A stretch of 64,000 nt of DNA from Ruminococcus sp. (GTDB taxonomy: Bacteria; Bacillota; Clostridia; Oscillospirales; Ruminococcaceae): contig JAFXXD010000016.1 of the NCBI GenBank assembly GCA_017542475.1, forward strand, positions 62,001-126,000, read 5' to 3'. Numbering within the stretch: position 1 is the first letter of the stretch; every line of letters begins with the position of its first letter. A program made the translations under genes and the position numbers. Positions 1 to 64,000 of this stretch are shown here, in pieces. The notes below the pieces were generated by a model that was given only the letters and a program-made list of their open reading frames with translations, searched no databases and had not been told where the DNA came from.

Positions 1-63
1 CAGTCCCGCGGCCACGAATTCAAATATATAGCGGAATATCCGCTGACTCAAATCTCTTTTCAT
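1..63 (-). CDS. N-terminal fragment of an unidentified gene (cut by window edge)
   Basis: An ATG on the minus strand at 61-63 opens a frame that stays open to the window edge (21 codons, beginning MKRDLSQRIF). It starts only 6 bases after the stop of the flavoprotein gene at 70, in the same direction, so it is probably the next gene of that operon. In related Firmicutes this slot often holds cytidylate kinase or an acyltransferase, but 21 residues are too few to tell. Function is unassigned. Confidence 0.4.
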   Translation of the reverse strand, partial: MKRDLSQRIFRYIFEFVAAGL

Positions 64-69
64 AGGCAC

Positions 70-1287
70 TCACAAGTAAAGCGCCGCCGCGTATGCGGTC
101 GAGAACGCGATCTGCAGGTTGAAGCCGCCCGTGTAGGCGTCCACGTCGATGACCTCGCCCGCGAAGAAAAGTCTGCGGCAAAGCTTCGACTCCATTGTCT
201 TCGGGTCTATCTCCTTCACGGAGACGCCGCCGCTCGTAACGATAGCCTCGTCGATAGGACGGAAGCCCGATATCCTCACAGGGAAAGCCTTTATCAGCTC
301 GCCGAACCTGCGCCTCTGCTCCTTCGTTATGCCGTTGACCTTCTGCTCAGGCGCTATCCCCGACAGCCTCACGACTACGGGTATCAGCTTCGCGGGCAGC
401 AGCTTGCGTATGCCGTTGATAAAGTCGCGGTTGAGGTTCTCGGCGAAGTCGCGCTGTATCCGCGCGTCGAGCTGCTCGGGTGTGAGCGCGGGCTTGAGGT
501 CGATGACGAGCCTGTACCGATTCGGCTGCATATCGCGGATATGGCTGCTCGCACTCAGCACGAGCGGACCGCTCACGCCGAAGTGGGTGAACAGCATCTC
601 GCCGAGCTCCGAGAATATGCGCTTGTCGCCGTCATACAGCGAGAGCGTGACGTTTCTCAGCGAGAGCCCCATCATCTCCGCGCAGTATTTATCGGGCGAC
701 ACCAGCGGCACAAGGCTCGGCTTCAGCTCCGTGACGGTGTGACCCGCACTCTCCGCGAGGGTGTAGCCGTCGCCCGTCGAGCCCGTATTCGGGTACGACT
801 TGCCGCCGCACGCAATGAGGACGCTTCCGCTTCGGAACTCCTCGCCACCCGCTTTTACTCCGACGCACGCGCCGTCCTCGACTATGAGGGAGCTCACGCG
901 CCTGTGCACAATTTTCACGCCGAGCTGCTTCAGCTCGTGCCCGAACGCCGCAACTATGTCCTCGGCGTTGTCGCTTACGGGGAAAACGCGGTTGCCGCGC
1001 TCGGTTTTCAGCGGGACTCCCAGCTCCTCGAAGAAGCTCTTTGTCTCGTCCGCACCGAACATCGAAAACGCGCTGTACATAAACCGCGGATTCACGGGTA
1101 TATTGCGGAGGTGCTCCTCGGTCGGGGAATCGTTGGTGACGTTGCATCTGCCCTTACCCGTTATGCGGAGCTTCCGCCCGATGTTGTCGTTTTTCTCGAA
1201 AAGCAGAACGGACTTGCCGTACCTCGCCGCCCATACAGCCGCCATACAGCCTGCCGCTCCGCCGCCTATTATAATAGTATCAGTCAT
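70..1287 (-). CDS. BaiN/HI0933-family FAD-dependent oxidoreductase
   Basis: A flavoprotein of about 405 residues, a usual length for the HI0933/BaiN family (also called aminoacetone oxidase-like). The N-terminus holds a Rossmann FAD-binding motif (IIIGGGAAGCMAA, residues 5-17), followed by the family signature GKGRCNVTN near residue 46. The C-terminus has the second FAD-contact block (SGGVSVKEIDPKTMESK, then FFAGEVIDVDAYTGGFN). The substrate is unknown for most members. A GTG at 1290 could start three bases earlier; the ATG at 1287 is preferred because no clear ribosome binding site separates them. It overlaps the end of the DUF3006 gene by 8 bases, so the two are probably translationally coupled. 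Family assignment is firm; the physiological reaction is not. Confidence 0.9.
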   Translation of the reverse strand: MTDTIIIGGGAAGCMAAVWAARYGKSVLLFEKNDNIGRKLRITGKGRCNVTNDSPTEEHLRNIPVNPRFMYSAFSMFGADETKSFFEELGVPLKTERGNRVFPVSDNAEDIVAAFGHELKQLGVKIVHRRVSSLIVEDGACVGVKAGGEEFRSGSVLIACGGKSYPNTGSTGDGYTLAESAGHTVTELKPSLVPLVSPDKYCAEMMGLSLRNVTLSLYDGDKRIFSELGEMLFTHFGVSGPLVLSASSHIRDMQPNRYRLVIDLKPALTPEQLDARIQRDFAENLNRDFINGIRKLLPAKLIPVVVRLSGIAPEQKVNGITKEQRRRFGELIKAFPVRISGFRPIDEAIVTSGGVSVKEIDPKTMESKLCRRLFFAGEVIDVDAYTGGFNLQIAFSTAYAAALYL

Positions 1288-1495
1288 CACTGTCAGTCAG
1301 CAGTCGGTGGAGCTTCTCACGCACCTCTGCGCGGAGGTCGTCGGTGGCTTCGCGGTCAATCGAAAAACCGCCGTTGCTGTAGGTCACGACATCGCCCTCG
1401 CGAGCCGAGCTCGGGAGATGTGCGCGGTGGATATTTACCATGCCCTCGTCAGTCTCGAGCACGGCGTAGTCGCCCTCAAATCTGTCGATAGTCAT
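1280..1495 (-). CDS. DUF3006 domain protein
   Basis: A 71-residue protein starting MTIDRFEGDYAVLET. The DUF3006 family is small and usually encoded beside a ComEC-like metallo-hydrolase, as here. The sequence is an acidic beta-rich core (DRFEGDYAVLETDEGMVNIHR) followed by an alpha-helical tail. The ATG at 1495 overlaps the TGA of the upstream hydrolase in an ATGA arrangement, which decides the start over an upstream in-frame codon at 1561. The DUF3006 end overlaps the flavoprotein start. Role unknown; the conserved pairing suggests a function linked to the hydrolase. Confidence 0.85.
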   Translation of the reverse strand: MTIDRFEGDYAVLETDEGMVNIHRAHLPSSAREGDVVTYSNGGFSIDREATDDLRAEVREKLHRLLTDSDD

Positions 1496-2472
1496 CTGCT
1501 GCTCCTTTCCGCCGAGACGCGCAGACTGCTGCCGTCCGACGTGATAACTATATTCCCGCACAGGTCGGTGCGGTAGATATTGTCAGTGTAAGCCGACAGC
1601 CGCTTGATGACAGCGTCGGTGGGGTGTCCGTAGGGATTGCCCGCTCCGCAGGATATGACCGCTACCTCGGGACGTATCACACCGAGGAAAGCCGCCGTAC
1701 TCGACGAGCTGCTCCCGTGGTGACCGACCTTGTAGACGTTCACCCTTCCAAGCCTGCCGCCGTCGATCATCTCGCGCTCGGCAACACCCTCGGCGTCGCC
1801 CGTGAAAATGAAGCTCCTGCTCCCATGACGCATCACGATACCCACGGAGTAGTTGTTGATATCCTCGTATTTATCGCTGTTCGGAGCGATAATCTCGCAG
1901 TGGGCGTCGCCCACAGTGAACTCGCTCCCCGTGACAGCCTCCGTCAGCTTCACGCCGTGCTTTTCAGCAGCGTCGAGGAAGCGCAGGAAGTAAGAGGTCG
2001 TAGGGATATCCTCGTCGTCGAGGTGCGGGATTATGAACTCTCCTATCTCAAATGCGTTGATGATGTTGTCCATTCCGCCCATATGGTCGGAGTGCGGGTG
2101 AGTGCCGACGACGTAATCGAGCCGCTTCACGCCCATATCGCGCAGGTAGCCGACAGCCCTCACGGACTCGTCAGCCTCGCCGCAGTCGATGAGCATATTC
2201 TCCGTGCCCGCGGCTATGTATATGCAGTCGCCCTGCCCGACGTCGATGAAGTGCACCTGCATCTCGCCCTCTGCGGGATAGACAGGCTGCTTCGGCACGA
2301 ACGTCAGCGCGAAGCACACCGCGATAACTATGATGAAGAACAGGCTCAGTGCTTTTTGCCGTTTGTCTTTTTCCTTCCTGCGGGCTTTGACCTCGCGGCG
2401 GAGCTCCCCGAAGAGCTTTTCCCTGTCCTGTGTGATGTCCTTCGGTCGGGAGCTGCGTCCTTTTTCTGCCAA
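1492..2472 (-). CDS. ComEC/Rec2-like membrane-anchored metallo-beta-lactamase-fold hydrolase
   Basis: A 326-residue protein with a very basic N-terminal tail (residues 1-40), one membrane segment (about 41-59) and an extracytoplasmic metallo-beta-lactamase domain. That domain opens with VHFIDVGQGD and carries the metal ligand motif HPHSDHMGG (about 125-133), a later GDAE, and the GHHGSS block. This is the stand-alone version of the ComEC C-terminal domain; these are often assumed to be nucleases or phosphodiesterases. The start is a TTG at 2472 with a weak GGGCGG site upstream; no later start keeps the membrane segment. The first 127 bases overlap the 3' end of the YgiQ gene in another frame. 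The last bases overlap DUF3006. Confidence 0.85.
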   Translation of the reverse strand: MAEKGRSSRPKDITQDREKLFGELRREVKARRKEKDKRQKALSLFFIIVIAVCFALTFVPKQPVYPAEGEMQVHFIDVGQGDCIYIAAGTENMLIDCGEADESVRAVGYLRDMGVKRLDYVVGTHPHSDHMGGMDNIINAFEIGEFIIPHLDDEDIPTTSYFLRFLDAAEKHGVKLTEAVTGSEFTVGDAHCEIIAPNSDKYEDINNYSVGIVMRHGSRSFIFTGDAEGVAEREMIDGGRLGRVNVYKVGHHGSSSSSTAAFLGVIRPEVAVISCGAGNPYGHPTDAVIKRLSAYTDNIYRTDLCGNIVITSDGSSLRVSAERSSR

Positions 2473-4280
2473 CGTCTGTCACCGCCCTTCACGTCCTCGA
2501 CGAGGCATTTCGGCGACGAACCGATGAGGTCGTACCTCCCCGCCTTTTTCAGAGCCTCGAGCACTATCTCCCTGTTCTGCGGGCGGAAGTATTGCAGCAG
2601 AGCCCTCTGCATCGCCTTCTCCTTGGGAGTTTTCGGCACGTACACCTTTTCCATCGTATACGGGTCGAGCTCGGTATAGAACATCGCCGTCGATATCGTG
2701 CCCGGGGTCGGGTAGAAGTCCTGCACCTGCTCGGGGCGGATGTGGTTGTCACGCAGGAATAGCGCGAGCTCTATCGCCTCATTAAGGGTGCTCCCGGGGT
2801 GTGAGGACATAAGGTAGGGAACGAGGTACTGCTCCTTGCCCATACCCTTGGTTATCTCGTAGAATCGCTTCTGGAACGCCTTGTACGCCTCAATGTGCGG
2901 CTTGCCCATTTTGTCGAGCACCACCGCCGAGCAGTGCTCGGGCGCGACCTTCAGCTGACCGCTTACGTGGTGCTTTATCAGCTCGCGCATGAACTCGTCG
3001 TTCTTGTCCTGCATAAGGTAGTCGTAGCGTATGCCCGAGCGTATGAACACGCGCTTCACGCCCTTGACCTGCCTTATCTTGCGGAGCATCGCGAGATACT
3101 CGGTATGGTCGGCTTTGAGCGCGGGACACGGCGTCGGAGCAAGACACTTCTTGCCCATACACAGTCCCTTGCTGAGCTGCTTCTCACAGGACGTGTGGCG
3201 GAAATTCGCCGTCGGACCTCCCACATCGTGGATATAGCCCTTGAAATCGGGCATTTTCGTGATACGCTCCGCCTCCGCGAGGACGCTCTCCTCGCTGCGG
3301 ACGGTAACTCTACGTCCCTGATGGAGGGCTATTGAGCAGAAGTTGCAATAGCCGAAGCACCCGCGGTTGTGGGTTATCGAGAAGCGCACCTCCTCGATGC
3401 CGGGGACGCCTCCCTGCGCCTCATAGGAGGGGTGTACCTGCCTCGTATAGGGCAGGCTGTATATGTAGTCCAGCTCCTCGGTCGTGAGACTGAGGGCGGG
3501 CGGATTCTGCACGAGCATCATCCTCCCGTGGCGCTGGATAATGGTCTTGCCGTAGACCTCGTCCTGCCAGTCGTACTGTATCTTCACAGCCTTGGCGTAC
3601 TCGGTCTTGCTGTCGCGCACCTGCTCGAAGGACGGGCACTGTGCCGCTCCGAGCGGGGTATTCACGGGCTCGGTCAGATAGCAGGTGCCGCGTATATCGT
3701 GGATATCGCGGATACTCTCCCCTGCCGCGAGCCTTGTGCAGAGCTCGCGCATCTGGTGCTCGCCCATACCGTATATTAGCATATCCGCGCCGCTGTCGGC
3801 AAGCACGGACTGCCGCACCGCGTCGTCCCAGTAGTCATAGTGCGCAAAGCGGCGGAGTGAAGCCTCCAGTCCGCCTATCGCTATCGGCACATCGCCGAAG
3901 TATTCGCGCAGCTTCTGACAATAGACGATGACCGCTCTGTCGGGACGCTTTCCCGCGATTCCTCCCGCACTGTATGCGTCGTCGGAGCGCTTTCTCTTGG
4001 CGGCGGTATAATGAGCCACCATTGAATCTATATTGCCCGAAGTCACAAGGAAGGCATACCTCGGAGCGCCGAATCGGCGGAAATCCCTGTCGGTATGCCA
4101 GTCGGGCTGAGCGATGATACCGACGGTGAAGCCGAGAGCCTCGATAAGGCGGGTGATTATAGCCGCGCCGAAGCTCGGGTGGTCAACGTAGGCGTCGCCC
4201 GTGATGTATATGAAATCGAACTGCTCTATCCCGAGCTCGTCCATTTCCTTTTTAGTAGTCGGTAGGAAGCCCTCGTACAA
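2346..4280 (-). CDS. ygiQ: YgiQ-family radical SAM protein (UPF0313)
   Basis: A 644-residue protein matching the YgiQ family: an N-terminal DUF3362/cobalamin-like region beginning MYEGFLPTTKKEMDELG, a radical SAM core with the [4Fe-4S] cluster motif CFGYCNFC, and a C-terminal segment with YPTPGTISTAMFYT. The last 40 residues are a Lys/Arg/Ser-rich tail of low complexity, common in this family. The start is TTG at 4280, supported by a ribosome binding site AAGGCGGTGA 3 bases upstream. The gene lies downstream of ftsK and the small membrane protein in the same operon. The substrate of YgiQ proteins is unknown. The 3' end overlaps the following metallo-hydrolase gene by 127 bases. Confidence 0.93.
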   Translation of the reverse strand: MYEGFLPTTKKEMDELGIEQFDFIYITGDAYVDHPSFGAAIITRLIEALGFTVGIIAQPDWHTDRDFRRFGAPRYAFLVTSGNIDSMVAHYTAAKRKRSDDAYSAGGIAGKRPDRAVIVYCQKLREYFGDVPIAIGGLEASLRRFAHYDYWDDAVRQSVLADSGADMLIYGMGEHQMRELCTRLAAGESIRDIHDIRGTCYLTEPVNTPLGAAQCPSFEQVRDSKTEYAKAVKIQYDWQDEVYGKTIIQRHGRMMLVQNPPALSLTTEELDYIYSLPYTRQVHPSYEAQGGVPGIEEVRFSITHNRGCFGYCNFCSIALHQGRRVTVRSEESVLAEAERITKMPDFKGYIHDVGGPTANFRHTSCEKQLSKGLCMGKKCLAPTPCPALKADHTEYLAMLRKIRQVKGVKRVFIRSGIRYDYLMQDKNDEFMRELIKHHVSGQLKVAPEHCSAVVLDKMGKPHIEAYKAFQKRFYEITKGMGKEQYLVPYLMSSHPGSTLNEAIELALFLRDNHIRPEQVQDFYPTPGTISTAMFYTELDPYTMEKVYVPKTPKEKAMQRALLQYFRPQNREIVLEALKKAGRYDLIGSSPKCLVEDVKGGDRRWQKKDAAPDRRTSHRTGKSSSGSSAARSKPAGRKKTNGKKH

Positions 4281-4317
4281 GGTATCACCGCCTTTCGCGT
4301 TAAATTAAGGAGTATCT

Positions 4318-4884
4318 TCAGTTCATTAAAAAATCGGACCTGTTCTCGACTATCATAGTTATGAGTATCACGACATTGAACAGCATAAAGCAGGCTGATA
4401 TCGCGACATTGCGCCAGAAGTCGAGTGAGCTCACGCACTCATTGCAGAGTATGACGCGCTTCTCCTCGGGAACAGCCATGCTGCCCATTCTGCTCGTCAC
4501 CTCGGCGAGCTCACGCAGCAGCGCGAGAGTCTCAGCCTCGTCGGGACGGAGAATACCCATAGCCTCCTTGTCCTGAAGGTCCTCCATAATGATATCGCCT
4601 GTCATCGGCTCTGCGCGGTCGGGCACGAGAATATCCACGGTCTTGCCCGCAACGAACTTCTTCGCCGCGCGGCAGGTAGTCGTTATCTTATACGTAAAGC
4701 AGTCCTCGGCGAGCACAATGAGCTCGTAAGCCCTGTCGCCCATAAGCTCGACCTTCCTGTGGGACGTGACCTTCGCGGAGAGCTTCTTTGCGTGCTCACG
4801 GTAGAATTTGCGCTTCCTGTACGCGCCGAACGCCGCCAGCGCCGCAAACAGCGCCGCGATACCGCAGAAAAAGACAAGCAGCAT
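4318..4884 (-). CDS. Two-helix membrane protein of unknown function
   Basis: A 188-residue protein with an N-terminal membrane segment (residues 1-20, LLVFFCGIAALFAALAAFGA), a basic stop-transfer (YRKRKFYREHAKK), a soluble middle of about 130 residues and a second membrane segment near the C-terminus (about 158-180). The middle looks beta-rich (KVELMGDRAYELIVL, GKTVDILVPDRAEP), reminiscent of DUF3592-type proteins, but this is not secure. The ATG follows the ftsK stop by 4 bases. Its AGGAGG site lies inside the last ftsK codons, so translation should be coupled. Function not recognised. Confidence 0.8.
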   Translation of the reverse strand: MLLVFFCGIAALFAALAAFGAYRKRKFYREHAKKLSAKVTSHRKVELMGDRAYELIVLAEDCFTYKITTTCRAAKKFVAGKTVDILVPDRAEPMTGDIIMEDLQDKEAMGILRPDEAETLALLRELAEVTSRMGSMAVPEEKRVILCNECVSSLDFWRNVAISACFMLFNVVILITMIVENRSDFLMN

Positions 4885-4888
4885 AATA

Positions 4889-7453
4889 TCAATCCTCCTG
4901 CATTCTGAGCTTCCATTCGTCGAACTGCATTTTCGACATCAATACCTTTCTCGGCTTCGAGCCCTCGCTCGGTCCGATGATACCGCGCTCCTCGAGCTCG
5001 TCGATTATGCGCGACGCTCTTGCGTAGCCGAGCTTCAGCTTCTTCTGGAGCATCGTCGTCGAGAGCTGTCCGTTGTTTACGGCGACCTCCGCCGCCCTGA
5101 TTATGTAGTCCTCGTCGCTTCCGACCTCGAAGCCGCTGTCGGAAGAGCCGCTCTTGTCGCCCTTGCCCGTCTGCGGAACGTAGTTCTCGACAGCCTCGAT
5201 GATGTTGCTGTCGTACTCCTCCGACATCTGCGAGCGTATGAAGGTGAGCGTCTCGTTAATGTCCCTGCTCGACGCGAAGCATCCCTGTACACGGACGGGC
5301 TTGCCGCTTCCTATCGGCATATAGAGCATATCGCCGTTTCCGAGGAGCTTCTCGGCGCCGCCCATATCAATGATGGTGCGCGAATCGACTGCCGCCATAA
5401 CGGAGAGCGCGATACGGCTCGGGATATTGGCTTTGATAAGACCCGTGATAACGTCGGTGGTAGGACGCTGAGTAGCGACTACAAGGTGCATACCCGCTGC
5501 ACGTCCCATCTGAGCGAGGCGGCAGATATAGTCCTCGACCTCCTTGCCCGCAACGAGCATAAGGTCGGCGAGCTCGTCGATGAAGATGACTATCTGCGGC
5601 ATGAAGGAGAGTTCCTCGTCGTCCTCCGTGAGCTCGTTGTACGACTTTAGGTCGTTCGCTCCCACCTCGGCGAAGATGTTGTAGCGTCTCATCATTTCGA
5701 GCACCGCCCAGTTGAGCGCACCCGCAGCCTTTTCAGCCTGAGTGATGATGGGTATCAGCAGATGAGGTATACCCTCGAATACCTTGAACTCGACCATTTT
5801 CGGGTCGATCAGTATGAGCTTTACCTCGTCGGGCTTGGCGTTGTAGAGTATGCTCATTATTATCGAGCGCGTGCAGACCGACTTGCCCGAGCCCGTAGTA
5901 CCCGCGATGATGACGTGCGGCATTTTCGTAATGTCGCCGACTATGGCATTGCCCGTGATGTCCTTGCCGACAGCGAAGGCAAGCTTGCTCTTGGCGCTTC
6001 TGAACTCGGACGAGGACAGTATCTCACGGAGGGTTACTGTATCCTTGATCTTGTTCGGCACCTCGATACCCACGGCAGCCTTGCCGGGGATAGGAGCCTC
6101 GATACGCACGCCCTGCGCAGCAAGGCTTAGGCAGATATCGTCCTCCAGTCCCTTTATCTTCGATACACGGACGCCCGCTCCCGGCTGTATCTCATAACGG
6201 GTGATGGACGGTCCGCGGTAGATGTTGCGTATCTTTACGTCTATGCCGAAGCTTTTCAGCGTGTTTACGATATTGTCAGCCTTCTCGCGCATCTCAGCGG
6301 CGGCTTCCGCGGGATTCGAGCGCACCTCGGGAGGCGTCAGCAGGTCGATGCCTGGCAGCAGATAGAGCTGCTGCTGAACGGGCGGCTCCTCCTCCACGAC
6401 CTCCTCGGCGGCAGCGCCGTCGCGCTTTGCCTTCTCGTCGGCAGCCTTGGTTATGAGGTTTTCGAGGTCTATGTCTATGTCGATGTCGCTGCTGTTCTCG
6501 GCAGGCTTATCGAAGGTCGGTGCCTTCTCCGCAGCAGGTGCGGGAGCCGCCGCAGGAGCGGGTGCTTCCCTGTTGTCGTCTGGGAGCGGTATATCGAAGA
6601 ACATACTGAACTCCTCGTCCCCGACCTTTCCGCCGTCGGGCGCCGCCTCTGCCTTGACCTCGGCAGGAGCCTTCGTATTTATCATAGCCACAGCTTCGAG
6701 ATCCTCGGCGGAGCTCTCCGCCTTCCGCTCAGCCGTCCTTTTCGTGCGGACAGGCTTAGCCTGCACAGCTTCGGGCTCGTCCTCCTCGATGATGTCATAC
6801 TCCTCGCCCGTGAACAGCCTGCTCACGAAAACGAACGGCGAGGCTATCATCTTCAGGAACTCGATGAGGCTCTTTCCCGTGAGGAGCAGAGCTATCACGA
6901 AGAAGAGTATCACGGTGAGGATACGCGCTCCGAGCTTACCCATTACGGCGAGGAGCAGTCCCGATATGGGAAGTCCCGCCAGTCCGCCGCCTCTGAGCTG
7001 AGTTCCGTCGCGGTAGACCTTGACGATGTGGTCGCCGAAGCTGTGACCCGGTATCTCCCCGACCATAAACACCTGTATCGCCGAGCATATCAGCAGTGTC
7101 ATCACGATACCGAGTATCGCCTTGCCCGCGACGTTGTCGCGGTCCTTCTCAAGTCCTATGAGCACCGAGGTGTATATCAGCACCACGGGCACGAGAAATG
7201 CCGAGATACCGAAAAGTCCCAGCATAAATGTATGTATCCCGTGCCAGCCTGCCGACCCGGGGATAAATGTCATCAGCGCGATGAGTACGCCGAGCGCAAA
7301 GAGTATTACCGACCATATGCGGTTCTGCTCCTTGTCGTCCTCGGGCTCTGCGACCTCTGAGCCTGCCTTTTTCTTTTTAGGCTTGCCCTTGGGCGTGAGG
7401 TCCTCGTCGCGGAACTCCGCGCCCATAGGTGCTTTTTTCTTCTTTGCGGGCAT
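4889..7453 (-). CDS. ftsK: DNA translocase FtsK/SpoIIIE
   Basis: An 854-residue translocase that pumps chromosomal DNA through the division or sporulation septum. Four membrane helices occupy about residues 45-200. An acidic, Pro/Ala-rich linker (about 215-350) follows, then the motor: Walker A GTTGSGKS near 514-521, Walker B VIFIDELADLM, and the ATQRPTTDVITG block. The last 65 residues form the winged-helix gamma domain that reads orienting sequences (YIIRAAEVAV to GPSEGSKPRKVL). Length and order are typical. A GGAGG site precedes the ATG. It sits directly downstream of a TepA-like protease, as spoIIIE does in Bacillus subtilis. Whether it acts as FtsK or SpoIIIE cannot be decided from sequence alone. 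Confidence 0.97.
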   Translation of the reverse strand: MPAKKKKAPMGAEFRDEDLTPKGKPKKKKAGSEVAEPEDDKEQNRIWSVILFALGVLIALMTFIPGSAGWHGIHTFMLGLFGISAFLVPVVLIYTSVLIGLEKDRDNVAGKAILGIVMTLLICSAIQVFMVGEIPGHSFGDHIVKVYRDGTQLRGGGLAGLPISGLLLAVMGKLGARILTVILFFVIALLLTGKSLIEFLKMIASPFVFVSRLFTGEEYDIIEEDEPEAVQAKPVRTKRTAERKAESSAEDLEAVAMINTKAPAEVKAEAAPDGGKVGDEEFSMFFDIPLPDDNREAPAPAAAPAPAAEKAPTFDKPAENSSDIDIDIDLENLITKAADEKAKRDGAAAEEVVEEEPPVQQQLYLLPGIDLLTPPEVRSNPAEAAAEMREKADNIVNTLKSFGIDVKIRNIYRGPSITRYEIQPGAGVRVSKIKGLEDDICLSLAAQGVRIEAPIPGKAAVGIEVPNKIKDTVTLREILSSSEFRSAKSKLAFAVGKDITGNAIVGDITKMPHVIIAGTTGSGKSVCTRSIIMSILYNAKPDEVKLILIDPKMVEFKVFEGIPHLLIPIITQAEKAAGALNWAVLEMMRRYNIFAEVGANDLKSYNELTEDDEELSFMPQIVIFIDELADLMLVAGKEVEDYICRLAQMGRAAGMHLVVATQRPTTDVITGLIKANIPSRIALSVMAAVDSRTIIDMGGAEKLLGNGDMLYMPIGSGKPVRVQGCFASSRDINETLTFIRSQMSEEYDSNIIEAVENYVPQTGKGDKSGSSDSGFEVGSDEDYIIRAAEVAVNNGQLSTTMLQKKLKLGYARASRIIDELEERGIIGPSEGSKPRKVLMSKMQFDEWKLRMQED

Positions 7454-7490
7454 TGTATTGTTTCCTCCGTTTGTTCTTGCATCCGAGGCT

Positions 7491-8153
7491 TTATATATAT
7501 CGCCTGTCGGTATTTTCTATCATCTCGTAGAGGCTGTCCATAGCGTCGCCGAGACTGCCGAGGCAGTCTATCAGCCCGATATCGACAGCTCTTGCTCCGT
7601 CCACGACAGAGCCAACGTCGAGCACAAGCTCCTCTGTATTCATCATCAGCCGCCTGAGCTCTCCCTCGGGGACATTGCTGTTGCGGGTGATGAAATCTAC
7701 TATCCTGTCCTGCATCTTGTCGAAGTAGGCAAGGGTCTGCGGGACTCCGAGCACCGTACCGTTCATTCTGACGGGGTGGATCGTCATCGACGCCGACGGC
7801 ACGATGAACGACTTCTTCGCGCTCACTGCGAGCGGTACGCCTATCGAATGACCGCCGCCCACAACAAGCGAAACGGTCGGGGTCTTCATTCCCGCGATGA
7901 GCTCAGCTATCGCGAGCCCCGCCTCGACGTCGCCGCCCACCGTGTTGAGGATAATCATCAGCCCCTCGACGCTCCTGTCCTGCTCGACAGCGACGAGCGC
8001 GGGGATGATATGCTCATAGCGGGTGGTCTTGTTCTGCTCGGCGAGGACATAGTGACCCTCTATCTGCCCGATGACAGTCAGGCAGTGGATAAGGTGCTTG
8101 GTGTTCTGACCGCCGTTATCCTCGGCGGACGGTGTAACAGCTTCTTTTTCCAT
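7491..8153 (-). CDS. tepA: ClpP-fold serine peptidase, TepA family
   Basis: A 220-residue ClpP-like protein of the TepA type (translocation-enhancing protein). The core shows the crotonase/ClpP turn LNTVGGDVEAG, the probable catalytic serine in GGGHSIGVPLA, and the histidine in MTIHPVRMNG. Length is close to the family norm. The protein lacks a signal peptide and should act in the cytosol. Gene order tepA-ftsK/spoIIIE matches Bacillus, supporting the name. It is the first gene of the minus-strand operon, read from the promoter at 8219-8247, with GGAG upstream of the ATG. Confidence 0.88.
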   Translation of the reverse strand: MEKEAVTPSAEDNGGQNTKHLIHCLTVIGQIEGHYVLAEQNKTTRYEHIIPALVAVEQDRSVEGLMIILNTVGGDVEAGLAIAELIAGMKTPTVSLVVGGGHSIGVPLAVSAKKSFIVPSASMTIHPVRMNGTVLGVPQTLAYFDKMQDRIVDFITRNSNVPEGELRRLMMNTEELVLDVGSVVDGARAVDIGLIDCLGSLGDAMDSLYEMIENTDRRYI

Positions 8154-8218
8154 ACTTCACGCTCCGTTCGGTTGATACGGATATAGTATCTCCGTCAAGC
8201 GTCAAAGTATACATTATT

Positions 8219-8247
8219 ATTATATAACATTTCGTCCACAAAGTCAA
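8219..8247 (-). promoter_or_regulatory. Sigma-A promoter of the tepA-ftsK operon
   Basis: On the minus strand, TTGACT (8242-8247) and TATAAT (8219-8224) are separated by exactly 17 bases. Transcription would begin near 8212, giving a leader of about 60 bases before the tepA ATG. Confidence 0.75.
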
Positions 8248-8261
8248 TACGTAAAATCAGA

Positions 8262-8367
8262 GCTAAGAGCTAAGAACTCAGACTGTAGGGGCGCACACTG
8301 TTCGCCCGTCAATATAACGCCGAACCGCCTGACACCATATGTAGGGGACGCCGCCCTCGGCGTCCCG
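8262..8367. repeat. Intergenic repeats, including a 28-bp TGTAGGGG palindrome copy
   Basis: Three repeat traces are packed here. At 8262-8275 lies an AGCTAAGAGCTAA motif like the arms at 40381-40495. At 8286-8305 a TGTAGGGGCG element runs into a GCCCG partner. At 8340-8367 is a 28-bp palindromic copy identical to those at 26339-26366 and, inverted, 46806-46833. No gene is visible. Confidence 0.7.
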
Positions 8368-8386
8368 CACCGTTGCTTACAGAGAA

Positions 8387-8411
8387 CCGCCGTCGGCAGT
8401 ACCAACGGCGG
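8387..8411 (-). terminator. Possible terminator hairpin after the cohesin/dockerin gene
   Basis: CCGCCGT (8387-8393) pairs with ACGGCGG (8405-8411) around an 11-base loop, 12 bases after the stop of the dockerin gene. There is no good T-run, so termination may be weak or factor-assisted. Confidence 0.4.
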
Positions 8412-8422
8412 CTCGCGTGTTG

Positions 8423-9616
8423 TCAGTGGGTCTTGACCCATTCCTCCATAATGTCAGAGCCACCCGTTGAGAGGTAGCTGTAGTAAGCGAGTATCCTCGA
8501 GGCGTCCTTGGCGTCTATCTTGGTGTCGAAGTTGACGTCGCCGTTCTTGTTCTGCTGAGCGGTGAATGAGCCCGCCGCACCCGTCGAAAGGAGGGCGTAC
8601 TCGCCGAGCACCTTTGAGGCGTCCTTCGCGTCAACCGTGCCGTCGAGGTTGGCGTCGCCGAGCTTGCCACCGCCTACAGGGATATCCCTGGCGACTACGA
8701 GCCTGCTCGCATTATTTGCCGCAGACGCCGTCAGCTTGCCGTTTCCGTCCGAGGTGTAAGCATCAGTTATACCTATCGTGTATTCGTCCTCCTTGAAGCT
8801 GTCGGGCACCCTAAACTTCACGACAGCCACCTTTTCATAGGCGCTGAAGCCCGCCGATCCGCCCTTCTGCTGAGCAGTAGCGACCTCGAGAGTATCGGGA
8901 TTGAACACGAGCTCCGTGCCCTTGTCGGTGGTATTCTTCGCAAGTCCGAGGCACTCTATGCCTTCGGGGACATTGAGCTTGAACTGGAAGCCCGCTACTG
9001 TGCTGACGTCCTTGCCGTCGATGACAATATCGACATCGAAGGTATCGCCGGGCTCGGTTACATACAGCGCCCTCGTCTGAAACAGCGCAACATCCTCCTG
9101 CACGGGATTATCCTTGTCAACAACGGTCACGAGCGTATATGCAGGCTCAAATTCGAGCGGTATCTCGTCGCCGTTCTCATCGCAGGCGAAAGTGAAAGTG
9201 TCCATTATATCAAAGCTGTAATTCGTGCCGACCTTCGCGTCGTCGGGGATCTTATACTGATAGGTAACAACGGTGTCGCCGCTCACATCGGGCTTTATCG
9301 TAAACGCCGATTCTGCGGTATCGACATTGCCGACCAGTTCATGGTACGAGGTTATCGCCACGAGCTCGGGAGCCTCGGTGCTGAAGGTCTTCATCTTGAC
9401 CTGCATACCGCCTATTTTGTATTGCGCACCGAGGTCGTGGACAACGACGTCGATATCAAGGTAATCGCCCGCATTGACATAGTACGACTGCGGCTTTAAG
9501 CCGATGTCGAGCCACTGGGTATTCTCAGCCATCGCCGCGGGAGCGGACGGGAGTATGCCTGCGCCTGTCACGCACACAGCCGCAAGAGCGGAAGCTATTG
9601 TTTTTCTCAATTTCAT
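8423..9616 (-). CDS. Secreted protein with two cohesin-like modules and a C-terminal dockerin
   Basis: A 397-residue secreted protein. Residues 1-30 are a signal peptide ending near APAAMA. Two beta-sandwich modules follow (about 34-170 and 178-318). Each opens with a cohesin-like strand pattern (YYVNAGDYLDIDVVV; YVTEPGDTFDVDIVIDG), and the second continues with VAGFQFKLNVPEGIECLGL. A type I dockerin with two calcium-binding repeats closes the protein (GDANLDGTVDAKDAS and GDVNFDTKIDAKDAS). Cohesins bind dockerins, so a protein with both could be an adaptor scaffoldin; the cohesin call rests on pattern, not alignment. The start is the ATG at 9616, 4 bases after AAGGAGGAATT; an upstream TTG at 9634 lacks such a site. 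It has its own promoter. Confidence 0.85.
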   Translation of the reverse strand: MKLRKTIASALAAVCVTGAGILPSAPAAMAENTQWLDIGLKPQSYYVNAGDYLDIDVVVHDLGAQYKIGGMQVKMKTFSTEAPELVAITSYHELVGNVDTAESAFTIKPDVSGDTVVTYQYKIPDDAKVGTNYSFDIMDTFTFACDENGDEIPLEFEPAYTLVTVVDKDNPVQEDVALFQTRALYVTEPGDTFDVDIVIDGKDVSTVAGFQFKLNVPEGIECLGLAKNTTDKGTELVFNPDTLEVATAQQKGGSAGFSAYEKVAVVKFRVPDSFKEDEYTIGITDAYTSDGNGKLTASAANNASRLVVARDIPVGGGKLGDANLDGTVDAKDASKVLGEYALLSTGAAGSFTAQQNKNGDVNFDTKIDAKDASRILAYYSYLSTGGSDIMEEWVKTH

Positions 9617-9684
9617 CGGTAATTCCTCCTTCAAGGTCGCATCGACCGCACAGTGCTGCGGGGCAGACCTTATTTATTAAAACA

Positions 9685-9713
9685 ATTATATCACATACGC
9701 CCGCGCAGTTCAA
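9685..9713 (-). promoter_or_regulatory. Sigma-A promoter of the cohesin/dockerin gene
   Basis: Minus-strand TTGAAC (9708-9713) and TATAAT (9685-9690) with a 17-base spacer. The predicted start near 9678 leaves a 60-base leader. Confidence 0.7.
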
Positions 9714-9734
9714 CCAACAAATTGTAAACATTCA

Positions 9735-9782
9735 GGCTGTAGGGAACAGCGTCCCCTACGACCCGCACCGCTCGCCCCTGCA
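9735..9782. repeat. Diverged GTAGGG palindromic repeat
   Basis: CTGTAGGGAACAGCGTCCCCTACG is the core (first 20 bases: CTGTAGGGAACAGCGTCCCC), followed by a CGCCCCTGCA end. It resembles the dispersed TGTAGGGG family. The rest of 9617-9865 holds the promoter above and a TATAAT at 9811-9816 without a good -35, possibly serving the gene at 9866. Confidence 0.5.
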
Positions 9783-9865
9783 TATGCTGTCACTCCGCAT
9801 CGATACGGCATATAATAAACAGTACCGCAATGTCGGCAGCGCTGCCGACCGTCAGGGGTGATAAT

Positions 9866-10078
9866 ATGAACAAGTGTATACTGGAAATGCCGTCATACAC
9901 CTACGCGCAGAAGGCTGAGAAGCTGCTGCGGTCGAAGGGTATCCCGAGCGACATAAAGCGGCGCAGTACAGGCTGCGGGTACGTCCTGCACGTCCGCACG
10001 GACTGCCGTGCGGCAGCGCATATGCTTGACAGGTACGGCATACCCTACGTCCTGCGGGAGAACGGCGGCTCGCCATGA
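9866..10078 (+). CDS. DUF3343 putative Se/S carrier-like protein
   Basis: A 70-residue protein starting MNKCILEMPSYTYAQKAEKL. The pattern (sequestering helix after a beta strand, then GCGYVLHVRTDC and a C-terminal YGIPY) fits DUF3343, small ferredoxin-fold proteins annotated as putative selenium or sulfur carriers. Cysteines in the GCGY and TDCR segments are candidates for persulfide chemistry. The gene overlaps the following class V aminotransferase by 4 bases (ATGA), which makes a donor-acceptor pair likely. The ATG at 9866 follows GGGGTGAT; an upstream codon at 9830 lacks a site. The carrier role is family inference. Confidence 0.78.
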   Translation: MNKCILEMPSYTYAQKAEKLLRSKGIPSDIKRRSTGCGYVLHVRTDCRAAAHMLDRYGIPYVLRENGGSP

Positions 10079-11196
10079 TAGTCAACTTCGACAACGCGGC
10101 TACGACCTATCCCAAGCCCGACTGCGTAAAAGCGGCTGTATACGAGGCTATGGAGCGCTACGGCGGAAATGCGGGCAGAGGCGGGCACGCTCTTGCGGCG
10201 GCGACCTCGGAGGCGGTCTACTCCGCACGCGAGGAGATAGCCTCGCTGTTCGGAGCCGAGCCCGAAAACGTCGTCTTCGCGATGAACTGCACCCACGCGC
10301 TGAATATGGCGATACAGGGCATTATGACAGGCGGTGGACACCTCATCATCAGCGCAATGGAGCACAACTCCTCGGCACGTCCCGTGGCGAAGCTCGCCGC
10401 CGACGGCAGGATAACGCTCTCTGTCGCGGAGGTATACCCCGAGGACGAAAAAACGCTCGCGAGCTTCCGCAGCCTGATACGTCCCGACACAAAGGCGATA
10501 GTCTGCACCCTCGCGAGCAACGTCACGGGGCAGATACTCCCCTTCCGCGCTATAGCACAGCTCTGCCGCGAGCGCAGTATCTGCTTCATCGCAGACGGAG
10601 CGCAGGCTTGCGGCATCATAGACGTGAAGCTGTCGGACGGGATAAATATCCTGTGCACGGCGGGTCACAAGGGACTGTACGGTATCACGGGGACGGGTCT
10701 GCTCGTCACGGACGGCAGCTTCCCGATAGCACCGATAATGCAGGGCGGCACGGGTACGGACTCAATGAGCCTGCGCCAGCCGACGCTCCCGCCCGAGAGC
10801 CTCGAAAGCGGCACGGTCGGCGTCATCGGCATAATGTCGCTGAAGGCGGGTGCGGAGTTCATCAGGCGGACGGGTACAGCCAGCATCTTCCGCCACGAGG
10901 ACGCGATATGCCGCCGCTTTATGCACGGGCTCAGCGCAGACAGCCGTATCACGGTGTACCGCTCCCCTGCCGCTCGGTACGTACCGATAGTGGCATTCAA
11001 CGTGGAGGGGATGACCTCGGGAGAGGTCGCGGCGCGCCTCGCAGAGGAGGGCTACTGCCTGCGGGCGGGATATCATTGCTCGGCGCTCGCGCACACCATG
11101 CTCGGCACGGAAAACGGCGCTGTACGGTTCTCACCGTCATATTTCAGCCGCGAGGAGGACGCCGTAAGACTTGCGGAGCTTATAAAAAAATTGTGA
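10075..11196 (+). CDS. Cysteine desulfurase-like class V aminotransferase
   Basis: A 373-residue PLP enzyme of the SufS/CsdA-like group. It starts with the NFDNAATTYPKP block typical of Clostridial members. The cofactor histidine region is MEHNSSARP, the cofactor aspartate lies in FIADGAQACGIID, and the Schiff-base lysine is in TAGHKGLYG. A candidate catalytic cysteine lies near the end in LRAGYHCSALAH, which supports desulfurase chemistry on cysteine or selenocysteine. No IscU/SufU scaffold is nearby; the only partner is the DUF3343 protein, whose stop overlaps this ATG. It could supply sulfur or selenium for tRNA or cofactor modification. Confidence 0.88.
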   Translation: MIVNFDNAATTYPKPDCVKAAVYEAMERYGGNAGRGGHALAAATSEAVYSAREEIASLFGAEPENVVFAMNCTHALNMAIQGIMTGGGHLIISAMEHNSSARPVAKLAADGRITLSVAEVYPEDEKTLASFRSLIRPDTKAIVCTLASNVTGQILPFRAIAQLCRERSICFIADGAQACGIIDVKLSDGINILCTAGHKGLYGITGTGLLVTDGSFPIAPIMQGGTGTDSMSLRQPTLPPESLESGTVGVIGIMSLKAGAEFIRRTGTASIFRHEDAICRRFMHGLSADSRITVYRSPAARYVPIVAFNVEGMTSGEVAARLAEEGYCLRAGYHCSALAHTMLGTENGAVRFSPSYFSREEDAVRLAELIKKL

Positions 11197-11223
11197 TGAT
11201 TCAGTGATAATGAAAAAAAGCTA

Positions 11224-11251
11224 TTGAAATTTTCTCGATTTGTGGTACAAT
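11224..11251 (+). promoter_or_regulatory. Promoter of cdaA-cdaR
   Basis: TTGAAA (11224-11229), 16-base spacer, TACAAT (11246-11251) with an extended -10 TGG directly before it. It is followed by a leader of about 160 bases. Confidence 0.7.
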
Positions 11252-11262
11252 AGATATGATAG

Positions 11263-11328
11263 GCAGCGTATGCCGCTGCGGCGGGGCAGCTCCCGCACGC
11301 AGGAGAAGTCCCTTCCACGTGAAGGGAC
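11263..11328 (+). promoter_or_regulatory. Three consecutive hairpins in the cdaA leader
   Basis: GCAGCG/CGCTGC (11263-11279), GCGGG/CCCGC (11281-11296) and GTCCCTTC/GAAGGGAC (11308-11328) can form in the transcript between the promoter and cdaA. No T-run follows any of them. They do not match a riboswitch I recognise. Confidence 0.45.
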
Positions 11329-11416
11329 ATACATAGAAAAGCTGTGAAAAAGTAGAATAAGAACAGATTTTCGCAGAAAAAAGCGATTTTTGTTCGGAAA
11401 AGAAAGGAGTGGAAAG

Positions 11417-12295
11417 ATGCCCTCGTTCAACGAAATACAGCACGCGTTCTTCAGTCTTATCAGCACCATCGAGCTGAAAGACATCGTAGATGTCGCCGTA
11501 CTCGCTTACATAGTATATCTGCTGCTGAAGCTGATACGCGAGACCCGCGCAGGTCAGCTCGTAAAGGGTATCCTCCTGCTCGTGGCAGGCTATTTCGCCA
11601 GCAGCTTCTTCGAGCTGAAGGTGATGAAATACATTCTCGGTCACGCACTCGACATCGGTCTTATCGCGATGATAATCCTCTTCCAGCCCGAGCTGAGACG
11701 TGCCCTTGAAAAATTCGGACGCACCAAGTTCGGAGTGCAGCTGCTCGGTATCGGTATGCTCTCGGGCGACGTCAGACAGAAATGGGACAGCGCCATCGAC
11801 GCGATATGCGATTCCTGCGTTGAGCTCTCGGCAAGCTGTACGGGCGCACTGATAGTCTGCGAGAGGCAGACCCGCCTCGGCGAGCAGATAGAGACAGGCA
11901 CGATACTCAACGCCACCCCCAGCAAGGAGGTCTTCGGCAACATCTTCTACCCGAAAACTCCCCTCCACGACGGAGCCGTCATAATGCGCGACGGTATGAT
12001 ACTCGCGGCGGCGTGCTTCCTCCCGAAGCCGCAGAACGACGCGGCTATCAACAAGAAGCTCGGCTCGCGCCACCGTGCCGCGATAGGTATGAGCGAGAAC
12101 TCCGACGCCGTCGTCATCGTCGTATCCGAGGAGACAGGACAGATATCCGTCGCGATAAACGGCGTGCTCACGCGTGATTTCACCCGCGAGAAGCTCAAGG
12201 CTCTGCTCGAGAAGGAGCTCTTCGACGTCACCGAGGAGAGAACAGAACGCAAAAAGAAGATATCCTCCTTCTTTGAAAGGAGGAAAAAGAAATGA
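11417..12295 (+). CDS. cdaA: Diadenylate cyclase CdaA
   Basis: A 292-residue membrane enzyme making cyclic di-AMP from two ATP. Three N-terminal membrane helices (about 20-95) precede the DAC domain, which contains the catalytic LHDGAVI and the RHRAA motif in GSRHRAAIGMSE. The C-terminus is a basic tail (RTERKKKISSFFERRKKK). The ATG at 11417 sits 7 bases after AAAGGAG, better than the upstream codon at 11390. The gene overlaps cdaR by ATGA. The usual third gene, glmM, is absent here. c-di-AMP controls potassium and osmolyte balance in Firmicutes. Confidence 0.95.
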   Translation: MPSFNEIQHAFFSLISTIELKDIVDVAVLAYIVYLLLKLIRETRAGQLVKGILLLVAGYFASSFFELKVMKYILGHALDIGLIAMIILFQPELRRALEKFGRTKFGVQLLGIGMLSGDVRQKWDSAIDAICDSCVELSASCTGALIVCERQTRLGEQIETGTILNATPSKEVFGNIFYPKTPLHDGAVIMRDGMILAAACFLPKPQNDAAINKKLGSRHRAAIGMSENSDAVVIVVSEETGQISVAINGVLTRDFTREKLKALLEKELFDVTEERTERKKKISSFFERRKKK

Positions 12296-13578
12296 AACAC
12301 CTGAAAGAATTCCGCGAGAAGCATATGCAGAGCAACCTTGCCCTTGCGATACTCTCGGTAATAATCGCCATTTTCGTATGGCTCATAATTTCGCTCACGC
12401 AGTACCCCGACTCGCAGAAGACGATAGAGCACATCCCGCTCTCCCGCGATATATCGGGCTCTGCCGCCGCGACCAACGGTCTGAGCATCATCTCCTCCGA
12501 TGTTGAGGAGGTATCGGTCGAGCTGCTCGGCAGCAAGCTTCAGGTCGGCAACCTCAACAACGAGAACCTCGAAGCCTACATCGACGCCGATTCAGTCACG
12601 AGCGCGGGCACGCGCACTCTCACGATAAAGATAAGAGGCGCGAGCAATATCAACTACGAGATAAAGTCCGTCAAGCCCGAGACCGCTACCGTCCTCTTCG
12701 ACAAGATGGATACCCGCGAATTCAAGGTCGAGCCGCAGATATCGGACCTTTCGGTCGTTGACGGCAAGGCTGTGGACCACGACGACATAACCTGCGACCC
12801 GTCGGTGGTACGCATAACAGGTCCGTCCTCACAGCTCGACAAGATAGCGAAGTGCTACGCCGTATCGAACAAGGAGCTCAGCATCGACAGGACGTACAGC
12901 GTATCGGCTGACGAGCTCCAGCTCTACACCGAGGACAATGCTCTCATCGACCAGTCGTCGCTCAAATTCAGCGAGACGAGCTTCAACATCACTATCCCCG
13001 TGGTGACACAGAAGGAAGTGGGACTCTTCGTCTCGATAATCGACGCTCCCGACAACTTCGACACGAGCCTGATCAGGTTCGACCTGTCGGCGGACTCGGT
13101 GATACTCGCCAGCAACAACAGCCAGACCGAGATACCCGACAAGCTCGACATCGGCAAGGTATCGCTCAGCGAGCTGAAGGCAGGCTTCAGCAAGACCTTC
13201 CTGCTCAGCAGCAGACTTGAGGGCACAGACCTCGAAAACGTCTCGAACCTCGAGGCTGTAACGGTGACCTTCAACGACACCGACTTCGCACAGAAGCCCA
13301 TCGTGCTCGACAAGAGCAGGATAAACATCAGCAACGCGCCCGACGCCTCGAACTACAAGTACGAGATAACGACCCAGCGGCTTGAGATAACGCTTATGGG
13401 ACCCGAGGACGTGCTCACGGAGATAACGCCAGAGGACATCGTCGTAGATATCGACCTCCTCAACGCGAACATCAGCTCCGACTCATTCAGCTGGAACGCG
13501 CGGTTCTCGTGCAAGTACAACAACGTATGGGTAGCGACCGAATCGAAGGTAAAGATAATGCGCACCAAAAACAGCTGA
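12292..13578 (+). CDS. cdaR: CdaR, YbbR-domain regulator of CdaA
   Basis: A 428-residue protein with a short cytosolic N-terminus, one membrane helix (about 15-37, LALAILSVIIAIFVWLIISL) and an extracytoplasmic part built of repeated YbbR beta modules (for example VEEVSVELLGSK, FKVEPQI, FNITIPV). CdaR proteins bind CdaA in the membrane and tune c-di-AMP synthesis. The ATG overlaps the cdaA stop. A strong terminator follows at once, so the transcript ends without glmM. Confidence 0.92.
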   Translation: MKHLKEFREKHMQSNLALAILSVIIAIFVWLIISLTQYPDSQKTIEHIPLSRDISGSAAATNGLSIISSDVEEVSVELLGSKLQVGNLNNENLEAYIDADSVTSAGTRTLTIKIRGASNINYEIKSVKPETATVLFDKMDTREFKVEPQISDLSVVDGKAVDHDDITCDPSVVRITGPSSQLDKIAKCYAVSNKELSIDRTYSVSADELQLYTEDNALIDQSSLKFSETSFNITIPVVTQKEVGLFVSIIDAPDNFDTSLIRFDLSADSVILASNNSQTEIPDKLDIGKVSLSELKAGFSKTFLLSSRLEGTDLENVSNLEAVTVTFNDTDFAQKPIVLDKSRINISNAPDASNYKYEITTQRLEITLMGPEDVLTEITPEDIVVDIDLLNANISSDSFSWNARFSCKYNNVWVATESKVKIMRTKNS

Positions 13579-13586
13579 CACGAATA

Positions 13587-13619
13587 AAGCGGACAGGAAC
13601 TCTCCTGTCCGCTTTTTGT
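13587..13619 (+). terminator. Intrinsic terminator of cdaA-cdaR
   Basis: A 12-bp stem AAGCGGACAGGA / TCCTGTCCGCTT (13587-13614) with a 4-base loop and a following T-run (TTTTTG). Confidence 0.85.
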
Positions 13620-13692
13620 TCGATATATCGGCGCACAGCGGAGCTGTTTTTGTACGAATCTCCGAAAATGCCCGTATTTTACGTAAAATCTA

Positions 13693-13721
13693 TTGATTTT
13701 TTCATAAATCGGATGTATAAT
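13693..13721 (+). promoter_or_regulatory. Promoter of the dockerin-Ig protein gene
   Basis: TTGATT (13693-13698), 17-base spacer, TATAAT (13716-13721). The leader to the ATG at 13789 is about 60 bases. Confidence 0.7.
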
Positions 13722-13788
13722 TTTTCCTGTACGTTTTTTGGCGGGAGTGGTTTCCCGCGACACTATAATGATAGCGAGGGAATTGGTT

Positions 13789-15972
13789 ATGAAAAGAACA
13801 CGCTTTACAGCGGCAATAGTCGCATTTGCGCTTGCCGCGGCTTCCTTCACGACGAGCACGGGGCTCGTCTTCGCTGCTGACGAAGGCGGCATCACATACA
13901 CGCTCGGCGATACGAGCGGCGACGGTCTCATCGACGCCAAGGACGCCTCAGAGATACTCGCCGAATATTCGAGACTTTCCACAAATGCTGCGGCAGAGTT
14001 CAAGGACTCGCGCGCAGTCGCTGCCGACGTTGACAAGAACGGCAAGATAGACTCCTCCGACGCATCGAAGGTGCTGCAATACTACTCCTACCTCTCTATC
14101 GGAGGAACGCGCGGATTCGCAGAATATCTCGCAGACCCGAACGCAGAGGAGACAGGCACGACTACAGCTTCCGCGACCGCTCCTGCCGATACCACGACCA
14201 CCTCTGCGGTATCGACTGCCGTAACTACCGATGCTCCGACCACTACATCGGCTCCCGCGACTACGACTGCCGACCCGAACAGTGTCACAGGCATACTCCT
14301 CAGCCGCAGCAACGTGGAGCTCAAAGTCGGCGCAGAGGAGCTCGCCGCAAGACTGACGATACAGCCCGATTCGGCTACCGACCTCGGAATGGAGTGGTCG
14401 AGCAGCGACGAGAGCATAGTTACCGTAGACTCCTACGGTATGCTGAAGGCTGTATCCGCAGGTGCTGCGACGATAACCGTCCGCAGCCTGAACAATCCCA
14501 ATGTAGCGGCTCAGATAGCAGTTACGGTAACTGCCGAGACCACAGCTCCCGCCGACCCGAAGAAGGTCACGGCGATACACCTCGACCGCACAGAAATGAC
14601 CATAGCGGCAGGCACGGGCGAGCTCTCCGCAAGAGTTACCATGCTCCCCGCGACGGCAGTTGACCTCCGTGAGATATGGACGAGCAGCGACGAGAGCGTT
14701 GCCATCGTTGACGGAGAGGGCTACGTTACCGCTATCTACCCCGGCAAATGCAAGATAACGGTACAGAGCGCGAACAATCCCGAGGTAACGGCAACGGTAG
14801 AGGTAACGGTAACGGGCGAGACTACGGCAGCTCCCGAAACGACGACCTCCGAGCCCGCGACAACTACAGCGGCTGAAACAGTCACAACAGCAGCAGCTAC
14901 CGATACAACAGCGGCGACCGAGTCTGCAACGGCTGCTCCCGAAACGACAACGGCGACGGCTTCCGCGACTACTTCTGCTCCCGCAGCATCTGCGGAGACA
15001 ACATCGGCAGCAGCTTCGACCACGGCTTCAACGCAGACCACCGTCTCCGATACGACCACAACGGAGACCTCTACAACATCAACAGCTCCGCCCGACCCCG
15101 ACAGAGTCGCGGCTATAAAGCTCAGCTCCGACACCCTTACTCTTGCAGTAGGCGAAAAGGGAGTGTCCTACGTCACCATAGTTCCCGACACTGCCAAGAA
15201 CAAGAAGGAGATATGGAGCAGCTCCGACGTGAGCGTAGCCACCGTTGACAAGTTCGGCAACATCACCGCCGAGGGTATAGGCAAGTGCACCGTTTCCGTC
15301 CGCAGCGACGACAACCCCGACGCAATCGCAGAGATAGCGGTAAAGGTCGTAAGCGATACGACAGTCCGCGCTATCTCGCTCTCCGACTACTCGCTTGAGA
15401 TAGAGATTGGCGAGCTCGGCATCTCGTGGGTAACAATGCTCCCCGAGAAGGCTCCCAACAAGAACGAGATATGGACGTGCTCGGATACCGACATCGCCAT
15501 TGTTGACCAGAACGGCTGGATACGCGGCAAGAATGTCGGCGAATGTGTGGTTACGGTAACAAGCGCGGACAATACCGACGTCAAGGCAGACATCAAGGTC
15601 ACAGTCATACCCAAGACGGCTGTCAGCTACATAGTCAAGGACAAGACGACCTCCGAGCACACGGCGTTCTGCACGTTCTTCCCGAAGAAGGCGAAGGGAA
15701 GCTTTACTATTGAGTACGTGATAATGAACACGAACGGCAATGTCAATACGATACAGACCTCTCCGCTGTCCGTACCCGAGCTCCCCTCTTATACGGCATA
15801 TCTCAAGGGCGAGACGGAGAATTTCGAGGTATCGACCTACGTGATAAACAACGCAACGGGCGAAAGAGCGATAATGGGCATCTACCGCTTCTACGGCGGC
15901 GGTCAGAGCTTCGAAATAAAAGCCGAGAACATCGAATACGCATTCTCCGTTGTGAAGGGACTCGAAGAGTAA
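13789..15972 (+). CDS. Secreted N-terminal dockerin protein with four BIG2 Ig-like domains
   Basis: A 727-residue secreted protein. Signal peptide 1-30; dockerin 37-115 with two calcium loops (GDTSGDGLIDAKDAS, ADVDKNGKIDSSDAS) ending YYSYLSIGGT. A Thr/Ala-rich linker (about 119-170) leads to two BIG2 domains, then a longer Thr/Ser/Ala linker (about 343-435), two more BIG2 domains, and a unique C-terminal domain of about 125 residues. BIG2 repeats share the WSSSDESIVTVD-type core. No catalytic domain is seen; it probably has an adhesive or structural role in a cellulosome. The ATG at 13789 is preferred because the signal peptide begins there (MKRTRF); its ribosome binding site is modest (GAGGGAAT). 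Confidence 0.9.
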   Translation: MKRTRFTAAIVAFALAAASFTTSTGLVFAADEGGITYTLGDTSGDGLIDAKDASEILAEYSRLSTNAAAEFKDSRAVAADVDKNGKIDSSDASKVLQYYSYLSIGGTRGFAEYLADPNAEETGTTTASATAPADTTTTSAVSTAVTTDAPTTTSAPATTTADPNSVTGILLSRSNVELKVGAEELAARLTIQPDSATDLGMEWSSSDESIVTVDSYGMLKAVSAGAATITVRSLNNPNVAAQIAVTVTAETTAPADPKKVTAIHLDRTEMTIAAGTGELSARVTMLPATAVDLREIWTSSDESVAIVDGEGYVTAIYPGKCKITVQSANNPEVTATVEVTVTGETTAAPETTTSEPATTTAAETVTTAAATDTTAATESATAAPETTTATASATTSAPAASAETTSAAASTTASTQTTVSDTTTTETSTTSTAPPDPDRVAAIKLSSDTLTLAVGEKGVSYVTIVPDTAKNKKEIWSSSDVSVATVDKFGNITAEGIGKCTVSVRSDDNPDAIAEIAVKVVSDTTVRAISLSDYSLEIEIGELGISWVTMLPEKAPNKNEIWTCSDTDIAIVDQNGWIRGKNVGECVVTVTSADNTDVKADIKVTVIPKTAVSYIVKDKTTSEHTAFCTFFPKKAKGSFTIEYVIMNTNGNVNTIQTSPLSVPELPSYTAYLKGETENFEVSTYVINNATGERAIMGIYRFYGGGQSFEIKAENIEYAFSVVKGLEE

Positions 15973-15976
15973 GAAA

Positions 15977-16010
15977 AAAGGCGTCAAGGTAAACCTTGAC
16001 GCCTTTATTA
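15977..16010. terminator. Bidirectional terminator between the dockerin-Ig gene and clpX
   Basis: GGCGTCAAGG (15980-15989) pairs with CCTTGACGCC (15994-16003), with A-rich and T-rich flanks on both sides, so it can end transcripts from either strand. Confidence 0.85.
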
Positions 16011-16116
16011 GCAGTATTATGGAACCTACCGGGAAAGAACCTTTTCCAGAAGAGTTTCCCTCACAGACTCTCATTTGCTTCTGTATGAGTAGCACAGTTA
16101 TGTGACAGACTAATGT

Positions 16117-17397
16117 TTATTCTGCTATCGTGTCGAGTGTTACCGTCTTGTTGCGGCGGTTCGTAAGGATAGGCTCTGCCTTGTCCGTCACGCACTCCTT
16201 CGTAACAGTTACACGCGCGATGCTGCCGTCGGACGGTACGAGATACATCGTCTTCATCAGCACGCCCTCAAGTATAGAGCGGAGTCCGCGTGCGCCCGTC
16301 TTCTGTGCGATAGCCTTCTTCGCTATCTCCACAAGCGCGTCGTCGTTTATCTCCAGCTCGATGTCGTCGTAGTCGAACAGCTTCTTGTACTGCTTGATAA
16401 GCGCGTTCTTCGGCTCGGTAAGTATCGAAACGAGCGATTCCTCGTCGAGCTCCTCCAGCACCGTGATAACGGGCAGACGTCCCACAAATTCGGGCACCAT
16501 ACCGAACTTGATGAGGTCCTTCGGTATCACCTGCTTGAAGATGTTCGTCTTCTCGACCTTGTCCGTCTTTATCTCGCCGCCGAAGCCTATCGGAGCCTTG
16601 CCGATACGCTTCTGAATCTGGCGCTCGAGACCGTCGAAGGCTCCGCCGCAGATGAAGAGGATATTCCTTGTATCTATCTGGAGCGTCTCCTGATTCGGGT
16701 GTTTTCTGCCGCCCTGCGGAGGCACGTTCGAGACTGTGCCCTCTATTATCTTCAGGAGCGCCTGCTGTACGCCCTCGCCGCTTACATCACGGGTTATCGA
16801 GGTGTTCTCGGACTTTCTCGCTATCTTGTCTATCTCGTCGATGTAGATGATGCCGCGCTCCGCTGCCTTGATATCGTAGTCGGCAGCCTGTATCAGCCTC
16901 AGAAGCACGTTCTCGACGTCGTCGCCTACGTAGCCTGCCTCGGTGATAGTCGTGGCGTCAGCGATGGCAAACGGCACATTCAGCAGCTTCGCCAGCGTCT
17001 GCGCAAGGAAGGTCTTGCCCACGCCCGTAGGTCCGAGCAGGAGCACGTTGCTCTTCTGGAGCTCCACGCCGTCCTCCGACTGCGAATTCTGACTGAGTAT
17101 GCGCTTGTAGTGGTTGTATACCGCGACTGCGAGGGATATCTTCGCGTCGTCCTGCCCGATGACGTACTCGTCGAGGAAGTTCTTTATCTCGACGGGCTTC
17201 AGAAGCTTCATTGACGCGAGATCCTTCTTGTCGTTCTTTGACGCCTTGCGCTGTGCCTTGGATATGCCCGGTCCGAATATCATCTCGTAGCAGTACACCA
17301 CGCACTCGTCGCATATATTGGCAGAGCCTGCGGAAAACATACTCTGAACTCTGTTCTCGCCCTTTCCGCAGAAGCTGCAGGACTTGAATTCAGCCAT
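16117..17397 (-). CDS. clpX: ATP-dependent Clp protease ATP-binding subunit ClpX
   Basis: A 426-residue AAA+ unfoldase that feeds substrates to ClpP. The N-terminal zinc domain has paired cysteines (CSFC and CDEC, residues 7-32). Walker A is GPTGVGKT (about 124), Walker [11 protein letters not shown], followed by the pore loop GYVGDDVEN and the sensor-2 region KTGARGLRS. The ClpP-binding loop motif IGF is present (KAPIGFGGE). It is the last gene of tig-clpP-clpX and has AGAGGTAAG before the ATG. Confidence 0.98.
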
Positions 17398-17403
17398 TGT
17401 GTC

Positions 17404-17991
17404 TTACCTCTTTTCGATGACTTTGTCGATGAGACCGTATTCGAGAGCCTCCTGAGCCGTCATATAGTTGTCGCGCTCGCAGGCTTCGTGTATCTCCTCC
17501 ACGCTCTTGCCCGCATTCGCTGCAAGTATGGACTCGAGCCTGTCTCTCGTGCGCTCGAGGTTCTTAGCCTGTATCATTATGTCGGTCTGCTGACCGCCGA
17601 GACCGCCGCCGATGAGTGGCTGGTGTATCATTATCTCGCTGTTGGGAAGAGCGATACGCTTGCCCTTTGCTCCCGACGAGAGCAGGAAAGCGCCCATTGA
17701 TGCTGCCATACCGATGCATATCGTCGATACGTCGCACTTGATGTAGTTCATAGTGTCGTATATAGCCATTCCCGCCGTAACCGAGCCGCCGGGGCTGTTG
17801 ATATAGAGGGAAATGTCCTTTTCGGTGTCCTGACTCTCAAGGAAGAGGAGCTGTGCCACAACAAGGCTCGCTGTGGTGTCGTTCACCTGATCCGAGAGCA
17901 TTATGATTCGGTCATTGAGCAGGCGTGAGAAGATATCGTAGGATCTCTCTCCGCGGCTCGTCTGTTCGACAACATACGGTATAAAACTCAT
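17404..17991 (-). CDS. clpP: ATP-dependent Clp protease proteolytic subunit ClpP
   Basis: A 195-residue serine peptidase that assembles as a tetradecamer with ClpX. The catalytic serine is in [11 protein letters not shown] (about 98), the histidine in MIHQPLIGG (about 123) and the aspartate further on near TRDR. Its N-terminus starts [19 protein letters not shown], typical of ClpP. The gap to clpX is 6 bases. It differs clearly from the TepA-type paralogue at 7491-8153. Confidence 0.98.
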
Positions 17992-18019
17992 TATTTCATC
18001 GCCCTTTCTCTAAAAACCG

Positions 18020-18046
18020 TTGTCCCACAAATATATGCGGGACAAC
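18020..18046 (-). promoter_or_regulatory. Strong hairpin between tig and clpP
   Basis: GTTGTCCC and GGGACAAC (18020-18027 and 18039-18046), extendable to an 11-bp stem, followed on the minus strand by GGTTTTTAG. This could be a partial terminator or processing site that sets the ratio of trigger factor to ClpP. Confidence 0.5.
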
Positions 18047-18064
18047 TGATAAGTATTTCTGTTT

Positions 18065-19369
18065 TTATTCTGCCTTTTCCTCAGCAGCCGAATTGTCAAC
18101 CACTGCGTTCTCCTTTACGAGGTCAACAGCCTTCTGTACCTTCATATCTGCTGTGTACTCGCCGAGAGGAATGAACTTCCTGATAGTCTCAACGTCAACG
18201 TTGTTTGCTGCTGCGATCTCGGAGAGACCGTTGTTGATCTCCTCGTCTGTTACCTCGATGTTCTCGAGCTCTGCGATCTTCTCAAGCGCAAGACGGAGCT
18301 TTACCTCGCTCTCTGCTCTGTCACGGTATGTCTCGCGGAGAGAATCCTCGTCCATACCTGTGTACTGGCAGTACATCTTGAGGTTCATGCCCTGCTGCTG
18401 GAGCTGCTGGTCGAATGTGCGGATAAGAGAGTCTATTCTCTGCTCGTACATACAATTCGGGATAGGTGCGTCTACCTTCTCGATAAGAGCATTGAGGATA
18501 GCGTGCTCGAATGAGGAATCAGCCTGCTGTACAGCAGCCTCTTCAAGCTTTGTCTTTATGTCAGCCTTGTACTCGTCAACTGTGTCGAACTCTGTAGCGT
18601 CCTTGATGAGGTCGTCGTTTATCTCGGGGAGCTCCTCGTAGCTGATAGCCTTTACCTTTGTCTTGAAGGTTGCTTCCTTGCCTGCGTAATCAGACATATG
18701 GTAGTCCTCGGGGAAGGTAACTACTACGTCGAACTCGTCGCCGATGCTGTGACCTACGATCTGATCCTCGAAGCCGGGGATGAACTGACCGCTGCCGAGC
18801 TTGAGCGGGTGATCCTCGCCCTTGCCGCCCTCGAATGCCTCGTCGCCGAAGAAGCCCTCGAAGTCGATAGTAACTTCGTCGTCCATCTGAGCGGGTCTGT
18901 CCTCAACGGAAACTATACGGGCGTTCTTCTTTCTGATGATCTCGATCTGCTTCTCGATGTCGTCATCAGTTATCTCCTTGACTTCCTTGGGAGCCTTTAT
19001 TCCCTTGTAGTCGGATATCTCTATCTCGGGCTTTGTGATGCACAGTACCTTGAGCTCTACGCCGTTCTCCTTGTCGATGGAAGTTACCTCAACGCTGGGT
19101 CTGTCAACGAGCTCGAGCTTTGTCTCTGCAACTGCTGCATCTATCTCGGGTCCGAGGAGGTTGTTGATAGCGCCCTCGTAGAATGCGCCCTCGCCGTACT
19201 CCTTCTCGACGAGCTTTCTGGGAGCCTTGCCCTTTCTGAAGCCCTTTACCTGAATATTCTTTCTCTGGCGCTGGAACTCCTGCTCAACAGCGTTCTCGAA
19301 TGTTGCGCCGTCGATCGTAATTACCAGCTCGGTAGTGTTCACGTCTGTCTTGTTTGATGACTTTAACAT
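18065..19369 (-). CDS. tig: Trigger factor
   Basis: A 434-residue ribosome-associated chaperone. The N-terminal ribosome-binding domain has the signature GFRKGKAPRKLVEK (about 44-57). The FKBP-type prolyl isomerase domain spans about 150-240 (DEVTIDFEGFFGDEAFEGG onward). The C-terminal helical arms fill the rest. Length is normal. The gene leads the tig-clpP-clpX operon under the promoter at 19436-19464. Codon use is plainer and slightly less GC-rich than in its neighbours, as expected for a highly expressed gene. Confidence 0.97.
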   Translation of the reverse strand: MLKSSNKTDVNTTELVITIDGATFENAVEQEFQRQRKNIQVKGFRKGKAPRKLVEKEYGEGAFYEGAINNLLGPEIDAAVAETKLELVDRPSVEVTSIDKENGVELKVLCITKPEIEISDYKGIKAPKEVKEITDDDIEKQIEIIRKKNARIVSVEDRPAQMDDEVTIDFEGFFGDEAFEGGKGEDHPLKLGSGQFIPGFEDQIVGHSIGDEFDVVVTFPEDYHMSDYAGKEATFKTKVKAISYEELPEINDDLIKDATEFDTVDEYKADIKTKLEEAAVQQADSSFEHAILNALIEKVDAPIPNCMYEQRIDSLIRTFDQQLQQQGMNLKMYCQYTGMDEDSLRETYRDRAESEVKLRLALEKIAELENIEVTDEEINNGLSEIAAANNVDVETIRKFIPLGEYTADMKVQKAVDLVKENAVVDNSAAEEKAE

Positions 19370-19435
19370 ATTGTTCCTCCATATATAAGATTATAAACTG
19401 ATGACCAGTGGGTACATCTATAAGTATACTGGAAT

Positions 19436-19464
19436 ATTATACCACATTCGCAATGGTTTTTCCA
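19436..19464 (-). promoter_or_regulatory. Promoter of tig-clpP-clpX
   Basis: Minus-strand TATAAT (19436-19441) is preceded by an extended -10 (TGTGG). The -35 region is poor, as often with extended -10 promoters. The leader is about 65 bases. Confidence 0.5.
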
Positions 19465-19497
19465 CTATATTTTTCAGCTTCTACGAATCGGACAATC

Positions 19498-20199
19498 CTA
19501 CATCACTTTTTCAGGCACAAACTGTATATAATCCCCTGCTATCAGGTGAAAATCTATGTCGTCGTAGGTGTTCGTCACGCACAGAGCGTGCGCCGACCGC
19601 CCGTGGATATGTCCGTAGTAGCAGGACTTTATTTTATAGCGGTAGAGCACCTCGAGTATGTCGTAGTTGAAGTTCGAGGCGAATATCGGCGGATAATGCA
19701 TAAATACTATCGGCTCGAGACCTGCGTCCAGCGCCGATTTTATCGACGTTTCAAGGCGCTGTACCTCGCGCTTTAAGACCTTCTCGTCCTGCACGTCCTT
19801 GCCGCCGTCCGTGCCGCTGACCCAGCCGCGCGTGCCGCATATGCCGAAGCCCTCGTACTCGTAGTGGTTGTTGTGGAGGATATGCAGCGTATCGAAGCCG
19901 TTCTCCGCGAAGAAGCCCTCCATCTTGTTAAGTGTCGCCCACCAGTAGTCGTGGTTGCCCTTCAGTATTATCTTGCGCCCCGGAAGGTCATTGATGAAGC
20001 GGAAGTCGGGCTCTGCCTGCTGTAAGGACATCCCCCACGAGATATCGCCTGCGAGAACTATCGTGTCCTCGGGCTTTACCGTATCGAGCCAGTTGTGCTC
20101 TATCCTCTGCTGATAGTCGTCCCAGCCCGCGAAGACGCTCATCGTCTTTGACGGGTCGCTGAAGCAGAGGTGGAGGTCGCCGATGACGTAAAGGCTCAT
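19498..20199 (-). CDS. Calcineurin-like metallophosphoesterase
   Basis: A 233-residue cytosolic phosphoesterase. All dinuclear metal motifs are present in order: GDLHL (7-11), GDISWG (about 51-56), GNHDYW (about 81-86), and GHIHG (about 195-199). It matches a Firmicute family of putative phosphohydrolases that includes YkuE-type relatives; the substrate is unknown. Its ATG overlaps the stop of threonine synthase by one base (TAATG), so the two are co-translated. Confidence 0.9.
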   Translation of the reverse strand: MSLYVIGDLHLCFSDPSKTMSVFAGWDDYQQRIEHNWLDTVKPEDTIVLAGDISWGMSLQQAEPDFRFINDLPGRKIILKGNHDYWWATLNKMEGFFAENGFDTLHILHNNHYEYEGFGICGTRGWVSGTDGGKDVQDEKVLKREVQRLETSIKSALDAGLEPIVFMHYPPIFASNFNYDILEVLYRYKIKSCYYGHIHGRSAHALCVTNTYDDIDFHLIAGDYIQFVPEKVM

Positions 20200-21692
20200 T
20201 ATATGCCGAGTGTGCCGAGCACGTACTGCTTCTGCTCAGCCTTGTCTATCACGTCGCTGAAGCGCTCGGGCTTGTTCTTGAGGTCCGCAAGGGCTGCGGG
20301 TACGGGTATGTCGGAGAGCTCCGCGATGCGGTCTACCTTCGCGTACTCGTCGATGTCGGACTTGCCGCCTTCAAGAGCTTCGAGCACTGCCGCGCTGAAC
20401 TTGTAGGGGCTCGCTGTGGAGGCGATGACCGTCTTCGTGGTGTCGCCCGTTGCAGCCTTGTAGTCGTTGTATACCTTCACCGCTACAGCTGTGTGGGTGT
20501 CGCAGGTGTAGGAGTATTTCTCGTAGATGTCGTGGATAGTAGCCTTGGTCTGCTCGTCGTCGCAGAAGCCGCCGTAGAATTCCTCGGTGAGCTTTGCCTT
20601 GACAGTGTCGCTGACCTCGTATCTGCCCTCTGTCGCGAGCTTGCCGAACCACTCGGAGATGAGCTTGTCGTCCCTGCCTGTCATAAGGTAGAGAAGGCGT
20701 TCGAGGTTGCTCGAAATGAGAATATCCATTGAGGGCGAAACCGTCGCGTAGAATCGGCGGTTTCTGTCGTATACGCCCGTATTGATGAAGTCCGTGAGGA
20801 CGTTGTTGATGTTGGACGCGCAGATGAGCTTGTTCACAGGCACGCCCATATGCTTTGCGTAGTAAGCCGCAAGGATATTGCCGAAGTTGCCCGTGGGCAC
20901 TACGATGTTTATCTTGTCGCCGAGCTCTATCTCGCCGTCCTTGACGAGCTCAGCATATGCGGACACGTAGTATACCACCTGAGGTACGAGACGTCCCCAG
21001 TTTATCGAGTTTGCTGACGAGAACATCATACCGTTGGCGGCAAGTCTGTCCTTGACCTCGTCGTCCGTGAATATTGCCTTTACGCCGTTCTGGCAGTCGT
21101 CGAAATTGCCCTTGATAGCGCATACGCCGACGTTTTCGCCCTCCTGAGTCTTCATCTGACGCTTCTGCATCGGGCTTACGCCGTCCTCGGGGTAGAATAC
21201 GAGGATAGATGTGCCCTCTACGTCCTTGAAGCCTTCGAGCGCAGCCTTGCCCGTATCGCCCGAGGTCGCAACGAGAATGACTATCTTCTTGTCGAGGTTT
21301 ATCTTCTTAGCCGACGTCGTAAGGAAATACGGCAGTATCTGGAGTGCCATATCCTTGAACGCACACGTAGGACCGTGCCAAAGCTCGAGCATATATGTGC
21401 CGTCGAAGAGGTGTGCCATTTCGGCTATGCTCTCTGTCTCGAAGTTCTTCGTGCTGTAGGCGTTGTCTGTGCAGTAGTGTATCTCAGCCTCGGTGAAGTC
21501 TGTGAGGTATTTCGCGAAAACGTATGCGGCTCTGTCGGCGTACTTCATCTCGCCGAGTGCCTTTATCTCGTCGTTTGTGAGCGTAGGTATGCTCTCGGGG
21601 ACGAAGAGTCCGCCCTCTGCGGAAATGCCCTGTGTGATAGCCTCCGCGCTGCTGACCTTTACGCTGCTGTTTCTTGTGCTGTTGTAAAACAT
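20199..21692 (-). CDS. thrC: Threonine synthase
   Basis: A 497-residue PLP enzyme converting O-phosphohomoserine to threonine. It is the longer, E. coli/yeast-type ThrC. The PLP lysine lies in HGPTCAFKDMALQ (about 112). The phosphate-binding loop is in VVPTGNFGNILAAYYAK, and the N-terminus has MFYNSTRN. An AAAGGGTGAT site precedes the ATG. No other threonine gene is adjacent. The spacing to the upstream repeats suggests it begins a transcript, but no convincing promoter was found. Confidence 0.96.
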   Translation of the reverse strand: MFYNSTRNSSVKVSSAEAITQGISAEGGLFVPESIPTLTNDEIKALGEMKYADRAAYVFAKYLTDFTEAEIHYCTDNAYSTKNFETESIAEMAHLFDGTYMLELWHGPTCAFKDMALQILPYFLTTSAKKINLDKKIVILVATSGDTGKAALEGFKDVEGTSILVFYPEDGVSPMQKRQMKTQEGENVGVCAIKGNFDDCQNGVKAIFTDDEVKDRLAANGMMFSSANSINWGRLVPQVVYYVSAYAELVKDGEIELGDKINIVVPTGNFGNILAAYYAKHMGVPVNKLICASNINNVLTDFINTGVYDRNRRFYATVSPSMDILISSNLERLLYLMTGRDDKLISEWFGKLATEGRYEVSDTVKAKLTEEFYGGFCDDEQTKATIHDIYEKYSYTCDTHTAVAVKVYNDYKAATGDTTKTVIASTASPYKFSAAVLEALEGGKSDIDEYAKVDRIAELSDIPVPAALADLKNKPERFSDVIDKAEQKQYVLGTLGI

Positions 21693-21751
21693 AGGATCAC
21701 CCTTTTATTATATTTTGCCGTGTAAAATCGGCGTTTTTTAACAATTTGATT

Positions 21752-21827
21752 TTGTAGGGGCGCATTCCGTGCCGCCTTGACTTAAATTCTGATATGCGGG
21801 CGCTCGGAAAGCGCCCCTGCAACGGGA
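21752..21827. repeat. TGTAGGGG repeat pair between thrC and yraN
   Basis: A TGTAGGGGCG arm at 21753 and a hairpin GGGCGCT/AGCGCCC (about 21806-21825) ending CCCCTGCA, facing opposite ways. The hairpin lies just after the yraN stop and may act as its transcript end. Confidence 0.6.
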
Positions 21828-21829
21828 TA

Positions 21830-22207
21830 TCAGAAAACCACATCATACCCCGTCGTATCATAGGCATTTTCGAGGTAGTCCACCTCCGACGCGCCGCCGT
21901 CCTCGAGCGTGACCTGTGCCGTGTCGAAGCGCGGCTGCAATATGCTCGGATTCCGCCGCAGATACTCCGCCGCCGCGCGTATCACAAGCCCCTGCTTGCG
22001 CCTGTTCACAGCCTCAAAGCCGCTCACCATGCTCCCGCGCTTCCTCGTCTTGACCTCCACGAAGGCGATGTAGTCACCGTTCTCGGCGATTATGTCTATC
22101 TCGCCGCCCTTTATGCGGAAATTCCGCGATACTATACGGTAGCCGCACTCAGTAAGATAGGCGCACACGCGCTCCTCGCCGAGGCGACCTGTCTCGGTCT
22201 TAGTCAT
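21830..22207 (-). CDS. yraN: YraN family (UPF0102) endonuclease-like protein
   Basis: A 125-residue protein with the PD-(D/E)XK-like core of the UPF0102 family: GRLGEERVCAYL, then GGEIDIIAENGDYIAFVEVKTRK, where D, E and K would be the active-site residues. No function is established. It is the last gene of the rplS-lepB-rbgA-rnhB cluster and overlaps the rnhB stop. ATG at 22207 is preferred over GTG at 22216 because GGTGA lies 4 bases before it. Confidence 0.9.
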   Translation of the reverse strand: MTKTETGRLGEERVCAYLTECGYRIVSRNFRIKGGEIDIIAENGDYIAFVEVKTRKRGSMVSGFEAVNRRKQGLVIRAAAEYLRRNPSILQPRFDTAQVTLEDGGASEVDYLENAYDTTGYDVVF

Positions 22208-22829
22208 TGCCGTCACCGAGTATCTTTTTCAGGAACGTGCGGCGGTGAACGTCGCTCGGTCCGTATTTTTTCAGCATTTCGCAGTGCAGTGCCGTTCCGT
22301 AGCCCTTGTGCTGCCCGAAGCAGTATTCCGGGTACTTCTCCGCAATATCGCGCATATAGCGGTCACGCGAGACCTTCGCCAGCACCGACGCCGCCGCTAT
22401 CGAAGCGGACGTCGCGTCGCCCTTGATAACGCAACGCGCGGGACAGTCGAGATCGGGCAGCCTGTTGCCGTCCACGAGCGCCATATCGGGCTTTATTCCC
22501 AGTCCCCCGACTGCACGCCTCATCGCGAGCATGGTCGCGTTCAGTATGTTAAGGCGGTCTATCTCCTCGACCGTCGCGGTCGCCACGCAGTAAGCCCTCG
22601 CCTTCGCGATGACCTCGTCGTAGAGCTTCTCGCGGCGGGTCTCCGATATCTTCTTGCTGTCGTTGAGGTAGTCTATCAGCGTGCCGTCGTCGAGCACGAC
22701 AGCCGCCGCGTACACATCGCCTGCGAGAGGTCCGCGCCCCGCCTCGTCAACTCCGCATATTATCTGGAACTCCCTGCGGAGCTCGGTATCGTAGTCGAAA
22801 AGCTCCTTGTGGAGAATTATCCTTGCCAT
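22200..22829 (-). CDS. rnhB: Ribonuclease HII
   Basis: A 209-residue enzyme removing RNA from RNA-DNA hybrids. The family motif is GVDEAGRGPLAG (about 25-36) with the first catalytic aspartate and glutamate; the third and fourth acidic residues are in MALVDGNRLPD and near ASVLAKVSRDR. Length and order are normal. The ATG at 22829 has AAAGGAGTGA directly upstream; the frame remains open further upstream but those codons belong to the antisense-of-frame overlap with rbgA. It follows rbgA with a 2-base gap. Confidence 0.96.
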   Translation of the reverse strand: MARIILHKELFDYDTELRREFQIICGVDEAGRGPLAGDVYAAAVVLDDGTLIDYLNDSKKISETRREKLYDEVIAKARAYCVATATVEEIDRLNILNATMLAMRRAVGGLGIKPDMALVDGNRLPDLDCPARCVIKGDATSASIAAASVLAKVSRDRYMRDIAEKYPEYCFGQHKGYGTALHCEMLKKYGPSDVHRRTFLKKILGDGND

Positions 22830-22831
22830 AG

Positions 22832-23710
22832 TCACTCCTTTGTCGGCGGGAGCTCGAGCGTTATCCTTCCGAGCTTGCCGCTCCTGAACTCGTCGAGCAC
22901 CGTTATGGCGGCTCTCTCGGTGTTTATCTCGCCGCCCGAGACGACCATTCCGCGCTTCCTGCCGACCTTTTCGAGCAGTGCCAGACCGTCGTCGCTCTCG
23001 CCGAGCTCTATCTTGTAGCGCTCCGTCAGCGACTGCGGGTAGCTCTCCGCGAGGTAGCTCAGCAGCTTCATCGCGAGGGTCTCGATGTCGAGTATATCGT
23101 CGCTTATCGCGCCCGTGAATGCGAGCCTTATCGCCGCCGACTGGTCCTCGAACTTGGGCCACAATACGCCCGGCATATCGAGGAGCTCGGTGTTGTCCTG
23201 AAGCTTCACCCACTGCTTGGTGCGGGTCACGCCGGGTCTGTCCTCGACCTTCGCGCGCTTGCCTCCTGCAAGCCTGTTTATCAGCGAGCTCTTGCCCACG
23301 TTCGGTATCCCGAGTATCATCATTCGTATCGGAGCTCCGCCCATGCCGCTCCTCTCGCGCTTCTCCATGAGCTCGCGCAGAACGGTCGCTTTCAGCGTCG
23401 GCATGAGCTTGTTCAGTCCCCTGCCCGACTTGCAGTCCACGGCAAGAGCTGTCACATTTTCACTTTTAAGGTAATTGACCCACAGCGCGGTTGCGTTCGC
23501 GTCGGCGAGGTCGCATTTATTCAGCAGTACGATACGCGGCTTCTTCGCGGTGAGCGCGTCTATTTCGGGATTGCGGCTGCTCAGCGGCGTGCGTGCGTCT
23601 ATCAGCTCCGCGACCGCGTCCACGAGCTTGAGGTTAGCGCTTATCGCCCGCCTCGTCTTCGCCATATGCCCCGGGAACCACTGTATCGTCTTCATATCGT
23701 TGTTTTCCAA
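22832..23710 (-). CDS. rbgA: Ribosome biogenesis GTPase RbgA (YlqF)
   Basis: A 292-residue circularly permuted GTPase for late 50S assembly. Motif order is permuted: G4 NKCDLAD (about 64-70), then G1 GIPNVGKSS (about 134), then G3 DMPG (about 178). The N-terminal WFPGHMAKTRR is diagnostic. A TTG at 23710 is the likely start because AAGGAG lies 6 bases upstream; the in-frame ATG at 23695 would be too far from it. rplS-lepB-rbgA-rnhB order is conserved in Firmicutes. Confidence 0.96.
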   Translation of the reverse strand: MENNDMKTIQWFPGHMAKTRRAISANLKLVDAVAELIDARTPLSSRNPEIDALTAKKPRIVLLNKCDLADANATALWVNYLKSENVTALAVDCKSGRGLNKLMPTLKATVLRELMEKRERSGMGGAPIRMMILGIPNVGKSSLINRLAGGKRAKVEDRPGVTRTKQWVKLQDNTELLDMPGVLWPKFEDQSAAIRLAFTGAISDDILDIETLAMKLLSYLAESYPQSLTERYKIELGESDDGLALLEKVGRKRGMVVSGGEINTERAAITVLDEFRSGKLGRITLELPPTKE

Positions 23711-23725
23711 AGCAAACTCCTTCGT

Positions 23726-24181
23726 TTACAGCTTTATCTCTCCGCTTATGAGTCTGTCGATTATAGCCTTTGCCCGCGATTCGAGCTCGGGCAGCTTGTC
23801 AAGCGGGAAGAATCTCAGCTTCGTGCTCTCGCCGTCGTTGATACCGAGCTCTCCGCTGTAGTTTTTGACCTTGTACAGCGCTATCACGCAGTCTACCTCG
23901 TCGCCGTTCGGGTAGGTGAACCAATACTCCCTGCCCGAGAGCACCGCAACAAGCTCCAGCGCCGATGTTTCGAGGTTTGTCTCCTCCCTGAGCTCCCTGA
24001 CGGCACATTCCTCCAGCGTCTCGCCGAGCTCCTTGCCGCCTCCGGGGATCCCCCAGTCGGAAGTGTCACTGCGCAGATTCAGCAGAAGCTCGCCTGCCCT
24101 GTTGAAGACGAGGACGGTGGCTCCCGCGTATATTATCGGCTCGTGACCGACCTTTTTCCTCATATCGGATATGTAGCTCAT
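23726..24181 (-). CDS. Nudix hydrolase
   Basis: A 151-residue Nudix enzyme. The Nudix box runs GKELGETLEECAVRELREET (about 50-69), with the REXXEE metal-binding core complete. The N-terminus (MSYISDMRKKVGHEPIIYAG) resembles Firmicute ADP-ribose or nucleotide pyrophosphatases, but the substrate cannot be told. It lies between signal peptidase and rbgA genes with short gaps. A GGAGAGAG site precedes the ATG. Confidence 0.92.
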   Translation of the reverse strand: MSYISDMRKKVGHEPIIYAGATVLVFNRAGELLLNLRSDTSDWGIPGGGKELGETLEECAVRELREETNLETSALELVAVLSGREYWFTYPNGDEVDCVIALYKVKNYSGELGINDGESTKLRFFPLDKLPELESRAKAIIDRLISGEIKL

Positions 24182-24193
24182 TTCTCTCTCCTG

Positions 24194-24799
24194 TCAGTCA
24201 ACAGCTCCGAAGCTGCTGAATGGGTAGAACCTCAGCACTACCCTGCCTATCACGCTCTTCACGGGGACGAAGCCTATCTCCGACGAGCGGCTGTCCTTCG
24301 AGACCGAACGGTGGTCGCCCATTACGAATACGCAGCCGTCGGGCACGGTGACGGGATACTGACCCGTGAATGCGCCGCCGTCGGCGTGGGTCAGTCCGAG
24401 GCGCACGTAGCCCTCGCGGAGCTTTTCGCCGTCCACGGAGACAACGCCCTTCGTGAAGTCGATGTCAACGGTCTGACCGCTGTGCGCGATAACGCGCTTG
24501 ACGATGATGTCGCCGACTCCCTCGCCCTTTTCAAGCGTGCCGTCCTCCGCTAAGGTAAAGCTCTCACGCGCGTCTATCAGCACGATATCGCCGTTCTCGG
24601 GCGACCTGTCGAGCAGGTTCACGATGACCTTGTCGTTCGGCATCAGGGTATTCTCCATAGAGCCGCCTCTTATCGCGGCTATCCGCAGAATATAGGTAAA
24701 AATCAGCGTCACAACAAAAAAAGTTATGACAAGGGTCTCTGCGATGTCGGCAAAGCCGCCGCGCGGAGACCTCTTACTGCTGTCGGGGACCTCAGCCAT
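24194..24799 (-). CDS. lepB: Signal peptidase I (second copy)
   Basis: A 201-residue type I signal peptidase. One N-terminal membrane helix (about 20-42) precedes the periplasmic-face catalytic domain. The catalytic serine is in GGSMENTLMP (about 47) and the lysine in DIIVKRVIAHSG. Box E reads MGDHRSVSKDSR, with H in place of the usual N. It overlaps the preceding signal peptidase gene by 8 bases. It is shorter and more divergent than its neighbour, so it may serve a subset of substrates. Confidence 0.94.
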   Translation of the reverse strand: MAEVPDSSKRSPRGGFADIAETLVITFFVVTLIFTYILRIAAIRGGSMENTLMPNDKVIVNLLDRSPENGDIVLIDARESFTLAEDGTLEKGEGVGDIIVKRVIAHSGQTVDIDFTKGVVSVDGEKLREGYVRLGLTHADGGAFTGQYPVTVPDGCVFVMGDHRSVSKDSRSSEIGFVPVKSVIGRVVLRFYPFSSFGAVD

Positions 24800-25493
24800 T
24801 CTTCGGTCCCTTCCATGAATCTGTCAGTATGTCGAAATCCTTCAGCGGCGAGTACCTCACGAGAGCCTTGCCGTAGATCTGATCCTTCTTTACGAGACCG
24901 ACGCTCCTTGCGCGGCTGTCGGTCGAGTGGTTGCGGTTGTCGCCCATTACGAAGAAGTAGCCCTCGGGGACTGTTATCGGGTACTGGTCGGTGAATGCGC
25001 CGTAGCCGATGTCGGATGTGGGCGTGCCCTCGTTAACGTAGGGCTCGGAGAGTATCTTGTCGTCAACGATGACCTTGCCGTCCCTGATGTCAACGGTCTG
25101 TCCGCCGACCGCGATAACACGCTTGATTATGCACTCGCCTATCGCGTCGGAGCCTGCGCCGTCGGGGATGTAGGGCTTGCCGTTCTCGTCGAGGAGGTAG
25201 TTCACGTCCTTGTTGATGACGAGGATATCGCCGTAGTCAACGTCGAAGAACACCGTGGACATAAATATCTTGTCGGTGTTGCCTATAGACGGGTCATAGT
25301 CCTTGTTGAGCGTGGGCACCATCGAATGTCCCACGATATTTACGGGGTGGAGGATATACGTGAACACCATTACTATGATGAACACCGTCACGAGCGTGGA
25401 CTCCACGATCTCGATGATATCCTTAACTATGCTCGACTTTTCGGCATTAGCCGCAGTCTGAGTGTTTTCTGTTTTATCGTTATTGTTTCCCAT
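24792..25493 (-). CDS. lepB: Signal peptidase I (first copy)
   Basis: A 233-residue type I signal peptidase. The cytosolic N-terminus (about 25 residues) leads to a membrane helix (about 32-50). The catalytic serine is in VGHSMVPTL (about 58), the lysine in CIIKRVIAVGG, and box E is MGDNRNHSTDSR, all canonical. The gene follows the rplS terminator and starts the lepB-lepB-nudix-rbgA-rnhB-yraN run; GAGGTCACG precedes the ATG. Confidence 0.96.
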   Translation of the reverse strand: MGNNNDKTENTQTAANAEKSSIVKDIIEIVESTLVTVFIIVMVFTYILHPVNIVGHSMVPTLNKDYDPSIGNTDKIFMSTVFFDVDYGDILVINKDVNYLLDENGKPYIPDGAGSDAIGECIIKRVIAVGGQTVDIRDGKVIVDDKILSEPYVNEGTPTSDIGYGAFTDQYPITVPEGYFFVMGDNRNHSTDSRARSVGLVKKDQIYGKALVRYSPLKDFDILTDSWKGPKNG

Positions 25494-25524
25494 AACGTGA
25501 CCTCGCTGAAAAAATTATATGTAG

Positions 25525-25547
25525 CAAAAAAGGGACCTTGCGTCCCC
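25525..25547 (-). terminator. Terminator after rplS
   Basis: Minus-strand GGGAC/GTCCC (25532-25536 and 25542-25546) with a 5-base loop and a T6 run. The stem is short, so readthrough into lepB is possible. Confidence 0.5.
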
Positions 25548-25604
25548 CGAGGATAAGTCCGACCTGCCGACAGCAACTGCCGGCAGATACGGTCTCTTCC
25601 GCTT

Positions 25605-25952
25605 TTAGCGGATCTGTTCCTTGACCTTTGCAGCCTTACCAACTCTGTCTCTGAGGTAGTAGAGCTTAGCTCTGCGGACTTTACCGCTTCTTACGATCTC
25701 TACCTTGTCAACAACAGGTGAGTGGAGAGGGAAAACTCTCTCGATACCGCAGCCGTGTGCAACACGTCTTACAGTGAAGGTCTCGCTGATGCCACCGTGC
25801 TTCTTGGCGATAACTGTACCCTCGAATACCTGTATACGGCTCTTGTCGCCTTCCTGGATTCTTACGTGGACCTTTACGGTGTCACCGATGTTGAAAGCAG
25901 GAACGTTCTCCTTCTTAAGGCTTGATTCGCTGATCATTTTGAGTGCATCCAT
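25605..25952 (-). CDS. rplS: 50S ribosomal protein L19
   Basis: A 115-residue ribosomal protein of normal length. Diagnostic stretches are [20 protein letters not shown], the [13 protein letters not shown] block and KIEIVRSG-like [32 protein letters not shown] precedes the ATG. It stands at the end of a long leader transcript from the promoter at 26181-26209. The signal peptidase-rbgA-rnhB group follows downstream, a typical Firmicute arrangement. Confidence 0.98.
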
Positions 25953-26174
25953 TGTAATTTCCTCCTAAAATTTCCGAACATTCATACCCGTTCCGCACAT
26001 CGGGATCAGCATTCCTCGCTGTACGGGAAAATGTATATAAGGTGTGGAGCTCCACACAGATCACTTGCGTGACCCTCTGCATAAGCAGGTATCGGGCAGC
26101 GGACTATCCGATTTAATGTCTTTCGGCATTAACCCTCGACCGTATGTGAGATATACGGACGGAATTTTAAATGC
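25953..26174 (-). ncRNA. Structured leader of rplS (candidate L19 leader)
   Basis: About 220 bases lie between the predicted start of transcription and the L19 ATG. On the minus strand they hold stems CCGTAT/ATACGG (near 26145-26163), TTAATG/CATTAA (near 26117-26136) and a perfect 16-base palindrome GTGTGGAGCTCCACAC (near 26042-26057). Firmicutes are known to carry L19 autoregulatory leaders. I did not align it to that family. Confidence 0.5.
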
Positions 26175-26180
26175 TCTGAT

Positions 26181-26209
26181 ATTATATCACATCTTTGCAG
26201 GAAATGCAA
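26181..26209 (-). promoter_or_regulatory. Sigma-A promoter of rplS
   Basis: Minus-strand TTGCAT (26204-26209), 17-base spacer, TATAAT (26181-26186). Confidence 0.75.
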
Positions 26210-26282
26210 GCCTTTTTTTAAAGAAATAGAAAAATAATTGTTTTGACGATTGTTCTGCGGCGCGAACGCTGCCGATATGTCC

Positions 26283-26670
26283 AGTAGGGGCAGCGTTCCG
26301 CCGCCCGCCATTATACCGACAAACTCACGGCAACCGAATGTAGGGGACGCCGCCCTCGGCGTCCCGTGCCTTACGAATTTCTCGTCTCAAAACGGCATTG
26401 CAATCTCGTGCGGAGATAACTCCGCAAGCAAGCGATTTCGGAACGGCAGAAGGGGACGCCCTCACTTGCAGGGCGTCCCCTCTCTGAAAACAGCTCACTG
26501 GGCTGTTTTCAGATTCACCCCTTGCGGAGCGCCTTCGTTTTGTTTCGCCGTTCTTTAAAAACTGTGAACGGCGACCAAAGGCTCTGCCTTTGGAATCCGC
26601 AAGCCTTTGAAAAGGCTTGAGCGAAACTTTCGGTTTCGCGCAGTAGCGTGTTAGGGGCGGAAGATGCCCC
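26283..26670. repeat. Train of consecutive hairpin repeats between rplS and a methyltransferase gene
   Basis: This gene-free stretch consists almost wholly of back-to-back inverted repeats. They include an AGTAGGGG arm (26283), the 28-bp copy at 26339-26366, GGGGACGCCCT/AGGGCGTCCCC (about 26454-26482), GAAAACAGC/GCTGTTTTC (about 26485-26510), CGCCGTTC/GAACGGCG (about 26547-26574), CAAAGGC/GCCTTTG (about 26576-26592), AAGCCTTT/AAAGGCTT (about 26600-26619), GCGAAAC/GTTTCGC (about 26622-26640) and GGGGC/GCCCC (about 26653-26670). No ORF with a ribosome binding site is present. Confidence 0.75.
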
Positions 26671-26683
26671 CGCGCAGTAGGCT

Positions 26684-27475
26684 TTATTTCTTCTTTAGCA
26701 CCGCCATTGCCGCGTGGTGGAGGATATCAAACTCCGCGGGAGCTGTCTTTTCAAGCATTTCCATATGCTCGCGCTCCCACGCCGCCGTCTCCTCGGGCGT
26801 GAGCGACGCCGCAACTCCGCGGCACGCCTTCATTCTGTCGTTCCAGCTCTCGCGCGTAAAATGCACGGGCAGGTCATAGTCCTCGGCGTGCTCAACCTCG
26901 AAGTATTTGTTCGCTATTTCGGGAATATACACGGGCTTGCGCTCGTAGCCGCCGCCTGTCCAATTAGGATTGTGCTTTAGCACGAGCTCCTCGCTCTCCC
27001 TCGCAAGCGCGTCGTCCGCAGGCACCCACGCCATAAACAGTATGACCAGCCTGCCGCCGTCCTTGAGCAGGCGGGCAAGCTTCGGTATCACAACGTCGTA
27101 GTCGAAGTAGAAGAAGCACTGGCACGCCGTTATCACGTCGAATGTGCCGTCGGGGAAGTCAAGCTCCTCCGCCGCCGAAACGACGAATCTGATGTCCATA
27201 TCCGAGCGCTCGGCGAGCATTTTCGCCTGTGCTATCTGGTTCTCGGAGATGTCCGAGCCGACCCACTCCGCTCCGAAACGGTACATACTGCGCGGTACTA
27301 CGCCCGTGCCCGTGCCGAGGTCGAGAACTTTCTGTCCCTTCACGCACAGTTCGCGGTCTGCGACCTTCTCGAAGAATATCGGCGGGTAGATGTCGCGGTA
27401 TTTGGCGTAGTCCGACGAGGTGCGTCCCCAGTCGAACGCCTTGCCGCCGTCGATGTCCTTTTTGAAAATATCCAT
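26684..27475 (-). CDS. Class I SAM-dependent methyltransferase
   Basis: A 263-residue methyltransferase of the UbiE/Methyltransf_11 type. Motif I is VLDLGTGTGVV (about 50-60), the acidic SAM-ribose residue follows in WVGSDISENQ, and motif IV is FDVITACQCFFYFDYD. The substrate is unknown. An AAGGAGATAAAT site precedes the ATG. It lies 46 bases after the DUF2344 gene in the same direction with no terminator between, so it may belong to that transcript. Confidence 0.9.
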   Translation of the reverse strand: MDIFKKDIDGGKAFDWGRTSSDYAKYRDIYPPIFFEKVADRELCVKGQKVLDLGTGTGVVPRSMYRFGAEWVGSDISENQIAQAKMLAERSDMDIRFVVSAAEELDFPDGTFDVITACQCFFYFDYDVVIPKLARLLKDGGRLVILFMAWVPADDALARESEELVLKHNPNWTGGGYERKPVYIPEIANKYFEVEHAEDYDLPVHFTRESWNDRMKACRGVAASLTPEETAAWEREHMEMLEKTAPAEFDILHHAAMAVLKKK

Positions 27476-27521
27476 ATTTATCTCCTTTCAATTTGTCTGA
27501 TGCGTAATTGAATGTGCCCGC

Positions 27522-28178
27522 CTATTCAAAGACCGTGTTGTCTGCGCAGAGAATGGCTGTCCGTCGGATATCGCGCACCTCGAAGGGCAGGTCGGTAGTC
27601 TGTCTGAGGGCTTCGATGAAGAGCGTGGGGTTGTAGTTGGTCTGCGTGCCCGCGGGCAGGTACATCGTAATGTCCACCGAGCTGCCCGTATCCGCGCAGG
27701 TAAGCACCTCGGTATCGGGCTTGATATCGACCGTCTTTATGCCCTTTTTCGTCTTCTTCTCGATGAGTATCTCGGGCTGTGTGAGAAGCGTCTGCACCGC
27801 CGCGTACAGTCCCGCAGAATCGTCCGTGACGAGGGAGAAGGCATACTCCGCCTTCGCTATCGCCGTTATCTTCTGCTTCTGCTCCGCGACCTTCACTATC
27901 CGCATACCCTCGGGCATTACGGCGTTGAGAGCGTCACGTATCGCCTCCATCGGCATCTCGTCGTCGGTGATGTTGAAGTCCAGTATCTCGCAGCTGCTCT
28001 CGAAGCCCAGCGACAGCGCCAGCGCGAAGCTGTAGTAAGGGTGCGGGTTGAAGCCCTCGGTGTACCATATCGGTATCCGCGAGCGCCTGAAGGTCCGCAG
28101 CATACAGCGGTTCAGGTCGAGGTGGGAGATGTACTTTGCACGCCCTTTCTTCTCAAACGTTGCTCTTACTCTTTGCAA
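27522..28178 (-). CDS. DUF2344 / TIGR03936 radical-SAM-linked protein
   Basis: A 218-residue protein of the TIGR03936 family, starting MQRVRATFEKKGRAKYISHLDLNR-like (first 20: MQRVRATFEKKGRAKYISHL). The family is found next to, or fused with, TIGR03960 radical SAM proteins, as here. The role is unknown. The start is TTG at 28178, with GGGAGG 7 bases upstream inside the 3' end of the radical SAM gene. The two genes overlap by 26 bases, which implies coupled translation. Confidence 0.9.
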   Translation of the reverse strand: MQRVRATFEKKGRAKYISHLDLNRCMLRTFRRSRIPIWYTEGFNPHPYYSFALALSLGFESSCEILDFNITDDEMPMEAIRDALNAVMPEGMRIVKVAEQKQKITAIAKAEYAFSLVTDDSAGLYAAVQTLLTQPEILIEKKTKKGIKTVDIKPDTEVLTCADTGSSVDITMYLPAGTQTNYNPTLFIEALRQTTDLPFEVRDIRRTAILCADNTVFE

Positions 28179-30015
28179 AGCATTCCCTCCCCACTTTCTT
28201 GTTCACTCCGCAGCCCGAGCACCTCTGGCGGCAGTTCGGAGTAGTCTTTGACTCGTGCGCGGTCTTGTTCTCGCGGACAAGGAACGCCTTGTCCACGAGG
28301 TAGTCGAGGTGATCCCACGGCAGTATCTCGTCATATTCAAAGCGGCGGTTCGCGTAGAAGGACGGGTCTATGCCGCAGTCCGCGAACGCCTCCAGCCACA
28401 GGTCGGGCTTGAAATATTCCTCCCAGCTGTCGAACTTGCAGCCCTTCCTCCACGCCGCGTATATCGCGGGACACAGCCTTCTGTCGCCCTTCGCCAGTAT
28501 GACCTCGAGCATACTCACGTTCGGGTCGTGGTAGCTTATCTTTATCTTTTTGCTCTTCGTCGAGCCCAGCAGCAGCTTCTGCTTGTGCTCGACCATTTCA
28601 CGGGTGTCCTGCGGCTCGAACTCGAACGGCGTGAACGGCTTCGGTACGAAGGTGGCACAGCTCACCGACACCTGCACGCCCTTGCCGCGAGGTCTGTCCT
28701 CTATGCTGTAGAACAGGTCCACGATGCGCTGGGCGAGCTCCGCTATGCCGACGATGTCCTCGTCCGTCTCGGTGGGAAGTCCCATCATAAAGTAGAGCTT
28801 CACACTGCTGTAGCCGCCCTCAAACGCGATACGACAGGTGTTCATTATCTCCTCCTCGGAGACATTCTTGTTTATGACGTCGCGGAGGCGCTGTGTGCCG
28901 CCCTCTGCCGCGAAGGTAAGTCCGCTCTTGCGCACCTTCTTTATCTTGTTGAGCAGGGACTCCGAGAAGTTGTCCACTCTCAGCGACGGCAGCGAGAGGT
29001 TGATGCGCTCGCCCGCGGTGTAGTCTATCAGCTTCGTGAGCATATTGTCGATGTCGTAGTGGTCGCTCGTGCTCAGCGAGGCGAGCGATACCTCGTCGTA
29101 GCCCGTGTTCTCGCACAGAGCCTTGGTCTGCGCGAATATGGTATCCGCCGTCTTCTCGCGGAAGGGACGATATATGAAGCCCGCCTGACAGAAGCGGCAG
29201 CCGCGTATGCAGCCGCGCAGCACCTCCACGGAAACGCGGTCGTGGACTATCTCCGTGAAGGGCACGACGAAGTTGTCGGGGTAGTAGACCTTGTCGTAGT
29301 CGCGGATTATGCGCTTGCGGACGGTGGTCGGTATGCCCTCGTCAACGTCGAGGCGGTCTATCGTGCCGTCCTCCTTGTAGACGAAGTGGTAGAACTGCGG
29401 CACGTACACGCCCTCTATCTGTGCCGCGGCGCGCAGGAATTCCAGCCTTGTCGCGCCCTCCTGCTTCATTCTGTGGTAGAGGTCGATGAGCTCGAGATTT
29501 ACCTCCTCGCCCTCACCGAGCACGAACAGGTCGAAGAAGTCGGCAAGCGGCTCGGGATTGCACACGCAGGGACCTCCTGCCATGACTATCTGACGCAGCT
29601 CGGGTGTCCTGTCCTTAGCGAATATCGGTATCCCCGCGAGGTCGAGCATATTCAGTATGTTAGCGTACGAGAGCTCGTACTGCAATGTGAAGCCTACGAA
29701 GTCGAAATCGCGTATCGGGTCGAGGGATTCAAGCGCGTAGAGCGGTATATCGTTCTCGCGCATTATAGCCTCGAAGTCCTCAGACGGCGCAAAGCAGCGC
29801 TCGCACCAGTAGTTCTCGCGTGCGTTCGTCAGCGAGTAAAGTATCTTCATTCCGAGGTGCGACATTCCGATGTCGTACGTGTCGGGGAAGCAGAAAGCGA
29901 AGCGGACGTCCACCTTAGACTTGTCCTTTATCACGCTCCCGACCTCGCCGCCGATGTAGCGCGAGGGCTTCTGCACCTCAAGAAGGTGCTTCTCGATTTT
30001 TTGTTTTAAGTCCAT
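28153..30015 (-). CDS. TIGR03960-type radical SAM protein with B12-binding-like N-terminus
   Basis: A 620-residue radical SAM protein. The N-terminal 220 residues form a cobalamin-binding-like domain (DVRFAFCFPDTYDIGMSHLG). The cluster motif is CIRGCRFC at about 270-277. The C-terminus ends in a Cys-rich segment (CRQRCSGCG) that could hold a further metal site. Together with DUF2344 it makes a conserved two-gene unit of unknown reaction. The start is the ATG at 30015 with AAAGGTGG upstream. The frame remains open upstream to 30075, but those codons come from the palindromic repeat. Confidence 0.92.
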   Translation of the reverse strand: MDLKQKIEKHLLEVQKPSRYIGGEVGSVIKDKSKVDVRFAFCFPDTYDIGMSHLGMKILYSLTNARENYWCERCFAPSEDFEAIMRENDIPLYALESLDPIRDFDFVGFTLQYELSYANILNMLDLAGIPIFAKDRTPELRQIVMAGGPCVCNPEPLADFFDLFVLGEGEEVNLELIDLYHRMKQEGATRLEFLRAAAQIEGVYVPQFYHFVYKEDGTIDRLDVDEGIPTTVRKRIIRDYDKVYYPDNFVVPFTEIVHDRVSVEVLRGCIRGCRFCQAGFIYRPFREKTADTIFAQTKALCENTGYDEVSLASLSTSDHYDIDNMLTKLIDYTAGERINLSLPSLRVDNFSESLLNKIKKVRKSGLTFAAEGGTQRLRDVINKNVSEEEIMNTCRIAFEGGYSSVKLYFMMGLPTETDEDIVGIAELAQRIVDLFYSIEDRPRGKGVQVSVSCATFVPKPFTPFEFEPQDTREMVEHKQKLLLGSTKSKKIKISYHDPNVSMLEVILAKGDRRLCPAIYAAWRKGCKFDSWEEYFKPDLWLEAFADCGIDPSFYANRRFEYDEILPWDHLDYLVDKAFLVRENKTAHESKTTPNCRQRCSGCGVNKKVGRECFAKSKSNV

Positions 30016-30046
30016 ATATCCACCTTTGGGTATCATCAAATATGTG

Positions 30047-30117
30047 TAGGGGACGGCGTCCTCGACGTCCCGCAAATCAATTGCCTGTAGGGGCGGATAT
30101 CATCCGCCCTGTCTGTT
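30047..30117. repeat. Two TGTAGGGG palindromic repeats
   Basis: TGTAGGGGACGGCGTCCTCG opens one element (about 30047-30072) and GGGCGGAT/ATCCGCCC with a 3-base loop forms the second (about 30091-30109). They fill the gap between cdd and the radical SAM gene. Confidence 0.7.
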
Positions 30118-30121
30118 CATT

Positions 30122-30708
<587 letters not shown>

Positions 30709-30723
30709 AGTGCACCTCTTGTC

Positions 30724-32142
30724 TCAGTTTTTACTCATATATTCCGATATATCGCCGCTTCCACCCGTTGAGATGTACGAGTAGTAACCCAGTATCGCGG
30801 ACGCGTCCTTCGCGTCGAGCATACCGTCGGCGTTGACATCGGCGGCGTTTTTTATCTCTGTCGGGAGCGGCTCTGTCTCCGCACCGGTGGACAGCTTCGA
30901 GTATTCAGCAAGAATGAACGAGGCGTCCTTGGAATCGACCTTGCCGTCGCAGTTGGGGTCGCCGAACGAAACGGTTTTAGGAGGTTCACCGTCAAGTGCT
31001 TCAAACCTGTATCCGTATTTTTCAGCGTAAGCCTGTGCTGTTGAACTAACATATCCACGAATACACTCTTTTTCGACTTCTTCTCTACAAGTGTATGTCT
31101 CCTTTCCACCATAAATATCACAATCAGGATTCAATATCGTAATCTCACATAATCCCGTATAATAAAAAGCACCGCTACCTATTTTTTCAAGACTTTTGGG
31201 TAGAGTTATTCTTTCTAAATCGGATGTACAGCTAAATGATGCGTTTTTTATGAGCTTTAAGTTTGAAGATAATTCGCACTCTTTCAAGAAATAACACGCA
31301 TAAAATGCTTCTTTGCCAATTATTTCAACCGTGTTTGAAAAAACTATTTTATCAATATTTTGGTTTTCAAAAAATGCATAATCGCCTATCTCGACAACAC
31401 CATTGGGGATACTGTATGTATTCGATTCACAGTTTTTTCCAAAAGGATAGCATATCAACAAGGTTTTGTCTTTGTTAAACAACACCCCATCTATACTTGA
31501 AAAGTAATGGTTGTCTTCTGATACAGTAATACTCTCTATTCCACGTTCCCTTTGTCCAGTTTTTCCGCCAACAAAAAACCAATGACCAACTGTTTCTGTT
31601 AAAAAAGCTGTACTTGATATCTCTTTAATATTTTTTGTGATACTAACTGTCTTTAGAGAGCGACAGTTTCCAAAAGCAAGCGGCTCAATCGTTTCAACCG
31701 AATCTGGAAATGCTACTTCCTCTAATTGCTCGCAATCATGAAAAACAGCTCTACGCATGGTGCTGACCCCATTAGGAATATTAATGCTTTTAAGGCTTAT
31801 ACAGCCATTAAATGCGCGTTCTCCAATATCAATAATAGAATTAGGAATTACCACAGATTCAAGTTTTTCACATTTCTCAAAAGCCTCACCTTCAATACAA
31901 GTTACAGTTACTCCATTTATACTGCTTGGAACATTTATGTTTCCAGCAATGCTTTCATCGCAATGAACCAAAACAGCATAATCAGAATAAACATTAAAAG
32001 TCAAATCTCCCTCAACGACCTCGGCGTAATCTAACGCACTCGCGGTGATAACGCAGCCCGAACGCTCTGCCGTGAACGGCGCGGCTGCTCCGCACACCAT
32101 CGCAGCCGCCATCACAGCCGCCATTATCCTGCCTTTTCTCAT
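30724..32142 (-). CDS. Secreted BspA-type leucine-rich-repeat protein with C-terminal dockerin
   Basis: A 472-residue secreted protein. Signal peptide about 1-33; BspA-like LRR_5 repeats from about 60 to 350 with consensus stretches such as VVIPNSIIDIGERAF and ITLPKSLEKIGSGAF; a type I dockerin fills the last 75 residues (GDPNCDGKVDSKDAS and ADVNADGMLDAKDAS, ending YYSYISTGGS). LRR_5 proteins bind surfaces or proteins. The ATG at 32142 lies 8 bases after GGAGGAG; the GTG three codons earlier does not fit. The LRR core DNA is strongly AT-rich, unlike the signal and dockerin ends (see findings). Confidence 0.9.
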   Translation of the reverse strand: MRKGRIMAAVMAAAMVCGAAAPFTAERSGCVITASALDYAEVVEGDLTFNVYSDYAVLVHCDESIAGNINVPSSINGVTVTCIEGEAFEKCEKLESVVIPNSIIDIGERAFNGCISLKSINIPNGVSTMRRAVFHDCEQLEEVAFPDSVETIEPLAFGNCRSLKTVSITKNIKEISSTAFLTETVGHWFFVGGKTGQRERGIESITVSEDNHYFSSIDGVLFNKDKTLLICYPFGKNCESNTYSIPNGVVEIGDYAFFENQNIDKIVFSNTVEIIGKEAFYACYFLKECELSSNLKLIKNASFSCTSDLERITLPKSLEKIGSGAFYYTGLCEITILNPDCDIYGGKETYTCREEVEKECIRGYVSSTAQAYAEKYGYRFEALDGEPPKTVSFGDPNCDGKVDSKDASFILAEYSKLSTGAETEPLPTEIKNAADVNADGMLDAKDASAILGYYSYISTGGSGDISEYMSKN

Positions 32143-32195
32143 TCTTTCCACTCCTCCGCACGCGCCGTGTCGGCTCCGCGCATATTCTTAAATCT

Positions 32196-32224
32196 ATCTT
32201 ATCATAATCCGTCCCAAAAGTCAA
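32196..32224 (-). promoter_or_regulatory. Promoter of the dockerin-LRR gene
   Basis: Minus-strand TTGACT (32219-32224), 17-base spacer, TAAGAT (32196-32201). Confidence 0.65.
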
Positions 32225-32257
32225 TAAATCCGAGGCGGAGTTCAAACTGAACAACCG

Positions 32258-32293
32258 GACGGGCGGCGGAACGTCGCCCCCTACAATTGAATG
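32258..32293. repeat. GGGCGGCGGAACGTCGCCCCCTACA repeat (inverse orientation)
   Basis: A copy of the palindromic family lying between the two divergent promoters at 32196 and 32316; it ends in CCCCCTACAAT, the reverse of the TGTAGGGG edge. Confidence 0.6.
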
Positions 32294-32315
32294 TGAAAAT
32301 TTTTTCATAATTATA

Positions 32316-32344
32316 TTGTAATATGTGTCGATATATGCTATAAT
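32316..32344 (+). promoter_or_regulatory. Sigma-A promoter of the giant helicase gene
   Basis: TTGTAA (32316-32321), 17-base spacer, TATAAT (32339-32344). The transcript would start near 32351, which rules out the in-frame codon at 32325 as a start. Confidence 0.75.
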
Positions 32345-32393
32345 AATAAAGTATATGAAAAATTCAGCCCTTTCGGGCGGAACGGAGCTTGAT

Positions 32394-35300
32394 ATGGACA
32401 ACATCATCACCTTCGGCGGAAGTATGACCAAGCAGATCAATTTTGCTATGCAGCAGAATTATGTGCCCGTTTTCCGCAATATCACCCTCACCAACAACAC
32501 CGACGAGACTATCCCCTCCGTGAAGCTGAGGATAAGCTTCGAGCCCGAGTTCGCGAAGCCGTTCGAGTCGCTCCCGACCGACCTTTTGCCCTCGCGTCCC
32601 GCGGAGATAGCTCCCGTGAACATTGTCCTCAACGCCGACTACCTGTTCAGCCTTACCGAGAAAATGGTCGGCAGCGTGACCGTCGAAGCCGTAAAGGGTG
32701 ACGAGGTCATCGCCTCGCAGGTGAATACCATCGAGCTCCTCGCCTACGACCAGTGGACGGGCGTGCTCTTCATGCCCGAAATGATAGGCGCTTTCATCAC
32801 GCCCAACCACCCCAAGGTGAAGGAGATAGTCGCCGAGGCGGGCAAATATATGCAGAAGTGGAGCGGCTCGCCCTCGTTCACGGGCTATCAGGACCGCAAC
32901 CCCAACATCGTGAAAATGCAGATGGGCGCGATATATGCCGCCTTGCAGGAGCAGAACATCGCCTATACGGCTCCGCCCGCGAGCTACGAGACAGCCCAGC
33001 GCGTCCGCCTGCCCGAGGACGTACTCACGGGCAAGAGCGGTACCTGCATCGACCTCGCGGTGCTCTACTGCGCGTGCCTCGAAGCCATTGACCTCAATCC
33101 GCTGCTGTTCATCGTCAAGGGTCATGCCTTCGCAGGCTGCTGGCTCATAAACGAGACCTTCTCCGACTGCTTACAGTATGACGTTTCCGCCATTTCCAAG
33201 CGTATCGCCAAGGGCGTCAACGCGATGAGCGTGGTCGAGTGCACCGACTTCACCGCTGGCAAGGGCGTTGATTTTGATGCGGCTGAGACTCACGCTGCCG
33301 CCCACCTTGAATCCTTCGACGACTTCAATTTCGCCATAGATGTCACCCGCACGAGAGCAGGCGGTATCCGTCCCATGCCTGCGCGTGTATGCGAGAACGG
33401 CACCTTCAAAGCCGTTGACTACGGCGAGCGCAAGCGCAGCGATATCACCTCAGCTCCCTCGGAAATGGACATTATCGGCGATATCCCGCAGGACGGCGAG
33501 CCGCGCGAGGTCACCAAGCAGATGGTGTGGGAGCGCAAGCTCCTCGACCTCAGCCTCCGCAACAGCCTGCTCAACTTCCGCCCGTCCACTATGAACGTAC
33601 AGGTGATGATGAGCGACCTCGGTCAGCTTGAGGACGTCATCTCCACGGGCGAGGAGTTCAAGGTCTGCGCCGTGCCGAACGATATGTCGTTCCAGATGGC
33701 TGACAGCAAGATATTCGAGACTGAAAACGACAAGACCCAGATAGAAGCCGTTGCTGAATCCGAGTTCAAGAGCCGCCGTCTGCGCACCTTCATCAGCGAG
33801 AGCGAGCTCGACAAGATAATGAAGAAGCTCCACAGACAGGCGAAGGTCAGCATAGAGGAAAACGGCGCTAATACGATATATCTCGCGCTCGGCTTCCTGC
33901 GCTGGTTCGAGACCGACAAGAGCGAGAAGGCGAGGTATGCTCCGCTGGTGCTCGTGCCTATCGACATCAACCGCAAGGTGCAGGATAAGTCCTACTCCAT
34001 AAGAGTGCGCGACGAAGAAACGCAGGTCAACATCACTGCGCTCGAAATGCTCAGACAGTTCTTCGGCATCGACATAAAGGGGCTCGACCCCGTGCCCATG
34101 GACGAGAACGGCGTTGACCTGCCGCTCATTTTCAGCACCATACGTCAGGGCATAATGGCACGCACTCGCTGGGATATCGAGGAGTACGCCTTCATCGGTC
34201 AGTTTTCATTCAACCGCTTCATTATGTGGAACGATATCCGCAACCGCGCCGATGAGCTCGCCGAGAACAAGGTCGTGGCAAGCCTCATCTCGGGCAGGAC
34301 CGAGTGGGAGGAGGGCGACATCTCGATGACGCCGCTTGAGCTCGACAACAAGGTCGCTCCCGCAGACCTCGCCGTGCCCGTTGCCGCAGACTCGTCACAG
34401 CTGGCGGCTGTATACGCTGCAAACGCGGGCAAGAGCTTCGTTCTGCACGGACCTCCGGGAACAGGCAAGTCGCAGACGATAACAAATATGATAGCCAACG
34501 CCCTCCACCACGGCAAGACCGTCCTCTTCGTCGCCGAGAAAATGGCGGCTCTGGAGGTCGTGGAGAAGCGTCTGAACAAGATAGGGCTCGGACCGTTCTG
34601 TCTTGAGCTCCACTCGAACAAGGCTCAGAAGCGTGCCGTGCTAAAACAGCTTGAGGACACGCTCAATGTCGGCAGGGTGAAAACTCCCGCCGAGTTCGAG
34701 GCTCAGGCTCAGAAGATATCCGAGCTCCGCGCCGAGCTCAACGACACGATGTCGGAGATACACAAGATTCGCCCGTGCGGTATGTCACTGTACGACGCGG
34801 CGGTGAAGTACGAGCAGTTCAAGCCATACGGCGGAAAGTTCAGCTTCACGCAGACGCAGATAGACGCGATGAACGCCGAAACCTATACGAAGTGGCGCGG
34901 CGAGCTCGAACGCCTTGCCGCGGCAGGCAGGGAATTCGGCGACGTCACTGCTACTCCCCTCACCTGCTGCCGTCTCACGGACTGCACTCCCGATACGCGC
35001 GGAAGGCTTGAAAGCAGGCTCGGCGAGTTCAAGTCCGCACTTGCGGCGGCGGGAGCTCACAATGGCGAGCTCTGCGCGGCTGTGGGCTCGGAAGGTCTCA
35101 GCTACGAGCAGTGCAGAGCAGCAGCCGACCTCATCACGACGGCTTGCTCCGAGGGCTATATCCTCCCGCAGATACTCACGGGAAGCGGCTGGGAGCTCCG
35201 TAAGGCGGCGGCTGAACAGCTCATCGCTTCGGGACGTCAGCAGCGCGCCCTCAAAGCAGAGGTGCTCGGTCAGTTCGAGCCGTCCGTACTCGCATACGAC

Positions 35301-38192
35301 GTGAGCGGCGCTCTCGTCAACTGGAAGACCGCGCAGAGCAAGTGGTTCCTGCCCAAGCTGTTCGGTACGAACAAGCTCGTCAAGGAGCTCGCGGCGCACG
35401 CTAAATCGCCGGCGACCGTTACAAAGCAGAACATAGAGGGACACTACGCCAAGCTCAATCAGCTCGGTGCGCTCAGCAATGAGATAGTCAGCGCTCAGCC
35501 CGACTTAACGGCGGTATTCGGCGCTCTGTGGCAGGGCGAGAGCTCCGACTGGGATATGATAGAAAAGGCAGTTGCGCTGTCGGATAAGCTCCGCGGCGGA
35601 CTGGCAGCGGCTCCGCTGAATACAGAGGAGAAGTCGATGCTCGCGCAGACGCTCGTGACGGGCTACGGCGACCCGACCGCAAAGACGGCTTCAAAGGCGG
35701 CGGCTGACAAGCTGTCCGCGGACTATGCAAGGCTCGGTGCGGAGGTTTCCGCGCTCGGTAGCGAATTCGCGCTCACGCCCGACCTCAGCGGCGAGGATGA
35801 CTGGTCTGCACACGCTTCGGCTCAGGCTGACAGCGTTATCGGCGCGCTCCCGCAGCTCAAGGAGTGGACGGGTATCGTCACGATATGCAACGAGCTCACG
35901 AGCCTCGGTATCGGCAACGTCGCCGACAACTTCCTCGCGGGCAAGGTGCGTCCGAACGAGCTGCTCGGCGGCTTCGACTGCGACCTCTGCCGCGCTGTGG
36001 TGACCTCTGTTATCTCCTCGACGCCTGTACTCGCGAAGTTCCAAGGGACGCTCTTTGAGGAGACGATACGCAAGTACGGCGAGGTGCTCGACAAGTTCTC
36101 GACACTGACAATAAACGAGCTCGTGGCGGAGCTGTCCGCGAAGATACCCGCAGCGGAACAGTCGGCGGCAAGCTCAGAGATAGGCATACTCCAGAAGGCG
36201 ATAAAGAGCAACGGACGTATGATGTCCATACGCAAGCTCTTCGACAGCATTCCCAATCTCCTGAGGAGAATGTGTCCCGTTATGCTGATGAGCCCGATAT
36301 CCGTTGCTCAGTATATCGACCCGTCATACCCGAAGTTCGACCTCGTTATCTTCGACGAGGCTTCACAGCTCCCGACCTGCGAGGCTGTCGGTGCTATCGC
36401 GCGCGGCGAGAACGTCATCGTCGTCGGCGACCCCAAGCAGCTCCCGCCTACCAGCTTCTTCTCCTCCAATCAGGTGGACGAGGAGAACTACGAGAAGGAA
36501 GACCTCGAAAGCGTGCTCGACGACTGTCTCGCACTCTCGATGCCGCAGGAGCACCTGCTCTGGCACTACCGCTCGCAGCATGAGAGCCTCATCGCCTACA
36601 GCAACGCCAAGTATTACGACAACAAGCTCTTCACCTTCCCGTCGCCCGACGACCAGATTTCCGAGGTCAGCTGGGTGCACGTCGAGGGCTTCTACGACAA
36701 GAGCTCCACACGTACAAACAAAGCCGAGGCTAAGGCTATCGTGGACGAGATATCCCGCAGGCTCGAAGACCCGAAGCTGCGTAAGCAGAGTATCGGCGTA
36801 GTTACCTTCAGCCAGCCCCAGCAGAACCTCATAGACGATATGCTGATGGACGCCTACAGAGAGCGTCCCGAGCTCGAGCAGTGGGCGAATGAGCAGTACG
36901 AGCCCATCATAATCAAGAACCTCGAAAACGTACAGGGCGACGAGCGCGACGTCATAATGTTCTCTATCGGCTACGGTCCCGACAAGGAGGGCAAGGTCAG
37001 CATGAACTTCGGTCCCCTCAACCGCGACGGCGGCTGGAGACGTCTCAATGTCGCGATATCGCGCTCGAAGTGTCAGATGATAGTGTTCTCCGTCATCACT
37101 CCCGATATGATAGACCTCTCGCGCACACGCTCCGACGGCGTGGAGGGGCTCAAGGGCTTCCTCGAATTTGCGGCTAAGGGCAGGAGTGCTCTCGCCGTAA
37201 GAGGCAACACCTCCGCAAAGACTGCCGACTTCAGCGGCGTGCTCGCGGACGAGCTCCGCAAGCACGGATTCACCGCAAATACTGCGGTCGGCTGCTCCGA
37301 CTTCAAGATAGATGTGGCTGTAGCCGACCCCGAGGATACCACGAAGTACATACTCGGCATAAACTGCGGCACGAAGTCCAACTACGTCAACGGCACCGCC
37401 AAGGACAGACACCTCTCGCAGTCGTCCGTGCTTCGCGGTCTCGGCTGGAACACGATGAACGTCTATATCCTCGACTGGCTTGACAACAAGGACAAGGTCA
37501 TCAAGAAGATAGAGGACGAGATAGCCGCGATAATCGAGCGCAGGAATGCGCCTCCCGAGCCCGCAAAGGACGAACCGAAGCCGCAGAAGCAGGAGCTTGT
37601 TTTCGAGACCGAGGAGGTAAGCCCGCTCGCCGAGAGATGTGACACATACAAGCCCTTCAAGGTGAAGGAATACGGCAAGAGCGAGGCTTTCAACGAGATG
37701 GGCGAGGTAAAGATAATCAAGTGCGTCAAGGATATCCTCGCGGCTGAGGCTCCCGTAAGCAGGACGGCTCTCACGAAGAAGCTGTTCGCCTGCTTCAGCG
37801 TGGCGAGGACTACTCCCAATACCAAGGCGACTGCCGACTCCGCGATAGAGAAGTGCGGCGCTGTTGTCACCAAGGCGGGCGAGAACGACTTCCTGTGGCT
37901 GCCCGACCAGACTCCTGCAAGCTACGATATCTGCCGCGCGAACTGCTCCGATGAGGACAGGCGCACGCTCGACGAGGTAGCTCCCGAGGAGATAGCCGCG
38001 GGTATCAAGCTCATTATGTCCGAGCAGATAGCTATGCTCCGCGAGGATCTTATCCGCGAGACCGCTCACCTCTTCGGCTTCACGAGGGTCACTCCCACCA
38101 TAGAAACTGCTGTTTCCCTCGGCATTCGCGAGGCGAAAAAGCGCGGATTCGTGGAGTTCTCCGAAGACGGAAGGATAAGCTATACGGAATAA
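32394..38192 (+). CDS. DUF4011 / SF1 helicase / DUF3320 multidomain protein
   Basis: A 1932-residue cytosolic protein. Order: a beta-rich N-terminus; a transglutaminase-like segment (GTCIDLAVLYCACLE with C218, then KGHAFAGCWL with H244); a DUF4011-type region opening VWERKLLDLSLRNSLLNF (about 390); an SF1 helicase with Walker A GPPGTGKS (K692), a 600-residue helical insertion, Walker B LVIFDEASQL (D1321), then VQGDERDVIMFS and NVAISRSKCQ; a restriction-endonuclease-like segment (about 1606-1709) whose usual acidic IECDG is INCGT here; and a C-terminal DUF3320 (about 1855-1932). Members are suspected of a role in DNA transactions or anti-phage defence. The ATG at 32394 has GGAG 6 bases upstream. 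Confidence 0.88.
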   Translation: MDNIITFGGSMTKQINFAMQQNYVPVFRNITLTNNTDETIPSVKLRISFEPEFAKPFESLPTDLLPSRPAEIAPVNIVLNADYLFSLTEKMVGSVTVEAVKGDEVIASQVNTIELLAYDQWTGVLFMPEMIGAFITPNHPKVKEIVAEAGKYMQKWSGSPSFTGYQDRNPNIVKMQMGAIYAALQEQNIAYTAPPASYETAQRVRLPEDVLTGKSGTCIDLAVLYCACLEAIDLNPLLFIVKGHAFAGCWLINETFSDCLQYDVSAISKRIAKGVNAMSVVECTDFTAGKGVDFDAAETHAAAHLESFDDFNFAIDVTRTRAGGIRPMPARVCENGTFKAVDYGERKRSDITSAPSEMDIIGDIPQDGEPREVTKQMVWERKLLDLSLRNSLLNFRPSTMNVQVMMSDLGQLEDVISTGEEFKVCAVPNDMSFQMADSKIFETENDKTQIEAVAESEFKSRRLRTFISESELDKIMKKLHRQAKVSIEENGANTIYLALGFLRWFETDKSEKARYAPLVLVPIDINRKVQDKSYSIRVRDEETQVNITALEMLRQFFGIDIKGLDPVPMDENGVDLPLIFSTIRQGIMARTRWDIEEYAFIGQFSFNRFIMWNDIRNRADELAENKVVASLISGRTEWEEGDISMTPLELDNKVAPADLAVPVAADSSQLAAVYAANAGKSFVLHGPPGTGKSQTITNMIANALHHGKTVLFVAEKMAALEVVEKRLNKIGLGPFCLELHSNKAQKRAVLKQLEDTLNVGRVKTPAEFEAQAQKISELRAELNDTMSEIHKIRPCGMSLYDAAVKYEQFKPYGGKFSFTQTQIDAMNAETYTKWRGELERLAAAGREFGDVTATPLTCCRLTDCTPDTRGRLESRLGEFKSALAAAGAHNGELCAAVGSEGLSYEQCRAAADLITTACSEGYILPQILTGSGWELRKAAAEQLIASGRQQRALKAEVLGQFEPSVLAYDVSGALVNWKTAQSKWFLPKLFGTNKLVKELAAHAKSPATVTKQNIEGHYAKLNQLGALSNEIVSAQPDLTAVFGALWQGESSDWDMIEKAVALSDKLRGGLAAAPLNTEEKSMLAQTLVTGYGDPTAKTASKAAADKLSADYARLGAEVSALGSEFALTPDLSGEDDWSAHASAQADSVIGALPQLKEWTGIVTICNELTSLGIGNVADNFLAGKVRPNELLGGFDCDLCRAVVTSVISSTPVLAKFQGTLFEETIRKYGEVLDKFSTLTINELVAELSAKIPAAEQSAASSEIGILQKAIKSNGRMMSIRKLFDSIPNLLRRMCPVMLMSPISVAQYIDPSYPKFDLVIFDEASQLPTCEAVGAIARGENVIVVGDPKQLPPTSFFSSNQVDEENYEKEDLESVLDDCLALSMPQEHLLWHYRSQHESLIAYSNAKYYDNKLFTFPSPDDQISEVSWVHVEGFYDKSSTRTNKAEAKAIVDEISRRLEDPKLRKQSIGVVTFSQPQQNLIDDMLMDAYRERPELEQWANEQYEPIIIKNLENVQGDERDVIMFSIGYGPDKEGKVSMNFGPLNRDGGWRRLNVAISRSKCQMIVFSVITPDMIDLSRTRSDGVEGLKGFLEFAAKGRSALAVRGNTSAKTADFSGVLADELRKHGFTANTAVGCSDFKIDVAVADPEDTTKYILGINCGTKSNYVNGTAKDRHLSQSSVLRGLGWNTMNVYILDWLDNKDKVIKKIEDEIAAIIERRNAPPEPAKDEPKPQKQELVFETEEVSPLAERCDTYKPFKVKEYGKSEAFNEMGEVKIIKCVKDILAAEAPVSRTALTKKLFACFSVARTTPNTKATADSAIEKCGAVVTKAGENDFLWLPDQTPASYDICRANCSDEDRRTLDEVAPEEIAAGIKLIMSEQIAMLREDLIRETAHLFGFTRVTPTIETAVSLGIREAKKRGFVEFSEDGRISYTE

Positions 38193-38196
38193 ATGC

Positions 38197-38268
38197 AGGG
38201 GGCGATGCCTTCATCGCCCCGTCAAATCTATGCCGTTTTTCGGGCGGATGTGGGCATCCGCCCCTACA
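38197..38268. repeat. Two palindromic repeats after the helicase gene
   Basis: GGGGCGATG/CATCGCCCC (38199-38220) lies 5 bases past the helicase stop, then GGGCGGATG/CATCCGCCC (38242-38263) ending CCTACA. Both belong to the dispersed family and may end the helicase transcript. Confidence 0.7.
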
Positions 38269-38297
38269 GCGGCTATCACAACGAAAGAAGCGATAAA

Positions 38298-39641
38298 TTG
38301 AACAGACTTCTCATACTCATTGGTAAAATTATCGTCGGCATACTGCGCCTTCTCGGGCGCAATGCGGGCAACCTCCCCGGAATCGTGCTGTGGCACCTCA
38401 CAAGCGGAAAATGCTGCAAGATGTTTAAGGTCGACTGCCCGATAATCGCCGTAACAGGCACGAACGGCAAGACCTCCGTCACCAACTGCGTGGCTCAGCT
38501 CTTCGAGCAGAGCGGCAGGAAGATAATCATCAACAAGGAGGGCAACAACCTCGACACGGGTATCTGCTCCCTCCTGCTCCGCCACTGCGACGGCTCGGGC
38601 AAGGTCAACGCAGACTACCTCATTCTCGAAACAGACGAGAGCCACGTCCCCGTGGTGTACTCTCAGCTGAAGCTGGAAACCCTCGTGGTGCTCGATTTCT
38701 TCCGCGACCAGCTCGACCGCAACGGCGAGATGGAGACCCTCATTCAGAAGATAAACTGCTTCTGCAAGACCTTTGACGGCAACCTCATACTCAACGGCGA
38801 CGACCCCAATACCGCTCGTCTCGGCAAGGCGAATCCCGACAGCAAAAATATCAGATACTTCCGCGCGGACAGGTACGCATTCGCGACCGAGAAGATATTC
38901 GAGGCGTCAGAGGGCAGGTTCTGCCCGTTCTGCGGAGAGGCGCTCGTGTACGAGTTCTACCAGTATTCGCACATTGGCAGATTTGCCTGTCCCAAGTGCG
39001 GCTTCGGCAATTACGAGCCCTACGTCACCGCGGGCGGCATTGACCTCGAAAAGCCCGTGTTTACCGTTGACGGGCACGAATACTCGCCCAAGCTCAACAG
39101 TATCTACAACGTCTACAATATGACTGCTGTCGCGGCAGTGGCGAAGCTCTACGGCATTGAGCAGGGCGTCACCGAGAATGTCATCAACAACTACACCGTC
39201 AACAACGGACGTATGGAGACGTTTATTCTCGGCGACAGGCTCACCACCCTCAACCTCGCGAAAAATCCCGTAGGTGCGAATATGACCCTCCGCGTGATGA
39301 ACGAGATGAAGGGCGAGAAGGAGCTCCTCTTCGTGCTCAATGACAATGTCGCGGACGGTCTTGATGTGTCGTGGATATGGGACATCAATTTCAGCATTTT
39401 CGAGCGCGTCACCCGCGTTGTTACGTCGGGCACGCGTGCCTACGACATCGCCGTGCGCATAAAATGCTCAGGCTATGACCCTGCGAATATCGTCGTGCGC
39501 CCCGACCTCGACGAGGCTGTGGCGGAGCTCGCCAAGACTGAGGGACGAAAGTTCGTCATCGCGAACTACACCGCCGTCCAGCCCACGCGTGCCGCACTGA
39601 AGCGCTATATTTCGAGCAACGGAGGTAAGTGCGATGAGTGA
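38298..39641 (+). CDS. murT: Lipid II isoglutaminyl synthase, MurT subunit
   Basis: A 447-residue Mur-ligase-like enzyme that, with GatD, amidates D-glutamate in lipid II. The ATP loop is VTGTNGKTSVTN (about 57-68). A zinc ribbon (CPFCGEAL and CPKCGFG) is inserted as in other MurT proteins. The C-terminal MurT domain includes NPVGANMTLRVMNE. The likely start is TTG at 38298 (LNRLLILIGK), giving a length normal for MurT, with a weak AAAGAAG site; upstream in-frame codons fall in the repeats. It overlaps gatD by 8 bases. Confidence 0.93.
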   Translation: MNRLLILIGKIIVGILRLLGRNAGNLPGIVLWHLTSGKCCKMFKVDCPIIAVTGTNGKTSVTNCVAQLFEQSGRKIIINKEGNNLDTGICSLLLRHCDGSGKVNADYLILETDESHVPVVYSQLKLETLVVLDFFRDQLDRNGEMETLIQKINCFCKTFDGNLILNGDDPNTARLGKANPDSKNIRYFRADRYAFATEKIFEASEGRFCPFCGEALVYEFYQYSHIGRFACPKCGFGNYEPYVTAGGIDLEKPVFTVDGHEYSPKLNSIYNVYNMTAVAAVAKLYGIEQGVTENVINNYTVNNGRMETFILGDRLTTLNLAKNPVGANMTLRVMNEMKGEKELLFVLNDNVADGLDVSWIWDINFSIFERVTRVVTSGTRAYDIAVRIKCSGYDPANIVVRPDLDEAVAELAKTEGRKFVIANYTAVQPTRAALKRYISSNGGKCDE

Positions 39642-40377
39642 GATAAAAATCCTCCATATGTACGCGGATATGCTCGACCTCTACGGCGACGGCGGCAATA
39701 TGGAAATAATAAAGTACCGCTGCGGAAAGCGCGGCATAAGCTGCGTTATCGACAAGTATTCCATAGACTCGGCTATGCCCGATTTCGGCAGCTATGACGT
39801 CATCTATATCGGCGGCGGCGCTGACCTTGAACAGCAGCACATCTCCGCCGACCTGCTCAAATGCAAAGACGGCATCAAAGCCGCCTACGAGAAAGGGACT
39901 TTCCTGTTCCTCATCTGCGGAGGCTACCAGCTCATGGGCAAATACTACCGCGACGCCGACGGCAACGAGATAGCGGGACTGGGACTGTTTGACTACTACA
40001 CCGTTGCCCCGTCAAGCCGCAAGAAGCGCTGTATCGGCAACGTCGTGATACGCACCACCTTCACGGGCGCTACCGTGGACGTGGTCGGCTTCGAGAATCA
40101 CGGCGGTCAGACGCAGGACGTGAAAACGCCGCTCGGTGAGGTGCTCTGCGGAAACGGCAACTGCTCGAAAAGTCAGTACGAGGGCTACTTCGAGAAGAAT
40201 GTCATCGCGACCTATATGCATGGTCCGTGCCTCTCGAAGAACCCCGAGCTCTCGGACTATATCATAGGCTACTGCCTCGACCGCAGGAACGGCTCGCACG
40301 TGGAGCTTGCCAAGCTCGACGATAAGCTCGAGCTCGACTGCCGACGTGTAATGACGGAAAGGCTGCTGAAAAAGTAA
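39634..40377 (+). CDS. gatD: Lipid II isoglutaminyl synthase, glutaminase subunit GatD
   Basis: A 247-residue class I glutamine amidotransferase-like subunit. The nucleophile is in FLICGGYQLMG (C94), and the histidine lies in YMHGPCLSKNPE. The N-terminus MSEIKILHMYADMLDLYGD is typical of GatD. It supplies ammonia to MurT. GGAGGT precedes the ATG. The gene is followed by the inverted-repeat element at 40378-40495. Confidence 0.95.
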   Translation: MSEIKILHMYADMLDLYGDGGNMEIIKYRCGKRGISCVIDKYSIDSAMPDFGSYDVIYIGGGADLEQQHISADLLKCKDGIKAAYEKGTFLFLICGGYQLMGKYYRDADGNEIAGLGLFDYYTVAPSSRKKRCIGNVVIRTTFTGATVDVVGFENHGGQTQDVKTPLGEVLCGNGNCSKSQYEGYFEKNVIATYMHGPCLSKNPELSDYIIGYCLDRRNGSHVELAKLDDKLELDCRRVMTERLLKK

Positions 40378-40495
40378 GCTATCAGCCGTTAGCCGTAATC
40401 CATTAGCTATCGGTGTTCACTGCGATCATATTTTTAAATATCATTGCCGAAGGCAATACCGCGAGCTAACGGCTAAAGGCTAAAAGCTAACGGCT
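40378..40495. repeat. Inverted-repeat element (MITE-like) with AGCTAACGGCT arms
   Basis: Left arm about 40378-40412 and right arm 40461-40495 are approximate reverse complements built from AGCTAACGGCT units (two copies at 40464-40474 and 40485-40495). They flank a core of about 50 bases with a small TTGCC/GGCAA hairpin. It starts directly after the gatD stop. Confidence 0.6.
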
Positions 40496-40519
40496 CAAAT
40501 TTATACAAATGGAGACAAT

Positions 40520-41815
40520 ATGAAAAAATACACACTTACAGCTGTCGCGGCGGCGGCTCTGCTGCTGACGGGCTGCGGTCACAGCGCAGGGACGGAAAAA
40601 GAACCAACCACGACAATCACCACCGCGACCACCACGGCTCAGACAACTGCCGCAACCACCGTGACTACCACAGTCACTACCACCAAAAAGATAAGCACCG
40701 ATATACCCGAGGGCGTGATACTCGACTCCGTGGCGGAGGTGGAGGTCTACTCGAAAACGACCGTCGCGGAGCTCATCACCGACAACAACGTCAGGCTCAC
40801 GGCTCCCGCCGACCTCATCGACACCGAGGAGCTCGGCGAGAAAAAGGCTAAGGTCACCTTCGAGTACGAGGGGAATGAGTACGAAAAGGAGATAACGTAC
40901 AGCGTCGTTGATACCACTCCCCCGCTCATTCTCAACTCGGGCTGGAATCCGTATGCCAAGGTCGGCGAGCCCTTCAACATCGACAGTATCATCGGCTACG
41001 TCGATAACTACGACCGTGCTCCCGCCGTCACCTATTCGGGAGAGGTGGACACCTCGGAGTCGGGCAGGGCTGACCTTACGGTCACCGTCACCGACAGCTC
41101 GGGAAACTCCACAGACTTTGACCTCACCGTGCTTATTCTCAACGAGATACCTCGTCCCGAGGACAACAACGAGCGCGTCGCCTACTCCGACTTCATCGAC
41201 AGCTACAGCTACCTCGGCGATGTGAGCTTCGGCATTGACGTGTCCGCGTGGCAGACCGATGTTGACTACGAAGCCGTGAAGAATGAGGGCTGCGAGTTCG
41301 TGCTCATGCGTATGGGCTACTACTATAACGGCGAGCCCGAAATGGACGACTACTACAGGCAGAATATGGAAAATGCGTCCGCGGCGGGACTTGACATAGG
41401 CGTGTACTTCTACACCGCCGACAACACCGAGGAGGGCGCCCGCGAGCACGCTCGCTGGGTCATCGACCAGCTCGACGGCAGGGAGCTCGACTACCCGATA
41501 GCCTTCGACTGGGAGGAGTGGGCTTCGTTTCAGGAGTACGGTATGAATATCCGCGACCTCAACAACGTTTTTGAAGCCTTCGCGGACGAGTGCAAAAAGC
41601 ACGGCTACTCGGCTATGCTCTACAGCAGCAAGAACTTCCTCAACAACTTCTGGGAGAACGACGGCAACCACCCCGTATGGCTCGCGCACTATGTTGACGA
41701 GACGGACTATGATGGGCTGTTCGCGTTATGGCAGGCGAGCGCCTACGGGCGCATTGACGGCATTGCGGGCGATGTGGATATGAACATCCGCTTCAACTCC
41801 GTGCCGCTTGAATAA
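40520..41815 (+). CDS. GH25 lysozyme-type lipoprotein with Ig-like domains
   Basis: A 431-residue lipoprotein. The lipobox LLTGC puts the lipid on C19. A Thr-rich linker leads to two Ig-like domains (about 57-215; the second opens TTPPLILNSGW). A glycoside hydrolase 25 domain fills about 233-431, with the first catalytic acid in FGIDVSAWQ and the second in IAFDWEEW. GH25 enzymes cut peptidoglycan between MurNAc and GlcNAc. It fits the nearby cell-wall genes. A GGAGA site precedes the ATG. Confidence 0.9.
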   Translation: MKKYTLTAVAAAALLLTGCGHSAGTEKEPTTTITTATTTAQTTAATTVTTTVTTTKKISTDIPEGVILDSVAEVEVYSKTTVAELITDNNVRLTAPADLIDTEELGEKKAKVTFEYEGNEYEKEITYSVVDTTPPLILNSGWNPYAKVGEPFNIDSIIGYVDNYDRAPAVTYSGEVDTSESGRADLTVTVTDSSGNSTDFDLTVLILNEIPRPEDNNERVAYSDFIDSYSYLGDVSFGIDVSAWQTDVDYEAVKNEGCEFVLMRMGYYYNGEPEMDDYYRQNMENASAAGLDIGVYFYTADNTEEGAREHARWVIDQLDGRELDYPIAFDWEEWASFQEYGMNIRDLNNVFEAFADECKKHGYSAMLYSSKNFLNNFWENDGNHPVWLAHYVDETDYDGLFALWQASAYGRIDGIAGDVDMNIRFNSVPLE

Positions 41816-41845
41816 AAAGCAAATTCTGATAAAGGGTGAAATGAA

Positions 41846-43309
41846 ATGAACAGGAAAAAGATTATGCTGTCCGCAGTTTCGGCAGCGGTACTGCTTGCGG
41901 CGGTGAGCTCGTGCGGGACTGTGGTCGAGCGTGCGGGCACTGAGGATACAGTTGCGGCGATAGCTCCGAACACTACCGCGGCGACGACCTCCGCAGATGG
42001 CGGAAGTACGACCGAGGCGATCACCTCCGCGGGAAAGAGCAGCTCCGACATTATGCGCGGCGACCTCATCGACATCAACGGGACTATCCTGATGTACAGC
42101 GTCATGGACGAATCGGGGACGGGCAAGGAAGTCCGTATGACGAACGACGCCAACAAGGTCGCCTTCGCGAACGTGCTCAATGAGATGTCTGAGGGGCTCG
42201 ACCTCACCTTCGATGATATTCTCCGCACCGAAAATCCCTCGCCGCTTGACGTCAAAATGGGTCAGACGGTACAGCTCACCTTCGACGCCGATATGCAGAA
42301 CGCCATTTACGACTATATGGCGGGTGCTAACCTCATCGGCTCGGCTGTAGTTATGCGCACTGACGGCTCGCTCGCGGCTCAGGTCAGCTACCCGTCCTAC
42401 GACCCCGACCTCTATTACGGCACCGACACCGAGGAGGACCTCGCGTGGGGCAGCTACGGAAACAAGGCTTTCCAGAACGCGGAGCCCGGCTCGTGCTTCA
42501 AGATAATGTCCGAGGTCATCTCCGACAAGCACGGCGTCACCTGTCTCTATGACGAGGGCACGTGGGAGTTCGACGGCGTCTCCATCGTCAACTGGGACCA
42601 CGAGGATACGTGGAAATACCCCGTCTACGAGCGCACGCTCAACTCCGCATTCGTAAATTCGAGCAATATCTTCTTCGCCAAGGCATTCGACCAGATAGGC
42701 AAGGACGACGTTCTCGCCGACCTTGAGGACATCTTCCATTTCTGCTCAGATATCGACTGCGACTTCGGCACTCTCCACAACAATGTCGAGATATACTGTG
42801 ACGACGACCTGCGAAGGACAGCCTTCGGTCAGTCCTACGTGCTGACCTGTCCGCTGTATCTCGCGGCTCTCGGTCGTGAAGCGGTGTTCGGCGATATGGT
42901 AAAGCCGTTCACTATCGCGAATATCGTGGATACCAACGACTTTGACAAGACCCTGAAGTCGGGTACTGAGCCGAATCAGAAGGTGTGCAGTATCCCCGCC
43001 GAGTACAGGGCGAATCTGCTCTCGGGTATGTACGGAGTTGCGGGAAACATCGGTCTTGCCGTACCCGCAGGATATGAGTTCTACGCGAAAACAGGCACTG
43101 CCGAGACGTGGAAGGGCGACTTCCTGTACATAACGGGCGTGCTGAAAAAGCCCGACGACAACGGCTCGGGGACGTGGTCGGACTACAGCAGCTACGACGG
43201 CTCATACATCATCGTGATGCAGGTGCAGAACCCCGAATACTTCGGCTACAGCTTCGCGAGCGACTCCGTATCGCTGTATCAGGGAATCGTAAATGCTGTT
43301 ATGAGCTGA
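41846..43309 (+). CDS. Penicillin-binding transpeptidase-domain lipoprotein
   Basis: A 487-residue protein with the three penicillin-binding motifs in order: SCFK (S216-K219), SSN (272-274) and KTG (415-417). It begins with a lipoprotein-type signal (AAVSSCGT) rather than a plain membrane anchor, and lacks the large N-terminal pedestal domain of class B PBPs. It could crosslink peptidoglycan or sense beta-lactams. AAAGGGTGA precedes the ATG. It sits 30 bases after the GH25 gene in the same direction. Confidence 0.88.
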   Translation: MNRKKIMLSAVSAAVLLAAVSSCGTVVERAGTEDTVAAIAPNTTAATTSADGGSTTEAITSAGKSSSDIMRGDLIDINGTILMYSVMDESGTGKEVRMTNDANKVAFANVLNEMSEGLDLTFDDILRTENPSPLDVKMGQTVQLTFDADMQNAIYDYMAGANLIGSAVVMRTDGSLAAQVSYPSYDPDLYYGTDTEEDLAWGSYGNKAFQNAEPGSCFKIMSEVISDKHGVTCLYDEGTWEFDGVSIVNWDHEDTWKYPVYERTLNSAFVNSSNIFFAKAFDQIGKDDVLADLEDIFHFCSDIDCDFGTLHNNVEIYCDDDLRRTAFGQSYVLTCPLYLAALGREAVFGDMVKPFTIANIVDTNDFDKTLKSGTEPNQKVCSIPAEYRANLLSGMYGVAGNIGLAVPAGYEFYAKTGTAETWKGDFLYITGVLKKPDDNGSGTWSDYSSYDGSYIIVMQVQNPEYFGYSFASDSVSLYQGIVNAVMS

Positions 43310-43361
43310 TGTATATTTCGGCTCGCTCCGCAGACAATAACTGCGGAAGGAGCTGAAAGCT

Positions 43362-43556
43362 ATGAGAAGAAAGAAGTCCATCCCCCTGCCCGATCCCGAA
43401 AATGCGGGGTTCGAGTACAGCTGCCCGACAGCGGCGTGGGACGGTATGACGCGTATCATCCCCATAGGCGAGAGCGACGACAAGGTCGATGAAGCCCGCA
43501 AGGAGATACTGCCCCACCGCACCGAATATTTCGGTGAAAATACGAAACAGCCATAG
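43362..43556 (+). CDS. Small hypothetical protein, 64 residues
   Basis: A short basic protein starting MRRKKSIPLPDPENAGFEYS with no membrane segment and no domain I recognise. It is taken as real because GGAAGGAG lies about 9 bases before the ATG and an intrinsic terminator begins at its stop codon. It follows the PBP gene by 52 bases, likely on the same transcript. Confidence 0.6.
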   Translation: MRRKKSIPLPDPENAGFEYSCPTAAWDGMTRIIPIGESDDKVDEARKEILPHRTEYFGENTKQP

Positions 43557-43577
43557 AGAACCCTCTATGGCTGTTTT
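43545..43577. terminator. Bidirectional terminator between convergent genes
   Basis: AACAGCCATAGAG (about 43546-43558), 4-base loop, CTCTATGGCTGTT (43563-43575), with A and T runs on both sides. It can end the small ORF transcript and that of the gene at 43581-45482. Confidence 0.85.
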
Positions 43578-43580
43578 GCT

Positions 43581-45482
43581 TTATATATTGTTGTTCTCGG
43601 CAAGGACCTTCATCGCCTTTATCCTGTAGCCCTCGCTCGTCTCGGAAAGCGTGAACTGCACCGACTTCGATGAAGTCTTCGGCAGCCACTCGGGGAGCTC
43701 GTCGATATAGTCAACCACGAGCGTGTACTCGCTGCCGCTCTTGGTAACGGACTTTATCTCGGGTGAGTATGTGAACGTTACGGGGGTGAGCGGGATATTG
43801 TACGACTCCTTCTCCTCGTTGTAGTAGAATCTCGACTCCGCAGGACCTACCGTCGTGTGGGTGAGCTCGGGGAGGTCGTCGCCGAACAGCTTTACGGCGT
43901 AGGACTCGACATCTACCGCGGGTACTCTTACCACGTCAAAGGTCTTTTCGTACTGGTCGAGCGTTCCGTCGGACATTATCATCGACCAAATAGCCGCTGT
44001 GATGACCTGATCGGAGGTGAGCTGGCTCGGCTCGTCGAAGGACTCGATGTCCATTATGACTACGGGGTATACCACATCGGCAAAGCCCGTCTTCTTGGAG
44101 TCGCCCGATGTGAACTTGCCGAACAGCCTGCCCGCTGTGGCGATGACTGTGATAAGTCCAACACACGCGAGCACCGCGAACACGATACCGAATATCGTAT
44201 ACAGGCGCTTTTTCAGCCTGCCGCCCTGCTCGGCGGTATCGTCGCCCTCGACCTTTTCGCTTCTCTCGGCGATTATCTCGTCGGGGTCCTCGTCCATTAT
44301 CTTTTCGAGCGCGGCGGTTATCTTGCCCTTGGGCTTTTCAGCTTCGTCAGCCTCTGCTGCCTCTGCGTCCGCCTTCTTCATCTCCTCGAAGCGCTTCTTC
44401 GCTTCCGACACCTCGTCCTCTTCGGACTCGGCTGTCTCCCCTGAGCTTTCGGGCTCGGCGGCGTCATCCTCCTCTGCGGGAGCTTCCTCCTCGGGAGCAG
44501 TCGCCTCGTCAAGCTCGGACAGCTTCTTCTCGGCGTCCTCGCGGATAGTGTCTATCATATTGCCGACAGGGTCGGTCTCGGGCTCTTCCTCTGCGGGAAG
44601 CTCCTCGGGAGCCTCCGCTATCTCCTCGGCTTCTGCCTTGACAGCCGCGAACGCCGCCGCCATCAGCTCGTCTACCGAGGGCTCTCCGCCGAGGCTGTCC
44701 TCGGTCTGCGAGGATACCACGACGTTTATCTCTTCCTCGAATGAGTACGAATTATCAGCGCTTTCGGGAGCTTCAGCAGGCTCTGCGGGCTTCTTCGAGA
44801 ACGCCGACTTTGCCGCTGCTGCCTCCTCGGCTGCCTTCTTTGCGGCTTCAAGTCGCTGACGGTCTGCCTCCTCCGTTGCCTTCTTTGCAGCTTCAAGGCG
44901 CTGGCGCTCCGCCTCCTCGGCTGCCTTCTTTGCAGCTTCAAGGCGCTGACGTTCTGCTTCCTCCGCCGCCTTCCTTGCAGCCTCAAGACGCTGACGCTCC
45001 GCTTCCTCGGCTGCCTTCTTTGCAGCTTCAAGACGCTGGCGCTCGGCTTCCTCCGCTGCTTTTTTCTCAGCCTCGGCGCGTCTTATCTCGGCTTCGCGGG
45101 CTGCCGCCATTCTCTCGGCTTCAAGGCGCTTCTGCTCTGCCGCGGCGCGGTCCTTCGCGAGCTCCGCCTGCCTGATAGCCTCGTAATCGGGAAGGTCGCC
45201 CGAAATAACTATCCTTTTCTTCTTCACAGGCTCGGGTGCGGGCGCAGTTGCGGGTGCAGGTGCAACGGGTGCGGGAGCGGGAGCAGTCTGCGCAGGCGCT
45301 TCCTTCTCGTGAGAAAGAGTGCTGAGCAGGTCATCGACCGACATATGGTTGATCTTCTCCTCCGCGCTGTTGGGCTTGTGCACGGGCGGCACTGCGGGCT
45401 CCGCCTTCTTTGCGGGCGCATTGCCTTCGTTGTTTGCTTTAAGGTTATTCAGCATATCGTCAAGGTCTTTTCTGATAGCCAT
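43581..45482 (-). CDS. TolA-like repeat-rich single-pass membrane protein
   Basis: A 633-residue protein with no recognised enzyme domain. Residues 1-90 are Pro/Ala-rich. About 100-222 form a long charged helix with five to six tandem 15-residue repeats of type AAKKAAEEAERQRLE (137-222), coded by 45-bp DNA repeats. An acidic Glu/Ala region follows (about 230-400). One membrane helix lies at about 417-440, leaving an extracytoplasmic C-terminal domain of about 190 residues. The order resembles TolA or FtsK-linker proteins, spacing one compartment from another. GGAGGG precedes the ATG. Function unknown. Confidence 0.85.
   Translation of the reverse strand: MAIRKDLDDMLNNLKANNEGNAPAKKAEPAVPPVHKPNSAEEKINHMSVDDLLSTLSHEKEAPAQTAPAPAPVAPAPATAPAPEPVKKKRIVISGDLPDYEAIRQAELAKDRAAAEQKRLEAERMAAAREAEIRRAEAEKKAAEEAERQRLEAAKKAAEEAERQRLEAARKAAEEAERQRLEAAKKAAEEAERQRLEAAKKATEEADRQRLEAAKKAAEEAAAAKSAFSKKPAEPAEAPESADNSYSFEEEINVVVSSQTEDSLGGEPSVDELMAAAFAAVKAEAEEIAEAPEELPAEEEPETDPVGNMIDTIREDAEKKLSELDEATAPEEEAPAEEDDAAEPESSGETAESEEDEVSEAKKRFEEMKKADAEAAEADEAEKPKGKITAALEKIMDEDPDEIIAERSEKVEGDDTAEQGGRLKKRLYTIFGIVFAVLACVGLITVIATAGRLFGKFTSGDSKKTGFADVVYPVVIMDIESFDEPSQLTSDQVITAAIWSMIMSDGTLDQYEKTFDVVRVPAVDVESYAVKLFGDDLPELTHTTVGPAESRFYYNEEKESYNIPLTPVTFTYSPEIKSVTKSGSEYTLVVDYIDELPEWLPKTSSKSVQFTLSETSEGYRIKAMKVLAENNNI
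44815..45075 (-). repeat. 45-bp tandem coding repeats
   Basis: Five to six copies of a 45-bp unit (containing GCTTCCTCGGCTGCCTTCTT on the plus strand) encode the 15-residue helical repeats above. Copies differ at several bases but stay in frame. Confidence 0.8.
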
Positions 45483-45531
45483 GATTCCCTCCTGAGTTTG
45501 TTTCGGCAGTCCCCTGCCGAAGTGTTACATA

Positions 45532-46779
45532 TTATCTTATCTGTCCGTTTCCTTCGATCAGATATTTCACAGTTGTGAGCTCGGTGAGTCCCATAGGTCC
45601 TCTTGCGTGGAGCTTCTGCGTGGATATGCCTATCTCTGCGCCAAGCCCGAACTCTCCGCCGTCAGTGAAGCGGGTAGAGGCGTTAACGTATACAGCCGCC
45701 GCATCTACCTCGTCGCGGAACTTAGCCGCCGACGCAAGGTCGCGCGTGACGATGCACTCGGAGTGGCGGGTGCTGTACTTTCTTATATGGGCGATAGCCT
45801 CGTCGATGCTATCCACGACCTTCACCGCGATGATGTAGTCGTTGAACTCGGTGGCGTACTCGGTCTCGGTAGCCTTCTCTATGCCCTCGCCGAGTATCTC
45901 CCTCGTCCTGTCGCAGCCGTATATCTTCACATTGTGAACCTTGAAGCGCTCTGCGATTACGGGCAGGAAGTCCGCCGCGATGTCCTTGTGGACGAGCAGG
46001 CTCTCTATCGCGTTGCATACCGACGGACGCTGTGTCTTCGCGTTGTCGGTGATGTTAGCCGCCATTTCTATGTCAGCCGAGGCGTCAACGTAAACGTGGC
46101 AGTTGCCTGCGCCCGTCTTGATAACAGGGACGGTCGCCGTCGTGACTACTGCCTGTATCAGCCTTGCGCTTCCTCTCGGGATAAGTACGTCAACATATCC
46201 GTTGAGCCTCATAAGCTCATTCGTTGTCTCGCGGGAGGTGTTGTCCACCACCTGTACGATATCGGCGGGAAGTCCCACGCTCGCGATAGCCTCGCGCATT
46301 ATGCGTCCGAGGACGATGTTGGAGTTGATAGCCTCCTTGCCGCCCTTGAGGATAACGGCATTGCCTGCCTTGAGGCACAGTGCCGCCGCGTCAACGGTGA
46401 CATTCGGGCGCGATTCGTAAATAATGCCGATAACTCCGAGCGGTACGCGCGTCTTAGTGATGTGCAGACCGTTCGGGCGGACGCCGCCGCCGATGACCTC
46501 TCCGATAGGGTCGCCGAGCGCGATGAGCTCGTCTACGCCCTTGGCTATGCCCGCGATACGGCTCTCGTCGAGGCGCAGTCTGTCCTGCATAGCCTCGGAT
46601 ATGCCGTTGTCCTTAGCCGCCGCGAGGTCTTTCGCGTTCTCGGCGATTATCTCTGCCGCGTTCGCGATAAGAGCCTTCGATATAGCCGCGAGTGCCGCGT
46701 TCTTCTTGGCTGTGCCCGCGTTCGCTATGACGGGCTCTGCCGCCTTTGCCTTTATTCCTAAATCCTGTGTATAACTCAT
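45532..46779 (-). CDS. proA: Gamma-glutamyl phosphate reductase (glutamate-5-semialdehyde dehydrogenase)
   Basis: A 415-residue enzyme for step two of proline synthesis, NADPH-dependent. The aldehyde dehydrogenase fold has the catalytic cysteine in RPSVCNAIESLLV (about 248) and the nucleotide-binding region in LKGGKEAINSN. The ATG at 46779 follows AGAGGTGATAATT. The frame is open upstream to 46929, but that extension (containing NYELRIPNY) is translated from the repeat element and is not real protein. It is separated from proB by 163 bases of repeats. Confidence 0.96.
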   Translation of the reverse strand: MSYTQDLGIKAKAAEPVIANAGTAKKNAALAAISKALIANAAEIIAENAKDLAAAKDNGISEAMQDRLRLDESRIAGIAKGVDELIALGDPIGEVIGGGVRPNGLHITKTRVPLGVIGIIYESRPNVTVDAAALCLKAGNAVILKGGKEAINSNIVLGRIMREAIASVGLPADIVQVVDNTSRETTNELMRLNGYVDVLIPRGSARLIQAVVTTATVPVIKTGAGNCHVYVDASADIEMAANITDNAKTQRPSVCNAIESLLVHKDIAADFLPVIAERFKVHNVKIYGCDRTREILGEGIEKATETEYATEFNDYIIAVKVVDSIDEAIAHIRKYSTRHSECIVTRDLASAAKFRDEVDAAAVYVNASTRFTDGGEFGLGAEIGISTQKLHARGPMGLTELTTVKYLIEGNGQIR

Positions 46780-46805
46780 AATTATCACCTCTGTGTCGTG
46801 TCGGA

Positions 46806-46833
46806 CGGGACGCCGAGGGCGGCGTCCCCTACA
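46806..46833 (-). repeat. Inverted 28-bp TGTAGGGG palindrome copy
   Basis: Exact reverse complement of the copies at 8340-8367 and 26339-26366. Confidence 0.85.
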
Positions 46834-46850
46834 TTGTTTTAGCTCCGTGT

Positions 46851-46943
46851 AATTCGGAATGCGTAATTCGTAATTCGTAATTGCGGTGTCGCTTCGCGAC
46901 GATTTAAATAATGTGAGCGAAGCGAACACATTAATTCCGAATT
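46851..46943. repeat. AATTCGGAAT inverted-repeat element between proB and proA
   Basis: AATTCGGAAT (46851-46860) and ATTCCGAATT (46934-46943) flank 73 bases that contain three tandem CGTAATT units (46862-46882), a TCGCTTCGCGA hairpin and ATGTG/CACAT arms. The right end touches the proB stop codon. Confidence 0.65.
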
Positions 46944-47737
46944 TATTTGTTTGCCTTGAACAGCGTGCCTATCTCCGCGTCCTCGAAGAGGTCGTAGAGC
47001 TTCTCGGGATCTCTGCCGTTCATTATGACCATATCTATGCCCGCCTCGGTAGCTATCTTCGCGGCGTTTATCTTCGTGGACATTCCGCCCGTTCCGAGGG
47101 AGGTGCCCGCTCCGCCTGCCATTGCCTCTATCTCGGGAGTTATAGCCTCTACGACGTGTATCGGCTCGGCGTCGGGATTCGTGCGTGGGTCGTCGGTGTA
47201 GAGACCGTCGATGTCCGAGAGTATCAGCAGGAGGTCTGCTCCCGAGAGCTCCGCAACGAGGGCGGAAAGGGAGTCGTTCTCGCCGATTTCGAGCTCCAGC
47301 TCGTCAATGGCGATGGTGTCGTTCTCGTTCACTATCGGGATAACGCCCATTCCCACGAGCGTCTCTACCGCCGTCTTGAAGTTCGAGCAGTGGCTCGGGT
47401 TGTCGATTATCGCCTTGGTGAGCAGTATCTGCGCCACCGTTACGCTGTATTTCGCGAACATATCGTCGTATACGTGCATCAGCTCGCACTGTCCGATAGC
47501 CGCTACCGCCTGCTTGATGTTGGTCTGCTTCGGCTTCTCGGGGAGCCCGAGCTTGCCTGCTCCGAGCCCTACAGCTCCCGACGAGACCATGATTATCTCA
47601 CGTCCCGCGTTGTGGAGGTCGGATATCACGCGGACGAGGTTCGTCATTCGGCGGATATTGAGCTTGCCCGTCTTGTGGGCAAGGGTGGAGGTGCCGAGCT
47701 TTATCACGACCCTCTTCTTTTCCGATATATTTCTCAT
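46943..47737 (-). CDS. proB: Glutamate 5-kinase
   Basis: A 264-residue enzyme for the first step of proline synthesis. The amino-acid kinase fold begins VVIKLGTSTL (about 9-18). Later blocks are VSSGAVGLG and PIVNENDTIAIDELELEIGENDSLSA-type contacts (PIVNENDTIA is shown in full). The C-terminal PUA domain of longer ProB proteins is absent, as in many Firmicutes. The ATG at 47737 (MRNISEKK) is preferred; the site GAAAGAAG is weak. It precedes proA. Confidence 0.95.
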   Translation of the reverse strand: MRNISEKKRVVIKLGTSTLAHKTGKLNIRRMTNLVRVISDLHNAGREIIMVSSGAVGLGAGKLGLPEKPKQTNIKQAVAAIGQCELMHVYDDMFAKYSVTVAQILLTKAIIDNPSHCSNFKTAVETLVGMGVIPIVNENDTIAIDELELEIGENDSLSALVAELSGADLLLILSDIDGLYTDDPRTNPDAEPIHVVEAITPEIEAMAGGAGTSLGTGGMSTKINAAKIATEAGIDMVIMNGRDPEKLYDLFEDAEIGTLFKANK

Positions 47738-47750
47738 AAAAATGCTTCTT

Positions 47751-48701
47751 TCAGTTGACTTTGTTGGTGGGAGCTCCGCTCTGCCATGCACGGATATTCG
47801 CGCAGACTATGTCCACAAGGCGGCGTCTCGTCTCGTATGCCGCCCACGCCGTGTGAGGCGTGATGGTCAGGTTCTTCGCGCCCTTCAGCGGAGTGTCGGG
47901 CGACATCGGCTCCTTTTCGAGCACGTCCACGTAGGCAGCAGCTATTTTTCCGCTGTTGAGAGCCTCCGCGAGGTCTGCCTCATTGACTACAGGTCCGCGG
48001 GAGGTGTTGATAAGCGTCGCAGTCGGCTTCATCACGCCGAGGAGCTTGCTGTTTACCAGTCCCTTAGTCTGCTCTGTGAGCGGGCAGTGGAAGGTGATAA
48101 CGTCCGCCTTTGCCGCGGCTGACATCACGTCAGTTACCTCATACGGGCAATCCTGCGGCTTCGTCCTCGTGCTGACGACGATGTTCATTCCGAACGCCGC
48201 GCCGAGCTCCGCTACGCGCCTGCCTATCGAGCCGTAGCCCACTATCGCGAGGGTCTGTCCCGCGAGCTCTGCCGTGGGTATCGGGAAGTAAGAGAACGCG
48301 GGTGAGCGCTCCCATTCGCCGTTCTTCACGGCGTTGTCGTAGTCGCGTATGCGGCTGTATCTGTCAAGTATGTAGGCGAAGACCTGCTGTGCTACGGCAT
48401 TCGTGGAATACTGACCCGCATTGCAGACCGTTATCCCCTTCTCCGCGGCATATGCGACGTCAACGTTATTGTAGCCCGTCGCGAACAGACCTATGTATTT
48501 CAGGTTCGGACAGGCGTCCATTACCTCTTTCGTTATCAGCACCTTGTTGCAGAGGACGATGTCTGCGTCGCCGATATTGGCGGCGGTATCCTCAGGCTTC
48601 GTCAGGGAGATGACCTTCACGTCGCCGAACTGCTCGAGAGCCTCGGTCGTGATGTCGCCGCTCACGCTGACGGTGTACCAGTCAAGAACTGCTATCTTCA
48701 C
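47751..48701 (-). CDS. D-2-hydroxyacid dehydrogenase
   Basis: A 316-residue NAD-dependent enzyme of the D-isomer-specific family (glycerate/hydroxypyruvate reductase-like). The NAD loop is VGYGSIGRRVAEL (about 150-162). Catalytic Arg, Glu and His are in NTSRGPVVN, AAYVDVLEKEP and TPHTAWAA. The substrate is not certain. The start is GTG at 48701, with AGAGGAAT just upstream in the tail of the preceding gene (3-base gap). It is 13 bases from proB, forming a four-gene operon with proBA. Confidence 0.92.
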   Translation of the reverse strand: MKIAVLDWYTVSVSGDITTEALEQFGDVKVISLTKPEDTAANIGDADIVLCNKVLITKEVMDACPNLKYIGLFATGYNNVDVAYAAEKGITVCNAGQYSTNAVAQQVFAYILDRYSRIRDYDNAVKNGEWERSPAFSYFPIPTAELAGQTLAIVGYGSIGRRVAELGAAFGMNIVVSTRTKPQDCPYEVTDVMSAAAKADVITFHCPLTEQTKGLVNSKLLGVMKPTATLINTSRGPVVNEADLAEALNSGKIAAAYVDVLEKEPMSPDTPLKGAKNLTITPHTAWAAYETRRRLVDIVCANIRAWQSGAPTNKVN

Positions 48702-48704
48702 GGC

Positions 48705-49151
48705 TTATTCCTCTTCCTCGTCGTCATCGTCGTCGGAGTCAGCCTCTTCGTCAGCCTCGGCTACGTCTTCGTCGAAGCCCTCTTCCTCGTCATCATCCTC
48801 GTCATCGTCAGCCGCGGGAGCTGCCTCAGCCCTTGCGGGCTCGGCGGGCTTTTCCTCTGGCTTATCCTTGAAGATGAAGGTCGTGATAAGAGCACACAGT
48901 ATCAGCATACCCTCGATAGCTCCGAGTGCATAGAACCACGCCCTGCTCTCCGAGAGCCATATCGTCAGCGAGAACGGTATCGCGAACGCGAATATCAGCT
49001 GGTACGGCTTCTTGTCGGTCACGAAGCGGAACAGGAAGAAAAGCAGTCCCACTATCGCGAAGGTGATGTGCATACCGAACGGAAACGGGAAGAGATTGGG
49101 ATTTTCTATCTCTGCCTCGGAAAGTGTTGTGAGCATATTGAAGTCTATCAT
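48705..49151 (-). CDS. Three-helix membrane protein with acidic tail
   Basis: A 148-residue protein. Three membrane segments (about 27-44, 52-67, 73-92) are followed by a tail of about 50 residues that is nearly all Asp and Glu with some Ala. No family is recognised. The tail could bind cations or a basic partner. It leads the operon containing the dehydrogenase and proBA, from the promoter at 49238-49266. GGAGAT precedes the ATG. Confidence 0.78.
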   Translation of the reverse strand: MIDFNMLTTLSEAEIENPNLFPFPFGMHITFAIVGLLFFLFRFVTDKKPYQLIFAFAIPFSLTIWLSESRAWFYALGAIEGMLILCALITTFIFKDKPEEKPAEPARAEAAPAADDDEDDDEEEGFDEDVAEADEEADSDDDDDEEEE

Positions 49152-49237
49152 AATTTATCTCCGATCTCCGCAATATCGCGGAAAATGATTATGTATTTTT
49201 CCGAAAATCTTTTTACCGAAAAAAGTACGCTTTTTAT

Positions 49238-49266
49238 AGTATACCATAATTATAATGAAATTTCAA
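49238..49266 (-). promoter_or_regulatory. Promoter of the proBA-containing operon
   Basis: Minus-strand TTGAAA (49261-49266), 17-base spacer, TATACT (49238-49243) with extended -10 TGG. The gap 49152-49661 otherwise holds only AT-rich sequence, the plus-strand promoter and the rny leader. Confidence 0.7.
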
Positions 49267-49356
49267 CACTTTTTTCGCAAAATCTCCCCTTCGCGAAGAA
49301 AACGCAAGTTCATTCATTTAATTTTCTCCAAAGAGTATAAAATCACGGAAATTCTA

Positions 49357-49385
49357 TTGACAGGATTGCAAAAAAAGTGTATAAT
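49357..49385 (+). promoter_or_regulatory. Consensus sigma-A promoter of rny
   Basis: TTGACA (49357-49362), 17-base spacer, TATAAT (49380-49385): a perfect consensus pair. Confidence 0.85.
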
Positions 49386-49391
49386 AACTAT

Positions 49392-49661
49392 GTTGTATTT
49401 ATTTGCAAAAATATTACTTTTGGCAGTAACTGCAGCTTTGTTTTAAATCATTCCGCAGCAGGCGATAAATATATATGCCGTGCGCGGATGGGATATATTA
49501 CAAATAACGGACGGAATGTCCAATATTTTCTTGCGGTACCGCTTCGGCGACACCCTTTCAATATATTTTAACAAATGAATAAAATAAGCGGCATTTACCG
49601 CCTTGAGTAATAAAGGTTTTATGATACAAACATATATTACGAAAAGGAGGTAATGCACTGT
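49392..49661 (+). promoter_or_regulatory. Long untranslated leader of rny
   Basis: About 270 bases lie between the predicted start of transcription and the rny ATG. Small hairpins are possible (GGACGGAATGTCC near 49513; GCGGTACCGC near 49533; GCGGCATTTACCGC near 49590). No known riboswitch or ORF is recognised. Confidence 0.45.
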
Positions 49662-51239
49662 ATGGATCCTGTTATTGCAATCATTCTCATCGTTGTCGCT
49701 CTCATCGCAGGTGCAGCTGTGGGCGCCTTCATCGCCTACAAGAAAGGTGTGGCTGCGGGCGTTGAGCAGCGTAAGCACGACGCGGAGTCTATGGTCGGCT
49801 CTGCCGAGCAGCAGGCTGCACGCATAGTCGAGGACGCCGAGAAGGACGCCGACAGCAAAAAGAAAAGCGCCCTTATCGAAGCCAAGGATGAGATACATAA
49901 GCTCCGCACCGAGGCGGACAAGGAGATCAAGGATCGCAGGGCTGAGCTGTCACGTCAGGAAAGACGTATGCAGCAGAAAGAGGAGAATCTCGATAAGAAG
50001 ACCGATAACCTTGAAAAGAAGGAGGACACTCTCAATCAGAAGATAAAGAGTGCCGACGAAAAGCTCAAGGAGGCTGAGTCCATCAAGAAGTCTCAGATGG
50101 ATATTCTCGAGAGGATCTCGGAATTCACCAAGGATCAGGCAAAGGAATACATCCTCTCCACTCTCGAGGACGACCTCGTTCACGAAAAGGCTGTCAAGGT
50201 ACAGGCTTACGAGCAGCTCCTCAAGGACGAGTGCAACGAAAAGGCAAGAAGCTACATCTCCCTCGCTATCGCTAAGGTGGCTGCGGATCAGGTATCGGAG
50301 GCGGCTGTCTCTGTAGTTCCGCTCCCCAATGACGAGATGAAGGGAAGAATTATCGGACGTGAGGGTCGTAACATCCGCACGCTCGAAACGCTCACGGGTG
50401 TCGACCTCATCATCGACGATACCCCCGAGGCTATCACACTTTCATGTTTTGACCAGATACGCCGCGAGGTCGCAAGGATCGCCCTCGAAAAGCTCATCGC
50501 TGACGGCCGTATCCACCCCACACGCATCGAAGAAATGGTCGATAAGGCTCGCCGCGAGGTCGAGCACCGCATTAAGCAGGAGGGCGAAAGAGCCGTTATC
50601 GAGACCAATGTTCACGGTCTCAACCACGAGCTCATAAAGCTCCTCGGACGTCTCAAGTTCCGTACCAGCTACAGACAGAACGTCCTCGACCACTCGATAG
50701 AAGTCGCACAGCTCTGCGGCGTTCTCGCCTCCGAGCTCGGTGTTGACGCCAATATGGCAAGACGTGCAGGTCTTCTCCACGATATCGGTAAGGCTCTCAC
50801 CTCCGAGATCGAGGGCTCGCACGTGCAGATAGGCGTTGACGTATGTAAAAAATACAACGAAAATCCCGTTGTTATACACGCTGTCGAAGCTCACCACAAC
50901 GATGTTGAGCCCAGAACAGTCATCGCCTGCATCGTTCAGGCTGCCGACGCTATTTCCGCTGCAAGACCTGCCGCAAGAAGCGAGAACTACGAAAGCTATA
51001 TCAAGCGTCTCCAGAAGCTTGAGGAGATATGCACCTCCTACGAGGGCGTTGATAAGTGCTTCGCCGTTCAGGCAGGCCGCGAAGTCAGGATCATGGTTGT
51101 TCCCGAGGTCATCAACGACGAGAAGATGGTTCTCGTTGCAAGACAGATCGCTCAGCAGATCGAGACCGAAATGGATTATCCCGGTCAGATCAAGGTCAAC
51201 CTCATTCGCGAGAGCAGAGTTTCCGACTACGCAAAATGA
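49662..51239 (+). CDS. rny: Ribonuclease Y
   Basis: A 525-residue membrane-anchored endoribonuclease that starts mRNA decay. An N-terminal membrane helix (about 3-25) precedes a long coiled coil (about 30-180), a KH domain ([20 protein letters not shown], about 223) and an HD domain ([11 protein letters not shown], then [14 protein letters not shown]). AGGAGGT lies 10 bases before the ATG at 49662, and too close to the ATG at 49653. A strong terminator follows. Confidence 0.97.
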
Positions 51240-51247
51240 TTCGGTAT

Positions 51248-51277
51248 GCTGCGGACGATTTCGTCCGCAGCTTTTTT
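51248..51277 (+). terminator. Terminator of rny
   Basis: GCTGCGGACGA / CGTCCGCAGC (51248-51271) with a T6 run. Confidence 0.9.
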
Positions 51278-51315
51278 CTACCCGCTCACACTTATGCTTC
51301 CAAGGAGCTGATATT

Positions 51316-52965
51316 ATGAAACGCTTTCTCCTCAAAGTAGCTGCTGCCGCTGCCGCAGTCAGCTCTGTTGTCTCATATGCACTGCCCGCTTCGCTCTCTG
51401 CGTCTGCCGAGTGGCAGATGACGGGCTACGTCGGTGACCTCAACAGCGACGAGAGGTTCACCGTCGCCGACCTCGTTATCCTCACCAAGTATGTGCTCGG
51501 CGCATCGGGGCTCCCCGAAACGGGCGTCTACAATATCGAGGGCGCGTACTTCCTCATAGGCAGCCGCGATGAGATACCGAACCTCGGACAGGAAGCTATC
51601 CAGAGCGGCGCGGACTACATTCAGCTTGCAGATATCGACAGGGACGGCGTCATCGACACCTTCGACCTCGTAGCTATGAGGCAGCTCGTCATCGAGCCCG
51701 ACAATGCCAAGCTCGTCTACCGCTGGTACGAGGCGCAGAGCAGCTTCATAGAAGCGCCTATATACGACCTCTACGGCTCGATGCCCTCGCAGGGAGAGGC
51801 GAAGGTCGCTGTGTTCAGCGTAGAGTTCCCCGACTGCAAGTTCAGCTACAAGCCCTCCACCGACGAGTACGAGCAGGCTGTCTTCGGCGAGGCTGACCCG
51901 AACAGCAGACAGTTCCCGCTCGAAAGCATAGGCGCGTTCTATGAGCGCTCCTCCAAGGGCGCACTCAAGCTCAGCGGCGCGGCGTTCGAGTACACCGCAC
52001 AGCAGTCGATCTCGGCATACGAGGGAGACGTTTTCCACAAGCTCCTCATCAACGAGGTGCTCGACGCCTTCGACGAGCAGATAGACTTCAGCGATTACGA
52101 CGCCGACAAGGACGGTATGATAGACGCGATACTAATAGTTGTCCCCGCCTCCGCGAACGACGACAACTGGTGGCCGACCTCGGGAGGCTACGGCGGCGAC
52201 CACAGTAAAAAACTCGACGGGATGTCCATAGGTCACGTCATCGTCGGCAACAGAGCCATCGAAGGCAAGAACAACTACAGCGCCTTCTGTCAGACCTTCT
52301 CCCACGAGATGGGACACTGTATGGGTCTGCCCGACTACTACCTCTACGGCGTCGATGACTTTCAGGGTATGCACGGCTCGGGCGGCTTTGAGCTGATGGA
52401 CGACGCCTTCGGTGACTTCGGCGCCGCGTCGAAGCTTATGCTCGGGTGGTATAAGTCCGACCAGATAAGCGTGTACGACAGCTCGAAGGGCGAGCAGAGC
52501 TTCACCCTCAATAACTGCGAGACAGACGGCGGCAACTGCGTCATTATCCCGCGCGGCGACCTCGCCGACAAGTACCGCTCGGAGTTCTTCATCATCGAGT
52601 ATGCTTCCCTCGACAACAACAACCTCCGTATCAAGGACTACTGGTGGAAGAAAACGGGTACGGGCGTGCGCATCTATCACGTTGAGGCTTCGCAGAACGA
52701 CAACAGATGGTACCCGAGCTGGAAGTTCGCCAGCGGCAACGATACCGAGACCAACTATAACAACGGTATCCGCTTCATCCGCCTCGTCAACGAGGGCGAC
52801 GACAAGACCGACAACCTCTTCAACGACGGCGCTGTCATCAACAGCGGCACAAAGGGGTATATGTGGTACGGCTCGGACGGCTCGCTGTCCGTTGACCCGG
52901 GTACGTCGATATCCGTGAAAAAGGGCGCGGACGATACGTTCGTCATTACGATAAAGTCTAACTAA
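51316..52965 (+). CDS. Secreted M6-type metallopeptidase with N-terminal dockerin-like module
   Basis: A 549-residue secreted protein. Signal peptide 1-31; residues about 38-135 hold two calcium-binding-type repeats (GDLNSDERFTVADLV and ADIDRDGVIDTFDLV) split by a 50-residue insertion, so this is an atypical dockerin. The peptidase follows, with the zinc motif HEMGHCMGLPD (H330, E331, H334) of the immune-inhibitor-A (M6) family. DDNWWPTSGGYGGDH is a typical upstream block. AAGGAG precedes the ATG. It may process surface proteins. Confidence 0.9.
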   Translation: MKRFLLKVAAAAAAVSSVVSYALPASLSASAEWQMTGYVGDLNSDERFTVADLVILTKYVLGASGLPETGVYNIEGAYFLIGSRDEIPNLGQEAIQSGADYIQLADIDRDGVIDTFDLVAMRQLVIEPDNAKLVYRWYEAQSSFIEAPIYDLYGSMPSQGEAKVAVFSVEFPDCKFSYKPSTDEYEQAVFGEADPNSRQFPLESIGAFYERSSKGALKLSGAAFEYTAQQSISAYEGDVFHKLLINEVLDAFDEQIDFSDYDADKDGMIDAILIVVPASANDDNWWPTSGGYGGDHSKKLDGMSIGHVIVGNRAIEGKNNYSAFCQTFSHEMGHCMGLPDYYLYGVDDFQGMHGSGGFELMDDAFGDFGAASKLMLGWYKSDQISVYDSSKGEQSFTLNNCETDGGNCVIIPRGDLADKYRSEFFIIEYASLDNNNLRIKDYWWKKTGTGVRIYHVEASQNDNRWYPSWKFASGNDTETNYNNGIRFIRLVNEGDDKTDNLFNDGAVINSGTKGYMWYGSDGSLSVDPGTSISVKKGADDTFVITIKSN

Positions 52966-52980
52966 AGGAAAGGTCACACT

Positions 52981-54528
52981 ATGGCTAAGGAAATATTCCA
53001 CACAAGTGAAAAATCAAACTTCATTCTCAATATGACCGAGGAGAAATACGCAAAGCTTGCCTCATACGGTCTGCTCGCGGCGCTGTTCACGACCTCGCTC
53101 GCTACGGCGATACCCGTTGTCACTGGCTATTCACTGTTTGAGCTGCCCGCTGCGGGACTTGCGGTCGCGGGCGTTATCTGTATGATACTCGCTCTCATCG
53201 CGCTGATGAAAAAGTACGTCAGCGGCAAGCTCGTTTTCCCGATATGCGCGTTCGCCGCTATGATCCTGTGGGGCGTCGTTTCGCTCATCAATTCCTATGA
53301 CATCGGTATCTCCTTCTACGGCTACAACGGCAGAGGCGAGGGTCTGCTCGCGCTGATATTCTACCTCTGCTTCTTCATCACAGCCGCCTCGATAAGACGC
53401 GAAAAGGCGCTGAAGCCCCTCGTGTACGGGCTCGCGGCACTCGGTCTGCTCAACTCCGCTTTCGCTGTGATACAGGTGTTCACAGGCAGAATGAGCAGCT
53501 TCAAATATGCGTCGACCATTATACAGGTCAACGCTGCCTCGGGTCTCTCGCAGTCGCCGCTCTTCCTCGCAATGGTGCTCACACTTGTTATAACGTCGTC
53601 GCTCATTGCTTTCGTTTCAGTTAAGGGTGCGGCAAGCAAGGCTTTCTTCATCATAACCGTTATTCTCTGCTCGTTCACGATGATGTTCACGTACTCGTTC
53701 ATCGGTATCTGCGGACTCGTTTTCGCGGTAATAGCTGCGGCTATCGTAGTGTTCAGGCTCAAAGTCAGCAAGGCGGGGCTCGCCTCCGTGCTCGCTGTCA
53801 TCGTACCCGCTGCTGCCGCGGTGGGACTTGTACAGGCAGGACTTATCGGCGATATCTCGCAGTACCGCCTCTATGACGGTCGTCTCCTCTGGTTCGCCGA
53901 TGCCTACTACCGCATATCCGCAAGCGGAAATATCCCGAACAGCGATGTTCTCGACATCGACAACACCTACGACGTGTACACCACGCTCAATGACAAGACT
54001 ATGAATATCATCAGCCTGCACAAGCTCACGGGTACGGGTCCCGAGCAGCTCGTGTTCCCGCAGCTGTACACCTTCGGTATCCTGTCCGAAGACGATAACC
54101 CCGAGATCACCGACGTCGTAGTCGAGAACACGGGCACCTTCGACAAGGTGTACAACGAATACCTCTATACCGCCGCCACACGCGGTATCCCCTCGCTGAT
54201 AGCGCTCATCGCAGTGCTCGTGCCGATACTCTTCATCGGCTTCAGGCGGACAAAAAACGGCACGTGGACTCAGACCTGTATGTTCATCCTCTCGCTCGGA
54301 GGCGTGCTCATATTCTTCATCGGTGTCAGCAATACTGCCTTCTCTCCGATATTCTGGACTATTGCCGGCTGCTCGATAGCTCAGATAGCAGCTCCCGAAA
54401 AGGTCAGGGAGGAAGCTCCCGCGGAGAAGGCTCCCGAAAAGAAAGCCGAGCCCGCAGCTGAGAAAAAGACTGAGACTGCTCCAGCAAAGAAGGCTCAGCC
54501 GAAGAAAAAGGGCAGCAAGAAAAAGTAA
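52981..54528 (+). CDS. O-antigen-ligase-like polytopic membrane protein
   Basis: A 515-residue protein with about ten membrane helices and a large extracytoplasmic loop (about 295-395). Blocks such as YNGRGEGLLALIFYLCFF and VYNEYLYTAATRGIPSLI resemble the O-antigen ligase/polymerase (Wzy_C) superfamily. The C-terminal 55 residues are a Glu/Lys/Ala/Pro tail. It could join polysaccharide or glycan units at the surface; the substrate is unknown. It starts 15 bases after the M6 peptidase gene, with AAAGGAAAGG upstream. Confidence 0.78.
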   Translation: MAKEIFHTSEKSNFILNMTEEKYAKLASYGLLAALFTTSLATAIPVVTGYSLFELPAAGLAVAGVICMILALIALMKKYVSGKLVFPICAFAAMILWGVVSLINSYDIGISFYGYNGRGEGLLALIFYLCFFITAASIRREKALKPLVYGLAALGLLNSAFAVIQVFTGRMSSFKYASTIIQVNAASGLSQSPLFLAMVLTLVITSSLIAFVSVKGAASKAFFIITVILCSFTMMFTYSFIGICGLVFAVIAAAIVVFRLKVSKAGLASVLAVIVPAAAAVGLVQAGLIGDISQYRLYDGRLLWFADAYYRISASGNIPNSDVLDIDNTYDVYTTLNDKTMNIISLHKLTGTGPEQLVFPQLYTFGILSEDDNPEITDVVVENTGTFDKVYNEYLYTAATRGIPSLIALIAVLVPILFIGFRRTKNGTWTQTCMFILSLGGVLIFFIGVSNTAFSPIFWTIAGCSIAQIAAPEKVREEAPAEKAPEKKAEPAAEKKTETAPAKKAQPKKKGSKKK

Positions 54529-54535
54529 TACAAAC

Positions 54536-54566
54536 AGTAGGGGCTGATGCCCGCATCGCCCCTACA
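54536..54566. repeat. Near-perfect GTAGGGG...CCCCTAC palindrome
   Basis: GTAGGGGCTGATGC runs into a mirrored GCATCGCCCCTAC (54537-54565): the clearest full palindrome of the dispersed family. Confidence 0.8.
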
Positions 54567-54573
54567 TATCAGC

Positions 54574-54606
54574 AAAAAGGAGTTGTTCATACGAACAACT
54601 CCTTTT
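54574..54606. terminator. Bidirectional terminator between convergent genes
   Basis: GGAGTTGTTC (54579-54588), loop ATAC, GAACAACTCC (54593-54602), flanked by A5 and T4. Confidence 0.9.
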
Positions 54607-54609
54607 GTT

Positions 54610-55368
54610 TTATTCCTTTTTCTCGAACTGCTCGGCTATGCCCTCGCCGTTGTAGAAGGTCACGCTGTCACCGTCAAGGACGAATGTGCTGTCGCTGAGC
54701 TCGTCGGCTATGCTGCCGTCTGCCGAGTTCGGCAGCAAGAGCGAGAACTCGTCACCGTTCTGCGTATACTCGCAGAAATCAGGCAGGCAAACGATGAACT
54801 TGCCGTACCTTATCCTCACCTGCACTTCAAAATCTGCGGCTTCCTCGTCAATGAAGAGCCCTGCGAGCCTCTGCTTGAAGTCCGCAGTCTCGATGTTGTA
54901 CAAGCCGTCATAGCTGTCGGGGTCGGGGTCGTCTGCGCGTGTGAGCGTGAGGAATTCGACTACGTCGCCCTCCTCCTCGCCGTTCGTGTACAGCGTCAGC
55001 TTGCTGCCGTCGTATTCCGCCTTCGGCTGCTCCTCGCCGCTGAGCATAAATGTGCCGTCCTTATCGAGCATCATCACCTCGGAGATGTCGAACTCTGCCG
55101 TGACCTTGCCGCTGTCGCTGAGCACGATGTCAGCTTCGTCGCCCTCCCAGCGGCCGACAAGGACGCCGTCCTCGTAGTCGTGGCGCTCGTGGAAGGTGGC
55201 GGGCTCGGCGGTGGGCTGCTCGGGAGCGGCTGTCGTGGTCTGCATCGCAGCAGTAGCGCTCTCCTCTATTACCATCGGTCTTACCGACGATTCCTCCTTG
55301 CTCCCGCACGAGGCGAGCGACAGCACGGCGGCTGCGGTCGCGAGAAGGGCTGTTACACGTTTTTTCAT
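54610..55368 (-). CDS. Lipoprotein of unknown function (paralogue A)
   Basis: A 252-residue lipoprotein with lipobox LSLASC (C21). After a Thr/Ala-rich linker come repeated strands of a lipocalin-like kind (GRWEGDEADIVLSDSGKVTA, then GTFMLSGEEQ and TFVLDGDSVTFYNGEGI). It shares the order of motifs, including DSYDGLYNIE, with the next gene, so the two look like a duplication. No family name can be given. AGAGGAGAAAT precedes the ATG. Confidence 0.82.
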   Translation of the reverse strand: MKKRVTALLATAAAVLSLASCGSKEESSVRPMVIEESATAAMQTTTAAPEQPTAEPATFHERHDYEDGVLVGRWEGDEADIVLSDSGKVTAEFDISEVMMLDKDGTFMLSGEEQPKAEYDGSKLTLYTNGEEEGDVVEFLTLTRADDPDPDSYDGLYNIETADFKQRLAGLFIDEEAADFEVQVRIRYGKFIVCLPDFCEYTQNGDEFSLLLPNSADGSIADELSDSTFVLDGDSVTFYNGEGIAEQFEKKE

Positions 55369-55381
55369 TGCATTTCTCCTC

Positions 55382-56062
55382 TCATTTTACCTTTGTGAGT
55401 ATCTCCTGCGCCCCGTCCTCATAGGTGAGCGTAAGAGTATCCCCGTCTATCTTGTATGTGTATTTCACCGAGTCGTCGGTGTGCTTCTTGTAGCTCATAT
55501 TCTCGCTGAACAGCTCAAGTACGCCGTTGTTCGTCTCGAAGCTGCAATAATCCACGACCGTGAACCTGAGATTCTCGCCGTCCACCTCTGTCTCGACGTT
55601 TATCTTCTCAGAGTCTATCGCAAGGTTGTAGGCAAGCATATCGCGGTACGTGCCGCCGAGGAGCTCGTAGCTTCCGTCGTAGCTGTCCTTGTTCGCGGCG
55701 TCGGTGCGCTTCATATCGAGCAGCAGCAGCGTTTCCTCCGCCTCCTCGTACTTGTGCGACACCTTCAGGCTCGTACCGTCGTACTCTATCTCGTCCTTGC
55801 CGACCTTCGTCGTCTCCATTGAGAATGTGCCGTCGCTGTTGAAGTGGGCGGACGATGTGAAGTCTATCGGCAGCGAGACAGTCCTGTCCTCACTGAAAAT
55901 GTAGCCGTTGGCTCCGCCGCTCCACTCACCGAGAATGGCTGAGTCTATGTCGGTCGTGCTTACACGCACCGATCTCTCGACCGTCTGCGGCTCACGCGAG
56001 CAGCCGACAAGGAGCGTCCCCGCCACAGCGGCGGCAAGAAGTGTTGCTGTTATCCTTTTCAT
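55382..56062 (-). CDS. Lipoprotein of unknown function (paralogue B)
   Basis: A 226-residue lipoprotein with lipobox TLLVGC (C21). Beta-rich segments parallel those of paralogue A (GEWSGGANGYIFSEDRTVSL, KDSYDGSYELLGG, YKIDGDTLTLTYEDG). The shared DSYDG and DYCSFETN/DFCEYTQN blocks support common origin. It lies 13 bases upstream of paralogue A and 13 bases after tsaD in the same direction. Function unknown. Confidence 0.82.
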   Translation of the reverse strand: MKRITATLLAAAVAGTLLVGCSREPQTVERSVRVSTTDIDSAILGEWSGGANGYIFSEDRTVSLPIDFTSSAHFNSDGTFSMETTKVGKDEIEYDGTSLKVSHKYEEAEETLLLLDMKRTDAANKDSYDGSYELLGGTYRDMLAYNLAIDSEKINVETEVDGENLRFTVVDYCSFETNNGVLELFSENMSYKKHTDDSVKYTYKIDGDTLTLTYEDGAQEILTKVK

Positions 56063-56075
56063 ATTATCCTCCGAA

Positions 56076-57086
56076 TCATATTTCGTCCATCGAGAGCGTC
56101 GCGACTGCGTTGAGGCTCTCGTCCGCGGTTATGCCCGCAAGCAGGTTGTAGCTGCCCTGACAGCCTATCATCGCGCCGTTGTCGCCGCAAAGGCTCTTCT
56201 CGGGCATATAGAAGCTGTATCCGCGCTTTTCGCACGCCTCCGAGAGTGCCGCACGGACTCCCGAATTCGCGGAAACTCCGCCCGCAAGCGCTATCTTCTT
56301 ATAGCCGAGCGCCTCAGCCGCGAGCATCGTCTTGTCCGTGAGTATCGCCGCGATAGTGGCTTGCAGGCTCGCCGACAGGTCGTTTCTGTCGATGTCCTCG
56401 CCCTTCTGCTCGGCGTGGTGGAGCAGATTTATCACGTTGGTTTTAAGTCCCGAGAAGCTAAGGTCGAACTCGTTGCCCGCAACTGCGGGGTGCGGCAGTT
56501 TGAACGCCTTCGGGTCGCCCGACTGAGCTGCATTGTCAACGTGAACTCCGCCGGGGTACGGGAAGCCCATTGCCCTCGCGCACTTGTCGAAGCACTCGCC
56601 TGCCGCGTCGTCGCGGGTACGTCCCACCACGCGGAATTTCGTGTAGCTGAGCACCTCGATGATGTGGCTGTGTCCGCCGCTCGCGACAAGGCAGAGATAG
56701 GGCGGCTCAAGGTCGGGGTGGCTGAGGTAGTTCGTGGCGATGTGTCCCGCGATGTGGTGGACAGGTATCAGCGGCTTGCCCGAGGCAAGTGCCAGTCCCT
56801 TCGCGAAGTTCACGCCCACGAGCAGAGCTCCGATAAGTCCCGGAGCATATGTCACGGCGATTCCGTCAAGGTCTGCGAGCTCCACGCCCGCATCGCCGAG
56901 AGCCTTCCTCGTCACGCCCAGTATGTTCTCGCAGTGCCGCCGCGAGGCTATCTCGGGCACAACTCCGCCGTATTTCCTGTGCTCCTCTATCTGCGTGGAT
57001 ATAACCGACGAACGTATCGTGCGGCAATCTTCGATTACGCTCGCCGCGGTCTCGTCGCACGAGCTCTCTATTCCAAGTATAAGCAT
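56076..57086 (-). CDS. tsaD: tRNA N6-adenosine threonylcarbamoyltransferase TsaD
   Basis: A 336-residue ASKHA-fold enzyme making t6A at position 37 of tRNA. The start ILGIESSCDETAASV is diagnostic. Metal ligands are in VHHIAGHIATN, and SGGHSHI and the C-terminal GDNGAMIG are as expected. It follows rimI without a gap (TAAATG). The polA-rimI-tsaD order is plausible for one transcript. Confidence 0.97.
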   Translation of the reverse strand: MLILGIESSCDETAASVIEDCRTIRSSVISTQIEEHRKYGGVVPEIASRRHCENILGVTRKALGDAGVELADLDGIAVTYAPGLIGALLVGVNFAKGLALASGKPLIPVHHIAGHIATNYLSHPDLEPPYLCLVASGGHSHIIEVLSYTKFRVVGRTRDDAAGECFDKCARAMGFPYPGGVHVDNAAQSGDPKAFKLPHPAVAGNEFDLSFSGLKTNVINLLHHAEQKGEDIDRNDLSASLQATIAAILTDKTMLAAEALGYKKIALAGGVSANSGVRAALSEACEKRGYSFYMPEKSLCGDNGAMIGCQGSYNLLAGITADESLNAVATLSMDEI

Positions 57087-57551
57087 TTATATCTTCCTTT
57101 TTGAGTTTATAGACTTGCGCATTACGACCGCATTTTCACGCGGCGAAACGTAAAATCCCTTCCTGACCGACAGCCTTTCAAACCCGCACTTTTCGTACAA
57201 TGCGATAGCTCCCGCATTGGATTCCCTAACTTCGAGGAAGATGTCCTCGGTGTCATCGGGGAGAAGCTCCTCGAAGCGCTCTGTCAGCGCTCGGGCATAG
57301 CCTCTGCGGCGGAAGTCGGGGTGAACGGCAACGCTCGTGATATCGGCTTCACCAACCGCAGTATACCCGCTGAGCAGCGCGGCAATGCGGTCACCGTCCG
57401 TGATATACAGAACAATGCCATTGTCCTTTTCGGCTTCGCTCATGAACGATTCCGCAGACCAGCCCTCCGCACCAACACAGAGCTTATCAAGCGCCGAAAG
57501 CTCCACGTAAAGCGTGTCGGGAGCTCCCGCTGTAAGTCTCAGTATCTCCAT
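57087..57551 (-). CDS. rimI: Ribosomal-protein-alanine N-acetyltransferase RimI-like
   Basis: A 154-residue GNAT acetyltransferase. The acetyl-CoA loop is VHPDFRRRGYARALTE (about 80-95), followed by FLEVRESNAGAIALYEKCGF, typical of RimI, and the VSPRENAVVMRK end. It sits between polA and tsaD, the usual place for RimI in Firmicutes. ATG at 57551 is preferred (AAGGGCTGAT upstream); it lies one base after the restored polA stop. Confidence 0.9.
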   Translation of the reverse strand: MEILRLTAGAPDTLYVELSALDKLCVGAEGWSAESFMSEAEKDNGIVLYITDGDRIAALLSGYTAVGEADITSVAVHPDFRRRGYARALTERFEELLPDDTEDIFLEVRESNAGAIALYEKCGFERLSVRKGFYVSPRENAVVMRKSINSKRKI

Positions 57552-57552
57552 A

Positions 57553-60086
57553 TCAGCCCTTCGCATCGTACCAGCTCTCGCCCTGATGGACGTCCACTGC
57601 GAGCGGCACGCGCATATCGTACACGCCCTGCATTTCCTCCTTCAGTATCTCGGCGGCGCGGTCTGCGCAGGAGAGGTCGGACTCGATGATGAGCTCGTCG
57701 TGCACCGCAATATCAGCTCCGCATTGAGGTTTTCCGCCTTCAGTCGGCGATGAACGTTTATCATCGCTATCTTGATGAGATCGGCAGCCGTGCCCTGCAC
57801 GGGAGTGTTCATCGCGATACGCTTGCCCGCCGCCTGTAACATCTTGTTCGAGGACAGCAGCTCGGGTATGCGGCGCTTTCGCCCGAACATCGTCGAGACT
57901 GCACCCGTTTTCATCGCGTCATCTACCGTCTGCTCCATAAAAGCGTTTACCTTCGGGTACTTGGCGAGATAGTCCGCGATGTACTTCTTAGCCTGAGCCA
58001 CCGATGTGCCGATATCCTTCGAGAGCGAGAATGCTCCGATACCGTAGATAATACCGAAGTTTACGGCTTTGGCGGCGCTTCTCATCTCGGGAGTGACCAT
58101 TATCGACGGCATATCGAATACCTGTGCGGCTGTCGAGGTGTGGATATCCTCGCCCGAATTGAAGGCGGCTATCATATTCTCGTCGCCGCAGAGGTGAGCC
58201 ATCACGCGCAGCTCTATCTGGCTGTAGTCGGCGTCCACGAGGGTGCGTCCCGCGGAGGCTGTGAAGAATTTCCTCATCTGCGAGCCGAGCTCCGTGCGGA
58301 CGGGTATGTTCTGCACGTTCGGCTCGGTGGACGAGATACGTCCCGTCCTCGTCTCGGTCTGGCGGAAGCAGGTGTGTATGCGTCCGTCCTCCGCGACCTT
58401 GTCGAGCAGACCCTCGACGTAGGTGGAGTTGAGCTTCGTGTACTGGCGGTATTTCAGCACGTTGTCCACTATCGGCGAGTAGTTGCGGAGCTCCTCGAGC
58501 ACGTCCGCATTCGTGGAGTAGCCGCTCTTCGTCTTTTTCTTCGCGGGCAGACCGAGCTCCTCGAACAGCACCGTTCCGAGCTGCTTCGGCGAGGAGATGT
58601 TGAACTCGTGTCCCGCGTCGTCGTATATCATTTTCTGCGTTTCCTCTATCTGCTCCGAGAGCATCGTGCCGAATCTGCGGACGCCGTCTTGGTCGATGTT
58701 CACGCCGCAGTGCTCCATGGAGGCGAGCACCTCTATCAGCGGCATTTCGATGTTTTCGAGCAGGTCTGTCATACCCTCGCTGTCTATCTCGGCGCGGAGC
58801 CTTTTCACCAGTCCGCGCAGGGAGACGAGGTCGGCATATTCGCCGTTCTCGGTGCAGTAGTGCACGCCGTACTCCGCGCAGAGCTTGTCCGCGGCGTAGT
58901 CGGTCGCGGAGGTGTTCAGCAGGTAGCCGCATATCGGCACATCGCTCCTCAGGGCGCGGAGCTCGCCGCCGTGAGCCATAGCCCAGCGGTAGTGCGGCTT
59001 GGCGTCGAAGGTCAGCTTATCGCAGTCGGAGGCGAAAAACGCGCTTATCAGCTCTGCCTCGGATGTGGTGTAAACGGTAGTGCCGTCGAGCACTGACAGC
59101 CTCTCGCCGTCAAACAGGTAGCTGACGTCCTTGAAACCCGCAATATCGGCAGCTGTGAGCTCCTGCTCCGTGACCTCTATCGGCGTGTACTCGTCCTGCT
59201 TCTTCTTGGGAGCGGCTTCGCCCGCGGAAGCTGCTATGCCGAGCTTGTCGAGCAGCTTGAACATCTCGAGCTCGGTCAGCAGACGGCTCACGCCCGCATT
59301 ATCGGGCTCGCCGAGCTTGTACGAATCAAGGTCATTATCTATCGGAGCATCGCGGACTATCGTCGCGAGCCACTTGCTCTCCTTCGCGGATTCCTCGCCC
59401 GCCGCGAGCTTCGCCTTGACGCCGTTTGTCAGTCCCGAAGCCTCGTAGCCCGCGTACACGCCCTCAAGCGTGCCGAACTCCTGTATCAGCGACTTTGCCG
59501 TCTTCTCGCCGATACCAGCCACACCCTTTATGTTATCGGAGCTGTCGCCCATAAGCGCCTTCAGGTCGATGAGGCGTATCGGCTCGAAGCCGTAGTCCTC
59601 GCGGAAGCGCTCGGGCGTGTAGTGTATCGTCTCCTTGTTCGTGGCGAGGAGCACCGTCACCTTGTCGTCTATGAGCTGGAGACTGTCCCTGTCGCCTGTG
59701 AGCACATAGCACTCATTCCCGCTGTCCGAGCAGAGCTTCGAGAGCGTGCCGAGGATATCGTCCGCCTCATAGCCCTCGCACTCGATGACCGTGATTCCGA
59801 GCAGACCGAGGAGCTCCTTTATCAGCGGGAGCTGCTGGGCGAGCTCTTCGGGCATACCCTTGCGGTTAGCCTTGTAGTAGTCCACAGCCTTGTGGCGGAA
59901 GGTCGGCGCTTTGAGGTCGAATGCGACCGCGACCGCGTCGGGGCGGACGTCGTCGAAATTCTTCATATATATGTTCATAAAGCCGAAAATGGCGTTCGTA
60001 AACACGCCGTTTTTGTTCGAGAGCAGCTTTATGCCGTAAAATGCGCGGTTGAGTATGCTGTTGCCGTCTATTGCGAGGAGCTTCAT
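57553..60086 (-). CDS. polA: DNA polymerase I, frameshifted near the 3' end
   Basis: The reading frame from the ATG at 60086 encodes a 5' nuclease domain (LLAIDGNSILNRAFYG), a degenerate 3'-5' exonuclease-like region and the polymerase: motif A DYSQIELRVMAHL, motif B RSAAKAVNFGIIYGIGAF. At about 57706 one base appears to be missing (TTGCGGTGCAC where TTGCAGGTGCAC is expected). As written, the frame then ends at 57642 in 17 unrelated residues. One inserted base restores QVHDELIIESD and the normal end at 57553 (846 residues). This removes motif C, needed for catalysis. It is either a true mutation or a sequence error. ATG at 60086 fits GGAAG. Confidence 0.88.
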
Positions 60087-60105
60087 ATTCATCTTCCTTT
60101 CGTGC

Positions 60106-60133
60106 AGGGGACAGCGTCAACGGCGTCCCGCAA
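60106..60133. repeat. Palindromic repeat in the polA leader
   Basis: A GCAGGGGACAGCG / CGGCGTCCCGC element of the dispersed family lies between the polA promoter and its ATG, so it should be transcribed. Confidence 0.6.
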
Positions 60134-60146
60134 TACATACTTTATT

Positions 60147-60175
60147 AGTATATCATAAATGAATAAAAATAGCAA
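60147..60175 (-). promoter_or_regulatory. Promoter of polA-rimI-tsaD
   Basis: Minus-strand TTGCTA (60170-60175), 17-base spacer, TATACT (60147-60152). Confidence 0.65.
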
Positions 60176-60235
60176 GTGCTGTCAGCACCGCAGAAGCTGT
60201 ATATATAAAATATATCCCCGATTTTTCGGGAATGC

Positions 60236-60264
60236 TTGACTTTTTCGGAAAGATGTGGTATTAT
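60236..60264 (+). promoter_or_regulatory. Promoter of the ECF S-component gene
   Basis: TTGACT (60236-60241), 17-base spacer, TATTAT (60259-60264) with extended -10 TGG. The leader is about 50 bases with a TCCTC/GAGGA hairpin. Confidence 0.65.
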
Positions 60265-60320
60265 AATGCCGTTGTATTGTATCCTCGCAAGAGGAATAAT
60301 AACAAGGAGGAAAATTTAAT

Positions 60321-61355
60321 ATGAAAACTAAGTTCAACACACGGTCAATGGTACTGTTGGGACTGCTGATGGCGATCGTTCTGCTTTTCTCGCTGACGCC
60401 GATCGGTACTATCCCCATAGGACCGCTGTCCATCACCCTGAACATCATCCCCATTGCCATTGCAGGCATTGCGCTCGGACCCGTGGGCGGTCTCATCGTG
60501 GGCACGTTCTTCGGAATATTCAGCTTTTTGCAGTGCTTCGGCATAGGTCCCCTCAGCTCGATGGGCGCAACACTTGTCGAGATCAACCCTGTTTTCGCGT
60601 TCATTCAGCGTGTTATCCCGCGTGCTCTTGACGGTCTGCTCGTAGGTCTCATCTATCAGGGTATGACAAAGCTCAAGGCTAAGCGTGCCTACTACGCTGT
60701 AGCGGGACTGGTAACATCGTTCTTCGGTATCGCGCTCTTCCTGTCGATAATGCAGTTCGCATTCTCGCACTCCGTTGTCGGCGAGGACGGCAAGAAGGTA
60801 TGGGTGCGCGACAAGGTAATGGACGACCTGATGTCTTCCGGCGGACTTATCTGGTATATATGCATAACTGTAGCGCTGCTGCTGTTCTGTATCGGCTACC
60901 TGCTCGTAAGCGGGCGCAAGCTCACACGTATGCAGGTATCGAGCGCTGTAACGGGCTTCTGTGCAGCTATCCTGAATACTATCTTCTTTATGTCGGCACT
61001 GGTGCTGCTCTTCGGCAGGACTGATTACGTGAAGAACCTCATCGACTCCAAGGGCAACGGCAATGTTCTGCTCTTCGTGGTCGTATTCGTCGGTATCAAC
61101 GCGCTGTTTGAGATGGTCGTATCCACTGTCGTGACAACGGCTGTAGGCTCGGCTCTCCATAAGGCGAAGCTCGTTGAGGGTCCCGAGGAAGAGGTTGACG
61201 TCAAGGCTGCCGAGAAGGCGGTAAAGAAGGCGGAGAAGGAGCTCTCCGAGGCAAAGAAGGCTGTAAAGTCGAATGCCAAGGCTGAGAAGGCTGCCGAAAA
61301 GGCTGCGGAGCTCGCCGAGGAAGCCGCTGACGAAATAACAAACACCGAAAAGTAA
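60321..61355 (+). CDS. ECF transporter substrate-binding (S) component
   Basis: A 344-residue membrane protein. The first 200 residues have about six helices and an ECF S-component pattern (SITLNIIPIAIAGIALGPVG, then GATLVEINPVFAFIQRV), closest to the PanT/folate-type vitamin carriers. The substrate is not predicted. A large loop and the C-terminal 80-residue Lys/Ala/Glu coiled-coil tail (VDVKAAEKAVKKAEKEL onward) are unusual additions. No ATPase or T component is nearby, so it probably uses a shared module. AAGGAGGAAAATTTAAT precedes the ATG. Confidence 0.87.
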   Translation: MKTKFNTRSMVLLGLLMAIVLLFSLTPIGTIPIGPLSITLNIIPIAIAGIALGPVGGLIVGTFFGIFSFLQCFGIGPLSSMGATLVEINPVFAFIQRVIPRALDGLLVGLIYQGMTKLKAKRAYYAVAGLVTSFFGIALFLSIMQFAFSHSVVGEDGKKVWVRDKVMDDLMSSGGLIWYICITVALLLFCIGYLLVSGRKLTRMQVSSAVTGFCAAILNTIFFMSALVLLFGRTDYVKNLIDSKGNGNVLLFVVVFVGINALFEMVVSTVVTTAVGSALHKAKLVEGPEEEVDVKAAEKAVKKAEKELSEAKKAVKSNAKAEKAAEKAAELAEEAADEITNTEK

Positions 61356-61367
61356 ATACGATACAAC

Positions 61368-61392
61368 AAAGCCTCCCTTCGGGGAGGCTTTT
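61368..61392 (+). terminator. Terminator of the ECF S-component gene
   Basis: GCCTCCC / GGGAGGC with a TTCG loop (61371-61388) and a T4 run. Confidence 0.88.
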
Positions 61393-61437
61393 CCTGTATG
61401 GCGTATTCCTGTACACAAAGATTTTTTCCTGAGCCTG

Positions 61438-61466
61438 TTGCATTTTTGCCGATACTGTGTTATAAT
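61438..61466 (+). promoter_or_regulatory. Promoter of the GH5 cellulase gene
   Basis: TTGCAT (61438-61443), 17-base spacer, TATAAT (61461-61466). Confidence 0.75.
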
Positions 61467-61511
61467 CAGCATATACTTCACAAGAAAGTATGAGATCAGA
61501 GGTAAAACATA

Positions 61512-63587
61512 ATGAAAAACACTAAAAAAGCTTTGCTGATAGGCGTATCTGCGGTATGCCTTGCTCTCACGGGCACGCTATTCGCGTGCGGCAAGAGCTC
61601 AGACGGGGAGGACTCATCTCCCGAGCAGACCAATGAGGAGGAAAGCGAGGCGCAGAAGACCTCCCGCAGCACGGACTCCAAGACCAAGACCGAGCCCGAT
61701 ACAGAAGCCGTGACCGAGCACGTCACGCCCGTTGAGACTCTCTCTGCCGGGTGCGCCACTCAGCAGACCGTAAGTCAGACCATTCTCCGCGACCACGGAA
61801 GCAATACGCTCAAGCTCCCGCTCTCCGACTTCATCGAGGAGGGCGACAGGATAGACTCCTTCACCTTCGTCATCTATTCGGCGGACGGGAATAATATCGG
61901 CGAGTACAAGGGCGGATGCGGTATCTCCGTATCCGATGACTGCCCGTCAAAAACTACCGACGAATGGTATCAGACACCCGATTTCACCGCTCCGACCGAG
62001 GGCTCATACGGCGAGATAAAATGGGACGTTCCCGCCGATATCCGCGACTACATCACCGCCGACGGCGAGGTGCTCTTCGGCTACTGGTGGGGAGGCGCGG
62101 GAAGTGTCCGCATAGAAGAGGTCGTCTGCACCTATACGAGAACAAGGGACATTCCCGTTGACGGCACTGTATCACAGCAGATAGGCGCAAGCGTGAGCTT
62201 CAACGACGAGGACAACACGATAAGGATACCGACTTCGGGCATGATCCCCAAGGGCGCTGTCCCCGAGGCTGTGACCTTCAGCGTCAGCGCGGCGGGAAGG
62301 CTCCGGAAGTTCACGGGCGGATTCGGCTACAGCTCCTCCGCGGGAAGCTATATGTCGCCCGATACAGCAGTTTTCACCGACAGCTCGTCCGCCGAGCTGA
62401 CATGGTTCGTGCCCGACGAGGCTAAAAACTACATCGCAGAGGACGGTGAGCTCATGCTCGGATACTGGTGGAGCGAGCAGCCAACGGTGACGCTTGACGA
62501 GGTCACCGTGAAATACAGCGGCGGCGACGGCGTTATCCCCGACAGTGCCACAGTTGTCAAGAAGCCCGCAGCAGCTTCCGAGATAGGCTTCCGAAGCTCG
62601 GAGGAGATAGTCAGCGATATCAAGGTCGGCTGGAACCTCGGCAACACGCTCGAATGCTACAACACGGGCAAGGTCGGGCTCTCCACCGAGACGGGCTGGG
62701 GCAATATGAAAACCACCGAGAAGATAATAGTCGGCGTAAAGAACGCAGGCTTCAATGCGATACGTATACCCGTTACGTGGGACGAGCATCTGGACGGTGA
62801 CACCATCCAGCAGGACTGGCTCGACCGCGTGAAGGAGGTCGTTGACTACGCATACGATAACGATATGTACGTTATCCTCAATATGCACCACGACGACTAC
62901 ATCTGGTTCGACCCGAACGACTCCGAGTATGCGGGCGACAGCGCCAAGCTCATAAAGATATGGGAGCAGATATCCGCCGAGTTCAGGGACTACGGCGACC
63001 GCCTCCTCTTCGAGGGCATGAACGAGCCGCGCACCGTCGGCAGCCCAGCCGAGTGGTCGGGCGGTACTCCCGCAGAGCGCAGTATCGTCAACAAGTACGA
63101 GCAGGATTTCGTCAACACCGTCAGAAAATCGGGCGGCAACAACTCCGAGAGAACGCTCGTCATTACGAGCTATGCCGCCTCCGCCGAGGACGCCGCTATG
63201 AGCGACGTTATCGTGCCAAACGACGATCATGTTATCGTGTCACTGCACTACTACGCTCCGTGGAGATTCGCGAGCGGCGAATCCACGACGTTCGGAAGTG
63301 CGGAAAAGTCAGAGCTTGATTCCAAGTTCGCGGCTATGAAGAGCAAGTTCATAAACAAGGGCACGCCCGTTATCATCGGCGAATTCGGCTGTGTGGCAGA
63401 GGCTGACGACGAGACCCGCGCGGAATTCTTCAGGTATTATGTCTCCGCCGCCAAGGCTCAGGGCATAAAGTGCTTCGTCTGGGACAACGGCGTAAGAACG
63501 GGCAAGGACGGCTACGGCATCTACAACCGCGGCGCGGGTACGTGGAACGACACTATCCTTGCAGGCATTATGGAAGGCGCGAAGTAA
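61512..63587 (+). CDS. GH5 endoglucanase lipoprotein with two N-terminal carbohydrate-binding-like modules
   Basis: A 691-residue surface enzyme. A lipobox (TLFAC, C26) rather than a dockerin anchors it. A Glu/Thr/Ser-rich linker leads to two similar beta-rich modules (about 85-200 and 217-340), each ending in a GYWW segment (EVLFGYWWGGAGSVRIEEV; ELMLGYWWSEQPTVTLDEV). These look like Ruminococcal carbohydrate-binding modules, family not assigned. The GH5 domain (about 360-691) has the acid/base E505 in FEGMNEPR and nucleophile E624 in VIIGEFG. It is likely a beta-1,4-glucanase of subfamily GH5_4. Confidence 0.92.
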   Translation: MKNTKKALLIGVSAVCLALTGTLFACGKSSDGEDSSPEQTNEEESEAQKTSRSTDSKTKTEPDTEAVTEHVTPVETLSAGCATQQTVSQTILRDHGSNTLKLPLSDFIEEGDRIDSFTFVIYSADGNNIGEYKGGCGISVSDDCPSKTTDEWYQTPDFTAPTEGSYGEIKWDVPADIRDYITADGEVLFGYWWGGAGSVRIEEVVCTYTRTRDIPVDGTVSQQIGASVSFNDEDNTIRIPTSGMIPKGAVPEAVTFSVSAAGRLRKFTGGFGYSSSAGSYMSPDTAVFTDSSSAELTWFVPDEAKNYIAEDGELMLGYWWSEQPTVTLDEVTVKYSGGDGVIPDSATVVKKPAAASEIGFRSSEEIVSDIKVGWNLGNTLECYNTGKVGLSTETGWGNMKTTEKIIVGVKNAGFNAIRIPVTWDEHLDGDTIQQDWLDRVKEVVDYAYDNDMYVILNMHHDDYIWFDPNDSEYAGDSAKLIKIWEQISAEFRDYGDRLLFEGMNEPRTVGSPAEWSGGTPAERSIVNKYEQDFVNTVRKSGGNNSERTLVITSYAASAEDAAMSDVIVPNDDHVIVSLHYYAPWRFASGESTTFGSAEKSELDSKFAAMKSKFINKGTPVIIGEFGCVAEADDETRAEFFRYYVSAAKAQGIKCFVWDNGVRTGKDGYGIYNRGAGTWNDTILAGIMEGAK

Positions 63588-63591
63588 CAAG

Positions 63592-63660
63592 GGCTCTGCC
63601 CTTGACCCGTCGGGGCTCTGCCCCGAACCCCGCAGGGGAACACAGTTCCCCTGACCCCGA
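63592..63660. repeat. GGCTCTGCC hairpin repeat cluster
   Basis: GGGCTCTGCCC, GGGGCTCTGCCCC and AGGGGAACACAGTTCCCCT follow one another just after the cellulase stop. The AAAGGCTCTGCCTTT hairpin at about 26577-26591 is a relative. Confidence 0.6.
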
Positions 63661-63854
63661 ACTACGTTGCCGCTCGTTTCACTCGCTCACTCTATACAAA
63701 CGGCTCAGTCTGCTTTCGGCGGATAACAATTCTGAATCGGTATGGCCCGCGGAAAAAGTCTTGCTGTCCATACACGTAAGCAAGCTTGCGAGCGACTGCG
63801 CGAACCGCCCGCAGGGGCTCCCTGCCTTTCGGCGGGCGGCAAATCGCCAATCAG
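63661..63854. other. Gene-free stretch with one large hairpin
   Basis: No convincing ORF. A GCCCGC/GCGGGC hairpin at about 63806-63838 lies after the stop of the minus-strand gene that follows and may end it. An AAGCAAGCTTGC palindrome occurs near 63779. Confidence 0.4.
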
Positions 63855-64000
63855 CTATTTTATCAATATCTCCCTCGGGGAGCAGATATCGCCTTTAAGA
63901 CGGTACGCGACAGTCAATGTCAGCGTGCCGTCTTTTTCTGTCTGCATGATATCGCGTTCGAGTATCTCGCAGTCCGACAGGAAGTTCTTTTCGTAGATGT
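63855..64000 (-). CDS. C-terminal fragment of an unidentified gene (cut by window edge)
   Basis: An open minus-strand frame of 47 codons enters from the window edge and ends with TAG at 63855-63857. It reads IYEKNFLSDCEILERDIMQT and continues with a beta-type segment (KDGTLTLTVAYRLKGDI). The pattern recalls the C-terminus of YqfD-type sporulation proteins, but this is weak. No function is assigned. Confidence 0.5.
   Translation of the reverse strand, partial: IYEKNFLSDCEILERDIMQTEKDGTLTLTVAYRLKGDICSPREILIK

What the first reader, a model, noticed from the sequence alone, without database searches (positions are those of the whole stretch)
32394..38192. 1932-residue transglutaminase-like / DUF4011 / helicase / DUF3320 protein as a candidate single-gene defence or DNA-processing system
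The protein joins a transglutaminase- or peptidase-like module (C218, H244), a large SF1 helicase with a 600-residue insertion, a restriction-endonuclease-like fold and DUF3320. It has its own consensus promoter and is bounded by repeats, between a dockerin gene and murT, without operon partners. Proteins with DUF4011, helicase, Vsr-like nuclease and DUF3320 have been linked to anti-phage activity in my recollection; I could not check this. No other defence gene lies in the window.
Basis: partly seen in the sequence, partly recalled or inferred. Interest (0 to 1): 0.75.

Follow-up and report, generated by a model that had tools for sequence, protein, structure and literature searches.

The report
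Core ProA-type phage-defence gene in Ruminococcus
This gene encodes a giant protein of a family already labelled anti-phage (ProA), but in these rumen bacteria it is inherited much like a housekeeping gene directly in front of two cell-wall genes, and it keeps its protease-like centre while its DNA-cutting centre has lost key residues.

Summary
The ORF is real: 1932 aa, + strand, 32394-38192. The architecture was described in 2013 (PMC3710099).

It is not isolated: in 42 of 42 testable Ruminococcus pieces (41 ProA, 1 derivative) murT follows on the same strand, median gap 17.5 bp. And it does not behave as a mobile gene there: on an rpoB tree of 67 congeners presence needs 4 changes, a clade of 32 has it throughout, its tree shares 21 of 33 splits with rpoB, and dN/dS is 0.06-0.08.

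New points: the transglutaminase-like triad C218-H244-D263 is almost invariant, while the nuclease motif of most proteobacterial relatives (ECDGxxYH) has lost Glu and Asp in all Ruminococcus rows readable there. Two species hold, before murT, a ~600-aa derivative of DUF4011 plus the helicase insert alone, under purifying selection (dN/dS 0.18). I infer a helicase-gated, protease-type effector with a pseudonuclease clamp. Defence in this host is untested; domestication is the main rival.

The parts
32316..32344 (+). sigma-70-type promoter match TTGTAA-17 nt-TATAAT with TG before the -10
   Evidence: consensus match only
32384..32387 (+). GGAG ribosome-binding site
32394..38192 (+). ProA-family gene, 1932 aa
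32394..32768 (+). N-terminal stretch, residues 1-125, no Pfam family
32769..33428 (+). transglutaminase-like module, residues ~126-345; triad C218, H244, D263
33045..33047 (+). codon of C218
33123..33125 (+). codon of H244
33180..33182 (+). codon of D263 (third triad residue, inferred from invariance)
33537..34052 (+). DUF4011 (PF13195), residues 382-553
34389..34763 (+). SF1 helicase core, first part, residues 666-790, Walker A K692
34764..36167 (+). less conserved insert in the helicase, residues 791-1258
36168..37103 (+). SF1 helicase core, second part, residues 1259-1570, DEASQ at 1321-1325
37230..37523 (+). MTES_1575 (Vsr-like) REase domain, residues 1613-1710, motif degenerate
37347..37409 (+). 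degenerate motif YILGINCGTKSNYVNGTAKDR (ECDGxxYH in most proteobacterial relatives)
37689..38168 (+). DUF3320 / wHTH-type C-terminal domain, residues ~1766-1925
   Evidence: wHTH reading from PMC3710099 (passages)
38198..38273 (.). palindromic repeat between the gene and murT (17-base core repeated genome-wide); no terminator match
38298..39641 (+). murT (TTG start)
39634..40377 (+). gatD (GATase_3)

Best explanation
It is a resident, vertically inherited member of the ProA anti-phage family, and the first gene of a ProA-murT-gatD transcription unit. Shown from sequence: family membership, conserved linkage, mostly vertical descent, purifying selection, an almost invariant Cys-His-Asp triad in a transglutaminase-like module, intact SF1 motor motifs, and loss of residues in the REase motif. 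Inferred: that the three genes are co-transcribed; that the helicase with its DUF4011 and insert senses or translocates on foreign or abnormal nucleic acid; that the REase-fold domain has become a non-cutting DNA clamp that works with the C-terminal DUF3320/wHTH domain; that ATP-driven movement unleashes the transglutaminase-like centre, which cleaves or modifies a protein and so stops phage growth or the infected cell. Its place in an essential operon would give steady expression and make all losses except clean deletions costly (inference).
For: NF058533 ProA 2098.6 bits vs 1500. Triad, among rows with a residue at the column: C218 104 of 106, H244 105 of 106, D263 104 of 106; Walker K692 108 of 108; motif-II D1321 107 of 108 (sums of its four bins). 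REase motif: Glu at 1657 in 6 of 8 distant relatives and in none of the other 100 rows (4 of these have a gap); Asp at 1659 in 8 of 8, 11 of 11, 20 of 31 and 0 of 54 down the four bins; His at 1664 in 6 of 8 and in none of the other 100. The REase domain is nevertheless conserved (dN/dS 0.073 and 0.033), as expected of a structural or binding part. Linkage 42 of 42. Descent. A protein-cleaving role for the transglutaminase domain was already proposed in PMC3710099 (passages).
Against: The paper behind NCBI's 'anti-phage' label was not found in my searches. Core, operon-bound inheritance is unusual for a defence gene and fits a housekeeping role as well. The ~600-aa derivative keeps none of the enzymatic parts yet is under selection, so some function does not need them. 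L139 has lost the triad Cys and His as well as the REase residues although the rest is full length; L071 has His at 263. D1640 (all 104 rows with a residue) and D1671 are still conserved, acidic Glu stands at 1659 in 1 of 54 Ruminococcus-group and 4 of 31 Clostridia rows, and 25 of 57 Ruminococcus-group rows (not the window's) have a His in or within two residues of the motif's His position, so residual or rebuilt catalysis is not excluded. That the lost residues are catalytic rests on recalled knowledge of Vsr/EDxHD nucleases. Promoter and operon are predictions.
Confidence: 0.5

Rival explanations
1. Domesticated housekeeping protein: the Ruminococcus copy no longer acts against phages but serves a cellular task connected with murT-gatD or with DNA maintenance, which is why it is vertically inherited and operon-bound.
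For: Linkage to murT in 42 of 42 testable pieces, presence throughout a clade of 32, low dN/dS, and a selected ~600-aa derivative without enzymatic domains before murT in two species. A DUF4011 gene is also a core gene in every P. aeruginosa isolate of PMC10250203 (passages); its homology to ProA was not tested.
Against: Losses with murT-gatD intact and the neighbouring genes in place (G015, G022, G013), so it is dispensable; R. albus-type copies have no murT in the fetched flanks; elsewhere the family is on plasmids and beside defence-type genes.
Confidence: 0.28
2. Conventional nuclease-helicase defence: the Vsr-like domain cuts invading DNA after helicase recognition.
For: REase family match over cut-off; D1640 and D1671 still conserved, and a nearby His in 25 of 57 Ruminococcus-group rows; intact motif in two proteobacterial relatives that are ProA by the same model (L205, L210).
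Against: Glu 1657, Asp 1659 and His 1664 are replaced in all 54 Ruminococcus-group rows that have residues there, the window's included.
Confidence: 0.1
3. A relic gene that is drifting towards loss.
For: Absence in sister lineages, four copies without the C-terminal domain, one of them with an internal stop (G045), one frameshifted copy (L133).
Against: dN/dS 0.056-0.079 over the whole gene and 0.016-0.038 in the helicase core.
Confidence: 0.04

Closest known systems
Anti-phage protein ProA (NCBIfam NF058533)
   Same: Match of residues 16-1898 to 1-1903 of the 1903-position model, 2098.6 bits vs cut-off 1500.
   Different: The two proteobacterial members tested have an intact REase motif (L205, L210), this one not; this one is a core gene before murT.
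PADLOC candidate PDC-S37
   Same: 1222.5 bits over residues 379-1921.
   Different: The match does not cover the N-terminal transglutaminase module; PADLOC gave no cut-off.
Hhe (NF042953; PADLOC Hhe)
   Same: Related DUF4011-helicase-REase core; 758.8 and 539.1 bits.
   Different: Far under NCBI's cut-off of 2000.
[quoted passage not shown]
   Same: Transglutaminase, helicase, Vsr and wHTH/DUF3320 parts.
   Different: No HEPN match in Pfam here; REase motif degenerate.

Membership tests
ProA (NF058533) | whole-protein score over NCBI's curated cut-off of 1500 bits | tested here: met
   2098.6 bits
ProA (NF058533) | anti-phage activity | not testable with these tools
   label only; original paper not found
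Hhe (NF042953) | score over 2000 bits | tested here: not met
   758.8 bits
Transglutaminase-like superfamily (PF01841) | score over 23 bits | tested here: not met
   17.3 bits whole protein, 18.7 bits for residues 1-380; 20 of 40 aligned members match at E <= 0.01
Transglutaminase-like superfamily (PF01841) | Cys-His-Asp triad (role recalled) | tested here: met
   C218, H244, D263 invariant in 40 rows (L139, which lost two of them, was not among the rows)
MTES_1575 REase (PF18741) | score over 38.2 bits | tested here: met
   64.4 bits
MTES_1575 REase (PF18741) | acidic/His motif ECDGxxYH (role as active site recalled) | tested here: not met
   INCGTKSNY in the window
DUF3320 (PF11784) | score over 25 bits | tested here: inconclusive
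   21.3 bits whole protein, 26.1 bits for residues 1575-1932 alone
SF1 helicase | Walker A and motif II, two RecA-type segments | tested here: met
Mobile, island-borne defence gene | patchy presence, variable locus | tested here: not met
   within this Ruminococcus genus; outside it, matches on 467 plasmid records, 13 of them with at least 80% of the query in one place, and defence-type neighbours

The most novel reading that the evidence does not exclude
The DUF4011-plus-insert part is a functional unit of its own tied to MurT-GatD: ProA in Ruminococcus watches over (or acts on) lipid II amidation as an envelope-linked immune switch, and the ~600-aa derivative in G058 and G168 is a stripped regulator or partner that has kept only this unit.
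Probability: 0.12. Interest if true: 0.82.

Novelty: new variant of a known kind. Interest (0 to 1): 0.5.

Why it matters
If right, it is a defence-family protein that has shifted from DNA cutting to a protease-type effector and has become core equipment in an essential cell-wall operon of rumen bacteria. It gives a direct test of which domain is the effector in the ProA family, since natural variants lack the nuclease residues, the C-terminal domain, the triad, or all enzymatic parts.

Tried and rejected
Start at GTG 32325 (23 residues longer): rejected, conservation begins at the Met of 32394 and the ribosome-binding site fits that start. D258 as third triad residue: less likely, it varies (E, N, G and others), D263 hardly does. 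Pseudogene: rejected by dN/dS. Profile searches for solved relatives of the N-terminal module gave nothing up to E = 1 and for the C-terminal part only weak matches, the best a RAP domain at E 0.048. E. coli genomes: 3500 bases of the Enterobacter plasmid relative had no near match. The one phage record with a match over 80% of the protein (MT836269) is unannotated and unverified; I do not take it as a phage gene.

Rows dropped before counts: one search used 39 genus proteins plus G073 and left out L068, L072-L078 and L080. One search left out L068, L072-L075 and L077, L002 (same protein as P0001) and L148 (under 1300 aa); L078 gave no protein; rows identical over the last 1500 residues were merged (131 to 108). 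A2 and A3 hold 39 and 38 of 41 relatives chosen by me; L139 was not among the 41. The rpoB tree lacks 5 of 72 genus genomes (G016, G026, G031, G049, G066); in its present/absent count G058 counts as absent. The congruence test used 36 shared genomes, without G045, G002, G058 and those missing from the rpoB tree. The tool kept the best 80 of at least 527 genome contigs matches. The subclades for dN/dS (5 and 12 genomes; my own Nei-Gojobori script) were chosen by me. The 10 neighbour ORFs were chosen by me from 5 loci, only one each in L200 and L204.

Full report
1. What is there. Window 32394-38192 (+) is one open frame of 1932 codons, with a GGAG six bases before the ATG and a promoter match TTGTAA-17-TATAAT at 32316-32344. 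Pfam finds DUF4011 (382-553), SF1 helicase segments (667-727 and 1313-1565), the MTES_1575 Vsr-like REase (1613-1710) and, under their cut-offs, DUF3320 (1773-1808) and Transglut_core (179-232). It is the only DUF4011 match in the 2.66-Mb draft genome. The upstream neighbour is a leucine-rich-repeat dockerin protein on the other strand; downstream are murT and gatD.

2. Known family. NCBIfam names it anti-phage protein ProA, 2098.6 bits against a cut-off of 1500; Hhe reaches 758.8 against 2000. PADLOC gives PDC-S37, 1222.5 bits. The architecture is in the 2013 HEPN survey, which suggested DNA recognition by the C-terminal wHTH domains (overlapping DUF3320), and protein cleavage by the transglutaminase domain as a further line of defence (PMC3710099, passages). 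I did not find the paper behind the name ProA (searches). R. flavefaciens MC2020 has a 92% identical copy (L143), so the window is probably from a rumen Ruminococcus.

3. Place in the genome. Of 72 same-genus genomes at least 85% complete (G000-G071), 36 hold a full-length copy in one piece, G066 one in two overlapping contig-end pieces, G002 its two ends on two contig ends with the middle unseen, 4 a copy that ends near residue 1716, before the C-terminal domain (G032, G045, G046, G056; G045 also has an internal stop), G058 a ~600-aa derivative, and 29 none. In one search, 45 pieces from these 43 genomes were examined; in 3 the contig ends before murT could be seen, and in the other 42 (41 ProA, 1 derivative) murT follows; strands agree. 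The gap is 1 to 567 bp, median 17.5, often with a GGAG-type ribosome-binding site before murT's start (TTG in 41, GTG in 1). The window's gap, 105 bp, holds a palindromic repeat whose 17-base core has 23 copies in the genome. No promoter match and no same-strand terminator match was found between the gene and murT. Upstream linkage is weaker: the window's own upstream genes were seen in 2 of 20 large loci (G027, G005, a few of these loci with little upstream sequence), while another pair of neighbours recurs within four ORFs upstream of 11 of 27 ProA or derivative loci and of 7 (one gene) and 3 (the other) of 20 lacking loci.

4. Descent. On an rpoB tree of 67 genus genomes (34 labelled full, G002 included; 4 truncated; 1 derivative; 28 without) presence against absence needs 4 changes; the label 'full' needs 3 against a shuffled mean of 22.6; one clade of 32 genomes, support 90, is entirely full (quick method, SH-aLRT only, letter make-up uneven in many rows). 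ProA and rpoB trees share 21 of 33 splits over 36 genomes (label shuffles: mean 0.3, maximum 2) and pairwise distances correlate at r = 0.768 (maximum of 999 permutations 0.407). They are not identical, so some exchange is possible. In G015 and G022, which lack it, the genes directly before murT are homologues of those directly before ProA in G003, G004, G010, G029 and G030; in G013 they are those of the truncated group: clean losses, or sites before a gain. (G034, the rpoB sister of G015, has a different upstream ORF.) By profile, 21 lacking genomes' murT loci, some with short upstream sequence, showed no remnant; only G058 matched. dN/dS is 0.079 in five close species and 0.056 in twelve others: transglutaminase module 0.041 and 0.062, helicase core 0.016-0.038, insert 0.127 and 0.069, REase 0.073 and 0.033.

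5. Which centre is alive. In 108 distinct proteins the triad C218-H244-D263 is kept except in L139 (Cys and His lost), L071 (His at 263) and the very distant L080 (Cys and Asp replaced); L076 lacks the module and L141 is cut there. The REase motif is ECDGxxYH in 6 of the 8 most distant rows (five of six proteobacterial plasmid relatives and the Hhe-like G054 protein; not in L207 from Acinetobacter and L080). In the 11 rows of the next bin (Bacteroidota, Paenibacillus kin and others) Glu and His are gone and Asp kept (11 of 11); among 32 Clostridia rows Asp is kept in 20 of 31 with a residue; among 57 Ruminococcus-group rows in 0 of 54. D1640 is kept in all 104 rows with a residue. Against a clean loss: 25 of 57 Ruminococcus-group rows, not the window's, carry a His at or within two residues of the old position (18 of them one residue on), and D1671 is mostly kept. 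Both kinds are ProA by NCBI's cut-off (L205 2324.4, L210 2223.7, L199 2276.4, L139 2043.3, truncated L144 1904.4). I read this as loss of nuclease catalysis with the fold kept; that these are the catalytic residues is recalled, not tested.

6. The ~600-aa derivative. In G058, on a deep branch of the genus tree, and in G168 (66% complete, not on the tree) the frame before murT encodes only DUF4011 (residues ~390-613) joined to the insert (~807-1164). The two are 84% identical, dN/dS 0.178; G058's ends 12 bp before murT, and murT follows G168's too. Three gene families upstream of G058's copy recur upstream of truncated copies although rpoB puts G058 far from them: old shared order or transfer, not decided. 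This is not what a decaying fragment should look like, and no model here explains it fully.

7. Outside this group. R. albus and near kin (L149, L140, L192, L146) show no murT in the fetched flanks; in L149 and L146 the gene lies between Peripla_BP-GGDEF genes and a Peptidase_S26 gene, L140 has ORFs of matching size in the same order, and L192 has such ORFs upstream only (sizes alone). Matches occur on 467 plasmid records (244 Klebsiella), 13 covering at least 80% of the query in one place. PADLOC-type neighbours were seen for L195, L201 and L204, none for L199 and L200 (10 chosen ORFs). Two viral contigs matched; their viral nature was not checked.

8. Verdict. A real gene of a known, database-labelled anti-phage family; a core, operon-bound variant with a probable pseudonuclease and a conserved protease-like centre. 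Mechanism is inference. Interest 0.5: the class is known, but the combination of core inheritance, motif loss and the selected stripped derivative is surprising and testable.

Noticed in passing
L149, L146 (Pfam); L140 (ORF sizes): R. albus-type copies sit at a different, recurring locus: Peripla_BP, GGDEF, ProA, Peptidase_S26. L192 shares the upstream ORF sizes only.
   Followed up: partly
L139:7998-13808: Full-length ProA relative (58% identical) that has lost the triad Cys and His as well as the REase residues.
   Followed up: partly
L077:4476-6272 (G058) and L293 (G168): ~600-aa DUF4011-plus-insert derivative directly before murT, under purifying selection.
   Followed up: yes
L133; G121:C36 (probably the same record): Close copy (97% in the best segment) whose frame breaks after about residue 1341; natural or assembly error not decided.
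   Followed up: no
L210: ProA with an intact REase motif on a conjugative IncF plasmid of Enterobacter; matches in 244 Klebsiella plasmid records; no near match in E. coli genomes.
   Followed up: partly
L211 (MT836269.1): Record labelled Bacteriophage sp., unannotated, holds a full-length ProA with the same motif letters as the Bacteroides plasmid copy L204; may be a bacterial contig.
   Followed up: no
Seven genus genomes (G012, G021, G024, G040, G047, G054, G055) show no close murT; none has ProA. They cluster on the tree, so this is weak.
   Followed up: no
G031: Two rpoB matches on different contigs, possible contamination; left out of the tree.
   Followed up: no
L077, L069-L071: G058 shares three upstream gene families with the truncated-copy group although rpoB places it far away.
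   Followed up: no
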